DNA of 64,000 nt from NCBI GenBank assembly GCA_030831315.1, contig JAURLI010000060.1, forward strand, positions 1-64,000. The letters run 5' to 3'. A program made the position numbers and the translations under genes. Below the pieces are notes generated by a model that was given only the letters and a program-made list of their open reading frames with translations, made no database searches and had not been told where the DNA came from. The first letter of the stretch is position 1. The number at the start of each line of letters is the position of its first letter. The stretch comes from Alphaproteobacteria bacterium. GTDB taxonomy: Bacteria; Pseudomonadota; Alphaproteobacteria; SMXQ01. Below are positions 1-64,000 of this stretch, piece after piece.

Positions 1-180
1 CGAAAGGCCGAAATCGCCGATATACAGCTTCATCAGCGGCGTCTTGGAACCATCGTTGCGCCACTCCACGCGGGCGCCGAGGATCCGTGTATAGAAGTCG
101 ATGGTCTTGTCGAGATCGCGCGCGTAGAACCCGCTGTGGCTAATTCCCGTGATGCGCTTTTGCAGCGTTTCGGTATCCAT
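1..180 (-). CDS. VOC (glyoxalase/bleomycin resistance) family protein, 3' part cut by window edge
   Basis: Reverse complement of 1-180 reads MDTETLQKRITGISHSGFYARDLDKTIDFYTRILGARVEWRNDGSKTPLMKLYIGDFGLS, a typical VOC N-terminus (HSGFYARDLDKTIDFYTRILGA). Confidence 0.8.
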   Translation of the reverse strand, partial: MDTETLQKRITGISHSGFYARDLDKTIDFYTRILGARVEWRNDGSKTPLMKLYIGDFGLS

Positions 181-459
181 GTGAAATCTCCCTGCACCTG
201 GCCCCGGTTGGCTTTCCGCCAAGGCATGCGTTCCAGAAATTATTTTGAATTCCTGAAAGCCTTTTTTCTTTTGCACGAGCATAAAGCCCGGGCTGGGGCT
301 GGGCAAGCAATGCCGGCCATAAATCGCGGAATCTCTGCCTTTTCATCGGATTAGGACAAAACTCCGTTTCCCTGTGCCGCTTACTGGCTGACGCCGATTG
401 CGGCCACCCCGCGCGGCGGAGTACCTTGCCCGAAAAGCGGGTGGGGAGACCCTGGGAAT

Positions 460-1482
460 ATGGCGAAAATCGTATACGGGTTCGGCACCTCGCACGGGCC
501 GCTGCTGTCCACGCCGCCCGAGCGCTGGGACCTGCGCGCCGACGACGACCGCAAGAACCCGGCCCATCCCTTCCGCGGCTCCGTGTACAATTTCCCCGAC
601 CTCGTCGCCGTGCGCGACGGCGAACGCGATTTCGAGACCGAAATGAGCCTCGAGACGCGCAAAGAGCGCCATGCGCGCAACCAGAAGGCGCTCGACGTTC
701 TCGCCGAGACCTTTGCCGCCGTCGCGCCCGACGTCCTGGTCGTCGTCGGCGACGACCAGCGCGAGTGGTTTCACGAGGACAACCAGCCGTCGTTCAGCGT
801 CTATTGCGGCGAACAGGTGATCAATACCGCGCTCGATCCGGAAAAGATGAAGACCAAGTCCCCCGGCATTGCCGCGGCGATGGCGGGCTATTATCCGCCC
901 GCGGACGTGACCTACCCGGTGGCATCCGATCTCGCCCAAATGATCGTCGCGCGCGCCATCGAAGACGAGTTCGACATTGCCGTAACGTCGCGTCAGCCGG
1001 TCGGCCCGCGCGGCATTGTCGGCATTGGCCATGCGGTCGGCTTCGTCAACCGGCGCATCCTTAAAGACAGGCCGATGCCGATCATCCCGATCCTGCTCAA
1101 CACCTATTTCCCGCCGAACCAGCCGACGGCGAAGCGCTGCTACGAATTCGGCCGCTCCATCGGCCGCTCCGTCGCTGCCTGGGGCGGGGAAAATGCGAAC
1201 AAGCGCGTCGCGGTCGCGGCGTCGGGCGGCATCAGCCATTTCGTCGTCGACGAGGAATTCGACCACCGCATCCTGACCGCGATGAAGAACCACGACACCA
1301 AGACAATTTTCTCGGTGCCCGAGAACTGGTTCCGCGCCGGCACGTCGGAAACCAAGAACTGGATTACCGTCGCCGGCATCCTGTCGGAAACCGGCCTCAA
1401 GATGGAAATGGTCGATTACGTGCCGGCCTACCGGTCCGAGGGCGGCACCGGCTGCGGCATGGCCTTCGCCACCTGGCGCTAG
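460..1482 (+). CDS. LigB-type class III extradiol ring-cleavage dioxygenase (protocatechuate 4,5-dioxygenase beta/gallate dioxygenase-like)
   Basis: 340 aa ORF; GTSHGPLLSTPPERW N-terminus, VVVGDDQ, ASGGISHFVVDEEFDH motifs of the LigB family. Confidence 0.8.
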   Translation: MAKIVYGFGTSHGPLLSTPPERWDLRADDDRKNPAHPFRGSVYNFPDLVAVRDGERDFETEMSLETRKERHARNQKALDVLAETFAAVAPDVLVVVGDDQREWFHEDNQPSFSVYCGEQVINTALDPEKMKTKSPGIAAAMAGYYPPADVTYPVASDLAQMIVARAIEDEFDIAVTSRQPVGPRGIVGIGHAVGFVNRRILKDRPMPIIPILLNTYFPPNQPTAKRCYEFGRSIGRSVAAWGGENANKRVAVAASGGISHFVVDEEFDHRILTAMKNHDTKTIFSVPENWFRAGTSETKNWITVAGILSETGLKMEMVDYVPAYRSEGGTGCGMAFATWR

Positions 1483-1491
1483 GGCCTGTGC

Positions 1492-2487
1492 TTACTGTTC
1501 GTGGGTGGCGGGCGCAAACAGTTCTTCGAGCGCCACGAGGCGCGGCGTCAGTCCCTGCTCGAACGACCATTGGGCCGCCGTTTCCAGCACCTTGCGATTG
1601 AAGGCTATGCCGTGCTTGACGATGGGCGTCGCCAGCGCCTTCTTGGCCTCGGGCGGCAGGACGCCCGTTTCAAGATGATAGGCGACCGCTTCCATGCGCG
1701 CCTTTTCGGCCATGTCGTTGGCCCTGACGAAGGCCCTGTAAAGGTTGAGGATCGTCCAGGGATGGCGTTCCGCCACCTCGCGCTTGATCACCATGCAATG
1801 GTTGATCGGATAGATGCCCGTCTTCTTGTAGAACTTCACGCCTTCCGCATGGGGATCAGGAAACAGCGTCCTGAAGTCGGGGTGCTTGTAGAGATCGACC
1901 GATGACCGATCAACGAGGTTGTCGGTCCCCGCTAGATAGCGCAGCGCCCCATCCAGCTTTCCCTCGAGCAGCATCTCGCCCATGTTGGTGTCGTTGGGGA
2001 TGAAGTTGAGCTTCACATCCGCCGGCGGCTTGAAGCCCATGGCCGCGCCCTGGCTGTGATCGTCGTTGCGCTCCATCCAGAATTCCATGTCGCGCGGGTG
2101 CACGTCGTATTCGTGCTGGAGGTAGCCGCGCGTCCACAGCGCCGCCGTCTGCTGGTATTCGGGCACGCCCATCTTCCGGCCCTTGAGGTCGGCAGGCTTT
2201 TCGATACCGCTGTCCTTGCGCACCAGAACGCCGACATTGAACATGCGGCGAGTGGTGAAGATGGGCAGGCCCACCCAGCGGTCATCGCCGTTGGCCACCG
2301 CCATCAACAGCCCCGACAGAGACATTTCGGAAATGTCGAACTCGGCGAAACGGAACTGGCGCCAGAACAGCTCCGAGGCATGCACGTTGCTGCAAACCAG
2401 GTCGATGCCCTGGGCGGCAACCTTGCCCTCGATGATGGGCCGCGTGCGGGGATTGTTCCCCATGGCGATACTGAGCTGCAGGTTCAT
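1492..2487 (-). CDS. ABC transporter substrate-binding / 4,5-dihydroxyphthalate decarboxylase-like (NMT1/Pht5-type) protein
   Basis: MNLQLSIAMGNNPRTRPIIEGKVAAQGIDL...FDISEMSLSGLLMA; internal ATG at 2487 chosen over the longer ORF. Confidence 0.7.
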   Translation of the reverse strand: MNLQLSIAMGNNPRTRPIIEGKVAAQGIDLVCSNVHASELFWRQFRFAEFDISEMSLSGLLMAVANGDDRWVGLPIFTTRRMFNVGVLVRKDSGIEKPADLKGRKMGVPEYQQTAALWTRGYLQHEYDVHPRDMEFWMERNDDHSQGAAMGFKPPADVKLNFIPNDTNMGEMLLEGKLDGALRYLAGTDNLVDRSSVDLYKHPDFRTLFPDPHAEGVKFYKKTGIYPINHCMVIKREVAERHPWTILNLYRAFVRANDMAEKARMEAVAYHLETGVLPPEAKKALATPIVKHGIAFNRKVLETAAQWSFEQGLTPRLVALEELFAPATHEQ

Positions 2488-2521
2488 GACTGGCGTGTTC
2501 TTTCGTGGTGATGAAGCAGCG

Positions 2522-3793
2522 CTATTCCGCCGCCGCTGCCCGGCGCTGGGCAAGGAAGCGCTTGCAGAAGCCGGGGATGTCCTCGCCCTCCAGCATGTCG
2601 CCGGCGGTGCAGACGAAATCCTTGAAGCGGTCGTCATCGGGGCCACGCATGATGAAGGGGGCCTCGCCGGTCTCCTCCATCTGCTTGAGGGCGCGGAACA
2701 GCGCCTTGCGCACCTCGATGATCACGACGTCGGTGGTACCAAGGTGTTCCTTCTCGCGGTCCTGGATGCTGCCCTGGGTCTCGATGGCGAAGGCGTCCTG
2801 GGCGGGGAAGTGCAGGCCCATGCCGCCGAAACTGTCGCCGCGCTTCAGCTCGTCGCGATCCTGCAGGTAGCGGTTTTCGATGCGCCGGACATGGCGGTAG
2901 TCGGGACCGACGTTTTCCGCCCTGTTCTCGCGCAGCGTGTCCTTGTCGAGAGGCTGTGAGAACCGGTAGAAAAATTCGAACCGGACATGGCTGTGGTCAT
3001 CGACGGGAACATACCAGCGGCCCTGGTAGCCCACTTCGCCGGTCGACGTCGAAGGCGTCGCCCCGCAGGGATAGACGTAGTTGTTGACGCGCAGGTACTT
3101 CCGGCCCTCCGGCGCGTTGTGCTTGGCGAAGATGCGCACGCCGTAGGGCATATGCTCGATCGAGATCTGCGGCGGCTCGTTGCCGCGCAGGGCCGCGACG
3201 TCGGTGAAGGAGCGCTTGCTCTTCTTTCCGGGCGGACGGCGATGCAGGTAGGTCGTGTGCGCCGGGTCGGTCGAGCTTTCGAGGCCCTGCAACCAGTTGC
3301 AGTTCTGGATGACGCGGAAGCAAAGCCGGTTGGGCTCCGGCGCATCGAGAAACTGGAAATCGGGGATATAGGGCGGCTCGCCCTCGCCCATGAAAGCCCA
3401 GATGGCGCCGCCCTTTTCCTGTACCGGGTAGCTGACCATGCGGACCTTGTCGCAGAACTTGCGCCCTGCCGCTTCCGCCGGCTGGTCGAGACACTTGCCG
3501 TTAATGTCGAACAGCCAGCCGTGGTAGAGGCAGCGGATGCCGCCGTCCTCGATCCGGCCATAGGAAAGATCGGTGCCGCGATGGGGGCAACCCTGCTGGA
3601 TCAGGCCGAGGCGATCCTTGTCGTCGCGAAACAGGACAAGATCTTCGCTCATGATGCGGATGGGAACCGGATCGCCGCCCAGCGGCATTTCCTCCGACGT
3701 CGCGATCGGCTGCCAGTAGCTGCGCAGGAACCGCCCCATGGGCGTCCCCGGGCCGGTCTGGGTGATCAAATCGTTCTGTGCCTTGGACAGCAT
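2522..3793 (-). CDS. Rieske 2Fe-2S aromatic ring-hydroxylating oxygenase, phthalate 4,5-dioxygenase-like alpha subunit
   Basis: Rieske motif CPHRGTDLSYGRIEDGGIRCLYHGW; start MLSKAQNDLITQTGPGTPMGRFLRSYWQP. Confidence 0.85.
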   Translation of the reverse strand: MLSKAQNDLITQTGPGTPMGRFLRSYWQPIATSEEMPLGGDPVPIRIMSEDLVLFRDDKDRLGLIQQGCPHRGTDLSYGRIEDGGIRCLYHGWLFDINGKCLDQPAEAAGRKFCDKVRMVSYPVQEKGGAIWAFMGEGEPPYIPDFQFLDAPEPNRLCFRVIQNCNWLQGLESSTDPAHTTYLHRRPPGKKSKRSFTDVAALRGNEPPQISIEHMPYGVRIFAKHNAPEGRKYLRVNNYVYPCGATPSTSTGEVGYQGRWYVPVDDHSHVRFEFFYRFSQPLDKDTLRENRAENVGPDYRHVRRIENRYLQDRDELKRGDSFGGMGLHFPAQDAFAIETQGSIQDREKEHLGTTDVVIIEVRKALFRALKQMEETGEAPFIMRGPDDDRFKDFVCTAGDMLEGEDIPGFCKRFLAQRRAAAAE

Positions 3794-4064
3794 GTCGAAA
3801 CTCCCTGGATCCGTCTCCGCGCCCGTGCGGGTAATCCGCGCCGGCTTGCCGGGCTCTTCGGCCCTTTTCCCGTCGGGAGCCTTGGCTCCTCTGGCCGCCA
3901 TGTTAGGCAGCAGCGTACCAGGCATTCAAGGGCCGGATTATGGCGCGTTGCGCACAAGAGAATCGCCCGGAAACCAGCGCCCGAGTTTCGTTTTCTGGCA
4001 AACCGCTTTGCCGCTATCATTGCGCCCTTGAAAAAGGCCCCAAGGGCCGACAGGGAGGAACCAG

Positions 4065-5231
4065 TTGCGCAAAGCCGGACGTCATTTCGTGCAGATCCCC
4101 GGGCCCACCAACGTGCCCGACCGCATCCTTCATGCCATGGCGCGGCCGACCATCGACCACCGCAGCCCCGAATTCGCCGAACTGGCGAAGGACGTGCTCG
4201 AAAGCGTCAAAACGGTATTCCGCACCACGGGTCCGGTGTTCATCTACCCCTCGTCCGCCACCGGCGCATGGGAAGCGGCGCTCGCCAACACGCTGGCCGA
4301 AGGCGACCGCGTGCTGATGTTCGAAACCGGCCATTTCGCGACACTGTGGAGCCAGCTCGCCGCCCGCCTCGGCCTCAAGGTCGAGCTGGTGCCGGGTGAC
4401 TGGCGCTCAGGCGCCGATATCGCGGCGGGTGCGAAAATTCTGGCAGCCGACCGCGCGCATACGATCAAGGCCGTCTGCGTCGTCCATAACGAAACCTCGA
4501 CGGGCTGCGTCTCCGATGTCGCAGAGTTGCGCGCGGCCCTCGATGCGGCGAAGCACCCGGCACTTTTGATGGTCGATACGGTGTCGTCGCTCGCCAGCAT
4601 CGATTTCCGCCAGGACGACTGGCACGTCGACGTCACCGTCGCCGGATCGCAGAAGGGGCTGATGCTGCCGCCCGGCCTGTCGTTCAACGCGGTCAGCGAC
4701 AAGGCGCTCGCCGCCGCCCAGCAAGCGAAGCGCCCCGCGTCCTACTGGTCGTGGGCGGAAATGCAGAAACTCAACGCACAGGGATTCTTCCCCTATACGC
4801 CGGCGACGAACCTTCTTTATGCCCTCAAGGAAGCCATCGCCATGCTGCATGAGGAAGGCCTCGACAACGTCTTCGCCCGCCACCAGCGCCATGCGGAAGC
4901 GACTCGGCGCGCCGTGCGCGGCTGGGGCCTCGAAATCCTGTGCCGCAACCCCGATCATTATTCGGGATCGCTGACCGCCGTGCTGATGCCCGACGGGCAT
5001 TCGGCCGACGGTTTCCGCAAAACCGTGGCCGAGCGCTACAACATGTCGCTCGGCAACGGGCTGTCGAAACTCGCCGACCGCGTGTTCCGCATCGGGCACC
5101 TCGGCGATTTCAACGACATCATGCTGTCGGCGGCGCTGTCGGGTGTGGAAATGGGCCTGGCCAACGCGGGCGTGCCGCACCGTGCGGGCGGGGTTCAGGC
5201 GGCGCTCGATTTTCTCAAGGGTAACGGCTGA
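4065..5231 (+). CDS. Class V PLP-dependent aminotransferase (serine-glyoxylate/alanine-glyoxylate aminotransferase family)
   Basis: 388 aa; QIPGPTNVPDRILHAMARPTIDHRSPEF N-terminus and VAGSQKGLMLPPG PLP-lysine motif; TTG start. Confidence 0.85.
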   Translation: MRKAGRHFVQIPGPTNVPDRILHAMARPTIDHRSPEFAELAKDVLESVKTVFRTTGPVFIYPSSATGAWEAALANTLAEGDRVLMFETGHFATLWSQLAARLGLKVELVPGDWRSGADIAAGAKILAADRAHTIKAVCVVHNETSTGCVSDVAELRAALDAAKHPALLMVDTVSSLASIDFRQDDWHVDVTVAGSQKGLMLPPGLSFNAVSDKALAAAQQAKRPASYWSWAEMQKLNAQGFFPYTPATNLLYALKEAIAMLHEEGLDNVFARHQRHAEATRRAVRGWGLEILCRNPDHYSGSLTAVLMPDGHSADGFRKTVAERYNMSLGNGLSKLADRVFRIGHLGDFNDIMLSAALSGVEMGLANAGVPHRAGGVQAALDFLKGNG

Positions 5232-5240
5232 CGCCGGGAA

Positions 5241-6539
5241 TTACTCCGCCGCTTGCCGCGCACGGCGGCGTTCGGCGAGGGCCGCGGGCAGCAGGACAAC
5301 CGGCAGGGCCGAAATCGCGATCGCCAGCACACCGGTCGCAGGCAGCCCGAACCACGCGATCAGCGGGCCGGTCAGCACCGCCACGATGACACTGGTGCCG
5401 CCCGCGCAGGTATCGCTGAAGCCGATGGTGCGCCCGCGCTCCACCGTGCGGGTGTGATCGGCGATATAGGCCGTCGAGGCAACGTTGGACGCGGCCCAGC
5501 CGAGGCCGACCAGGAAGGTTCCGAGCGTCACCGCCCAATAGGCCTGCGGAAACACCACAAGCGATGCCCCCACCATGGTGACCGCGAGGCCCGGATACAT
5601 CACCCGTGCCCGGCCGATGCGGTCCGACAGCCAGCCGATCGGAATGGTGAAGGCAAACATCCCCACCGAATGGAACATGTGGGAAAAGGCAATCGCCGAC
5701 AGCGAATAGCCGTGGTTGTGCAGCACCAGCGAGGTCAGCACCATGATGATCGCCATGTTGCCCTGCCCGGCGCAGTTGCTGGCGATGGCGAGGCGCACGG
5801 GCAAGGGCCGTGTCGCGGTGCGCCAATCGTAGGCGGGCCGCGGCCCGCCCGCTTCATGGCCCGCTTCATGAATGGAGGGCTTGTAGTCCGGGTAATAGCG
5901 TTCGAGGTTCATGCCGATCTCGCGCGGGTCCGGCCGCACCCGGGTGATCAGGAACATGCTGGGCAGGATCAGCACCGGAATCAGTAGCCAAGGCAGCGCC
6001 AGCGGATCCTGGCCGAGCGGCACGGCATAGATTTCGCTGAACCGCATGATCGGCGGGAAGAACAGCAGCCCCGACAGCGATCCCAGCGCCACGATCCCGA
6101 GCGCCTGGCCGCGCCGGTGCGGCGGGAACATGTCGGTGGCGGCGACGCGCAGCTGCTGGGCCGCATTCATGCCCATGCCGAAGACCAGAAGCCCAGCGAT
6201 GAACATCCACAGCGACTTGAACTCAAGCGAGGCGAACAGGGCAAGCGCGCCCGCAAGTGCCAGGCCGAGGCCAAGCAGGATGGCGGGCTTGCGCCCCCAG
6301 CTGTCCATGATCTTGCCGACCGGATAGGCGACGAAGAACCGGGACAGGCCGATCAGCGCCACCGAAAGGCCCGCCAGCGCCGGCGAACTGGTCAGCGCCA
6401 GAACCATCAGCGGCCCGATGCCGTAAGCCAGCTGCATGCCCGCACCGTTGAACGACTGCGACATCGCGAACAGGGTGATGTTGCGGCGAATGAGCGGTGG
6501 CGTCGCCTGATGGGCAGGCGGGGAAACGGGTTCGGTCAT
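5241..6539 (-). CDS. MFS transporter
   Basis: Multiple hydrophobic segments, MTEPVSPPAHQ... start, VGKIMDSWGRKPAILLGLGLALAG and WLSDRIGRARVM MFS loop motifs. Confidence 0.8.
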   Translation of the reverse strand: MTEPVSPPAHQATPPLIRRNITLFAMSQSFNGAGMQLAYGIGPLMVLALTSSPALAGLSVALIGLSRFFVAYPVGKIMDSWGRKPAILLGLGLALAGALALFASLEFKSLWMFIAGLLVFGMGMNAAQQLRVAATDMFPPHRRGQALGIVALGSLSGLLFFPPIMRFSEIYAVPLGQDPLALPWLLIPVLILPSMFLITRVRPDPREIGMNLERYYPDYKPSIHEAGHEAGGPRPAYDWRTATRPLPVRLAIASNCAGQGNMAIIMVLTSLVLHNHGYSLSAIAFSHMFHSVGMFAFTIPIGWLSDRIGRARVMYPGLAVTMVGASLVVFPQAYWAVTLGTFLVGLGWAASNVASTAYIADHTRTVERGRTIGFSDTCAGGTSVIVAVLTGPLIAWFGLPATGVLAIAISALPVVLLPAALAERRRARQAAE

Positions 6540-6752
6540 CGGATGGAAACTGCGGTAGTTTGAAGAGAGGCCGGCAGGCCGCCCGGGGAAAGTAATAGAG
6601 CCCGGCCCAAGGGCAAGCAATTTCGGGGCCTTTAGCCGCCCATCCCCCGGAATTCCCGGCTTTTTTGACGTGACGAAAATTGGTGGCAAGGCCCGATTTT
6701 CGCGCCATGATGCTGCAAAATCACGAATAGCAAAGTAACAGGGGGAACTTGG

Positions 6753-7622
6753 ATGTCCGATCTTCGTTACGAAGCGCCAGCGACGCTGGCCGCGGCGGTC
6801 AAGCTGCTTGCCGGATCGCGGGGCTTTGCCCGTGCCATGGCCGGCGGCACCGACCTGATCGTCCAGATGGAAACCGACCTGATCGAGCCGGAACTGCTGG
6901 TCGATCTCAAGAAGATCGCGGCGCTCCGCACGATCAAGGCCGACAAGAGCGGCTTTCGCATCGGCGCCGCCGTCAGCGGCATGGAAATGGTCGAACACAA
7001 GGCGCTGTGCAAGGCATGGCCCGGCGTGATCGACGGCGTCAAGCTGATCGGCTCCATCCAGGTCAAGGGACGCGCCACGGTCGCGGGCAACCTGTGCAAC
7101 GCATCGCCCGGCGCCGACAGCGTGCCGCCGATGGTGACCGCCGGTGCTATCGCCCGCGTCGTCGGCCCCAGGGGCACGCGCAAGGTGCCGGTGGAAAAAA
7201 TTCCGGTCGGTCCCGGCAAGACCTCGCTCAAGAAGGGCGAGATCATTGAATCCTTCATCCTGCCCGCGCGCGCCAAGCGTTCGGGCGATGCCTACATGCG
7301 TTTCACCCCGCGCACGGAGATGGACATCGCCGTGGTCGGCATCGCCGTCAACCTGACGCTGGACGCCAAGGGCGTCTGCACGGCGGCGCGCGTGGCGCTC
7401 GGCGCAGTGGCACCGACCGTGCTGCTGGTCGATGCCTGCGCCAAGGCCCTGATCGGCACGAAGGTGGACGAGGCGGCGCTCGACAAGATGGCGGGCGCCG
7501 CCGCTGCCGCCTGCCGTCCCATCGACGACAAACGCGGCACCAAGGAATTCCGCATCAAGACGACCCGCGTGCTGGCGAAGCGCGTGGCCCTCAAGGCACT
7601 GGAACGGGCGAGGAACGGGTGA
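6753..7622 (+). CDS. Molybdenum hydroxylase FAD-binding (medium) subunit, xanthine dehydrogenase/CO dehydrogenase family
   Basis: MSDLRYEAPATLAAAVKLLA...AGGTDLIVQM and TVAGNLCNASPGAD motifs. Confidence 0.88.
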   Translation: MSDLRYEAPATLAAAVKLLAGSRGFARAMAGGTDLIVQMETDLIEPELLVDLKKIAALRTIKADKSGFRIGAAVSGMEMVEHKALCKAWPGVIDGVKLIGSIQVKGRATVAGNLCNASPGADSVPPMVTAGAIARVVGPRGTRKVPVEKIPVGPGKTSLKKGEIIESFILPARAKRSGDAYMRFTPRTEMDIAVVGIAVNLTLDAKGVCTAARVALGAVAPTVLLVDACAKALIGTKVDEAALDKMAGAAAAACRPIDDKRGTKEFRIKTTRVLAKRVALKALERARNG

Positions 7623-8101
7623 TGAGCAAGAAATACCAGGTCACGACGACGGTAAACGGCGACGAATACGATTTCCTGTGCGAGCCGCAGCAGACCCTGC
7701 TCGACGTGCTGCGCGACGAGTTGACCCTGACGGGCACCAAGGAAGGCTGCGCCACCGGCGACTGCGGGGCATGCAGCGTCATGGTGGACGGCGGGCTCAC
7801 CTGCGCCTGCCTCGTGCTCGCGGTCGAGGCCGAGGGCAAGAAGATCGACACCATCGAAGGCATGGCCGACGGCGACGAGCTGCACCCGCTGCAGCGCAAG
7901 TTCCTCGAGCTCAACGGCCTTCAGTGCGGCATCTGCACGCCGGGCATCCTGGTCGCGGCGCGGGCGTTACTCGAACGCAACCCGGACCCGACCGAAACCG
8001 AGGTTCGCTACTGGCTGGCCGGCAACCTGTGCCGCTGCACCGGCTACGACAAGGTCATCCGTTCCGTGCTTGCGGCTGCAAAAGAAATGAGGGGGGCCTG
8101 A
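7622..8101 (+). CDS. Molybdenum hydroxylase (2Fe-2S)-binding small subunit
   Basis: CATGDCGACSVMVDG and QCGICTPG...GNLCRCTGYDKV iron-sulfur motifs; start overlaps the upstream stop. Confidence 0.92.
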   Translation: MSKKYQVTTTVNGDEYDFLCEPQQTLLDVLRDELTLTGTKEGCATGDCGACSVMVDGGLTCACLVLAVEAEGKKIDTIEGMADGDELHPLQRKFLELNGLQCGICTPGILVAARALLERNPDPTETEVRYWLAGNLCRCTGYDKVIRSVLAAAKEMRGA

Positions 8102-8104
8102 TCC

Positions 8105-10396
8105 ATGGCGACTATTCTCGAAAAACCCGGTTTCAACCCCGACCGTAAGTACAAGGTGATCGGCACCTCGCCGGTCAAGCATGACGGCTTCGACAAGGTG
8201 ACGGGGCGCGCCAAGTTCGCCGCCGACATCTTCCTGCCGGGCATGCTGGTGGGCAAGTTCCTGCGAAGCCCCCACCCCCACGCCATCGTCAAGAAGATCG
8301 ACACTTCGAAGGCCGAGAAGCTGCCGGGCGTGAAGGCGGTTGTGACCCGCGACGATTTTCCCGAATTGAAGCAGGGCACCGGCGGCGGCGACATGACCCG
8401 CCTCGTCATGGCGCGTGAAAAGGTCTACTGGGCGGGCCATCCCGTGGCCGCCGTGGCGGCCACCAGCGAATCGATCGCCAAGAAGGCGCTCAAGCTGATC
8501 AAGGTGCAATACGAAGTCCTGCCCTTCGTCATCGACGAGGTCGAGGCGATGCAGCCGGGCGCCCCCATCCTGCACGATTACATGCGGACCAAGGGCGCCA
8601 AGGATGCCGACGCCGAAAAAAAGACCAACGTGGTCGAGCGCCTCGATCTCGCTCAGGGCGACGTCAATGCCGGCTTCGCCGAGGCCGATGTCGTCGTCGA
8701 CTGGTCGTTCGACACCAAGCCGATGCACCAGGGCTATATCGAACCGCAGTCCTGCGTCGCGTCCTACTCGGACGACGGCCAGGTCGATCTGTGGTGCTGC
8801 ACCCAGGCGCCCTTCGTCTACCGCGACCGCCTGACCCAGATCCTCAAGATCGATTCCTCGAAGATCAAGATCCAGCAGTCGGAACTGGGCGGCGGCTTCG
8901 GCGGCAAGACCACGTTTTATGCCGAACCGGTCGCCATCGCCCTTGCCCGCAAGGCCAAGCGCCCGGTGAAGATGACGCTGACCCGCAGCGAGGTCCTGCA
9001 GAGCACCGGGCCGGTATCGGGCACCCATTCGCGCATCAAGATGGGCTGCAAGAAGGACGGCACCATCGTCGCCGCCGATTCGGAGCTTGTCTTCCAGACC
9101 GGCCCCTACACGGGTTCAGCCTTCCTGAACGCACCCCAGGCGATGCTGACGCGCTACGACATCGCCAACATCAGGACCATCGCCCACGAAGTCGTTTCCA
9201 ACCGGCCCAAGGTCAGCTCGTTCCGCGCACCCTGCGTGCCGCAGATCGTCTTCGGCGTCGAAGGCGTGATCAACGAGATGGCGAAGAAGATCGGCATGGA
9301 CCCGCTCGACTTCCGCATGAAGAACGCCATCGCCGAAGGCCACAAGACCATCTACGGCCAGACCTTCAACCGCATCGGCTTCGTCGAAACCCTAGAAACG
9401 GCCAAGGCCTGCGATCATTACCGCTCGCCCGTCCCCGCCGGCCAGGGACGCGGCATCGCCTGCGGCTTCTGGTTCAACCGCGGCGGCGAAACCGCGGGCT
9501 CGATGCAGCTGGCGCCTGACGGCACCGTGACGATCTCGCTGGGTACCGCCGACGTCGCCGGTTCGCGCATGTCGATGGCGATGATGGCGGCCGAGGAATT
9601 CGGCATCCCCGTCGATCGCATCCGCGCCACGCTGGCCGACACCAACTCGCTCGGCTTCAACCGCGTGACCGCGGGCAGCCGCACGACGTTTTCGAGCGGC
9701 ATGATCGTCGTCGATTCGGCGCGAAAGATCATCGGCGAGCTGTGCCGCCGCGCCGCCAAGATCTGGGGCGTGCCGGAAGAAGCCGTGACCTTCGAGGACG
9801 GCCATTGCCGTCCCGCCGGCCAGAACGCGGGCGACTTCGACCCGCTGTCGATGAAGGACATCGCCTCCAAGACGACGCCGACGATGGGCGCCATCTCGGG
9901 CCATTCGGAAATGAACGTCACCGGCGCCGGCCCCGGCTTCGCCGTGCATATCGTCGACGTGGACGTGGACAAGGAAACCGGCCTGGTGGGCGTCAAGCGC
10001 TACACCATCGTCGAGGACGCGGGCAAGGCCATCAGCCCGGCCCAGGTCGAAGGCCAGTTCCAGGGGGCCGCGGTGCAGGGCATCGGCTGGGCGCTGAACG
10101 AGGAATACGTCTTCGGCGCCGACGGCAGGATGCAGAACCCGAGCTTCCTCGACTACCGGATGCCGGTGGCCTCCGACGTGCCGATGATCGACACGGTGAT
10201 CGTGGAAGTGCCCAACCCGAAGCATCCCTTCGGCCTGCGCGGTGTCGGCGAAGTGCCGCTGACGCCGTCCATGGCGGCCATCGCCAACGCGGTGGGCGAA
10301 GTGATCGGCATCCGGCCGCGTTCGCTGCCGATGTCGCCGCCGCGCGTCCTCAAGCTGATCGAGGAAGCCCGCGCCAAGGGCCTGCTGAAGGGCTAG
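8105..10396 (+). CDS. Molybdenum hydroxylase large (molybdopterin-binding) subunit, xanthine dehydrogenase family
   Basis: 763 aa; DKVTGRAKFAADIFLPGML, ELGGGFGGKTTFYAEPVA, GVGEVPLTPSMAAIANAV motifs. Confidence 0.9.
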   Translation: MATILEKPGFNPDRKYKVIGTSPVKHDGFDKVTGRAKFAADIFLPGMLVGKFLRSPHPHAIVKKIDTSKAEKLPGVKAVVTRDDFPELKQGTGGGDMTRLVMAREKVYWAGHPVAAVAATSESIAKKALKLIKVQYEVLPFVIDEVEAMQPGAPILHDYMRTKGAKDADAEKKTNVVERLDLAQGDVNAGFAEADVVVDWSFDTKPMHQGYIEPQSCVASYSDDGQVDLWCCTQAPFVYRDRLTQILKIDSSKIKIQQSELGGGFGGKTTFYAEPVAIALARKAKRPVKMTLTRSEVLQSTGPVSGTHSRIKMGCKKDGTIVAADSELVFQTGPYTGSAFLNAPQAMLTRYDIANIRTIAHEVVSNRPKVSSFRAPCVPQIVFGVEGVINEMAKKIGMDPLDFRMKNAIAEGHKTIYGQTFNRIGFVETLETAKACDHYRSPVPAGQGRGIACGFWFNRGGETAGSMQLAPDGTVTISLGTADVAGSRMSMAMMAAEEFGIPVDRIRATLADTNSLGFNRVTAGSRTTFSSGMIVVDSARKIIGELCRRAAKIWGVPEEAVTFEDGHCRPAGQNAGDFDPLSMKDIASKTTPTMGAISGHSEMNVTGAGPGFAVHIVDVDVDKETGLVGVKRYTIVEDAGKAISPAQVEGQFQGAAVQGIGWALNEEYVFGADGRMQNPSFLDYRMPVASDVPMIDTVIVEVPNPKHPFGLRGVGEVPLTPSMAAIANAVGEVIGIRPRSLPMSPPRVLKLIEEARAKGLLKG

Positions 10397-10423
10397 ACGC
10401 CCGGCGCGGCATTTCGGGGGAAG

Positions 10424-10499
10424 TGGTGGGCCCGCCAGGATTCGAACCTGGGACAACACCGTTATGAGCGGTGCGTTCTAACCGCTGAACTACAGGCCC
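10424..10499 (-). tRNA. tRNA-Ile(CAU) (tRNA-Ile2)
   Basis: Reverse complement GGGCCTGTAGTTCAGCGGTTAGAACGCACCGCTCATAACGGTGTTGTCCCAGGTTCGAATCCTGGCGGGCCCACCA: full cloverleaf, anticodon loop CTCATAA, encoded CCA, GGGCCTG acceptor typical of Ile2 rather than Met. Confidence 0.92.
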
Positions 10500-10574
10500 T
10501 CCGAGGGGGAAAGTAACGAAGCAGGGGCGAAGGGCAAGGGCTTTTGCTCAGACCCCCTGCCCGCCTTACTGCCC

Positions 10575-11777
10575 CTAGCGCCTGCCCCCTGCAAGCCGCG
10601 CTGCGTCCGGATGGCGGCGCAGGCGCGCCATAGCGGCCGCGCCGAACAGTGGCCCGAGAGCGAGCGGCGCAAAAGCCCAGCCCCAGCCTACCGCCGCCAC
10701 CAGCGCCGGCATCATGTGAATGGTGAGAAGCGTCAGCAGGAACCCGGCCGAGGTCTGCACCGTCAGCATGGTGCCGGTCAGTTCAGGCGGCGACAGTTCG
10801 GCGATTGAAGCCGAAAACTGCGCCGAATCGGCTATGACGCTGACGCCCCAGAGGAGGCACAGCGCGCCCACGAGCATCGGATGCGCGCCAAACACAAAAC
10901 CGACGGAAAGAGCGCAGGCGCCACTGATTACCAGCGCGCCGATGGTGACGGCCGTGCGCCCGCAGCGGTCCGCGAGCCAGCCGCCCGCGAAGCAGCCGAC
11001 GGCACCGCCGACACCGATGGTGAGAAAGGCGACAATACGGGCAAGGGCATCGGCATCGAAGCCCGCAGAGTTGATGCGGAAGCTCGCAGCCAGAAACACA
11101 CCGAGCCAAGCCCACATGGCGTAGAGCTCCCACATATGGCCGAGGTAGCCGAAATTGGCGAGTCGCAGCGAGCGCGAACGAAAAGCCAGCATCAATTCGC
11201 CCGGCGAAAAGGCACGCGGCGCCACATGGCGCGGGCCGAGGCGCACGAAGTTGACTGCGACCGCGGCAAAGAGCGCGGTCAGTGACGTCGCCCCGATGGT
11301 GAAGCGCCAGTCGATGCCGCCCAACGCATTGAACAGGTGCGGCGAGGCCGAACCCAGTGTCAGCGCGCCCACCAGCACCGCGACGAGCAGGCCAAGATCG
11401 TTCTTCGCCCAGCTTGCCGCCATCTTCATGCCGACGGGATAGATCCCGGCCATGCACGTGCCGGTGACGAAGCGCGCGGCATAGACCGCGGCCGAACCCG
11501 GCTCGAACGCGAGGATCAGGGCATTGGCGGCGGCGGCGACGATGGTCGAGGCCATGAAATAGCGCCGGGGATCGAGCCGGTCGGCAAGGCCGAAGATTGC
11601 GCTCAGCACTGTTCCCGCGACGAAACCCGCCTGCACGCTGCTGGTGAAAAGGGACACCTGCGCCGCGGAGAGCGCATATTCGCGCAGGATCGATGGCACG
11701 ACGGCCGAGGCCGAGAACCACAACGACAGCGCCGCCACCTCGCAGATGGCGAGCAATGCGATGGAAATCGCTTTCAT
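10575..11777 (-). CDS. MFS transporter
   Basis: Start [31 protein letters not shown]; 12-TM-like hydrophobicity. Confidence 0.8.
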
Positions 11778-11841
11778 GCCTTCCCCTTGGCCCAAACCTA
11801 GACCTGTGTCCGGCCCGCGGCAAGAAACGGCGCGGAAACGA

Positions 11842-11867
11842 AAACGGCGCCCCGCGGGGCGCCGTTT
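11842..11867 (-). terminator. Rho-independent terminator downstream of rpoD
   Basis: Perfect 26-nt palindrome aaacggcgccccgcggggcgccgttt followed on the minus strand by a T-rich tract. Confidence 0.7.
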
Positions 11868-11888
11868 CGCATGTCTGGTAAACCGACC

Positions 11889-13931
11889 TCAGGTGTCGAG
11901 GAAGCTGCGCAGCAGGCGCGAGCGCGACGGGTGCTTCAGCTTCCTGAGCGCCTTCGCCTCGATCTGGCGGATACGTTCGCGGGTAACCGAGAACTGCTGG
12001 CCGACTTCTTCCAGCGTGTGGTCGGTGTTCATGCCGATGCCGAAACGCATGCGCAGCACGCGCTCCTCGCGTGGCGTGAGGGAGGCCAGAACCCGCGTCG
12101 TGGTTTCGCGCAGGTTCGACTGGATCGCCGCTTCCACCGGAAGGACGGCGTTCTTGTCCTCGATGAAATCGCCGAGATGGCTGTCTTCCTCGTCGCCGAT
12201 GGGGGTTTCGAGGCTGATCGGCTCCTTGGCGATCTTGAGGACCTTGCGCACCTTTTCGAGCGGCATGGCAAGGCGTTCGGCCAGTTCTTCCGGCGTCGGC
12301 TCGCGCCCGAACTCGTGCAGCATCTGGCGCGAGGTACGCACCAGCTTGTTGATCGTTTCGATCATGTGCACGGGGATACGGATGGTGCGCGCCTGGTCGG
12401 CGATCGAACGGGTGATCGCCTGACGGATCCACCACGTCGCATAGGTCGAGAACTTGTAGCCGCGGCGGTATTCGAACTTGTCGACCGCCTTCATCAGGCC
12501 GATGTTGCCTTCCTGGATCAGGTCGAGGAACTGCAGGCCGCGGTTGGTGTACTTCTTGGCGATGGAGATGACGAGGCGCAGGTTCGCTTCGACCATTTCC
12601 TTCTTGGCGCGGCCCGCTTCGCGCTCGCCGCGCTGGACGCGCTGGACGATGCGTTTGAACTCGCTGATGTCGAGCATCGCAAGCGAGGCAACATCGGCGA
12701 TGTCCTGGCGGATTTCCTTCACCTCGTCCTTGTGCTTGGTGGCGAAGGTGTTCCAGCCCTTGCCCTTGAGGCGCGAAAGACGGCGCAGCCAGTTGGGGTC
12801 CACTTCGCTGCCGGTATAGCGCTCGAGGAAATCCTCGCGGCTGACGCGGCACTTCATCGCCAGGCGCAACATGCGCCCTTCGAGACCGACGAGGCGGCGG
12901 TTGAGGCCGTAAAGCTCGTCCATCAGCTGCTCGATGCGGCCATTGTTGAGGTGCACGCCTTCCATCAGGTCGATCAGCTCGCGCGTCAGCTTCTCGTAGC
13001 GCTTGTCGTTGGCGGGCGGCAGGGCCTGGCCCTTGCGTGCCGCCGTCAGGCGCTTGTCCTGAAGGGTCTTGAGCTTCTTGTAGGTGGACGCGATGGCGTC
13101 GAACTTGGCAAGCACGTCCGGCTTGATGCGGCTTTCCATCGTCGCCAGCGAGACGTTGGCCTCGCCGTCGTCGTCGTAATCGTCGCTGTCTTCGCCCTCG
13201 GCTTTCGGCTGGGCTTCTTCGCCGCCCTCGGCCTTCTGTGCCTTGACGGGCTTTTCGCCCTTCTCGGCCTTTTCCGCCGGGGCGTCACCCGTATCCGCGG
13301 CCGGAGCCGCCGCCGCCTGGGACTTGCCTTCAGCGTCGGGGCCGCCGCCATAGGTGGCGTCGAGGTCGATGATGTCGCGCAGCAGAACTTCGTCGTTCTT
13401 GAGCATCTCGCGCCACTTCATCAGCGAAGCGAGCGTCAGCGGGCTTTCGCAGATGCCGCCGATCATTTCCTCGCGGCCGGCCTCGATGCGCTTGGCGATC
13501 TCGATTTCGCCCTCGCGCGAGAGCAGCTCGACCGAACCCATCTCGCGCAGGTACATGCGCACGGGGTCGTCGGTGCGGCCGTATTCCTCTTCGGCGGGCT
13601 TTTCTTCCTCGCCCTCTTCCTCGCGGGAAGCGGTCGATTCGTTTTCGCCGGAGTTCGATGAATCGTCGCCCTCTTCGTTCTCGACGACGTTGATGCCCAT
13701 CTCGTTGAGATTGGCCATCACGTCCTCGATCTGCTCGGAGGAGAAGTGCTCGGGCGGCAGCGCCTTGTTGAGCTCGTCATAGGTGACGTAGCCGCGCTCC
13801 TTGCCCTTGGCCAGCATCTTCTTGATGGTGGCGCCGAGAGAATCGATCACCGGCCCCGCGGAGGAGGTCGCTTCCTCCTCGCTGTCCTCGGAGTCCTTCT
13901 CTGTCGCCTTGCTGGGTTTCTTGGTCGCCAT
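11889..13931 (-). CDS. rpoD: RNA polymerase primary sigma factor RpoD (sigma-70)
   Basis: [62 protein letters not shown] and C-terminal region 4 [32 protein letters not shown]. Confidence 0.97.
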
Positions 13932-14169
13932 GCGCCGTCGTCCGTCCTGTCGTGACTGGTAGGCCGGGCGCCGCCCGGCCATCGGAAATTCGCCTGTCCA
14001 CGCGCCCCCTTGGAACGCGCAAACACGCAGCCGGCCCCGAGGGGAGCCGCCGCGTGAGGCCCTTCATTTAAGGTCTAAGCCGCCGATGTTCAATAGCCGA
14101 TACCCCCCTGCAAAACCTTGGTTTTTAGGCAACCCCGGGAAAACCCGGGTTTTCCGTGACTTTCCAGCC

Positions 14170-16050
14170 CTAGCCCCCCGACTTGCGGCCCGAGGCCATG
14201 CCAAATTCGTCGATTTCGGCCACCGTATGCTCGGGCGCATCGGCCGCGAGCTTGAGGGCACGGAAGCGTTCCCACTGTTCCTCGGTCATGTCGGTGGCCA
14301 GCAGTTCCTCGCTTTCGGCAAGGCTTGTCCGCAGGTTGCCGAAGCGCCGGTGCAGGGCCAGAACCTGCCGGAAGCCGATCAGGGCATCGGCGCGGGCGGC
14401 CTCCGCGCGGGCGAACCAGTCGAGCACGCGCTGGGCATTGCCCGAAAGCGCCTCCACCGTGCGCGCAAAACCGCGCTCGGCGAGGGCGGCCGACAATTCC
14501 CCGGCGCCGAGGACCATGTTGCTTTCAGCCGCGTGCTGGCTGGCGACGTCGAGAATGGCCTGACGCAGGCTGTCGTATTCGTGGTTGTCGATCTCGATGG
14601 CGGCGAACTCGTCGGCAAGTTCGGCGAGCAGGTCGGGATGGTTCAGCACGCAGGCGACCATGACGCGTTCACGCGCCTCGGCCCGGCCTTCCTCGGAACC
14701 GATCAAGGGATCGCTGGCGAGCGGCCGGTTGGCGGCGGCGCGGCCGAACGGCGCGCTGCGACGGCGTGCACCTGTGACGGGCGAATAATCGGCGAAAGCC
14801 TCGCGCAGGCGGGCGCGGAACTCGCCGACGTAATGTTCCTGCACGCCGCGATCGGCGATGGAGCGCGCACGCGCCATCAGGTTCTTTTCCACGAGTGCCC
14901 GGCGCTCGGGCGTGTCCACGGGCTTGCCGCGGGTTTCCATGTCCCAGATGACCTGGCTCATCGGCTTGGCCTGGGCCAGCACCGAATCCATGCCCGCCCG
15001 CCCGCGCGCCTTGATCAGGCTGTCGGGATCGTCGCTTTTGGGCAGTTCGACGAAACGCAGGCTGTTGCCCGGCCGCAGCAAGGGAAGTGCCCGTTCGGCC
15101 GCGCGTGCCGCCGCCCGCTGGCCCGCCGCGTCGCCGTCGAAGCACAGCACCGGCTCGGGCACGACGCGCCAGAGCGCCTCGATCTGGGCCTCGGTCAGCG
15201 CCGTGCCAAGCGGCGCCATCGCCGGGAAGCCCGCGCGCAGCAGCGCGATGACGTCCATGTAGCCTTCGGTCAGGCACAGAAGGCCGGTTTCGCGCGCCGA
15301 TTTCAGCGCATGCGACCAGCCGTAGAGATTGTGCCCCTTCTGGAACAGGGGCGTTTCGGGGGAGTTGAGATACTTGGGCTCGCCCTCGCCCATGATGCGC
15401 CCGCCGAAAGCGATGGGCCGCCCGCGCCGGTCGAAGATCGGAAAGATGACGCGGCCGCGGAAGCGGTCATAGGAGGCGCGCTCGTCCTCGGGCTGGATCA
15501 GCAGGCCCGCCGTCACCAGCAGGCTTTCGGTGATGCCGCCGCCCATGAGCGCGGTCTTGAGGGCCGAGCGCGAATCGGGCGCATAGCCCAGGCGAAAGCG
15601 GGCGATGGTTTCCTCGTCCAGCCCGCGGCCCTTGAGGTAATCGCGCGCGCCCTGCCCGCGCGGGCCGCGCAGTTCCTTTTCAAAAAAGGCCGCCGCCGCT
15701 TCGCATACCGCATAGAGCGATACCGCCGCCTCGGCGCGCTGGCGCTCCTCGGGGCTGGTCTTCGGCATCTCGATCCCGGCGTCCTCGGCCAGGCGTTCGA
15801 CCGTTTCGGGGAAGGAGAGGTTCTCCGTACGCATGACGAAGCCGATGACATCGCCATGCGCACCGCAGCCGAAGCAGTGAAAGAAGCCCTTGTCCTCGTT
15901 GACCGTGAACGACGGCGTCTTTTCGTTATGAAAGGGACACAGGCCCGAGAATTCGCGCCCCTTGCGCGTCAGCTTCACCTTGCGCGCAACGCGGTCGGCA
16001 AGGCCGACGCGGGCGCGGATCTCGTCAAGGAACTGGGGCGTGAAGCTCAT
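14170..16050 (-). CDS. dnaG: DNA primase DnaG
   Basis: Zinc-binding CPFHNEKTPSFTVNEDKGFFHCFGCGAHGDVIGFVM, TOPRIM region; internal start MSFTPQFLDEIRARVGL. Confidence 0.96.
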   Translation of the reverse strand: MSFTPQFLDEIRARVGLADRVARKVKLTRKGREFSGLCPFHNEKTPSFTVNEDKGFFHCFGCGAHGDVIGFVMRTENLSFPETVERLAEDAGIEMPKTSPEERQRAEAAVSLYAVCEAAAAFFEKELRGPRGQGARDYLKGRGLDEETIARFRLGYAPDSRSALKTALMGGGITESLLVTAGLLIQPEDERASYDRFRGRVIFPIFDRRGRPIAFGGRIMGEGEPKYLNSPETPLFQKGHNLYGWSHALKSARETGLLCLTEGYMDVIALLRAGFPAMAPLGTALTEAQIEALWRVVPEPVLCFDGDAAGQRAAARAAERALPLLRPGNSLRFVELPKSDDPDSLIKARGRAGMDSVLAQAKPMSQVIWDMETRGKPVDTPERRALVEKNLMARARSIADRGVQEHYVGEFRARLREAFADYSPVTGARRRSAPFGRAAANRPLASDPLIGSEEGRAEARERVMVACVLNHPDLLAELADEFAAIEIDNHEYDSLRQAILDVASQHAAESNMVLGAGELSAALAERGFARTVEALSGNAQRVLDWFARAEAARADALIGFRQVLALHRRFGNLRTSLAESEELLATDMTEEQWERFRALKLAADAPEHTVAEIDEFGMASGRKSGG

Positions 16051-16141
16051 TTCGGCCTGCACGGGAAAAAAAGGCGCGGCCCGAAGGGGCGCCGGGGGAA
16101 AATCATAACGTCGCGGGCACCCGGGAAACAACCGGGGCGCC

Positions 16142-16150
16142 TGTGGATAA
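16142..16150 (-). promoter_or_regulatory. Consensus DnaA box TTATCCACA upstream of dnaG
   Basis: tgtggataa on + strand = TTATCCACA on - strand, in the yqeY-dnaG intergenic region. Confidence 0.5.
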
Positions 16151-16180
16151 CCGATTTGAGCGGGGAAAAACCCGGAAAAC

Positions 16181-16645
16181 CTAGCCCGCCGAGAGGCGGT
16201 TCTTGACCAGCTGGGACGCCTTGGCGAAGTCCATGCGCCCGGCGTAGCGCTCCTTCAGGGCGGCCATGGCCTTGCCCATGTCCTTGATCGAGGCGGCGCC
16301 GATATCGGTCACGGTGGCGTCGATGGCGGCCTTGACCTCGTCTTCGGACATCTGCTTGGGCAGGAAGGTCTTGATGATCTCGATCTCTTCCTCTTCCTGC
16401 TGGACGAGGTCGGAACGGTTGCCCTTCTGGTACTGCTCGATCGAATCGTGGCGCTGCTTGATCATCTTCTGCAGCATTTCGAGGATGGCATCGTCGCCGA
16501 TGCCGCCGTCCCCCTTGCCCTCGCCGCGCGCGGCGATGTCGCGGTCCTTGAGCGCGGCAAGGATCAGGCGCAGCGTCGAAGTCGCGCGCACATCCTTGGC
16601 CTTCATGGCCGTCTTCAACGCCTCGTTGATGTCCTGGCGCAGCAT
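16181..16645 (-). CDS. yqeY: GatB/YqeY domain-containing protein
   Basis: MLRQDINEALKTAMKAKDVRATSTLRLILAALKDRDI...; conserved position next to dnaG. Confidence 0.9.
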   Translation of the reverse strand: MLRQDINEALKTAMKAKDVRATSTLRLILAALKDRDIAARGEGKGDGGIGDDAILEMLQKMIKQRHDSIEQYQKGNRSDLVQQEEEEIEIIKTFLPKQMSEDEVKAAIDATVTDIGAASIKDMGKAMAALKERYAGRMDFAKASQLVKNRLSAG

Positions 16646-16757
16646 GGCGCTTGCCTCCGTCGGAAAGCGCGGACCTTAGCGAATCTTTCGCCTGATGGCA
16701 ATCCTGAGAAAATTTATAACTAACTGAAAATAATGAGATTTTTTTCTCTGACGGCCC

Positions 16758-16786
16758 TTGACGGCGGCCGCGCGAGCCTTTAATTA
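16758..16786 (+). promoter_or_regulatory. Predicted sigma-70 promoter for carAB
   Basis: TTGACG (16758-16763), 17-nt spacer, TAATTA (16781-16786), 65 bp upstream of the carA ATG. Confidence 0.55.
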
Positions 16787-16850
16787 ACGCGCGTTTGACC
16801 GCTGATGCCGACCGGCGCGGCGGTGCCTCCTCCCCGAAGGGAAAGATTTC

Positions 16851-18140
16851 ATGGCGAAGGCCACGACGACGCCCTCCAAAGCGCGCAAGAAAGCGCGGCA
16901 GGGGGCAGTCGTTTCGCCCAAAGCCTCGCGCAAGTCCCCGGTCAAAGCCCAGCCCAAAACCGCGCAAGAGCGCCTCGACTTCGCCGCCGACCATCGCCCG
17001 CCGGGCGCCAGCGCGGCGATGGTGCTGGCCGACGGCAGCGTATTCTGGGGCAAGGGCTTCGGCGCGGGTGCCGCGACCGTGGGCGAGGTCTGCTTCAACA
17101 CCTCGATCACCGGCTACCAGGAAATCCTGACCGATCCCTCCTATGCCGGGCAGATCATCACCTTCACCTTCCCCCACATCGGCAACGTAGGCGCCAACGA
17201 CGAAGACATCGAAACGATCACCCCCGCCGCGCGCGGCCTCGTCGTGCGCGCCAACGTCACCGAGCCCGCCAACTGGCGCGCCATCGAGCATCTCGAACAC
17301 TGGCTGCTGTCCCACGGCCTGCCCGGCATCGCCGGCGTCGATACCCGGGCGCTGACCGCGCGCATCCGCGACGCGGGCGCCCCCAACGGCGCGCTCGCCT
17401 TCGCACCCAAGGGCGAACCGGACCTCGCGGCACTGCACAAGATGGCGGCGGGCTGGCCCGGCCTCGAAGGCATGGACCTCGCGCGCGACGTTACCTGCCG
17501 CCAGAGCTACAGCTGGGACGAAACCCGCTGGCAGCTGGGCAAGGGCTACGGCGCGCTCGCCAATCCGCGCTTCAAGGTGGTGGCGATGGATTTCGGCGCC
17601 AAACGCAACATCCTGCGCTGCCTCGCCGCCGCCGGCTGCGCCGTCACCGTTGTACCGGCCGAGACATCGGCCGCCGACATCCTCGCCATGAACCCCGACG
17701 GCATCTTCCTGTCGAACGGTCCGGGCGATCCGGCGGCGACCGGCGCCTATGCCGTGCCCGCGATCCGCGAACTGGTTGCTTCGGGCAAGCCGGTCTTCGG
17801 CATCTGCCTCGGCCACCAGTTGCTCGGCCTGGCACTCGGCGCGCGCACCAAGAAGATGGCCATCGGGCATCGCGGCGCCAATCACCCGGTCAAGGACCTC
17901 GCCACCGGCAAGGTCGAGATCACCAGCCAGAACCACGGCTTCGTGGTGATGGAAGACACCCTGCCCGCGGGCGTAAAGGCGACCCACGTGTCGCTGTTCG
18001 ATGGCTCCCTTGAAGGGCTGGCGCTCAAGGACAAGCCGGTGTTCAGCGTCCAGTATCACCCCGAAGCCTCGCCCGGGCCCCAGGACAGCCATTACCTGTT
18101 CGATCGTTTCGTCGCGCTGATGCAGGAAAAGAAGAAGTAA
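16851..18140 (+). CDS. carA: Carbamoyl-phosphate synthase small subunit
   Basis: [30 protein letters not shown] and [14 protein letters not shown] glutaminase motif; SD GAAGGGA upstream of the ATG. Confidence 0.96.
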
Positions 18141-18142
18141 CC

Positions 18143-21400
<3,258 letters not shown>

Positions 21401-21489
21401 TTCCTCCGGTTTTCTTTGCGCTATAGTTTTGGGGTCGGCCGGGGAACCGGCCGATGCCGGATTTGTGCGTAAATAAGCTGGATCAGTCG

Positions 21490-21963
21490 ATGAACAAGGT
21501 TCCCATGACCAAGGCCGGGTATGAAAACCTGGTCGACGAAGTGAAGCGCCTCAAGACGGTGGAGCGCCCCGCGGTGGTGCGCGCCATCGAGGAAGCGCGC
21601 TCCCACGGCGATCTCTCGGAAAATGCCGAATACCATGCCGCGCGCGAAAAGCAGGCCTTCATCGAAGGGCGCCTGATCGAGCTCGAAGACAAGATCGCCC
21701 GGGCCGAGGTCATCGACATCAGCCAGATGTCGGGCAGCGTCATCCGCTTCGGCGCGACGGTGACGGTGGTGGACGAAGACACCGACGAGGAATCCACCTA
21801 CATCATCGTCGGCGAGGACGAGGCCGACATCGCCAAGGGAAGGCTTTCGGTCACGGCGCCGCTGGCGCGCGCGCTGATCGGCAAGGAAAAGGGCGACACC
21901 TTCGAGGTGACGACGCCCGGCGGCTCCAAGGGCTACGAAGTCCTGAAGGTGGCCTATAAATAA
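21490..21963 (+). CDS. greA: Transcription elongation factor GreA
   Basis: MNKVPMTKAGYENLVDEVKRLKTVERPAVVRAIEEARSHGDLSENAEYHAAREKQAFIEGR. Confidence 0.96.
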   Translation: MNKVPMTKAGYENLVDEVKRLKTVERPAVVRAIEEARSHGDLSENAEYHAAREKQAFIEGRLIELEDKIARAEVIDISQMSGSVIRFGATVTVVDEDTDEESTYIIVGEDEADIAKGRLSVTAPLARALIGKEKGDTFEVTTPGGSKGYEVLKVAYK

Positions 21964-22057
21964 TCCCCCCTCGCGGCCGGCATTTGCCGAGGCGCTCGCC
22001 TGGTGGCTGCGCCTCGGTCTCATCAGTTTCGGCGGGCCCGCCGGCCAGATCAGCATC

Positions 22058-23260
22058 ATGCATCAGGAACTCGTCGACCGGCGCGGCTGGATCGACCAGC
22101 GCGGTTTTTCGGCCGGGCTCAATTTCGCCATGCTGCTGCCCGGGCCCGAGGCGCAGCAGCTTGCCACCTATATCGGCTGGCGGCTGCATGGCCTCAAGGG
22201 CGCGCTCGCGGCGGGCATCCTGTTCGTCGCGCCCGGCGCACTGGTGCTGGGATTTCTGGCATGGCTGGCCACGGCCTATGGCGAAACGCGCTGGGTGGCG
22301 GCGCTGTTCGACGGCTTTCGCCCGGTGGTGGTCGCCATCATCGCCGCAGCCCTGTGGCGGCTGTCGCGGCGCAGCCTGCAAAGCGGCGTCGCCTGGCTGC
22401 TGGCGCTCGCCGCCTTTGCCGCGCTGACCGCTTTCCATCTGCCGTTCCCCCTCGTCATCCTTGGCGCGCTGGCGCTCGGTGCTGCGACGGGGGTGCGCTT
22501 CCCGGCGCTGTTTTCGACCGGTCACGGCACGGAGGCCTCGGGCCATGCCTCGCCTGTTGCCGCCACCGGCGGCAATGCCGCCCGGCTGATTCGACTGGCA
22601 GCGGTATTCGTAGCCCTGTGGGCGGCGCCGGTGGCGCTGGTCATTGCCACGCTGGGCACCGCACCCTGGGCCGGGATCGCGCAGCTTTTCACCAAGGCGG
22701 CCTTCCTCACCTTCGGCGGCGCCTACGCGGTGCTGCCTTATGTCGCGGGCGAGGCGGTGGAGCATTACCGCTGGCTCGCGGCGGGCGACATGATCAACGG
22801 GCTGGCGCTGGCCGAAACGACGCCGGGGCCGCTGATCCTCGTGACACAATGGATCGGCTGGTTCGCTGGCTGGAATCAGCCGGGCGGCCTCACGCCGCTG
22901 GCGGCAGGCATCCTCGGCGCGGCGCTGACCACCTACGTCACCTTCCTGCCCTGCTTCCTGTTCATCCTCGCGGGCGCGCCCTACGTCGAACGCATCGCGG
23001 GCAATCCGCGCGCGGCAGCCGCGCTCGGCGCTGTGACGGCGGCGGTGGTCGGCGTCATCGCCTCGCTCGGCGTCTATATCGGACGGGCCAGCCTGTTTCC
23101 GAAATGGACGGCGGGGGACTGGACGCCCGATGTTTTCGCGGTGGGGCTGGCAGGTGCCGCGCTGATCGCGCTCACCCATACCAAGATATCCATTCCATGG
23201 ATCGTTCTGGCCAGCGGCGCGGCCGGGCTGGCGGCGCGAGTCCTCGGCCTGACCGGCTAG
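22058..23260 (+). CDS. chrA: Chromate efflux transporter ChrA (CHR family); conserved N-terminus extends in frame upstream of the first ATG
   Basis: Upstream in-frame AFAEALAWWLRLGLISFGGPAGQISI + MHQELVDRRGWIDQRGFSAGLNFAMLLPGPEAQQLATYIGW; second-half FTKAAFLTFGGAYAVLPYV...AETTPGPLILV. Confidence 0.85.
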   Translation: MHQELVDRRGWIDQRGFSAGLNFAMLLPGPEAQQLATYIGWRLHGLKGALAAGILFVAPGALVLGFLAWLATAYGETRWVAALFDGFRPVVVAIIAAALWRLSRRSLQSGVAWLLALAAFAALTAFHLPFPLVILGALALGAATGVRFPALFSTGHGTEASGHASPVAATGGNAARLIRLAAVFVALWAAPVALVIATLGTAPWAGIAQLFTKAAFLTFGGAYAVLPYVAGEAVEHYRWLAAGDMINGLALAETTPGPLILVTQWIGWFAGWNQPGGLTPLAAGILGAALTTYVTFLPCFLFILAGAPYVERIAGNPRAAAALGAVTAAVVGVIASLGVYIGRASLFPKWTAGDWTPDVFAVGLAGAALIALTHTKISIPWIVLASGAAGLAARVLGLTG

Positions 23261-23269
23261 GAAACCGGC

Positions 23270-23752
23270 TTAAACCTTGTCGTCGGTGCGCACCGGAACG
23301 CCCGCCTGATCCTTCGACGTACGGATGGTTTCCAGCGTCTGCACCTTGGCCACGTGCGGGGTGGACGTCAGCTTCATGGTCAGCGCATCGCGGTGCGACT
23401 TGTCGCGCGCCACGACCTTAATCAGGAAATCGCCGCCGCCACGGATCATGTGGCATTCGCGCACCTCGGCCCAGTCGGCGACGGCCTGCTCGAAACCGGC
23501 AAGCACGTCCTGGGCCTGGGAATCGAGGCCGACGAGGGCGAAGAACATCTCGCGGAAGCCGAGCAGCTCGGCGTCGAGTTCGGCGTGATAGCCCTTAATG
23601 AAGCCCGAGGTTTCGAGAGCACGCACGCGGCGCAGGCAGGGCGGGGCGGAAATGCCGGCGCGCCGCGCCAGATCGACGTTGGTCATCCGCCCGTCGTCCT
23701 GGAGGTCGGCGAGGATGCGCTGATCTATGCGGTCAAGGCGCACGCGCTGCAT
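23270..23752 (-). CDS. Lrp/AsnC family transcriptional regulator
   Basis: LDRIDQRILADLQDDGRMTNVDLARRAGISAPPCLRRVRALETSGFIKGYHAELD. Confidence 0.92.
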   Translation of the reverse strand: MQRVRLDRIDQRILADLQDDGRMTNVDLARRAGISAPPCLRRVRALETSGFIKGYHAELDAELLGFREMFFALVGLDSQAQDVLAGFEQAVADWAEVRECHMIRGGGDFLIKVVARDKSHRDALTMKLTSTPHVAKVQTLETIRTSKDQAGVPVRTDDKV

Positions 23753-24005
23753 GAAGGAACTCCCGTGAAGCGGGCGGCGGCCTGTTCTGACGACGCCTTG
23801 CCGGCGAAGCATGGCCCCCTGCCCGTCCCCTTTTATAATCCTTGGGTAATTTTATTTCAACGGAGGTGCAGCCCTTTGCTTTCGATGGAGCCGAGGGGCC
23901 GAGTTTTCCCCGGGATTCCCAGCCTTGCACCGGTTGCAGGGCTTGCGGCGGCGGGGGCCGGTTTCTATGTTAGAAGCCCTTCCCACCGCTTCCGGATTTC
24001 CCGCC

Positions 24006-24977
24006 ATGCCCGATACGACCCACGCCAAAGTGATCATTCTCGGATCCGGTCCGGCGGGGCTGACGGCAGGCATCTATACGGCGCGCGCCAGCCTCGAGCC
24101 GGTCATGATCGCCGGCATGCAGCCCGGCGGCCAGATGACCATCACCACCGAGGTCGAAAACTACCCCGGCTTCGCCGACGTCATCCAGGGCCCCTGGCTG
24201 ATGGAACAGATGCAGAAGCAGGCCGAAAAGGTCGGTACCCGCATTGTGTCCGACCTCGTCACCAAGGTCGATTTCTCGCGCCGTCCCTTCGTGCTCGAAG
24301 CCGATTCGGGCGCCCGCTTCACAGCCGATGCGGTGATCGTGTCCACCGGCGCGCAGGCGCGCTGGCTGGGCCTGCCGAGCGAGGAAAAATTCAAGGGCTT
24401 CGGCGTCTCCGCCTGCGCCACCTGCGACGGCTTCTTCTTCCGCGGCAAGAAGGTAGCAGTGGTCGGCGGCGGCAACACGGCGGTGGAAGAAGCGATCTAC
24501 CTGACCAACCACGCTTCCCATGTCACGGTCATTCACCGGCGCGACAGCTTCCGCGCCGAAAAGATCATGGTCGATCGCCTGATGGCCAATCCCAAGATCA
24601 GCGTCATGTGGGATCACGTGATCGACGAGATCACGGGTACCGAAAATCCGCCCGGCGTCACCGGCACGCGCGTGAAAAACGTCAAGACCGGCGCGCTGAC
24701 GGATCTGGAACTCGATGGCGTGTTCATCGCCATCGGCCATACGCCGAACACGGAACTCTTCAAGGGCCAGCTCGACATGGATGCGGAGGGCTATCTCGTG
24801 ACCAAGCCCGATTCGACGGCGACCAACGTTCCCGGCGTCTTCGCCGCGGGCGATGTGCAGGACAAGGTCTTTCGCCAGGCGGTGACGGCGGCGGGAACGG
24901 GCTGCATGGCGGCGATCGAGACCGAGCGCTTCCTCGCCGCCCATGAACACGCGGGCGGCCGCAAAGCGGCCGAATAA
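24006..24977 (+). CDS. trxB: Thioredoxin-disulfide reductase
   Basis: VIILGSGPAGLTAGIYTARA, redox-active CATCDG, GGGNTAVEEA. Confidence 0.96.
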   Translation: MPDTTHAKVIILGSGPAGLTAGIYTARASLEPVMIAGMQPGGQMTITTEVENYPGFADVIQGPWLMEQMQKQAEKVGTRIVSDLVTKVDFSRRPFVLEADSGARFTADAVIVSTGAQARWLGLPSEEKFKGFGVSACATCDGFFFRGKKVAVVGGGNTAVEEAIYLTNHASHVTVIHRRDSFRAEKIMVDRLMANPKISVMWDHVIDEITGTENPPGVTGTRVKNVKTGALTDLELDGVFIAIGHTPNTELFKGQLDMDAEGYLVTKPDSTATNVPGVFAAGDVQDKVFRQAVTAAGTGCMAAIETERFLAAHEHAGGRKAAE

Positions 24978-25030
24978 GCCCGAAAGAAACATCCCGCGAC
25001 CCCGGCGGGCGCACCGGCGGTGGAGAGCAG

Positions 25031-25924
25031 ATGGACTGGGACAAGCTCAGGATTTTTCACGCCGTCGCGGAAGCAGGCAGCTTCACCCACGCCGGGGAGA
25101 ACCTCAATCTTTCGCAGTCGGCGATCTCGCGACAGATTTCGGCGCTGGAGCACGATCTCGGCGTCGCCCTTTTCCATCGCCATGCGCGTGGGCTGGTACT
25201 GACCGAACAGGGCGAGCTGCTCTACGGCACGACCCGCGATGTCGTGCAGCGGCTCGCCACCGCCCAGGCGATGCTCACCGATTCGACCGAACGTCCGCGC
25301 GGCGTGCTCAAGGTCACGACGACGGTGGCGCTTGGCTCGATCTGGCTGACGCCGCGCGTCAAGCAGTTCATGGAACTGTATCCCGACGTGCGCCTGACGC
25401 TGCTACTGACCGACGACGAGATGGACCTCGGCATGCGCGAGGCCGACGTCGCCATCAGACTCAATCCGCCGACCCAGCCCGATCTCGTCCAGCGCCGCCT
25501 GATGACCATGCACAACCATGTCTATGCGGCGCCGGAATACCTGAAGGCCCACGGCATGCCGCAGAAGATGGCGGACCTCGCCGATCACACCCTGATCATC
25601 TACGGCGAGGACCTGCGCCCGCCGACGGCGCATATCAACTGGCTGATGGACGGGTTGCGCAAGATGGGGGTGAACCCGGCCAACGTCCTCAAGGTGAACA
25701 ACATCTACGGCATCTTCCGGGCCGTTCAGTCCGGCATCGGCGTGGCGGCACTGCCCGACTACACGGTGGGCCAGTCGGCGGCCAACCTCGTGCGCATCCT
25801 GCCCGACCATGCGGGGCCCAGTTACGACACCTATTTCGTCTATCCGGCGGAACTGCGGGCATCGAAGCGGGTGATCGTTTTCCGCGACTTTCTCCTCGGC
25901 CAGATCAGCGAAAGCCTGTTCTGA
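25031..25924 (+). CDS. LysR family transcriptional regulator, VtlR/LsrB-like
   Basis: MDWDKLRIFHAVAEAGSFTHAGENLNLSQSAISRQISALEHDLGVALFHRHARGLVLTEQG; position directly downstream of trxB as for alphaproteobacterial LsrB/VtlR. Confidence 0.9.
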   Translation: MDWDKLRIFHAVAEAGSFTHAGENLNLSQSAISRQISALEHDLGVALFHRHARGLVLTEQGELLYGTTRDVVQRLATAQAMLTDSTERPRGVLKVTTTVALGSIWLTPRVKQFMELYPDVRLTLLLTDDEMDLGMREADVAIRLNPPTQPDLVQRRLMTMHNHVYAAPEYLKAHGMPQKMADLADHTLIIYGEDLRPPTAHINWLMDGLRKMGVNPANVLKVNNIYGIFRAVQSGIGVAALPDYTVGQSAANLVRILPDHAGPSYDTYFVYPAELRASKRVIVFRDFLLGQISESLF

Positions 25925-26030
25925 GGCACCTAAACCATTGATATAGAAGGCATCGAGCTATGCAATAGCCGCATGTCTCCTTTGACCTATTGGCGCTGGA
26001 ATCGGGGCCAGCAGCCGCTATCTTACGCCC

Positions 26031-26230
26031 GTGAACAGCGAGCGCGCTGTCCCCGAAAGGGTCTTATATAAGTTTCGCGGCGCGCTCCCGGCCTCAGACT
26101 TCAGCCGGTCCGCCGTTCAGAGTTTTCGGGTGCAATGCCCGAAACACGGGCCCTTCGGGGTCCGACGTCTCCCAGACGTGAAGCCTCCCTGTTAAACTTG
26201 CCGGGCCTTCGGGCCCGGCATTTTTCTTTT
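26031..26230 (+). ncRNA. Candidate structured non-coding RNA (AbcR-like sRNA or leader), ends uncertain
   Basis: Non-coding stretch with a run of hairpins (GAGCGCGC/GCGCGCTC; CCGGC/GCCGG; TTTCGGG/CCCGAAA; GGGCCC-TTCG-GGGTCC; ACGTCT-CCC-AGACGT), two CTCCC motifs, and a strong intrinsic terminator at the 3' end. Confidence 0.5.
26200..26226 (+). terminator. Rho-independent terminator
   Basis: GCCGGGCC-TTCG-GGCCCGGC then ATTTTTCTTTT. Confidence 0.85.
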
Positions 26231-26284
26231 CAGCAACCTGCCGGGTGGCCCGGGTACGGTTTTTAACGGGGAGCAGTCACGGCC

Positions 26285-26698
26285 ATGAACCATGCCGTCA
26301 AAATCATCTGTCTTGTATTCATGTTCGCGTTTTTCGCCAAACCCGCCCTGGCGGAGGGGGACGCAAAAGCGGGACAAGCGCTGTTTGAAAAACAGTGCGC
26401 CCGCTGCCACGACACGCGCCCGGGCAGGCACAGCGACAAGGGCCGAAGCCTTAACGGCGTGATCGGGCGCAAGGCGGGCGGGTTCGTCTTCTATTCTTCC
26501 CCCGCCATGATGAAGTCGGGCATCACTTGGTCCGCAGAGCACCTGGACAAATACCTCGAGGATCCGCGCAAGTTCATTCCCGGAAGCTGGATGTCCACCT
26601 CTGGCCTCGACAGCTACAAATGGCAGCCTTCAAAACAGGAACGCGAACACGTCATCGCTTTCCTGACGTCCATTTCGCAGGGCCGGCCGCAGAACTGA
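26285..26698 (+). CDS. Small class I c-type cytochrome, periplasmic
   Basis: Signal peptide MNHAVKIICLVFMFAFFAKPALA, heme motif CARCH, candidate axial Met in PGSWMSTSGL. Confidence 0.85.
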   Translation: MNHAVKIICLVFMFAFFAKPALAEGDAKAGQALFEKQCARCHDTRPGRHSDKGRSLNGVIGRKAGGFVFYSSPAMMKSGITWSAEHLDKYLEDPRKFIPGSWMSTSGLDSYKWQPSKQEREHVIAFLTSISQGRPQN

Positions 26699-26871
26699 TT
26701 GCCGATCATGACCGGGTATTTCGCATAGCAAGGTATGCGATTGCGCCGCCTGCCTGCGAAGGGGCGTCCACGCCACTTTAACGGCTCGTTATATCTTTTT
26801 ATTTAGTACAATGCAGACGTCTCGCCGCGGGCAGCGCACCCAACATCAATCGGGATAAATGGCTCGCAACC

Positions 26872-27894
26872 ATGACCGAACGCATCCGCATCCTTTTCGT
26901 CGATGACGACGAAGTCATTCTCGAATTGCTCAGCTGCCAGCTCGAACGCCAGCGCAGGCAGTGGGACATCGACTTCGCGAGCGGCCCGGAAGAAGCGCTG
27001 CGCATCATGGCGCAGACGCCTGCCGACATCGTTATCACCGATATCCGGATGCCGGAGATGGACGGGCTGACCCTGATCGCGCGGATGCGCGAGATCGCCC
27101 CGGATACGACTTACATGATCCTGAGCGGAACCGCCGACCTGCCCACGGTGATCAATGCGATCAACGAGGCAAGGGTCCACCGCTTTTTCACGAAACCCTG
27201 CACACGCGATACGCTGGTCGACGGCATCAGCGCCGCCATCGCCACACTCGATCAACGCAAGTCGACTTCGCAGGTCGCCATCGTTCCGTCCGAGCGGATC
27301 GGCCTGATCGCCCTCAACACGATCCCCGTCGGCATCATGATCGCCGATGCGGAGGGACGGGTGCGCCTCACCAATTCTGCCTGCGACGATCTGCTGGCCG
27401 CCCGCGACGGCCTTTCGGTCGATGCCGCGGGCATCTGCCGGGCGGCAACCCCGGATGCCACCCGCGCCCTGCATACGTGCCTCAAGGCAATCGCCTCGGG
27501 AGAGCTCGACAGCGATCTCGACAGCCAGACCCTGGCGCTCGAGCGCCCGTCCACGCGACGTCCGCTTGCCGTGATCGTCAGCCCGCTCACGGAAAATACC
27601 GGCCCCACGCCGCTGGTCGCCCTGATGATCCGCGATCCCGAGTCCCAGGTGATCCCCGATGCGTCCGACCTCGCCACCATATTCGGCTTGTCGCGCTCCG
27701 AAGCGGTCATTGCGTCTGCCATTGCCGAGGGACATCGACTGGAAGATGCCGCCGATGTCGCCGGCGTCACCACCAGTACCGCGCGCACCTATCTCAAGCA
27801 CGTTTTCGCCAAGACCGGCACCAGCCGGCAATCCGAACTGGTCAAGCTGCTGCTTGCCTATGCGGTGGAAAGGACCCGCCCCGCTTCGGTCTAG
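26872..27894 (+). CDS. Response regulator with REC, PAS-like linker and LuxR-type HTH
   Basis: ILFVDDDEVILELL...DIVITDIRMPEMDGLTLI...FFTKPC; central TIPVGIMIADAEGRVRLTN; C-terminal FGLSRSEAVIASAIAEGHRLEDAADVAGVTTSTARTYLKHVFAKTGTSRQSELVKLLL. Confidence 0.85.
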   Translation: MTERIRILFVDDDEVILELLSCQLERQRRQWDIDFASGPEEALRIMAQTPADIVITDIRMPEMDGLTLIARMREIAPDTTYMILSGTADLPTVINAINEARVHRFFTKPCTRDTLVDGISAAIATLDQRKSTSQVAIVPSERIGLIALNTIPVGIMIADAEGRVRLTNSACDDLLAARDGLSVDAAGICRAATPDATRALHTCLKAIASGELDSDLDSQTLALERPSTRRPLAVIVSPLTENTGPTPLVALMIRDPESQVIPDASDLATIFGLSRSEAVIASAIAEGHRLEDAADVAGVTTSTARTYLKHVFAKTGTSRQSELVKLLLAYAVERTRPASV

Positions 27895-28433
27895 TGCAGC
27901 CGCATGCCGCTGGCTGCGGCGAGGCTGCCAACGACGGTCGCCGGGTCCAGTTGAAGCCGGGCGTCGCTCTTGCCGGCAGCCCCATACCCGATGTCGAGCT
28001 TGAGCCGGTGAATGCCAGCAAGCACCCGCGCCATCATCAGGCCATGGCCCTGGATGCACGGCGAGGTTTCGCCGGGCCGCCCAAGCCCCTTGCTGCCACT
28101 GACGATGTCCAGGGTGACGCCGCCGTTCCCCGCGATGTTTCCCGAAAGAACGATGCTGTCGCCGTCGTCGGTAATACCGGCCGCATGGTCGAGCAGATGA
28201 CACAGCAACTCCGAGAACACGCCTTCATCGACGCGCAGGCTCGGGAACCCGGGCACGAGGCAGACCGCCAGCCGCAACCCCCGCGTCGCCAGGGCCTCGC
28301 CACGCTCGGCAAGCCACTGCTTCGCAACGGTGGAAACCGAAACGGATGTCCGGCGCAGTTGGAAAAGCGCCGCGTCGTCGTCCTGATCGACTGCGGTTCC
28401 GTCCCGCTGCTTGCGTGAAATATCGAAGGTCAT
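27891..28433 (-). CDS. Solo, degenerate HATPase-like protein (no H-box/HisKA visible)
   Basis: LRVDEGVFSELLCHLLDHAAGITDDGDSIVLSG resembles an N-box with Asn replaced; GHGLMMARVLAGIHRL resembles a G2 box; no phospho-acceptor helix. Confidence 0.55.
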   Translation of the reverse strand: MTFDISRKQRDGTAVDQDDDAALFQLRRTSVSVSTVAKQWLAERGEALATRGLRLAVCLVPGFPSLRVDEGVFSELLCHLLDHAAGITDDGDSIVLSGNIAGNGGVTLDIVSGSKGLGRPGETSPCIQGHGLMMARVLAGIHRLKLDIGYGAAGKSDARLQLDPATVVGSLAAASGMRLH

Positions 28434-28572
28434 GTCAAAGGCCCGGTGCTGGCAGAAAGTTTCAGCCACCCAGATAGGCCCTATGGACGCCCGAACCATT
28501 CCTCATTTGGGGAGTATTAGCCGGTTATGTTTCCATGAATTCAAAGGGTTGCAAAAACCCGGCAAAAAATAA

Positions 28573-29349
28573 TCAGGGCTTGCGTGCCGGCGCACCGTTT
28601 TCCAGCGCAAGCCCCACCTTGCCGATACCCGGCAGGCGCAATGCCAGTTCGCCGGGATCGATGCCGAAGGACAAGCCGAGCAGGTTGACCTCCACCCCTT
28701 CCTCGGGCGAAGCCAGCACGCCTGCCAGTCCGAACAGCGAGATCTGGCCGCCGCCACCCGAGGGTGTGCGCGCCGCCACGCCGCCATCGGCCAGATAATC
28801 CTTGCCGATCGCCGTCGGCGGCAGGTCGGCGCCGATCTCGGGCACCTGTCGCAGGACGTGGGCGACGAAAGTATTGCTGTTAGGCCCGGGCCAGGTGGTG
28901 TAGCTCGCGGGATAGGGATAGCTCGCCACCGCTGCCTTGATCTTGGGAATCGCCGCCTCGGCGCGCGCACCGCGCACATCTGCGATCAGATCGGGGCGCG
29001 CCCCGTACCAGTAACGGTCGGGCACGTCCTCTTCGATGTTGATGGCACTGCCGCCATTGCGCACGCCCCAGCCGGTGACTTCATAGGTCGTGAAGCCGGA
29101 TGCATCGGCGGGCTTGACCGCGATCCATGTGTGCACGGCGAAGGCGCCACGCCAACGAAAGGCGCGCGCGCCGTAAACCTGCACCACGGCTTCGCGCGTC
29201 GTCGCCGGATCGGGGGCGATGCCCGCGGGCTCGCGGCTGGCCGTCGTCCAATCGCCCGACAGGCGCGCGCAGCCCGACAGCGAAGCTGCCGCAAGGGGCC
29301 CGGCGAGAAAGAAAAACAACAGGAGGGAAAGGCGACGCAGGATTTTCAT
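28573..29349 (-). CDS. DUF3750 domain-containing protein (predicted lipoprotein)
   Basis: MKILRRLSLLLFFFLAGPLAAASLSGC signal/lipobox; VQVYGARAFRWRGAFAVHTWIAVKPADASGFTTYEVTGWGV. Confidence 0.75.
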   Translation of the reverse strand: MKILRRLSLLLFFFLAGPLAAASLSGCARLSGDWTTASREPAGIAPDPATTREAVVQVYGARAFRWRGAFAVHTWIAVKPADASGFTTYEVTGWGVRNGGSAINIEEDVPDRYWYGARPDLIADVRGARAEAAIPKIKAAVASYPYPASYTTWPGPNSNTFVAHVLRQVPEIGADLPPTAIGKDYLADGGVAARTPSGGGGQISLFGLAGVLASPEEGVEVNLLGLSFGIDPGELALRLPGIGKVGLALENGAPARKP

Positions 29350-29407
29350 CGCGCCATTGGAGCACCGAATTGGGGCAAGGAAAAGGCCGCCCGGTGAGAC
29401 CCTGGGC

Positions 29408-30409
29408 CTACTTGAACAGGCTCTCGTTCTCCATGCCCTTGTAGAGACCCGCCACGTATTCGCCGTAGCCGTTGTAAATCACCGTGGGCGCGCGGCGGTT
29501 TTCACCAAGCACGTTCTCATGGGCCTGGCTCCAGCGTGGATGCGCCACCTCCGGGTTGACGTTGGCCCAGAAGCCGTATTCGGCGGGCCCCATCTTTTCC
29601 CAGAAGGTCTTGGGGCGCTCCTCGTCGAAACTGATGCGCACGATGGATTTGACGTTCTTGAAGCCGTATTTCCACGGCGCGACGAGACGCAGCGGCGCCC
29701 CGTTCTGCTTCGGAATGGGCTTGCCGTAAAGCCCGGTGGCGATGAAGGAAAGTTCGTTCGTCGCCTCCGCCATCGACAGGCCCTCAACATAAGGCCAGGG
29801 GAAGAACGGCTGGCGCAGGCCGGGGGCGAGCGAGGAATCGCCGAAGGTTTCCATGCGCACGTACTTGGCCTTGGACAGCGGCTTGGCGAGATCGACCAGC
29901 GCCTTCAGGGCAAAGCCCGACCACGGCACCGTCATTCCCCAGGCCTCGACGCAGCGGAAGCGGTAGACGCGCTCTTCCAGCGGCATCTTCTTCAGCAGAT
30001 CGTCGATTCCGATTTCAAACGGCTTTTCAACGGCACCCTCGATCTTCACCGTCCACGGGCGAATGCGCAGCTGCTGGGCATCCTGGGAGATGTACTTGCT
30101 GGTGCCGTATTCGTAGAAGTTGTTGTAGGTGGTCGCGTGGCGCTCTTCCGTCAGGGGACCATCGACGCGATAGCGCAGGTTGCGCATGACGGGATAGAGA
30201 TGGGCCGAAGGATCGGCAGCCGACGCCGTCGCGCCGTTCGCCGCGTTGGACGATTCCTTGCCGTCGCAGGCCGTGAGCAGAACCGGCGCCGCGGCAAGCA
30301 CCGGCCCCGCGGCCAAGGCCTTGACCAGCTGGCGGCGGGTGCGAAAGACGGCTTCCGGCGTGGCAGCGCCATCGCCCAGTTCCCAGCCGCGCTTGCGGAA
30401 ATAATGCAT
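29408..30409 (-). CDS. msrP: Protein-methionine-sulfoxide reductase catalytic subunit MsrP (YedY)
   Basis: Tat motif RRQLVKAL; TTYNNFYEYGTSK, RFRCVEAWGMTVPWSGF, YGKPIPKQNGAPLRLVAPWKYGFKNVKSIVRI. Confidence 0.94.
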   Translation of the reverse strand: MHYFRKRGWELGDGAATPEAVFRTRRQLVKALAAGPVLAAAPVLLTACDGKESSNAANGATASAADPSAHLYPVMRNLRYRVDGPLTEERHATTYNNFYEYGTSKYISQDAQQLRIRPWTVKIEGAVEKPFEIGIDDLLKKMPLEERVYRFRCVEAWGMTVPWSGFALKALVDLAKPLSKAKYVRMETFGDSSLAPGLRQPFFPWPYVEGLSMAEATNELSFIATGLYGKPIPKQNGAPLRLVAPWKYGFKNVKSIVRISFDEERPKTFWEKMGPAEYGFWANVNPEVAHPRWSQAHENVLGENRRAPTVIYNGYGEYVAGLYKGMENESLFK

Positions 30410-30529
30410 GGTTCGCTCTCCTCTATGATGAGGAGAGCATAGCCAAGGGCCGCCATGAGGCCAAATTACAGTTGCGTGATCGGCCCGTGAGCGCGGCAAA
30501 GCCGCGCCCACAGGCCCGATGCGAAGGAA

Positions 30530-31171
30530 TTAGTTGGCTTCGAGGACCGGGTAGAATTCCGCCTTGGTCGCGCCGCACTCGGGGCAGGTCCAGGTGTCGG
30601 GAAGGTCGTCGAAGGCAGTGCCCGGCGCGATGCCCTGGGTGGGGTCGCCCACCGCCGGGTCGTATTCGTAGTCGCAATCGCTGCACACGAATTTCTGCAT
30701 GGACTTGCCTCCCGCCGCCTCGGCCTTCTTCGCGATGTCGACGACCTCGACCGTGCCCGGGACGATCTTGAGCGCGGAAAGGTCGTTGCGCTTGAGCGGC
30801 ACCGCCGGATCGAAGGCCGCCATCTGGAGAAGTTCGAGATCTTCGCCGCTTTCGGCGCTTTCGAACCAGTACGGCTCGCCCGCCGGCAGCAGGATGCCTT
30901 CGTGCTGGCCGAACTCGCCGATCACGACATCGCCCGGGCCGTAGAAACGCACGCGGCCCTTCAGCACCAGCCAGAAGCCGTCCATGCCGTCATGGGTGTG
31001 CAGGTTGTTTTCGCCGCCCTTGCGCACGATCTGCACGCGGCCGCGGATCAGGCGGCTCTTGGCCAACTCGACGATCATCTTGTCGCCGGAAAGCGGATCG
31101 GGCTTCTTGTAGCTGAAGGTGGTGAAGCCGGGCGTGGCGGCTGCAAGCTTGCCGGAAGTGGCAGCGGTCAT
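30530..31171 (-). CDS. Cupin-rubredoxin fusion protein
   Basis: N-terminal cupin ([23 protein letters not shown]...[14 protein letters not shown]) and C-terminal rubredoxin ([52 protein letters not shown]). Confidence 0.85.
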
Positions 31172-31310
31172 GGGAATCTCCTCTACGGTGAACGCCCTAC
31201 TGTCGCGGGGCCTGTTTGTATCGGCAGGAAATATAACGTGCCCCCCCGGGCGCGCCAGCAAAAATGCCGCCCGTACAGGCCCCTGTAACCACATGAAATC
31301 TAAGGTTTTT

Positions 31311-33341
31311 TTACTGGGCCGCCGCGCCCCGGGTCTGCACAACCCGCTCGGCCTCCCTGCCCATCAGCTCGGTCAGGTGATCGAAGCGGGTGGTGAAGGT
31401 GCCAAGCCCCAGCGTCGCCGAGCGCAGCTCGATGATCAGGTCGGCCAGTTCCGCCTCCGGCATGTGGGCCGTGACCTCGTCCCAGCCCTTCCACCCCGGC
31501 CGCGCATCAAAGCCCAGCAGCTGGCCGCGGCGCGACGACACGATGGCGTTGACCTTGCTGGTGAACTCCGACGGCACGCTGATGCGCACCTCGGCGATGG
31601 GTTCGAGCAGCACCGGCTCGCACTTCGGCATGGCCTCGCTCATGGCGATGCGCGCGGCCTGCTTGAAGGCCGCTTCCGAGGAATCGACCGAATGGTAGCT
31701 GCCGTTGGTCAGCGTCACCGCCACGTCGACCACCGGGAAGCCGAGCGGCCCGCGCGCGAGGTAATCCTTCACGCCGTCCTCCACCGCCGGGATGTACTGG
31801 CGCGGAATATGGCCGCCGAAGATCTTGTCTTCGAAAGCGAAGCCCTTGCCACGCGGCAGCGGCCGGATCTCGATATGCACATCGCCGAACTGCCCGTGCC
31901 CGCCGGTCTGGCGCTTGAAGCGGCCGTGCTCGACCGCGGGCTTGCGGATGGTTTCCTTGTAGGGCACGGCGGGACGGTCGCGTGTCGCCTTGATGCCGTA
32001 CCGGGAGGCGAGGCGGTCGAAGGCGATCGACAGGTGCATTTCGCCCTGGCCGCGTAGCAGCATCTGGCGGGTGTCGGCAACATGGGCAACGGTCAGGGCC
32101 CGGTCCTCCTCGCACATCTTCTGCAAGGCGCCCGACAGCTTGACGTCGTCGTTGCGGTCCTGGGTATTGATGGCGAAGGCATAGACCGGCGCCAGCGCAT
32201 CGGGCCAGCCCAGCACATCGAGCTTCGCGCCCGACGGCGTCAGCACGTCGCCTGCCCGCACATCCTCCATGCGGCCAAAGGCGACCAGATCGCCCGCCCC
32301 CGCGTCCGCCAGCTTCGTTGTCTCCGCGCCCCGCAGGCGCAGGAGTCCGGACACGCGGCAACCGTTGAGCGTCTCGCCGTCCTTGATGCGGCCGCGAAAA
32401 ACGCGGGCCAGCGACAGCTTGCCGACATGGGGCACATGAGCGGTCTTGAAGACCTGGGCGAGAGCCTCACCACCCCCGCCCAGCCCCTTGCGTTCGGCGG
32501 TCGCGGCGACCTCGGGCACTTCATGGCGCAACAGCTTGAGCAACCGGTGCACGCCGTTGTCATGCAGCGCCGCGCCCAGCACCACCGGCATGATCAGGTT
32601 GCCCGACAGGTCGGCGGCGAGATCGGCATAGACCTCGCTCTTGTCGGGGCGGGTTTCCTCGATCAGTTTTTCCAGAAGCGCGTCGTCGAAATCGGCGAGT
32701 GATTCGAGCATCTCCGCCCGCGCTTCCTCGGCGCGCCCGGTCATGCTTTCGGGCAAGGGGATCAGGTCTGACGCCTCGCCCTCCTTGTAGTGATAGGCGC
32801 GCTCGCTGACGAGATCGTAATAGCCGGTGACATCCTCGCCGTCGCGGATCGGCACCTGTCGCAGCACCAAGGGCAGCGACGAATGGGCCTGCAACGCGGC
32901 CAGCACGTCGCGCACGCGGTTCTCGGTGTCGTCCATCTTATTGATGAACAGCACATGGGGTACGCCCGCGTCTTCGAGGTATTTGAGCACCGGCGCGATC
33001 ACCGCGGCGCGTTCGATCTCGGGCTCGCAGACGACCACCGCCGCGTCCGCCACCGACAACGCATCCATCATGTCCTGGCGCAGTTCGACGGAGCCGGGAC
33101 AATCGATGAACCGCCATTCGTCATCCATGAAGGACCCATGGGCGAGATTGAGATCGACACCCATCTTGCGCGACTTGGCCTCGGCCGAAGTGTCGCCCAC
33201 GGATGAGCCGTCCCCGACGCTGCCCTTGCGCGATCGCGCGCCGCAAACGTGAAGAAGGCTTTCGAGAAGGGTTGTCTTGCCGCTGAGATAGGGGCCGACC
33301 AGTGCGACGCAACGCGGCGTCGAGGTATGCGCTTCGCTCAT
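31311..33341 (-). CDS. Elongation factor G-like translational GTPase (EF-G paralogue)
   Basis: G1 [13 protein letters not shown]3 DCPGS, G4 NKMD; C-terminal VGYP-type domains IV/V ([26 protein letters not shown]). Confidence 0.88.
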
Positions 33342-33540
33342 CAAGCTCTCCCGTTTTTAGCCGGGACGGCTTGCGGGCGGCGCACTGGCCCCCGGTAACG
33401 CCAACTACGGGACGCGTGCCGCGTCCGCCTGGGGCCGGGTCAACCGCCCGGTCCGTGACCGGCGGTTCTTCTATGACGAAAGTCTCCCCCGAGCGGCGCG
33501 GAGGATGCAACCGGATTCGCCCCCGGCCGGAAAAACCGCG

Positions 33541-35748
<2,208 letters not shown>

Positions 35749-35788
35749 TCACGCGGCGGTCAAATCCGCGCGAGGTTCAGGCCCAGGA

Positions 35789-36487
35789 TCAGGCAAGTTC
35801 GAAGAGCAGGAATTCCGCCCCTTCGGCGGCGGCGAAGTCGAGCGCGGTCTCGTTGGTGATGGCGGCACCGTCGCCTTCGGCGAGATCGAGGCCGTTCAGC
35901 GCAAGCCCGCCCGTCACCACCTGCACCCAGGCTTGGCGCCCGGGCGCGAGTGCGTGGGACAGGCGATCCCCCGCCGCAAGAACCGAAGCATAGATATCGG
36001 CATCCTCATGGATGCGAAGCGCGCCCTTCTTGCCCCGCCCCGACGCGATCGCAAGCAGCTTTCCCGCCTTGTCGGCTGGGGAAAAGCGCGTCTGCTCGTA
36101 GCCCGGCTTCAATCCCTTTTCGGCGGGCAGCAGCCAGATCTGCAACAGGCGCACGGGCTCGGTATCGGAGGCGTTGAATTCCGAATGGGTCATGCCGGTA
36201 CCCGCCGTCATGCGCTGCACTTCGCCGGGCCCTATGGTTTCGCGCCCGCCGGTCGAATCCTCGTGGGCCAGCGTGCCCGTCACCATGTAGGTGACGATTT
36301 CCATGTCGCGGTGCGAATGGGGCGGAAAGCCGCCGCCGCCCGAGATCCAGTCGTCGTTGATGACGCGCAGCGCGCCGAACTGAACGTTCTCGGGATCGAA
36401 ATAATGACCGAAGGAAAAACTGTGGCGGCTGTCGAGCCAGTCGAAGCGGGTCTGGCCGCGCCGGGCGGCCTTGCGAACGGCAATCAT
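35789..36487 (-). CDS. Pirin family protein
   Basis: FDSRHSFSFGHYFDPE-type motif, GGFPPHSHRDMEIVTYMVTGTLAHEDSTGGRETIGPGEVQRMTAGTGMTHSEFN; start at 36487, not the long ORF. Confidence 0.93.
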   Translation of the reverse strand: MIAVRKAARRGQTRFDWLDSRHSFSFGHYFDPENVQFGALRVINDDWISGGGGFPPHSHRDMEIVTYMVTGTLAHEDSTGGRETIGPGEVQRMTAGTGMTHSEFNASDTEPVRLLQIWLLPAEKGLKPGYEQTRFSPADKAGKLLAIASGRGKKGALRIHEDADIYASVLAAGDRLSHALAPGRQAWVQVVTGGLALNGLDLAEGDGAAITNETALDFAAAEGAEFLLFELA

Positions 36488-36598
36488 GGTTTCCTCTCGC
36501 CCCGGCCAAAGGTGGCGGGCCATTAAGGTGGGAAGCGCCCCGCGTCCGGTCAACCCCGCCACTGGCAATGCCCCGCCCGCGGGGGCATATATAGGGCC

Positions 36599-38782
<2,184 letters not shown>

Positions 38783-38784
38783 AA

Positions 38785-39999
38785 TCAGCGCGGGCGCGTC
38801 GACCAGGCGGCGATCCCGGCGATCATGGTAAGCGTCGCGGCAAGGCTCATCGCGGCGATCATCGGCCAGGGCGTGCCGTCGGCGAACAGGCCGTAAAGCT
38901 GCGAAAAACCCGCGCCGCAGATCATCTGCATGAACACGCCGATGCCCGCCGCCGTGCCCGACAGTTCCGGCACCACGCGGATGGCGCCCGCCTGTGCGTT
39001 GGGCAGCGCGATGCCCTGGGCGACGCTCAGAAAAAATCCCGGCACGAAGATGACGAGCGGCGTGATGATGCCCGCCAGCAGGAAACCCGCCTGGCCGATC
39101 ACGCTCGCCACGATGAACACCGAGCCCACCATCACCATGAGCTCGATGGCGACGCGCCCGCCGAGGCGGGTCGAGATGAAATTGCCGAGGCAGTAGCCGA
39201 ACGGGAACAGCAGGAAGTAGAGCCCGTATTCCGACGGCGAACGGCCGAGGTAATCCTGCATCAGGAAGGTCGAGCCGGCGGCCAGCGTGAAGAACGTGCC
39301 CGACGAAAACCCCGACTGGCAGACGAAGGCGGCGAAGCGCAGGCGGGCGAACAGGCGCAGGAAATCGTCGGGGATGGAAGCAAGCGACGCGCGTACGAGG
39401 CGATCGCGGTGGGTTTCGCGCAGCACCAGTACCGCCCCGATCGCAATCGCGGTGCCGGTGACGGCCGCCGTCCAGAACACCCCGCGCCAGCCGACGTGAT
39501 CGCCGAGCACGCCGCCGAGCGGCGGTGCCAGCATCGGACCCAGCGTATAGGCCATGGTGAGATAAGCGATCACCGTCACCAGCCTGTCGGGGCCGTAGGC
39601 ATCGCGGGCGATGGCGCGCGCCATGGCGACGCCGCATCCCGCCCCCGCCGCCTGCACGAGACGGGCGGCGATCAGCAATTCGATCGACGACGCCACGGCG
39701 GCAAGCACGGAGCCGCAGACGAACAGGGCAAGGCCCGACAGCAGCACGGGGCGGCGGCCATAGCGATCCGACAACGCGCCGTAAACGAGCGTCATGAAGG
39801 CCATCGTCGCCAGGGTGATGCTGAAGGTGACCTGCGCCAATGCACCCGACACATTGAAGGCCGCCTTCACCTGCGGCATGACGGGCAGGAAGAAATGGAT
39901 CGCGAGCGGCCCGATCATGGTGATCGTTGCCAGCACGACGGCAAAGGTCTTGCCGGGAGCGCGCGGCGCGCCCTCATCTGTTCTGGCCGGTCCGGTCAT
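38785..39999 (-). CDS. Bcr/CflA family multidrug efflux MFS transporter
   Basis: GPLAIHFFLPVMPQVKAAFNVSGALAQVTFSITLATMAFMTLVYGALSDRYGRRPVLLSGL. Confidence 0.88.
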   Translation of the reverse strand: MTGPARTDEGAPRAPGKTFAVVLATITMIGPLAIHFFLPVMPQVKAAFNVSGALAQVTFSITLATMAFMTLVYGALSDRYGRRPVLLSGLALFVCGSVLAAVASSIELLIAARLVQAAGAGCGVAMARAIARDAYGPDRLVTVIAYLTMAYTLGPMLAPPLGGVLGDHVGWRGVFWTAAVTGTAIAIGAVLVLRETHRDRLVRASLASIPDDFLRLFARLRFAAFVCQSGFSSGTFFTLAAGSTFLMQDYLGRSPSEYGLYFLLFPFGYCLGNFISTRLGGRVAIELMVMVGSVFIVASVIGQAGFLLAGIITPLVIFVPGFFLSVAQGIALPNAQAGAIRVVPELSGTAAGIGVFMQMICGAGFSQLYGLFADGTPWPMIAAMSLAATLTMIAGIAAWSTRPR

Positions 40000-40091
40000 T
40001 GTTGTCCTGCCGCCGCCCGGCGGGCGACGCGGTTGAAGGAGGCAGGCATCTTACAGATGGCAGGCCATAAAGCAAAAAGGCCGCAAAGAAA

Positions 40092-40115
40092 AAGGCCGCC
40101 CCGTAGGGCGGCCTT
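40092..40115 (-). terminator. Rho-independent terminator downstream of the cold-shock gene
   Basis: aaggccgccc-cgta-gggcggcctt with T-rich tail on the minus strand (ttctttgcgg). Confidence 0.75.
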
Positions 40116-40151
40116 CTTTTCCGATTCGCATCCGGCGAGTCGGCAGCGGAA

Positions 40152-40355
40152 TTACTCCGCGCGCAGGTTGACGGCCTTCGGGCCGCGCGCCTCGTTCTGG
40201 ATGTCGAAGCTCACGACCTGACCCTCGTCGAGGCGGCCGAGGCCGGACTGCTCAACCGCGGAGATGTGGACGAAAACGTCCTTGGAGCCATCTTCCGGGC
40301 GGATGAAGCCGAAACCCTTGGTGGTGTTGAAAAACTTCACAGTACCTTTAGCCAT
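40152..40355 (-). CDS. Cold-shock protein (CspA family)
   Basis: [67 protein letters not shown] (RNP1/RNP2). Confidence 0.96.
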
Positions 40356-40543
40356 TTTAGTCACTTTCACATTCACGTTAGTTAGAACCCGGCTCGCACA
40401 CGCGGCCGGGGTAAGGACGTCGCAATCTGATCGGGAAAGTCGCAGACCGCAATGGCGGCAGGGCATTTTCAAGGATCGGCTGCGGGCCTACAAAATCGCA
40501 TATGCTCCCGATTGTTGCGTTTTGCAAGGCCTAAATCGTTGAT

Positions 40544-40822
40544 TTATTTTAACCCTCGCCGGGCCAAATCGTCGCGGAAAGGCGATTCCTCAAGGAAATC
40601 CGCTGCCTTCGCCCCTTGCTGCCTGGCCCGGGCCTCGAGGCGGGAAAGTTCGCGGGGCAGGCCCTCGCGCAGCTCCAAAAGGTGGTTGAACTGGGCATCG
40701 CAGGCGGGAATGGGCGGGGGATAGACCCGGATCTCCGCAAGGGTCTCTTCCAGCAGGGTCTCGATCTCCGCCCTGAGGCGCGCCCAGTCGGGAGCCAGAC
40801 CAGTGGTTTCCGCAGCGCTCAT
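40544..40822 (-). CDS. Small conserved-looking protein of unknown function, overlaps the upstream antiporter gene
   Basis: 92 aa; 4-nt stop/start overlap with 40819-42498 on the same strand. Confidence 0.55.
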   Translation of the reverse strand: MSAAETTGLAPDWARLRAEIETLLEETLAEIRVYPPPIPACDAQFNHLLELREGLPRELSRLEARARQQGAKAADFLEESPFRDDLARRGLK

Positions 40823-42498
40823 GGCTTGCCCTCCACCTCATTGCGGGCATCGGCGAGAACCCGTGCAATATCGTCGTCCGCAAGACCCGCCCCGCGCAGC
40901 ACCTGGCCGCCGAGCTGCAGGGACACCTCGGTCAGTTCCGGAACGATGCCGGTGGCGCCGAGCCGCGTCAATTCGGCGCAATGGGCGGCATCACGGGCAC
41001 GGGCAAAAATCGGCATGTCGGGGAAGCGATGGCGCAGGGCGCCGACCGTGCGCGCCGCAGCATCGCCGTCGTTCAGCGTCACCACCGCGAGCCGCGCCCG
41101 TGCGGCACCGGCGGCGCGCAGAACGGCACGCGACGACGCATCGCCGTAATAGACGGGCAGGCCATGGGTGCGCGCTTCCGCCACCCGCTGCGCGCTGAGA
41201 TCGAGGGCAACGAAGGGAATGGTGCGCGCCGCCAGAAGCCTTCCGATGTTTTCGCCGACGCGCCCGTAGCCCAGCACCAGCACGTGGCCCTCGAGATCCT
41301 CGCTTTCGCTGGCGAGCTTTTCCAGCCCGCCCGCCTCCACCTCGAACCAGTTTTCGAGCTTGCGCCCCGCCGCGGCAAGAAGCGGCGTCAGCACGATGGT
41401 CAGCGCCACCGCCAGCACCAGCAGGCGCCCGGTGTCGCTGTCGATGACACCTGCCGTCACCGCCATGGCGAACAGGATGAAGGCGAACTCGCCGCTCTCG
41501 GCGAGCAGAAGCCCCTGGCGCAGGGCAAGTCCCAGCGGAAGACCGGCGAGGCGGCAGACGCCGAAGGTCGTCACCGCCTTGAGCGTCAGGATTCCGCCCA
41601 CCACCAGCGCGATCTGCAGGCTTTCCCGTCCGATCAGGCCGAAGTCGATGGTCATGCCGACGGTCATGAAGAACAGGCTGAGAAGAATGCCGCGGAAGGG
41701 CGCGAGGTCGGCTTCGACCTGGTGACGGAATTCGGTTTCCGCCACCAGAAGCCCTGCAAGGAAAGCACCGAGCGCCAGCGACAGGCCCGCCGCCTCGGTG
41801 GCGTAGCCCGCACCAAGCACGACAAGGAGCGCGAGGCCGACCAGAAGTTCCGGCGTGCGCCTCGCGGCAATCACGCGAAACAGCGGGCGCAGCACCAGCC
41901 GTCCGACGACCACGATGACGACGAGCGCGACGATCGCCTTCAAGAGCGCTATGGCGAGCGCCATGCCGACCGAGGTTCCCGCGGCACCCAGCAGCGGCAC
42001 GAGGACGATCAGCGGCACCACGGCAAGGTCCTGGAACAGCAGGATGGCCAGCGCCACGCGCCCGGCACGGGCAACGATCTCGCCCTTTTCGCCGAGGAGT
42101 TGCAGGACGACGGCGGTTGACGACAGCGCCAGTGCCGCGCCGACGACGATGGCCGCGCGCGGGCTGAGCCCCGCCGCCCAGGCGACGAGGCCGATGGCAA
42201 TGCCGCTCGCCGCCACCTGCGCTGCGCCCAAGCCGAACAACTGGCCGCGCATGGTGACGAGGCGCTTGAGGGTCAGCTCCAGCCCGATCGAGAACATCAG
42301 GAACACGACGCCGAGTTCGGCGAGACCGCGCACGCTCTCGACATCCGATATCAACCCCGCGCCGTGCGGGCCGATGGCGGCGCCGGCGACCAGGTAGCCG
42401 ATCACGGGCGAGATATTGATGCGCCTGAACAACGTCACCGTCGCCACGGCGGCGGCGAGGAACACGAGGATGGGGCCTAGGAAATGCGTTTCGCTCAT
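40819..42498 (-). CDS. CPA2 family monovalent cation:proton antiporter with C-terminal TrkA-N (KefB/KefC-like)
   Basis: NISPVIGYLVAGAAIGPHGAGLI, LGVVFLMFSIGLELT, C-terminal GHVLVLGYGRVGENIGRLLAARTIPFVALD. Confidence 0.92.
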   Translation of the reverse strand: MSETHFLGPILVFLAAAVATVTLFRRINISPVIGYLVAGAAIGPHGAGLISDVESVRGLAELGVVFLMFSIGLELTLKRLVTMRGQLFGLGAAQVAASGIAIGLVAWAAGLSPRAAIVVGAALALSSTAVVLQLLGEKGEIVARAGRVALAILLFQDLAVVPLIVLVPLLGAAGTSVGMALAIALLKAIVALVVIVVVGRLVLRPLFRVIAARRTPELLVGLALLVVLGAGYATEAAGLSLALGAFLAGLLVAETEFRHQVEADLAPFRGILLSLFFMTVGMTIDFGLIGRESLQIALVVGGILTLKAVTTFGVCRLAGLPLGLALRQGLLLAESGEFAFILFAMAVTAGVIDSDTGRLLVLAVALTIVLTPLLAAAGRKLENWFEVEAGGLEKLASESEDLEGHVLVLGYGRVGENIGRLLAARTIPFVALDLSAQRVAEARTHGLPVYYGDASSRAVLRAAGAARARLAVVTLNDGDAAARTVGALRHRFPDMPIFARARDAAHCAELTRLGATGIVPELTEVSLQLGGQVLRGAGLADDDIARVLADARNEVEGKP

Positions 42499-42584
42499 CG
42501 TCTTTCCGGCAGGGTCGGGCCTAGTCCATCATAGACCATCTGCGCGGCTTGCGCGGGAGACACGCTTCGGCCATCCTCCCGGCC

Positions 42585-43370
42585 ATGAACGATAGCCGCG
42601 AAAATACCGACCTGCCCCGGGCGGCGCTGGTCACCGGCGGGGCGCAGCGCATCGGCCGCGCCATCGCGCTGGCGCTGGCCGATGCAGGCTGGGCCGTCGC
42701 CATCCATCACCGGTCATCGGCCGGCGAGGCCGAAGACCTCGCCAACGCCATCCGCGCGCGCGGCGGCAAAGCCACGGCGCTGGCCGCCGATCTCGCGCGC
42801 GAAGACGAAACCGCCTCCCTGGTCGAACGGGCGCAAGCCGCCCTCGGCCCCTTGGGTGCGCTGGTCAACAACGCCTCCGTCTTCGAGCGCGACGAGGCCC
42901 TCGACGTCACCCGCGAAAGCTGGGACCAGCACATGGAAGTCAACCTGCGCGCGCCCTTCGTGCTGTCGCAGGAATTCGCAAGACGCCTGCCCGCGGGCCG
43001 CAAGGGCGCCATCGTCAACCTTCTGGACCAGCGGGTATGGAACCTGACCCCGCATTTCACCAGCTACACCTTGTCCAAGACCGGGTTGTGGGCGCTGACC
43101 CGCACGCTGGCACTGGCGCTGGCCCCAGCCATCCGGGTCAACGGCGTCGCGCCCGGCCCGGTTCTGCCGTCCAGCCGCCAGACACAGGCGCAATTCGACG
43201 CCCAGGCCCGCGCCACGCCGCTCGGTCGCGCCACGCCGCCCGAAGAGATCGCCGCAGCGGTACTTTTTCTCCTTGCCGCGCCCTCTGTTACGGGCCAAAT
43301 GTTAGCCCTCGACGGCGGCCAGCATCTGCATTGGGCGCCGCCTTCGGGTGACGCCATCGGCGAAGAGTAG
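42585..43370 (+). CDS. SDR family oxidoreductase (possible pteridine reductase)
   Basis: LVTGGAQRIGRAIALALADAG, NNASVF, SYTLSKTGL; immediately upstream of folB. Confidence 0.82.
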   Translation: MNDSRENTDLPRAALVTGGAQRIGRAIALALADAGWAVAIHHRSSAGEAEDLANAIRARGGKATALAADLAREDETASLVERAQAALGPLGALVNNASVFERDEALDVTRESWDQHMEVNLRAPFVLSQEFARRLPAGRKGAIVNLLDQRVWNLTPHFTSYTLSKTGLWALTRTLALALAPAIRVNGVAPGPVLPSSRQTQAQFDAQARATPLGRATPPEEIAAAVLFLLAAPSVTGQMLALDGGQHLHWAPPSGDAIGEE

Positions 43371-43395
43371 CCCGCCCCACAGGATTCCCGCGTCC

Positions 43396-43818
43396 ATGAC
43401 CAATTCCCCGACCGTTCAGCCCCTGCGCCCGGAACCCGCCATCGGTCCGGGCCCGGACGGAATCCGCCGGGTTTTCGTGCGTGACCTGGTCGCTGCCTGT
43501 TTCCTCGGCATTCACGGCCATGAAAAGGGTAGCCGCCAGCGGGTACGGGTCAACCTCGACCTCGGCGTGCGCGACGACGGCCCGCCGCGCGACGATTCGA
43601 TCCATAACGTCGTCTGCTACGAAGACATCGCCGAAGGCGTGCGCAAACTGCTGGCCGGCCCCCATGTCAACCTCGTGGAAACCCTGGCCGAGAACATCGC
43701 CCGCTTCTGTTTCGAAGATTCCCGGGTGCTGAGCGTCCGGGTACGGGTCGAAAAGCTCGACGTTTTCGCCGATGCCGCCGGCGCGGGCATCGAAATCGAG
43801 CGCGTGCGCCGTTCCTGA
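43396..43818 (+). CDS. folB: Dihydroneopterin aldolase
   Basis: RVFVRDLVAACFLGIHGHEKGSRQRVRVNLDL...CYEDIAEGVRKLLAGPHVNLVETLAENIARFC. Confidence 0.88.
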   Translation: MTNSPTVQPLRPEPAIGPGPDGIRRVFVRDLVAACFLGIHGHEKGSRQRVRVNLDLGVRDDGPPRDDSIHNVVCYEDIAEGVRKLLAGPHVNLVETLAENIARFCFEDSRVLSVRVRVEKLDVFADAAGAGIEIERVRRS

Positions 43819-43937
43819 AGCCATTGCGGCCGACTCCCCGGCAGGACCACTTCCATGAGTTGTGCACAGCCGCGCCCGGCGTGCTCTACCCCTTCGGCAT
43901 TAGGGCATTTTTTTGACTGTCACCATCCGCTAATCTC

Positions 43938-43966
43938 TTGACTTTGAAATAAAACCTGCAAGTCAA
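43938..43966. repeat. Inverted repeat TTGACTT-N15-AAGTCAA
   Basis: Direct read of the folB-uvrC intergenic region. Confidence 0.6.
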
Positions 43967-44131
43967 CCACTTGGAAAATATGCCCGTTTTTTGTGCAAGA
44001 AGGTCGTGGTCCCGCGCCAGCATGAGCGAGATGCCGGAAGGGGCGAGTTGTCCACAGACTTCTCCACCGATTCAGTGGATAGATAGTGCGACGCGTTGAC
44101 GCGCGCGCTGCCTCTCACAAAATAATGGGCC

Positions 44132-46039
44132 ATGGCGACCTCCAACCCCCCATCTGCGCGATCAAGTGACAAGCCCGCCTCCGGCGCGGCGCTGATCCGC
44201 GCGGAGTTGAAAACCCTGCCCGCGTCGCCCGGCGTCTACCGCATGGAAAATGCCAAGGGCGACATTCTCTATGTCGGCAAGGCGAAGAGCCTGAAAAAGC
44301 GCGTTGCCGCCTATACGCGGCCCGAGCGGCTCGGCGCGCGCATGGCGCGCGTCGTTGCCGCCTGCGCGAAACTCGAGATCGTCACGACGCACACCGAAGC
44401 CGAAGCGCTGTTGTTGGAAAGCAACCTGATCAAGCGCCTCAAGCCGCGCTACAACGTGCTGCTGCGCGACGACAAGTCGTTTCCCTATATCCGCGTCACC
44501 ACAAGCCAGGCTTGGCCGCAGATCACCAAGCATCGCGGCGCACGCGAAGGAGACGACGCCTATTTCGGCCCCTTCGCCTCCGCCGGCGCGGTCAACGCGA
44601 CGCTCGCCCAGCTTGCCCGCGCCTTCCCGTTGCGGTCCTGCGCCGACAGCGTTTTCGAAAGCCGCACGCGGCCGTGTCTGCAATACCAGATCAAGCGCTG
44701 TGCGGCGCCCTGTGTCGGGCGCGTCGGCGAGGACGACTACCGGGCGCTGGTGGACGAGGCGCTGGCCTTCCTGCGCGGCGAAAGCCGGGCGGTACAGTCG
44801 CGGCTGGGCGAGCGCATGCGTGCCGCTTCGGATGCGCTGGATTTCGAGGCGGCGGCGGTTTTCCGCGACCGCATCGAGGCCCTGACCCGCATCCAGGGCC
44901 GCCAGGACATCAATCTCGAGAACGTCGGCGACGCCGACGTCATCGCGCTGGCGCGGCGCGGCGATTCCTGCTGCATCCAGGTGTTTTTCTTCCGTGCCGG
45001 CCAGAATTTCGGCAACCGCGCCTATTTTCCCTCCGTTCCCGCCGGCACCGACGATGCCGATGTGCTGGAAGGTTTCCTCGGCCAGTTCTATGCCATCCAT
45101 GCACCGCCCGGCACCGTGCTGCTGTCCGGCGCCATTCCCAACGCGAAGCTGTTGTCCGATGCGCTGAGCTTGCGCGCCGGGCACAAAGTGACGCTGGCAG
45201 TGCCCGCGCGCGGCAACCGCCGCGCCGCGGTGCAGCACGCGGCGGCCAACGCGGAACAGGCGCTGGCCCGGCACCTTGCGGAAAACGCCTCGCAGCTGCG
45301 GCTGCTCGACGGCGTCGCCGAGGTTTTCTCCCTGCCCGAGGCGCCGCGCCGGATCGAGGTCTACGACAACAGCCACATCGGCGGCAAAGGCGCGCTCGGC
45401 GCGATGATCGTCGCGGGACCAGAGGGCTTCATGAAAAATGCCTACCGGCGCTTCAACATCCGCGCGGGCGCGGACGAAATGGCGCCCGGCGACGACTACG
45501 CCATGCTGCGCGAAGTGCTGACCCGGCGTTTTTCCCGGGCGCTCAAGGAAGACACGGCGGCCGAAAACGGCGGCGGCGCGCGCGCAGACTGGCCGGACCT
45601 GGTGCTGATCGACGGTGGCGCGGGGCAGCTTTCGGTGGCTGAGGGCGTCTTCGCCGAACTGGGCATCAGCGATGTCGCCCTTGCCGGGATCGCCAAGGGC
45701 AAGGACCGCAATGCCGGGCGCGAGCGCTTCTTCCTGCCCGGGCGGGCGGCTTTCAGCCTGGAGCCGCGCCATCCGGTCCTTTATTTCCTGCAACGGCTGC
45801 GCGACGAGGCCCACCGTTTTGCCATCGGCGGCCAGCGCGCCAAGCGTTCGCGCGGGCTGGTGCGATCCGAACTCGACGCCATCGCCGGTATCGGCGCCAG
45901 CCGCAAGAAGGCGCTGCTGACCCATTTCGGCGCGGCGCGGGCAGTGGCCGAAGCCGGGGTCGAAGATCTGGAAAAAGTAAAAGGAATCTCGCGCGCCGTC
46001 GCCCAGCGCATTTATGATCACTTCCATAGTGCCGGATAG
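44132..46039 (+). CDS. uvrC: Excinuclease ABC subunit UvrC
   Basis: PGVYRMENAKGDILYVGKAKSLKKRV GIY-YIG domain; EVYDNSHIGGKGALGAMIV; C-terminal HhH. Confidence 0.97.
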   Translation: MATSNPPSARSSDKPASGAALIRAELKTLPASPGVYRMENAKGDILYVGKAKSLKKRVAAYTRPERLGARMARVVAACAKLEIVTTHTEAEALLLESNLIKRLKPRYNVLLRDDKSFPYIRVTTSQAWPQITKHRGAREGDDAYFGPFASAGAVNATLAQLARAFPLRSCADSVFESRTRPCLQYQIKRCAAPCVGRVGEDDYRALVDEALAFLRGESRAVQSRLGERMRAASDALDFEAAAVFRDRIEALTRIQGRQDINLENVGDADVIALARRGDSCCIQVFFFRAGQNFGNRAYFPSVPAGTDDADVLEGFLGQFYAIHAPPGTVLLSGAIPNAKLLSDALSLRAGHKVTLAVPARGNRRAAVQHAAANAEQALARHLAENASQLRLLDGVAEVFSLPEAPRRIEVYDNSHIGGKGALGAMIVAGPEGFMKNAYRRFNIRAGADEMAPGDDYAMLREVLTRRFSRALKEDTAAENGGGARADWPDLVLIDGGAGQLSVAEGVFAELGISDVALAGIAKGKDRNAGRERFFLPGRAAFSLEPRHPVLYFLQRLRDEAHRFAIGGQRAKRSRGLVRSELDAIAGIGASRKKALLTHFGAARAVAEAGVEDLEKVKGISRAVAQRIYDHFHSAG

Positions 46040-46072
46040 GCCGGTACATTGGCGGCCAACGAGCCCGCTGCC

Positions 46073-46657
46073 ATGCTGACAACGCTTCCCAACCTTTTGA
46101 CACTTTCCCGGATCCTCGTGATTCCGGCGCTGGTCGGCGCGTTCTATCTCGACCGGCCGCTTTCGAACTGGGTGACGGCGGCGCTGTTCACCGCGGCGGG
46201 ACTGACCGATTTTCTCGACGGCTACCTCGCGCGCTCTTGGCAGCAGGTGACGAACCTCGGCCGCTTCCTCGATCCCGTCGCCGACAAGGTGATGGTCGCC
46301 GTCGCCATCTTCATGATGTTGGCCTTCGGCCCCATCGCGGGCTGGCTGGTGCTGCCGGCGCTGGTCATCCTGTGCCGCGAGATCGTGGTATCGGGCCTGC
46401 GTGAATTCCTCGCCGAAATCCATGTCAGCGTTCCGGTCAGCAAACTCGCCAAGTGGAAGACGACGCTGCAGATGGTGGCGCTTGGCCTGCTGCTGTGGGG
46501 CGAAGCCGGCCAGCCGTACGTTCCCACCATCCTGATCGGCACCTGGGCGCTGTGGATCGCGGCGGTGCTGACGCTGATTACCGGCTACGATTACCTGCGC
46601 ACCGGGCTGCGCCACATGACCGGCCAGCCCGGCCCCGAACGCAAGGAAGGCGAATGA
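46073..46657 (+). CDS. pgsA: CDP-diacylglycerol--glycerol-3-phosphate 3-phosphatidyltransferase
   Basis: LPNLLTLSRILVIPAL, GLTDFLDGYLARSWQQVTNLGRFLDPVADKVMV (CDP-alcohol motif). Confidence 0.95.
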   Translation: MLTTLPNLLTLSRILVIPALVGAFYLDRPLSNWVTAALFTAAGLTDFLDGYLARSWQQVTNLGRFLDPVADKVMVAVAIFMMLAFGPIAGWLVLPALVILCREIVVSGLREFLAEIHVSVPVSKLAKWKTTLQMVALGLLLWGEAGQPYVPTILIGTWALWIAAVLTLITGYDYLRTGLRHMTGQPGPERKEGE

Positions 46658-46905
46658 AGGTTCTCTACTTCGCATGGCTTCGCCAGCGCGTGGGCGTGGG
46701 CGAGGAAACTGTGAACCCGCCTGCCGATGTGGCGACCGCGGGGCAACTGCTCGACTGGCTCGCTGCAAAAAGCGCGGGCCATGCGGAGGCGCTCAAGAAC
46801 CGCTCGCTCGTGCGCATCGCCATCAACCAGGAATTCGCAGGACTTGATGCGCCGGTGAAGACCGGCGACGAGATCGCCCTGTTCCCGCCCGTGACCGGCG
46901 GCTGA
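46654..46905 (+). CDS. moaD: Molybdopterin converting factor subunit 1
   Basis: MKVLYFAWLRQRVGVGEETV...ALFPPVTGG with C-terminal GG. Confidence 0.94.
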   Translation: MKVLYFAWLRQRVGVGEETVNPPADVATAGQLLDWLAAKSAGHAEALKNRSLVRIAINQEFAGLDAPVKTGDEIALFPPVTGG

Positions 46906-46909
46906 TGCC

Positions 46910-47386
46910 ATGATCCGCGTCCAGACCGAAGACTTCGATGTGGGGCGCGAACTTGCCGCGCTGACCGATGGGCGCACCGACATCGGCGGGCTTGCGAGTT
47001 TCGTCGGCCTCGTGCGCGACTTCGTCGAACCGGGCGGCGGCACCGGCGACGGCAACGCATCGATCCGCGCCATGACGCTCGAGCATTATCCGGGCATGAC
47101 CGAAAAGATGCTGGCCGAGATTGAGGCCGAAGCGAGCCGCCGCTGGCCCCTGCAGGCGAGCCTCGTGATCCACCGCCACGGACGCCTGCTGCCCGGCGAT
47201 CGCATCGTGCTGGTCGCCTGCGCCGCCGCCCACCGCGAGGACGCCATTCAGGCCTGTTCGTTCCTGATCGACTGGCTCAAGACCAAGGCCCCGTTCTGGA
47301 AACTGGAAGACACCCGGGAAGGCGAACGCTGGGTCGCCGCCAAGGAATCCGACGACCTGCTGGCCGAACGCTGGCTCAAGAAATGA
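46910..47386 (+). CDS. moaE: Molybdenum cofactor biosynthesis protein MoaE
   Basis: MTLEHYPGMTEKMLAEIEAEASRRWPLQASLVIHRHGRLLPGDRIVLVACAAAHREDAIQACSFLIDWLKTKAPFWKLE. Confidence 0.95.
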   Translation: MIRVQTEDFDVGRELAALTDGRTDIGGLASFVGLVRDFVEPGGGTGDGNASIRAMTLEHYPGMTEKMLAEIEAEASRRWPLQASLVIHRHGRLLPGDRIVLVACAAAHREDAIQACSFLIDWLKTKAPFWKLEDTREGERWVAAKESDDLLAERWLKK

Positions 47387-47387
47387 A

Positions 47388-47411
47388 AAAGGGCGCCCGA
47401 AGGCGCCCTTT
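47388..47411. terminator. Bidirectional terminator between convergent moaE and ilvE
   Basis: aaagggcgcc-cgaa-ggcgcccttt. Confidence 0.75.
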
Positions 47412-47431
47412 CCATTTACATCCGTTCTACG

Positions 47432-48331
47432 TCAGGCGGCCGAGGACTTGGCCGAAGCCTTGCCGCGCACCAGCGCGTCGTAATCCTCGATCAGCGCCTT
47501 GGTGACGGCGCCGGGCGTGAAGCGGTAGTGGTCGATCTCGCCCACCGGGGTCACTTCCGCGGCGGTACCGGTCAGGAAAACCTCCTGGGTATTGGCGAAT
47601 TCTTCCAGCTTGATCTGGCGTTCGACCACCTCGAAGCCGCGCTTGCGCGCGAGGCCGATCACCGTCCTGCGGGTGATGCCGTCGAGGAAACAGTCGGGAA
47701 CCGGCGTATGAATCTTGCCGTCCTGCACGAGGAAGATATTGGCGCCGGTAGCTTCGGCGACCAGCCCGCGATAATCGAGCATCAGCGCGTCGTGATAACC
47801 CGCCGCCTCGGCTGCGTGCTTGGACAGCGTGCAGATCATGTAAAGGCCCGCCGCCTTGGCCGCAGTCGGCGCCGTATCGGGCGCCGGGCGCCGCCACTTC
47901 GACAGCGTCAGCTTGATGCCCTTGAGGCGCGCTTCCGGGTTGAAATAGGACGGCCATTCCCAGGCGGCGATGGCGAGATGAATCTTGGTCTGCTGCGCGC
48001 TGACCGCCATCATTTCCGAGCCGCGCCACGCCACCGGGCGCACGTAGGCGTCCTTCAGCCCCTGCGCCTTCACCACCTCGTTGCAGGCGGCATCGATCTG
48101 CTCGGCCGACCAGGGAATGGTGAAGCCGAGAGTCTTGCCCGAATTGATCAGGCGATCGGTATGGGCGCGCAGTTCGAAGATGGCGCCGCTGTAAACGCGC
48201 TCGCCCTCGAACACGCAGGACGCGTAATGCAAGCCGTGGCTCAGCACATGCAGGCGCGCATCGCGCCAAGGAACCAGGGCGCCGTCAAACCAGATGACGC
48301 CGTCGCGGTCGTCGAACGGAATAATCGCCAT
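47432..48331 (-). CDS. ilvE: Branched-chain amino acid aminotransferase
   Basis: HGLHYASCVFEGERVYSGAIFELRAHTDRLINSGKTLG, class IV aminotransferase motifs. Confidence 0.93.
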   Translation of the reverse strand: MAIIPFDDRDGVIWFDGALVPWRDARLHVLSHGLHYASCVFEGERVYSGAIFELRAHTDRLINSGKTLGFTIPWSAEQIDAACNEVVKAQGLKDAYVRPVAWRGSEMMAVSAQQTKIHLAIAAWEWPSYFNPEARLKGIKLTLSKWRRPAPDTAPTAAKAAGLYMICTLSKHAAEAAGYHDALMLDYRGLVAEATGANIFLVQDGKIHTPVPDCFLDGITRRTVIGLARKRGFEVVERQIKLEEFANTQEVFLTGTAAEVTPVGEIDHYRFTPGAVTKALIEDYDALVRGKASAKSSAA

Positions 48332-48376
48332 GTGATATATCTTTCAAAGAGTTACGCCGCTGCGTGAAGGGCGTTG

Positions 48377-48410
48377 CGTTGACTACCATTTGCCATCATA
48401 TATGTCAACG
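48377..48410. promoter_or_regulatory. Candidate operator: inverted repeat CGTTGAC-N20-GTCAACG in the ilvE-marR divergent region
   Basis: 7-bp arms, right arm abuts the GTG start of the MarR gene. Confidence 0.45.
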
Positions 48411-48943
48411 TGGCTGACCTGAAACCCGGTTTCAATCCCCTGTTCCTGCGCGAGGAAGACCTGCGCGAGGGCATGGAACTTCTTTTCTTCGCCTACCGCG
48501 ACTTCCTCGCCGAGGCGGACCAGGTCCTTGCCCGCAACGGGCTTGGCCGCGCCCATCACCGGGCGCTCTATTTCATCGGACGTCACCCCGGCATCACGGT
48601 ATCGGAACTGCTGAAGCTGCTGCGCATTACCAAGCAGTCGCTGTCGCGCGTCATCGGCGACCTGACCGCCAAGGAGATGATCACCCAGAAACCCGGCCTG
48701 CGCGACCGGCGGCGGCGGCACCTGACCCTGACGCCGCGCGGCGCCGAGGTCGAACGCGACGTCACCGCCCGCCAGCGCGCCGTGCTGGCCCGTGCCTACC
48801 GTCAGGCCGGGGCCGAGGCCGTCGGCGGCTTCCGCAAGGTGCTGGCCGGCCTGATCGGCGGCGAAGAGCGCAAGCGCTTCACCCCGGAGACGGGCACGCC
48901 CCCACGGCGGCCGGGCCGCGTGCCGGCGTCAGGCGGGCGTTGA
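48410..48943 (+). CDS. MarR family winged-helix transcriptional regulator
   Basis: HHRALYFIGRHPGITVSELLKLLRITKQSLSRVIGDLTAKEMITQKPGLRDRRRRHLTLTPRG; GTG start. Confidence 0.9.
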   Translation: MADLKPGFNPLFLREEDLREGMELLFFAYRDFLAEADQVLARNGLGRAHHRALYFIGRHPGITVSELLKLLRITKQSLSRVIGDLTAKEMITQKPGLRDRRRRHLTLTPRGAEVERDVTARQRAVLARAYRQAGAEAVGGFRKVLAGLIGGEERKRFTPETGTPPRRPGRVPASGGR

Positions 48944-48944
48944 G

Positions 48945-49667
48945 ATGAACGACATGCCACCGGCCGCCAACGATGGCAGTGCCGATGCCCCCCACATTCT
49001 CGTCATTGACGACGACCGCCGTCTGCGCGAACTGCTGACGCGCTACCTCGGCGAGAACGGATTTCGCGTCACCGCTGCCGAGACCGCCGCCGCGGGGCGC
49101 GCGCGCCTGGCCGGCCTCGATTTCGATCTCCTGATTGTCGACGTTATGATGCCGGGCGAATCGGGTTTCGATTTCGTCCAGTCCCTGCGCACGACGAGTA
49201 CGGTCCCGATCCTGATGCTGACGGCGATGGGCGAAGCGGAAGACCGCATCAACGGGCTTGAGCGTGGCGCCGACGATTACCTCGCCAAGCCGTTCGAACC
49301 GCGCGAACTGGTGCTCCGCATCCGGCGCATCCTGTCGCGCGCTGGCGCGACGCCATCGGGCGGCAGCGCGCCGCGTACGCTGCACATGGGCGATTGCGTG
49401 TTCGACCCGGCCCGTACCGAGCTCAAGCGCGGCGGACAGGTCGTCCATCTGACAACGACCGAGGCGACCCTTCTCGGCACCCTCGCCCGCCATGCCGGGC
49501 GGGTGCTGAGCCGCGAGGAGCTTGGCCGCATCAGCGGCGAGGGCGGCTCCGACCGCGCCATCGACGTGCAGGTAACGCGGCTGCGCCGCAAGATCGAGAC
49601 GGACCCCCGGCTTCCGCGCTATATCTGCACGGTGCGCGGCCAGGGCTACGTGCTCAGGCCCGATTGA
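48945..49667 (+). CDS. OmpR-family response regulator
   Basis: ILVIDDDRRLRELL...LLIVDVMMPGESGFDF...GADDYLAKPFEPREL; C-terminal winged helix. Confidence 0.95.
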   Translation: MNDMPPAANDGSADAPHILVIDDDRRLRELLTRYLGENGFRVTAAETAAAGRARLAGLDFDLLIVDVMMPGESGFDFVQSLRTTSTVPILMLTAMGEAEDRINGLERGADDYLAKPFEPRELVLRIRRILSRAGATPSGGSAPRTLHMGDCVFDPARTELKRGGQVVHLTTTEATLLGTLARHAGRVLSREELGRISGEGGSDRAIDVQVTRLRRKIETDPRLPRYICTVRGQGYVLRPD

Positions 49668-49677
49668 GGAAACAGGG

Positions 49678-51027
49678 ATGGCGGCAATCGGCGAACGCCT
49701 GCGTGAACGGGTGCCCTTGGGCGGCCTGATCAAGCGATTGCTGCCGCGATCGCTGCTCGGCCGCTCGCTGATGATCATCGTCACGCCGCTGATCGTCGTC
49801 CAGATCGTCAGCGCCTGGGTGTTCTTCGACCGCCACTGGGACACGGTTTCGACGCGCCTTGCGCGCGGCCTTGCCGGCGACATCAGCGCCACCATCGAAC
49901 TGATGCGCGAGGACACGACGCCCGAGGGGCGCCAGGCGATCTTCGCCTTCGTGTCGGGCAACTTCGGCTTCACCGCGGACTTCCGCGAGGGTGCCATCCT
50001 CAAGAACGCGCCCGAGCCCGACAGCGGCCAGCTTGAACGCGTGTTGCGCGACGCCCTGATGGACCGCATGCAGCGGCCCATCCATCTCGACGACCGGCCC
50101 GAACGCGACGTCCTGATCGACATCCAGCTTCCCGACGGTGTCCTGCATATCGTCGCACCCAAGAAACGCCTGTTCACCTCCACGACCTACCTGTTCGTCG
50201 CCATGATGACGGGCAGCTCGCTGATCCTGTTCGCCATCGCCATGCTATTCATGCGCAACCAGGTGCGCCCGATCCACCGGCTGGCCGCCGCCGCCGACGC
50301 GCTCGGCAAGGGACGCGAGGTGCCGTCGTTCCGCATCCAGGGCGCGACCGAAGTGCGCCAGGCGGCAACCGCTTTCAACCTGATGCGCAATCGCCTGCAG
50401 CGGCAGGTCGCCCAGCGCACCGAGATGCTGGCGGGCGTGAGCCACGACCTGCGCACCCCGCTGACGCGCATGAAGCTGCAACTTGCCATGATGGGCGATG
50501 CACAGGGCATTTCGGACCTGCGCGACGATGTGCGCGAGATGGAACGGATGGTCGAGGGCTATCTCGCCTTCGCCCGCGGCGAAGGCACCGAACAGCCCGC
50601 GCGCACCAACCTGCGCGAGGTGCTCGACGACGTCACCGCCGCCGCCCGCCGCCAGGGCGCCGACATAACGCTATCCAGCGAAGGCGCCATGACGCTGACC
50701 ATCCGGCGCGAGGCGATGCGCCGATGCCTCGCCAATATCGTCGGTAATGCGACACGGCATGCCAAGCGCGTCGAGATTTCGGCGCGCCGCGCCGCCGACA
50801 TGATCGAAATCTGCATTGACGACGACGGCCCCGGCATTCCCGCCGATCAGCGCGAGGCCGTATTCCGGCCCTTCCAGCGACTCGACCAGTCGCGCAATGC
50901 GGAAACGGGGGGTGTGGGCCTCGGCCTCACCATCGCGCGCGACGTGGTCCATGGCCACGGCGGCGAGATATTTCTTGAAGACAGTCCGCTGGGCGGCTTG
51001 CGCGCGCGAATCCGATTGCCGGTCTAG
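49678..51027 (+). CDS. EnvZ-like sensor histidine kinase (HAMP-HisKA-HATPase)
   Basis: LAGVSHDLRTPLTRMKLQLAMM H-box; DDDGPGIPADQREAVFRPFQRLDQSRN; GGVGLGLTIARDVVHGHGG. Confidence 0.95.
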   Translation: MAAIGERLRERVPLGGLIKRLLPRSLLGRSLMIIVTPLIVVQIVSAWVFFDRHWDTVSTRLARGLAGDISATIELMREDTTPEGRQAIFAFVSGNFGFTADFREGAILKNAPEPDSGQLERVLRDALMDRMQRPIHLDDRPERDVLIDIQLPDGVLHIVAPKKRLFTSTTYLFVAMMTGSSLILFAIAMLFMRNQVRPIHRLAAAADALGKGREVPSFRIQGATEVRQAATAFNLMRNRLQRQVAQRTEMLAGVSHDLRTPLTRMKLQLAMMGDAQGISDLRDDVREMERMVEGYLAFARGEGTEQPARTNLREVLDDVTAAARRQGADITLSSEGAMTLTIRREAMRRCLANIVGNATRHAKRVEISARRAADMIEICIDDDGPGIPADQREAVFRPFQRLDQSRNAETGGVGLGLTIARDVVHGHGGEIFLEDSPLGGLRARIRLPV

Positions 51028-51031
51028 ACGC

Positions 51032-51853
51032 TCAGCCCGCGAGTTCCTTCGACCGTTTCGCCGCCGCGGCGACGGCGCGGGTCATCAGGTCGGTCAGGCC
51101 CTTTTCGTCCATCAGCACTGCAAGGGCAGCCGCCGTCGTGCCGCCGGGGCTGGTGACGTTCTCGCGCAGTTTCGCAGCACTTTCCGGGGACTGGAAGGCA
51201 AGCTCGGCCGCACCGGTGACAGTGGCGCGCGCAAGTTTGGCCGCGAGATCATCCGGCAGGCCCGCGGCGCGGGCCGCCGTCTCCAGCGCTTCGATCAGGT
51301 GGAAGATATAGGCAGGCCCCGAACCGGACACGGCGGTGACCGCGTCCATCTGGCTTTCGTCGGCGAGCCAGACGACCTCGCCCACCGCTTCCATCAGGGC
51401 CTCGGCCTTGGCACGCGCCCCGGCATCGACGTTGGCGCTGCCGTAAAGCGCGGTAATGCCGCGCCCAACCTGCGCCGGCGTGTTGGGCATGGCGCGCACG
51501 ACGGCGGCCTTGTCGCCGAGCAGGCGCGTGAAAGAGGCGACCGTGCGCCCCGCGGCGATGGAAAGAAACAGGCTGTGTCCGGCAAGACGCCCATAGGCCG
51601 GCATGACGGCATCCATGACCTGCGGCTTGACCGCGACGAGCACGACGTCCGGCACGCCCTGACCGGGCGCCTCGGCGACGGCGCGCACGCCCAGTTTCTC
51701 GGCTTCTGCGCGCGCCGGCGCAGACGGTTCCACCACGGTGACGTCACCGGCGGCAACGATGCCGCGCGAAAGACAGCCCGAAAGCAGGGCGCCGCCCATG
51801 CGGCCGCAGCCCACCAGCAGCAGGCCGCGGGGAAATTTCACGGATTGGTTCAA
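51032..51853 (-). CDS. proC: Pyrroline-5-carboxylate reductase
   Basis: LLVGCGRMGGALLSG; AVSGSGPAYIFHLIEAL; TSPGGTTAAALAVL. Confidence 0.95.
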   Translation of the reverse strand: MNQSVKFPRGLLLVGCGRMGGALLSGCLSRGIVAAGDVTVVEPSAPARAEAEKLGVRAVAEAPGQGVPDVVLVAVKPQVMDAVMPAYGRLAGHSLFLSIAAGRTVASFTRLLGDKAAVVRAMPNTPAQVGRGITALYGSANVDAGARAKAEALMEAVGEVVWLADESQMDAVTAVSGSGPAYIFHLIEALETAARAAGLPDDLAAKLARATVTGAAELAFQSPESAAKLRENVTSPGGTTAAALAVLMDEKGLTDLMTRAVAAAAKRSKELAG

Positions 51854-52353
51854 GCTTCGCCGACCGGGTCGATCATGGCGCAGGCGATCGCATCGGCGGG
51901 CGACTTGCCGCCCCAGATGACGAACTGGAAGGCCGGGTAGAAACGATCCGATTCCTCAAGCGCGATGGCGACCAGATCGCTGATCTGTTCGGCGCTCGGC
52001 CCGTTGGTGCCGCGCGTCAGGATGGCATAGCGGAACATCGGCAGGCCGTTGTCCGACCACAGGTCGAAATGGCCGATCCACATGCGCTCGTTGATGATCG
52101 AGATCAGTCCCATCACCGAGTTGCGCTTGTCGAAGGGCACGCGCATGTCGAGAGCGAGGGAGAAGTGTACCGCCGCCGCTTCCTCGTGCCAGGCGAAGAA
52201 CAGCCGGTAGTCGCACCAGCGTCCGGCGATCTCGACGGCGATTTCATCCTCGCCGAAGCGTTCGAAGGACCATTCGCGCGCCGAAACGATGGTCTCGACC
52301 GTATCGATGGGATGGCCTGCGCTGAAACTGGAGGAATCAAGGGATTCGGTCAT
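51850..52353 (-). CDS. YbjN domain-containing protein
   Basis: Short alpha/beta protein; DYRLFFAWHEEAAAVHFSLALDMRVP, NERMWIGHFDLWSDNGLPMFRYAIL. Confidence 0.8.
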   Translation of the reverse strand: MTESLDSSSFSAGHPIDTVETIVSAREWSFERFGEDEIAVEIAGRWCDYRLFFAWHEEAAAVHFSLALDMRVPFDKRNSVMGLISIINERMWIGHFDLWSDNGLPMFRYAILTRGTNGPSAEQISDLVAIALEESDRFYPAFQFVIWGGKSPADAIACAMIDPVGEA

Positions 52354-52566
52354 GGCCGGCACCCTGCGGGGGAAAAAGATAAACCGCGTGGCGGGGAGGA
52401 CCGGAACGAACCGCGGGAAACCCGCGGAGAACCAAGAGTTAAGGAACCAACATCCCCTGATTGGTCCGACATCTTGTGGTTTGTTCCCCTCCGCCTACTA
52501 TGGAAAGTAGGGTGCCAGTTAACCCGCAGCCGTGCAAGGGGGTATTGATTCCCTTGGAAAATTTCT

Positions 52567-52575
52567 TGTGGATAA
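52567..52575 (-). promoter_or_regulatory. Consensus DnaA box TTATCCACA
   Basis: tgtggataa on + strand, just 3' of ubiK. Confidence 0.4.
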
Positions 52576-52581
52576 GAAGCG

Positions 52582-52884
52582 TTATTTGCCCGCGGCCGGC
52601 TTTTTCGCCGGGGCGCGCTTGCGATGCGGGGCTTTCCGGCCGGCGAGGGCCGCTTCCAGCGCGTCGATGCGCTGGGCAAGCTTGGCGTTTTCGGCCCGCG
52701 CCTTGGTCGCCATCGCCTTCACGGCGTCGAATTCCTCGCGGGTAACAAGACCTTCGCCGCCGAGCACCGCGGCAAACTGGGCCTTGAGAACTTCCTCCGC
52801 CTCGCGCCGCATACCCGCGGCAACGCCCAGCGCGCCAGCGGCGACGCGGGCCAGATCGTCAAGAACACGATTGCGGGTCTGCAT
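52582..52884 (-). CDS. ubiK: Ubiquinone biosynthesis accessory factor UbiK (BMFP family)
   Basis: Coiled-coil [36 protein letters not shown]. Confidence 0.82.
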
Positions 52885-52972
52885 GGCCGCACTATGCCGA
52901 AACGCAGGACTGCGTGCAACGCACAAGCGCCCTGCCCTTGCCCGCACGTGTCGCGACGTCTACCCTCGCGCC

Positions 52973-53785
52973 ATGCCAACCGTTTTCGCGTTGCCGTTTC
53001 CCGCCATCGACCCGGTGCTCGTCTCCATCGGTCCCTTCGTCATACGTTGGTACGCCCTCGCCTATATCGCGGGGCTGCTGATCGGCTGGCGGGTAGTCTC
53101 GCGCATGGCGGCGCCCGATGATGCCCCGGGCCGCCTGACCCGCGTTCATGTCGATGATTTCCTTCTGTGGGCGACGCTCGGCGTCATCCTCGGCGGCAGG
53201 CTCGGCTACGTCCTCTTCTACAACGCGCCCTATTACCTGTCGCAGCCGGCCGAGATTATCGCCGTGTGGAAGGGCGGCATGTCGTTTCATGGCGGGCTCG
53301 CCGGCGTCATCATCGCCATCATCCTGTTCTGCCGCCGCAAGGGACTGCCCGTCTTCGCACTGGGCGACCCCATCGCGCTGGTCGCGCCCATCGGCCTGTT
53401 CTTCGGGCGCATCGCCAATTTCATCAATGGCGAGCTTTACGGCCGCGCCGCCGACGTCCCCTGGGCCATCGTCTTTCCCCACGGCGGCAACATCGCCCGC
53501 CATCCGAGCCAGCTCTACGAAGCGCTGCTCGAAGGGGCGCTCCTTTTCGCGGTGATGCTGGCGCTGGTGAAATTCGCCCGCGCGCTGGAACGCCCGGGCC
53601 TGCTGACCGGCGCCTTTATCGCCGGATACGGCCTTGCCCGCATCGTCGTCGAATTTTTCCGCGAACCCGATGCCCAACTCGGGTTCCTCGCCTTCGGCAC
53701 CACCATGGGACAATGGCTGTCGCTGCCGCTGGTGGCGGCTGGGTTGTGGCTTGTCGCGCGCGCACGGCGCGGCGCGGCACCTTGA
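52973..53785 (+). CDS. lgt: Prolipoprotein diacylglyceryl transferase
   Basis: [51 protein letters not shown]. Confidence 0.96.
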
Positions 53786-54855
53786 GCGCGCTGGCCGAAC
53801 GCATCGCCGCCGAGATCGCCGACCGCGGTCCGATCACCGTAGCGCGCTTCATGGAAATGGCGCTGACCGAGCCGGACCTCGGCTACTACATGACCCGCGA
53901 TCCTTTCGGCACCGAGGGCGATTTCACCACCGCCCCCGAAATCAGTCAGATGTTCGGCGAAATGATCGGCCTGTGGGCCGTCGTGACATGGGAAGCGATG
54001 GGAAGCCCCGCCCCCTTCGTGCTGGCTGAACTGGGGCCTGGCCGCGGCACGCTGATGGCGGACGCGCTGCGCGCAGCACGCCTGCGTCCGCAATTCATCG
54101 CCGCGGCACGCATCGCGCTGGTCGAATCGAGCCCGGCGCTGCGCGCGCGCCAGAAAACCACCCTTGCCGGCCACGCCCCCGATTGGTTCGACCGCTTCGA
54201 GGATTTGCCGGGCGGCCCGATGATCCTGCTCGCCAACGAATTCTTCGACGCCTTGCCCGTGCGCCAGTTCGTGCGCCGGGGCGCGGCCTGGCACGAACGT
54301 CTGGTCGATGCGGCCGAGGGGCACTTTCGTTTTGTCACCGGCGCACCCGTCGCCCGCGACGACCTGCCCACCGTTGCCGACGAAGACGCCATTGCCGAAC
54401 TGAACGAAGCGGGCACGGTCCTTGCCCATGCCATCGGCCGGCGCCTCGCCGTTCAGGGCGGTGCCGCCGTCGCCATCGATTACGGCCACGCCATGAGTGC
54501 GGCGGGCGAGACCCTTCAGGCTGTGCGCGCCCATGACTATGCCGACCCGCTGACGGACCCCGGCAGCGCCGACATCACTGCCCATGTCGATTTTGCCGCC
54601 CTTGCCCGGGCAGCGCAGGCAGCTGGTGCCCAGACCTTCGGGCCGGTTCCCCAGGGCTGGTTCCTCGCGGCGCTCGGAATCCTGCGCCGGGCGGAGAGGC
54701 TCGCGGAAGGAAAAGACGACAAGAGCCGCGCGGTGATCGAGACGGCACTCAAACGTTTGATCGCGCCGTCGGAAATGGGCAATCTGTTCAAGGTGCTGGC
54801 CATCGCCGCTCCGGGCATGACCGCGCCCGCGGGCTTCGAGGCGCCCGCACCATGA
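53782..54855 (+). CDS. Class I SAM-dependent methyltransferase, MidA/NDUFAF7 family
   Basis: [80 protein letters not shown] start overlapping the lgt stop. Confidence 0.9.
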
Positions 54856-54895
54856 CCGGAACCACAGCCACGACCGAAAGCGCCGCAAGCCCGCA

Positions 54896-55672
54896 ATGAC
54901 CCGCGTCCTTCACAATCCCAGCCTGAGCACCGCCAACGGCATCGTGCATGGCTTCTTCACCCGCGAAGGCGGCGTAAGCGAGGGCCTGTTCACCTCTCTC
55001 AACGTCGGGCTTGGTTCGGGCGATGCGCAGGAACGGGTGGTGGAGAACCGCACCCGCGCCGCGGCCGCGCTGGGACTGCCGGCAGAAAGCCTGTCGACCG
55101 CCTATCAGGTTCATTCAGCGAAGGTCGAAACAATAGATGCACCCGTCGCCTACAAGGACGCGCCAAGGGCCGACGGCTTCGTTACGGCGACGCCGGGGGT
55201 GCTGCTCGGCATCCTGACCGCCGATTGCGCGCCGGTTCTGTTTGCCGATCCCGAAGCCCGCGTCATCGGCGCCGCCCATGCGGGCTGGCGCGGCGCGCTC
55301 ACGGGCGTGCTCGAAGCGACCGTGCGCGAAATGCAGCGACTGGGCGCAAAGCCCGCCAATATTCGCGCCGCCATCGGTCCCTGCATCGGTGCCGCGTCCT
55401 ACGAAGTCGGACCCGAGTTCCCGGCGCCGTTCCTCGCCGAAGACGCGGCAGCGCGCAGGTTCTTTTCCGCATCCGCCCGTTCGGGTCATTTCATGTTCGA
55501 TCTCGAAGGCTATGTTGCGCACAGGCTCGCGGCGATCGGCCTCGCCGCCATCGGATGCAGCGGATCGGACACCTGCGCCGATGAAAGCGAATTCTTCTCC
55601 TACCGCCGCGCCACGCTCCGCGGCGAGCCCGACTACGGCCGCGGCCTGTCGGCCATCGCGCTCGCACCCTAG
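54896..55672 (+). CDS. pgeF: Peptidoglycan editing factor PgeF (YfiH/multicopper polyphenol oxidase family)
   Basis: HGFFTREGGVSEGLFTSLNVGLGSGD, TADCAPVLFADPEARVIGAAHAGWRGAL, GPCIGAASYEVG. Confidence 0.93.
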   Translation: MTRVLHNPSLSTANGIVHGFFTREGGVSEGLFTSLNVGLGSGDAQERVVENRTRAAAALGLPAESLSTAYQVHSAKVETIDAPVAYKDAPRADGFVTATPGVLLGILTADCAPVLFADPEARVIGAAHAGWRGALTGVLEATVREMQRLGAKPANIRAAIGPCIGAASYEVGPEFPAPFLAEDAAARRFFSASARSGHFMFDLEGYVAHRLAAIGLAAIGCSGSDTCADESEFFSYRRATLRGEPDYGRGLSAIALAP

Positions 55673-55675
55673 GCC

Positions 55676-55744
55676 ATGCCGCACCTGATCTTCTTCAGCG
55701 TGGCGCTGCTGCTCGGCCTGATGGTGAGCTGTGCGCTGTTTTAG
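55676..55744 (+). CDS. Candidate 22-aa hydrophobic micropeptide
   Basis: [22 protein letters not shown], starts 4 nt after the pgeF stop and overlaps the next ORF. Confidence 0.25.
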   Translation: MPHLIFFSVALLLGLMVSCALF

Positions 55745-56615
55745 GACATGTTCCGGGACTTGGCGCGCCGCACTGGCGGCGCTGGCCCTGCTGCTGCCGC
55801 CGGCCGCCTGCCAGGAGCCGCCCAAGCCTTTCCGCAGCCTCGATCCGTTGCGCGAACAGCCCCTGGCGCTGCCCTCCGGGCCATCGGCTGTGGTCATCGG
55901 CACCATCGCCGGAGCACCCGCGTCACAGGCGCTGGCCCGCACGCTGGCCGAGGCCCTTTCGGCGCGCGATGTGCCGGCAGCATTGGGGCGCGGCAACCTG
56001 CGCAGCTGGCGGATCGAGGCCACGGCCGAGGCAAGCCCGGCCCCAGGCGCATCCCCGGAGACGACACTCGTCCTGCACTGGCGGCTCAGCGATGCGGCGG
56101 GCCAGGAACGGGCAAAATTCGACCAGGCGGTGACGGCGAATGCCAACGACTGGCGCAAGGGCGCGCCTGGTCTGCTCAAACGTCTGGCGGATGAAACGGC
56201 ATCGCATTTCCTGCCCCATTTCGGCGACGCGAAGGCTCCCAACGCGCGGGCCGTCGCCCTTACCATCCACGCAATCGACGGCGCCCCCGGCGATGGCGCC
56301 CGGTCGCTTCGCCACGCCATCGAACAGGCACTGGCACGGCGCAGCTTTTTGGTCCGGCCCGATATCTCCGAGACCGGCTTCGTCATCACCGCCGAGGTTC
56401 GCGTTTCACCGGGCGGCGCCGAAGGCGATTTCGTACGCATAGAGTGGTCTGCACTGGCACCGGACGGCGCCAGCCTCGGCACCGTCGAGCAGCAGAACCG
56501 GGTTCCCGCGGGCAGCCTGTCAGGCCCCTGGGGCATCACCGCCGTCCATATCGCCGAGGCGGCGGCACCCGGAATTGCGCGGCTGCTCGCGAAGGGAAAT
56601 GTGCGGCAAAGATAA
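55731..56615 (+). CDS. Hypothetical lipoprotein of unknown function
   Basis: GTG-start ORF with [13 protein letters not shown] lipobox-like signal; 294 aa. Confidence 0.65.
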
Positions 56616-56746
56616 GCGCCGCCGGAGGGTTCTCCGGCGTTGCCTCCCCGCCCGGCCGGCTGGTAAAGTGCGCGCGCCCGGACCGGGGTGAGGCCGGGCG
56701 CCGGGGCGGGCCCTCCGTCCCTCGGGATCGAACGTCAGGGTTTTTC

Positions 56747-57679
56747 ATGAAGCTGATCGCGTGCAATTCCAACAGGCCGCTCGCCGAAGCCATGGCGGCC
56801 TGCCTCGGGCTGCGTCTCACGCAAGCCGCCATCCGCCGGTTCTCGGACATGGAAGTCTTCGTCGAAATCCTGGAGAACGTGCGCGGCGAAGACTGTTTCG
56901 TCGTGCAGTCGACCTCCTATCCGGCGAACGACAACCTGATGGAACTTCTGATCACACTCGATGCCTTGAAGCGCGGCTCCGCGCGCCGCATCACCGCCGT
57001 GATCCCCTATTTCGGCTACGCCCGCCAGGATCGCAAGACCGCGCCGCGCGCGCCGATTTCGGCCAAGCTGGTCGCCAACCTGATCACCACTGCGGGCGCC
57101 GACCGGGTGCTGACCCTTGACCTGCACGCGGGCCAGATCCAGGGCTTCTTCGATATTCCCGTCGACAATCTCTACGGTGCGCCGACCTTCACCAAGGACA
57201 TCAAGAGCGCCTACGACAACGGCGAACTGGTGATCGTGTCGCCTGACGTCGGCGGCGTGCTGCGCGCACGCGGCATGGCGGAACGGCTGAATGCCGACCT
57301 CGCCATCATCGACAAGCGCCGCCCGCGGGCCGGCGTGTCGGAAGTCATGAACATCATCGGTGAAGTCGACGGCCGCCACTGCATCCTGATCGACGACATC
57401 GTCGATTCCGCAGGCACACTGTGCAACGCGGCGGGTGCTCTCAAGAACGCCGGCGCCAAGGCGGTTTCGGCCTACGTCACCCACGGGGTGCTTTCGGGCG
57501 ACGCGGTGGGCCGGGTTTCGGCCTCGCCCTTGTCCAAGCTGGTGGTCACCGATTCGATCCAGGCGACCGAGGCCGTGCGGCTCGCCTCCAAGATCGACCA
57601 GCTGACCATCGCCCCCCTGATGGCCGAGGCGGCCCGCCGAATCGCCGAGGAATCCTCGGTTTCCAGCCTGTTCGACTGA
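56747..57679 (+). CDS. prs: Ribose-phosphate pyrophosphokinase
   Basis: [80 protein letters not shown]. Confidence 0.97.
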
Positions 57680-57823
57680 GCCCGGCCGGGCCCTCGGGCC
57701 CGCCAGCGCCGGCATTTCCCGGGCCTGCCCGATAAGGGCTACCCAAACGGCCCCTTTTGCCTTATAGGAAGCCCCGCAAACCGGTCGGCACCCTTGGAGG
57801 CCGGCCTTTTCAAGGAGATACCC

Positions 57824-58513
57824 ATGGCTGATGTGATCACACTCTCCGCGCAGCCTCGGGACCGGGTTGGTAAGGGGGCCGCCCGGGCCGTACGTCGCGC
57901 TGGATTGGTACCTGCCGTTGTTTACGGCGGCAAGGAAACCCCGCTCCCCGTTGCGATCGAACCGCTCGCGCTGCGCCGCCACCTCGAAACCGGTGCGTTC
58001 TTCACCACGATGATCGAGCTTGATCTCGCCGGGAAGCCGCACAAGGTTCTGGCCCGCGACGTGCAGTTCCACCCGGTCACCGACCGCCCGGAACACGTCG
58101 ATTTCCTTCGCGTGTCGGCCGATACGCTGATCACGGTCGACGTGCCGGTGATCTTCGACAATGAAGAGACCTGCCCGGGCATCAAGCGCGGCGGCGTGCT
58201 GAACATCGTGCGCCACGCGATCGAGCTCGAATGCCGCGCCGATGCGATCCCCCATGCGCTGCATGCCGACCTGTCGACGCTCGACATCGGCGACAGCCTG
58301 CACATCAGCCATATCCAGCTGCCCGCCGGCGTCACGCCGACGATCACCGACCGCGACTTCACCGTCGCCACCGTCGCCGCGCCGACCGTCGTACGCGACG
58401 AAGCGCTGCAGGCCGCCGCCGCAGCCCAGGCCGCGGAAGCGGAAGCCGCGGCTGCCGCAGAAAGCGCTGCCGAGGGTGGTGAGGCCAAGGAAGGCGAGAA
58501 GTCGGAGAAGTAA
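57824..58513 (+). CDS. rplY: 50S ribosomal protein L25/general stress protein Ctc
   Basis: LSAQPRDRVGKGAARAVRRAGLVPAVVYGG, DVQFHPVTDRPEHVDFLRV. Confidence 0.96.
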   Translation: MADVITLSAQPRDRVGKGAARAVRRAGLVPAVVYGGKETPLPVAIEPLALRRHLETGAFFTTMIELDLAGKPHKVLARDVQFHPVTDRPEHVDFLRVSADTLITVDVPVIFDNEETCPGIKRGGVLNIVRHAIELECRADAIPHALHADLSTLDIGDSLHISHIQLPAGVTPTITDRDFTVATVAAPTVVRDEALQAAAAAQAAEAEAAAAAESAAEGGEAKEGEKSEK

Positions 58514-58558
58514 TCACCGGGCGGCTGACCCGCCGCCCCTCAGCGGGAGGCACCGCCC

Positions 58559-59191
58559 GTGCGACTTCTCATCGGTCTCGGCAATCCCGGCGCCAAGTAC
58601 GCCAAAACCCGTCACAACATCGGATTCATGGCGGTGGACGAAATCGTCCGCCGCCATGGCTTCGGTCCTTGGCGGGCCCGCTTTCAGGGCCAGTGTGCCG
58701 AAGGAACGATCGACGGCGAAAAGGTGCTGGCGCTCAAGCCCGAGACCTTCATGAACAACTCCGGCCGCGCCGCGGGCGAGGCCGCCCGTTTCTTCAAGAT
58801 CGAGACTGCCGACGTCGTCGTGCTTCATGACGACATCGACCTTGCCGCCGGCAAGATCCGCTTCAAGGTCGGCGGCGGCCATGCCGGCCACAACGGTCTG
58901 CGCGACATCGACGCCCATATCGGCAACGGCTATGCCCGCGTGCGGCTCGGCGTCGGGCATCCGGGCACGGCGGAAGAAGTCCACGACCACGTGCTGAACG
59001 AGTTTTCCAAGGCCGACATGGACTGGCTCGCGCCGCTGATCGACGCGGTCGCCGAGGCCTTTCCGCTGCTGGTCACCGGCGACGGCCAGAAATTCATCAC
59101 CAAGGTGGCGCTCATCCTCAACCCGCCACCGCCGAAGCCGCCGCGCCCCGATGGCGCGAATGGCTCCGGCAAGGACACCAAGGACACCTGA
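58559..59191 (+). CDS. pth: Peptidyl-tRNA hydrolase
   Basis: [53 protein letters not shown] start. Confidence 0.97.
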
Positions 59192-59193
59192 GC

Positions 59194-60300
59194 ATGGGAT
59201 TCAATTGCGGCATCGTCGGCTTGCCCAACGTCGGCAAGTCCACGCTGTTCAACGCGCTGACCGCGACACAGGCGGCGGACGCCGCCAACTACCCGTTCTG
59301 CACCATCGAGCCGAATTCCGGCCGCGTCGCGGTGCCCGACGAAAGGCTCGATACGCTGGCGAGGCTGGCCAAGTCGGTGAAGGTGGTGCCCACCCAGCTC
59401 GAATTCGTCGATATCGCCGGGCTGGTCGCGGGCGCGTCCAGGGGCGAAGGGCTCGGCAACCAGTTCCTCGGCCATATCCGCGAGGTGGACGCCATCCTTC
59501 ACGTCCTGCGCTGTTTTGAAGACGACGACATCACCCATGTCGCGGGCCGGGTCGATCCCGTCGCCGATGCCGAGATCGTCGAAACCGAACTGATGCTCGC
59601 CGACCTCGAAAGCCTCGAAAAGCGCGTCGATGGCCTGACCAAGCGCGCTCGCGGCAAGGACAAGGACGCGGAAGCCGATCTCAAGCTCGTCGAAAAGCTG
59701 ATCCCGGCGCTCCGCGAAGGCAAGCCCGCGCGCAGCCTGATCGCCGCGCTCAACGACGACGAGTGCCTGCGCCTTGCGCGACTGCAGCTGCTGACCGGCA
59801 AGCCCGTCCTTTACGTCTGCAACGTCGAGGAAGAAAACGCGGCCAAGGGCAACAAGTACACGGAAATGGTCGCGAAGAAGGCCGCCGCCGAAGGCGCCGG
59901 TTCCGTCGTCATATCGGCTGCCATCGAGGCCGAGGTGGCGCAACTGACCGATCCCGAGGAGCGCAAGGCGTTCCTTTCGGAACTCGGTCTCGCGGAAGCG
60001 GGGCTCGCGCGCCTCATCCGCGAGGGCTACCGGCTGCTCGGCCTGATTACCTACTTCACTGCCGGCCCCAAGGAAGCGCGCGCCTGGACCATCTCCAAGG
60101 GTACCAAGGCACCCCAGGCGGCGGGCGTCATCCATACCGACTTCGAGCGCGGCTTCATCGCCGCCGAAACCATCGCCTATGAAGACTACGTCGCCTGCGG
60201 CGGCGAACAGGGTGCCAAGTCGGCGGGCAAGATGCGCACGGAAGGCAAGGAATACGTCGTCGCCGACGGCGACGTCATGGAATTCCGCTTCAACGTGTGA
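59194..60300 (+). CDS. ychF: Redox-regulated ATPase YchF
   Basis: [45 protein letters not shown]. Confidence 0.97.
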
Positions 60301-60453
60301 CGCCAAAAAGCCCGGAAATACTGTGTTTCGGGGCCGGCCAAGGGGGATTTGCAGAGGCCTTCACCAGCCTTTACAATCCCGCCCGACTTGGGGATATCCC
60401 CCCGACCCTCTTTTTAAACCCACCTGCAACCAAGAAATCAGGGAGAACCCAAC

Positions 60454-61125
60454 ATGGGACAAATGGTTAAGCTGAAATCCAACGACGGCTTCGAGTTCGG
60501 CGCCTACCGGGCCGATCCCGCGGGCAAGCCCAAGGGCGGCGTCGTGATCATTCAGGAGATCTTCGGCGTCAACAAGCACATCAAGGAAGTCTGCGACGGC
60601 TACGCGAAGGACGGCTACATCGCCATCGCTCCGGCGCTGTTCGACCGCGTCGAGCGCGACCTTGAACTGGGCTACAGCCCCGAAGACCAGGAAAAGGGCA
60701 AGACCACCCGCGCCAAGCTGAACTGGGAAAACAGCCTTGCCGATTCGCAGGCTGCCGCCCAGTCCATCCGCGATGCCGCCGGTAAGGTCGCCATCATCGG
60801 CTACTGCTTCGGCGGCTCGGTCGCCTGGCTCGGCGCGACGCGCTGCAATTACGATGCCTCCGTCTCCTACTACGGCGGCAACGCGGCCGACTTCGCCAAC
60901 GAAAAGCCGAAGTGCCCGATCATTTGCCACATCGGCACCGAGGACAAAGGCATCGGCCCCGACAAGGTGGAGAAGATCAAGCAGGGCCAGCCGCAGGTTC
61001 CCGTCTACCTTTACGAAGGTGCCGGCCACGGCTTCAACTGCGACCACCGCGGTTCCTACAACGAAGCGGCCGCCAAGACGGCGCGCTCGCGCACGCTCGA
61101 CTTCCTCAAGCAGCACATCGGCTGA
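60454..61125 (+). CDS. Dienelactone hydrolase family protein
   Basis: GGVVIIQEIFGVNKHIKEVCDGYAKDGYIAIAPALFDR, IGYCFGGSVAWLG, GAGHGFNCDHR catalytic residues. Confidence 0.92.
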   Translation: MGQMVKLKSNDGFEFGAYRADPAGKPKGGVVIIQEIFGVNKHIKEVCDGYAKDGYIAIAPALFDRVERDLELGYSPEDQEKGKTTRAKLNWENSLADSQAAAQSIRDAAGKVAIIGYCFGGSVAWLGATRCNYDASVSYYGGNAADFANEKPKCPIICHIGTEDKGIGPDKVEKIKQGQPQVPVYLYEGAGHGFNCDHRGSYNEAAAKTARSRTLDFLKQHIG

Positions 61126-61146
61126 GGCCGTCGCGTTCACGCATCG

Positions 61147-61170
61147 GGGCCGGCGGGAAACCGCCGGCCC
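61147..61170 (+). terminator. Rho-independent terminator
   Basis: GGGCCGGCGG-GAAA-CCGCCGGCCC then TTTTGCTTTT. Confidence 0.88.
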
Positions 61171-61179
61171 TTTTGCTTT

Positions 61180-62055
61180 TCAGGACTTGAGAACGCGCCC
61201 GGCGATGACGTCGAGGGTCTTCAGAACTTCCGGGTCGCGGGCCTCGGGCGCGGTGATCAGCGCATGTTCGAGCGCCGCGTGGCAGCCTTCGGGGCACGAC
61301 CGGATGCCGGGGCTGATCGCGGGCGCAACACGTGCGACCAGTGCCCGCGCCTTGTCGGCATTGGCGAACAGCACGGACAGAATGGCATCGACCGTGACGC
61401 TGTCGTGATCGGGATGCCAGCAGTCGTAATCGGTGACCATGGCAACGCTTGCGTAGCAGAGCTCGGCCTCGCGGGCGAGCTTGGCTTCGGGCATGTTGGT
61501 CATGCCGATGACATCCGCACCCCAGGAGCGATAAAGACGCGATTCGGCCAGCGATGAAAACTGCGGTCCTTCCATCGCAATGTAGGTGCCGCCGCGGGCG
61601 ACGGGAATGCCTTCGGCCATCGCCGCCGCTTCCAGCGCATTGCCGAGACGCGCGCAGACCGGGTGCGCCATCGAGACATGGGCCACCATGCCCTTGCCGA
61701 AAAACGATTTCTCGCGCGCAAAAGTGCGGTCGATGAACTGGTCCACCAGCACGAAGGTGCCGGGTGTCAGGTCCTCCCTGAGCGAGCCGACAGCGCTGAC
61801 GGAAATGATTTCGCTGCACCCCGCCCGCTTGAGCGCATCAATGTTGGCGCGGAAGTTGATGTCCGACGGCGGGATGCGGTGGCCGCGGCCGTGGCGCGGG
61901 CAAAAGACGACGCTGCGCCCCGCCAGCTCGCCGAACAGGAACTCGTCGGAGGTTTCGCCGAAGGGGCTTTCCACCCGCTGCCAGCGCGTCTCGGTCAGCC
62001 CCGCGATGTCGTAAAGGCCGGAGCCGCCAATCACGCCAAGCGCACGTTCCGCCAT
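61180..62055 (-). CDS. mtnP: S-methyl-5'-thioadenosine phosphorylase
   Basis: LGVIGGSGLYDIAGL, PRHGRGHRIPPSDINFRANIDALK, GGTYIAMEGPQFSSLAESRLYRSWGADVIGMTNMPEAKLAREAELCY. Confidence 0.94.
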   Translation of the reverse strand: MAERALGVIGGSGLYDIAGLTETRWQRVESPFGETSDEFLFGELAGRSVVFCPRHGRGHRIPPSDINFRANIDALKRAGCSEIISVSAVGSLREDLTPGTFVLVDQFIDRTFAREKSFFGKGMVAHVSMAHPVCARLGNALEAAAMAEGIPVARGGTYIAMEGPQFSSLAESRLYRSWGADVIGMTNMPEAKLAREAELCYASVAMVTDYDCWHPDHDSVTVDAILSVLFANADKARALVARVAPAISPGIRSCPEGCHAALEHALITAPEARDPEVLKTLDVIAGRVLKS

Positions 62056-62100
62056 GTCCCGTCCCCGCCGTTTCAAGATGAACGGCCCGAACTATAAAAG

Positions 62101-62129
62101 AAAAAGGCCGGGACTGGCCCGGCCTTTTT
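62101..62129. terminator. Rho-independent terminator downstream of petC
   Basis: AAAAAGGCCGGG-actgg-CCCGGCCTTTTT. Confidence 0.85.
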
Positions 62130-62148
62130 CGGATCCTTGCGGTCCGGA

Positions 62149-62910
62149 TCAGTGGATCTGGGACCAGATCTTGCGCTTGGCGGCATAGAGCACGCCGGTC
62201 ATCACCAGCAGGAACAGGATGACCTTGAAGCCGAGCTTCTTGCGCTCTTCCATCTCGGGCTCTGCCGCCCAGGTCAGGAAGGTGGTCACGTCCTTGGCCA
62301 TCTGCGGCACGGTCGCCTTGGTGCCGTCGGCAAAAGTGATCGCGCCTTCGGCGAGCGGCGCGCCCATGGCGATCTGCTGGCCGCCGAAAGCGCTGTTGTA
62401 GTTCATGCCGTCGAGAACAGTCACCCCCGCTGGCGCAGCCTTATAGCCCGTCAGCAAGGCGTAAACGTAATCCGGCCCGTGGGCACGCGCCTTAGTGATC
62501 ACGCTGAGGTCAACCGGCATCGCGCCGTTGTTGGCCGCGCGCGCCGCCTGGCTGTTGGCAAAAGGCGACTTGAAGCGGTCATAGGGACGGCCCGGACGCA
62601 TGAACATCTCGCCGTTGTCGTTGGGACCGTCCTGAACCTCGACCGAGGCGGCAAGCGCCTTGATCTCGGCCTCGTTGTATCCGAGGGCTTCGAGGTTGCG
62701 GTAGTAGACCTGGTACAGGCTGTGGCAGGCGGAACAGACTTCCTTGTAAATCTGGAAGCCACGCTGCAAGGCGTTGCGGTCGTACGTGCCGAAGGGGCCC
62801 GAGAACGACCAGTCCTGCTTGGCCGGCTTCGGCGCGTCGGCGGCGGAAGCCGCCACCACCGGCAGGGCCAGCAAGGCAAGGGCGAAAGCAACGGATTTCA
62901 TCATGGTCAT
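62149..62910 (-). CDS. petC: Cytochrome c1 of the bc1 complex
   Basis: CSACHSLYQVYYRNLEALG heme motif, PYDRFKSPFANSQAARAANNGAMPVDLSVITKAR, C-terminal TM anchor. Confidence 0.95.
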   Translation of the reverse strand: MTMMKSVAFALALLALPVVAASAADAPKPAKQDWSFSGPFGTYDRNALQRGFQIYKEVCSACHSLYQVYYRNLEALGYNEAEIKALAASVEVQDGPNDNGEMFMRPGRPYDRFKSPFANSQAARAANNGAMPVDLSVITKARAHGPDYVYALLTGYKAAPAGVTVLDGMNYNSAFGGQQIAMGAPLAEGAITFADGTKATVPQMAKDVTTFLTWAAEPEMEERKKLGFKVILFLLVMTGVLYAAKRKIWSQIH

Positions 62911-62927
62911 GGTCCTGTCCCCCGCCC

Positions 62928-64000
62928 TCACGATTTGAGTACCGGCTGCGAGATGCTTTCCGGCAACGGCTTCGTCTTTTCATAGCGGCCGAGCAGCGGC
63001 ATCAGTATCAGCAGGTGGAAGAAATAATACGCCGTGGCGAGCTGGCCGATGAGCAGCGCAGCCCCTTCCGGCTTCTGGGCGCCCGCCCAGCCGAGCACGA
63101 TGCAGTCGGCGAGGAAAATCCAGAACACCTGCTTGTAGATCGGGCGGAAACGGGCCGAACGAACCTTGGAGGAATCGAGCCACGGCAGCGCGAACAGGAC
63201 AAAAATCGCGCCGAACATGAGCAGCACGCCGCCCAGTTTGTCGGGAACCGCGCGAAGGATCGCGTAGAATGGCAACAGATACCATTCGGGCACGATGGAA
63301 GCCGGGGTCACCAGCGGTTCGGCCGGAATGTAGTTGTCCGGATGACCCAGGAAATTGGGCGCGTAAAACACGAAGGCCATGAAGACGATAAGGAACACGC
63401 CAAGGCCGAACATGTCCTTGATCGTGTAGTAGGGATGGAACGGGATGGTGTCCTTGTCGCTCTTCGGGTCGATGCCGAGCGGATTGTTCGACTTCGCGGT
63501 GTGCAGCGCGACGAGATGCAGAACCACCACGCCGACGATGACGAAGGGCAGCAGGTAATGCAGCGAGAAGAAACGCTGCAGCGTCGGGTTATCGACGGCG
63601 AAACCGCCCCACAGCCAGGTCACGATGGGCTCGCCCACCCCGGGGATGGCCGAAAACAGGTTGGTGATGACCGTCGCGCCCCAGAAGCTCATCTGGCCCC
63701 AAGGAAGCACGTAGCCCATGAACGCGGTCGCCATCATCAGGAGAAGGATGACGAGGCCGAGCCACCACAGCAGCTCGCGCGGCGGCTTGTAGGACCCGTA
63801 GTAGAGGCCGCGGAAAATGTGGATATAGACCACGAGGAAGAACATGGACGCGCCGTTCGCATGAACGTAGCGGATCAGCCAGCCGTAATTGACGTCACGC
63901 ATGATGCGTTCGACCGAATTGAAGGCGTGATCGACGTGGGGGGTGTAGTTCATCGCCAGGAAGATGCCCGTGGCGATCATGATCACCAGGACGATGCCGG
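62928..64000 (-). CDS. petB: Cytochrome b of the bc1 complex (N-terminus beyond window)
   Basis: [76 protein letters not shown]. Confidence 0.96.

Follow-up and report, generated by a model that had tools for sequence, protein, structure and literature searches.

A predicted small RNA gene with anti-Shine-Dalgarno motifs, located beside an LsrB/VtlR-type LysR regulator, recurs across Alphaproteobacteria

Small RNAs (sRNAs) of the AbcR type have been described as a family of Rhizobiaceae and Brucellaceae (PMC3712013). They possess two anti-Shine-Dalgarno (anti-SD) motifs, CUCCUCCC and CUGUUCCCCUCU (PMC5461406; PMC8844928), and the M2 motif of the corresponding Rfam family, ar15, is GUUCCC (PMC5461406). 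In S. meliloti, the LysR-type regulator LsrB binds the promoter of abcR1 (PabcR1), which presents the LsrB box GCAT-N3-TG-N3-T at positions -61 to -49, and removal of this box lowered PabcR1 activity more than 22-fold (PMC8844928). The presence of trxB next to the VtlR/LsrB gene has already been reported (PMC7486931), and LsrB has been stated to be unique to Rhizobiales (PMC11975290). An sRNA of related design, SorX of Rhodobacter, is derived from a 3' UTR (PMC5036791).

Here, we analyzed a 64,000-nt stretch of alphaproteobacterial DNA, hereafter the window. A structured, terminator-ended element had been predicted in the 360-nt gap (25925-26284) that separates the stop codon of a lysR gene (25924) from the ATG of a cytochrome c gene (26285), and both properties were recovered. 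The fold energy of 26011-26232 is -93.1 kcal/mol against -77.2 kcal/mol in dinucleotide shuffles (z = -3.4, with 0 of 200 shuffles as good), positions 26120-26228 reach z = -4.6 relative to shuffles, and the announced very strong terminator, TGCCGGGCC-TTCG-GGCCCGGCA-TTTTT, is found at 26199-26225. Most likely, the element encodes an sRNA of ~195 nt that acts in trans and has a predicted start (Table 1). With a probability of roughly 0.8, we interpret it as a stand-alone gene for a trans-acting and probably Hfq-dependent sRNA that is activated by LsrB/VtlR and represses transport and metabolic mRNAs.

Table 1. Features of the trxB-lysR-sRNA locus, in window coordinates.
Feature	Position	Strand	Basis and remarks
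trxB, thioredoxin reductase	23925..24977	+	Directly 5' of lysR; NCBIfam TIGR01292, 421.5 bits (cut-off 343)
lysR, LsrB/VtlR orthologue, 297 aa, no cysteine	25031..25924	+	phmmer against PDB 9HH1; trxB-lysR-sRNA synteny
Predicted LysR operator, GCTATGCAATAGCCGCATGTCTC	25957..25979	+	Dyad core ATGC-N7-GCAT at 25960-25974; conserved in lysR-sRNA gaps
Predicted promoter	25997..26024	+	Cross-genome alignment; -35 TGGAAT (25997-26002), -10 TATCTT (26019-26024), inferred start ~26031
Proposed sRNA gene, ~195 nt	26031..26227	+	Promoter-to-terminator span, fold, conservation; 5' end inferred, 3' end is the terminator U-run
5' hairpin, ACAGCG-AGCG-CGCTGT	26035..26050	+	Sequence; directly after predicted start
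Accessory hairpin, TTTCGGG-TGCAATG-CCCGAAA	26124..26144	+	Fold; lineage-specific, related hairpins at same-family loci
Accessory hairpin, CGGGCCC-TTCG-GGGTCCG	26147..26164	+	Fold; variable among relatives
Core hairpin, ACGTCT-CCC-AGACGT	26165..26179	+	Covariation; holds anti-SD 1 (CUCCCA, 26169-26174)
Anti-SD 2, CCUCCCUGUU	26184..26193	+	Most conserved segment; CCTCCC invariant 29/29 (alignment A1)
Rho-independent terminator, TGCCGGGCC-TTCG-GGCCCGGCA-TTTTT	26199..26226	+	Sequence; in homologues a GC-rich stem-loop of varying sequence, then a T-run

Judging from its sequence, the window LysR is an LsrB/VtlR orthologue, in line with the VtlR/LsrB-like gene named in the original prediction. It matched LsrB of A. 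tumefaciens (PDB 9HH1) over its full length with 329.7 bits (phmmer, E = 1.4e-97), against 119.6 bits for the next-best solved LysR structure. The expected neighbor trxB was found directly upstream, and it holds the same position and strand relative to lysR in 72 of 76 named relatives. Full-length LsrB orthologues, most of them cysteine-free, lie next to trxB in many Alphaproteobacteria outside Rhizobiales, the window gene among them. Both redox cysteines of Agrobacterium LsrB, C144 and C273, are replaced by Val in the window LysR when aligned with 9HH1. Since the window LysR and those of 55 of the 80 named relatives possess no cysteine at all, the C144/C273 switch cannot be general. An Lrp/AsnC-family regulator gene (23270-23812, minus strand) is divergent from trxB in the window, and an Lrp-like gene is also present upstream at ~48 of the 80 named LysR loci.

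The core of the RNA recurs far beyond chance, since plain BLAST of positions 26120-26240 yielded a match in 30 of 61 relatives. This core, ACGTCTCCCAGACGT-GAAG-CCTCCCTGTT-AACT-terminator, is near letter-identical between families. We used a 66-position covariance model (R1), whose E-values are rough, to search 290 genomes sampled evenly across Alphaproteobacteria, and found matches in 157 genomes; the LysR was found in 160 (E up to 1e-75). Among the matches listed, at least 85 genomes from 50 families encode the RNA on the lysR strand, 145-990 nt downstream of the stop codon of lysR, and at least eight others have it 1.1-6 kb downstream. Named bearers include Reyranella, Kiloniella, Sneathiella, Magnetovibrio, Minwuia, Tistlia, Oceanibacterium, and Aquibaculum. 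At some loci the RNA is located away from LysR. In each of two genomes of 1.6-1.8 Mb, R1 matched seven times and the LysR search found nothing at 1e-75; the sRNA appears to have multiplied where the LysR is missing or diverged.

The core hairpin shows covariation. Alignment A2 (107 distinct sequences) was fitted to the model and hence leans towards it; in it, 97% of the core-hairpin pairs are kept, slid controls fail, and four of the six pairs present changes on both sides. Such double changes number 25 in this alignment, compared with 1.9 in shuffles. In A1, an independent MAFFT alignment, double changes occur at two pairs. The arms still match each other in 25 sequences that do not possess the usual right arm (mean stem score of 6.5 versus 3.1 with swapped arms), and these form 24 distinct stems. 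Among the hairpins listed in the original prediction, the core hairpin is kept and co-varying, and the accessory hairpins are lineage-specific or variable. The 5' hairpin follows another pattern: most relatives present a local hairpin of different sequence after the predicted start, and 92% of 99 loci beat their own shuffles over this 40-nt stretch. A near-palindrome, GATGTTGCGNCGCAGCATC, is found just 3' of the predicted start at five loci and others, and may represent either a second operator or a hairpin at the 5' end of the RNA. At that place, the window presents a different hairpin, ACAGCGAGCGCGCTGT.

The two CTCCC copies reported earlier (26169-26173 and 26185-26189) are correctly placed, but a third copy inside a predicted stem (26085-26089) had been missed. 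The first was described as lying in a hairpin loop; it does belong to a hairpin, but in ACGUCU-CCC-AGACGU six base pairs close a CCC triloop, so that the motif straddles the stem and is only partly unpaired. Anti-SD 1 is optional, since some divergent copies have lost the CUCCC from the loop (e.g., GAAA loops) and the CCUCCC of anti-SD 2 is invariant in A1. In the fold of the 3' half of the RNA, the unpaired probability of anti-SD 2 is mostly 0.7-0.98; in the full-length fold of the window, it is predicted to pair with the 5' end with a probability of ~0.7.

Such alternative folds count in favor of the suggested attenuating leader for the cytochrome c gene, here understood as a cis-acting 5' UTR with terminator and anti-terminator folds. 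The cytochrome gene is on the same strand, with its ATG 58 nt past the terminator, and the proposed pairing AACAGCGAG:CUCCCUGUU is present in the window (complementary at eight of nine positions, with a pair probability of ~0.6-0.73 in the full-length fold). However, this pairing is not kept among relatives, where the mean best match is 5.72 of 9 positions against 5.66 in shuffles, and we rejected a conserved switch between the 5' end and anti-SD 2 on this basis. Moreover, this cytochrome gene is downstream in the window only, with no match at the other loci searched, including that of a congener, and the conserved unit possesses both a predicted promoter and a terminator of its own. These results contradict the suggestion of a cytochrome leader, which we consider very improbable.

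The gap between lysR and the sRNA presents a conserved dyad. The motif ATGC-N7-GCAT was found in 83 of 103 such gaps, against a mean of 0.97 and a maximum of 4 in dinucleotide shuffles, and the consensus aligned on the dyad is AGC(C/T)ATGC(A/G)-N5-(C/T)GCAT(A/G)NC. Across 100 loci, and counting from the GCAT half of the operator, TGG is found at +26 to +28 and TANNNT peaks at +48/+49. This places the predicted start ~61 nt after GCAT, a distance that corresponds to the site bound by LsrB in PabcR1 of S. meliloti. The exact VtlR/LsrB box is present at only 26 of the 100 loci. The window presents GCAT-N3-TC-N3-T at position 25971, about -60 relative to the predicted start, with a single mismatch to the box. 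A generic sigma-70 scan found no promoter, and the one given here was called from the alignment across genomes.

These signals bear on whether the element is simply the 3' UTR of the lysR mRNA, i.e., its terminator region, from which an sRNA is perhaps processed without an independently activated gene. The RNA is on the same strand as lysR and only ~150-300 nt downstream at most loci, and SorX offers a precedent for such an origin. However, the operator and -10 element that are conserved in the gap after lysR speak for a separate promoter, and there are copies away from LysR as well as tandem copies, each of them ending in a terminator. Together, these features make a mere lysR 3' UTR less likely, and we regard it as improbable. 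Two or three tandem copies, each ending in a terminator, were found between lysR and the next gene at five loci, two of them from genomes of family f41, and the slot holds up to three copies in f41 and in Sneathiella; this arrangement recalls tandem abcR1/abcR2, and anti-SD 1 is lost from the loops of some of these copies.

We then return to the preferred reading, an independently transcribed sRNA that is probably activated by the adjacent LysR and probably silences nutrient-uptake genes through their ribosome-binding sites. Transcription would start from its own promoter at ~26031 and end at the terminator (~26226), and the LsrB/VtlR-type regulator would activate it by binding the ATGC-N7-GCAT operator, centered at about -64. 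The RNA would expose the universal anti-SD CCUCCCUGUU; in most lineages it would also expose CUCCCA, another anti-SD, in a hairpin loop. These motifs may pair with ribosome-binding sites of the GGGAG type in mRNAs for transport and metabolism and lower the translation of these mRNAs, by analogy with AbcR1/2 in rhizobia. Use of Hfq would be consistent with the presence of hfq in the host genome. Weighing against this reading are the predicted pairing of anti-SD 2 with the 5' end in the window, the small number of loci with an exact VtlR/LsrB box, and the loci at which the RNA is remote from LysR. The sequence ACAGGGAGG is a full complement to nine bases of anti-SD 2 and was considered just before ATG. 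Six such sites exist in the genome of the window, four of which precede full-length genes whose N-terminal sequences resemble tripartite tricarboxylate transporter receptors, with ACAGGGAGG as their ribosome-binding site. The same sites also precede several transporter receptor genes in relatives. The permuted control CAAGGGAGG yielded a similar share of genes for solute-binding proteins as ACAGGGAGG, many of which follow either type of site, and the AAGGAGG control set was small; these sites are therefore only suggestive of transporter targets and we claim no specificity for them.

At gathering cut-offs, no Rfam family matched the window except for a tRNA elsewhere. A permissive search of 25700-26500 ranked SorX first (RF02784, 34.8 bits against a cut-off of 46.6), together with suhB/MmgR (RF00519, 27.7 against 41) and SorY (RF02651, 26.1 against 111), all three being anti-SD sRNAs of Alphaproteobacteria with an architecture like that of the window RNA. 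Family ar15 (RF02345, cut-off of 40 bits) gave no match in this interval up to E = 10, and 6S (RF00013) gave none at gathering in the window nor up to E = 10 in the interval. The Rfam check proposed with the original prediction thus returned no confident match to an unrelated family and excluded 6S at all thresholds used. Membership in 6S, ar15, SorX, SorY, or MmgR was rejected, as scores were below the cut-offs or absent. A literature search by motif string found no relevant paper among those listed.

These weak matches might still indicate a member of MmgR/ar8, SorX, or plain ar15 that the Rfam thresholds missed, and ar15 and suhB/MmgR do share an Rfam clan (CL00108). We consider this unlikely: SorX, MmgR, and SorY all remained under their gathering cut-offs, ar15 was not reported even at E = 10, its GUUCCC motif (PMC5461406) is replaced by CCUCCCUGUU in the window RNA, and ar8 is located by another gene and built on another core (PMC12559287). 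The failed model tests therefore lower the probability that the RNA is an AbcR, not that it works like one. The proposal of an AbcR-like sRNA outside Rhizobiales is thus sustained for mechanism and position, but not for ar15 membership by Rfam. The AbcR-like reading is supported by the class-wide LsrB/VtlR synteny, the LsrB-box-like operator distance, the covariation of the hairpin, and the AbcR (ar15-like) RNA that occupies the equivalent slot at Rhizobiales loci.

In Roseibium, Kaistia, and Mongoliimonas, the slot downstream of lysR holds an RNA with CUCCUCCC in its first hairpin followed by CUGUUCCCCUCU; these RNAs score as ar15 with 24-35 bits (E = 0.0014 to 0.95), short of the 40-bit cut-off. 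In another family (f23), the LysR-adjacent RNA exceeds the SorX cut-off of 46.6 in two of three cases (52.3 and 51.6 bits). Because the same slot holds AbcR-like, SorX-like, or tandem RNAs depending on the lineage, the position is constant and the RNA sequence is lineage-dependent. A common descent of these RNAs is plausible.

We lean towards the view that the module formed by trxB, an LsrB-type LysR, and an anti-SD sRNA is old in Alphaproteobacteria. Under this view, a single LysR-activated sRNA would have diverged into, or been replaced in place by, the AbcR RNAs of Rhizobiales, the SorX/SorY-like RNAs of Rhodobacteraceae-like genomes, and the CCUCCCUGUU RNAs of Rhodospirillales-like lineages, and the cysteine redox switch of Agrobacterium LsrB would be a late addition. 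This locus and its relatives indicate that the pairing of regulator and sRNA extends far beyond Rhizobiales, where alone such pairs had been described, and is kept across much of Alphaproteobacteria. The locus links sRNA families that have so far been studied separately, and provides a candidate for a new Rfam family, of which many members are at hand and no entry exists at gathering level. The conserved operator predicts activation at a fixed distance, and what LsrB senses becomes testable in lineages with a cysteine-free LysR.

Compared with known systems, the window RNA shares with MmgR/SisA, ar8, and suhB a weak hairpin, a single-stranded CCUCCCU anti-SD, a terminator, and a class-wide distribution. 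It differs in that MmgR/ar8 RNAs present the core UUUCCUCCCU and usually lie by an N-formylglutamate amidohydrolase (FGase) gene (PMC12559287), and in its score (27.7 bits versus 41). SorX and SorY of Rhodobacter present the same succession of hairpin, ACCUCCCUGUUGGACU, and terminator, but both are RpoH-controlled in R. sphaeroides, unlike the LysR control proposed here, and the window scores only 34.8 and 26.1 bits with their models; the neighbors of the R. sphaeroides SorY locus, RSP_1543/1544, are hypothetical proteins. Relative to AbcR1/AbcR2 (ar15), the second anti-SD is CCUCCCUGUU instead of GUUCCCCUC and the hairpin sequences differ as well. The M1 motif CUCCCA of ar15 is present in the core hairpin loop (26169-26174, partly paired) and M2 is absent, and the window RNA is single whereas Rhizobiaceae and Brucellaceae possess several ar15 members (PMC3712013). 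Both RNAs are encoded directly 3' of trxB-lsrB/vtlR, behind an LsrB-type operator near -61 that is predicted for the window and deviates there from the box at one position. Both also present CUCCCA in the first hairpin, a second anti-SD between this hairpin and the terminator, and a Rho-independent end.
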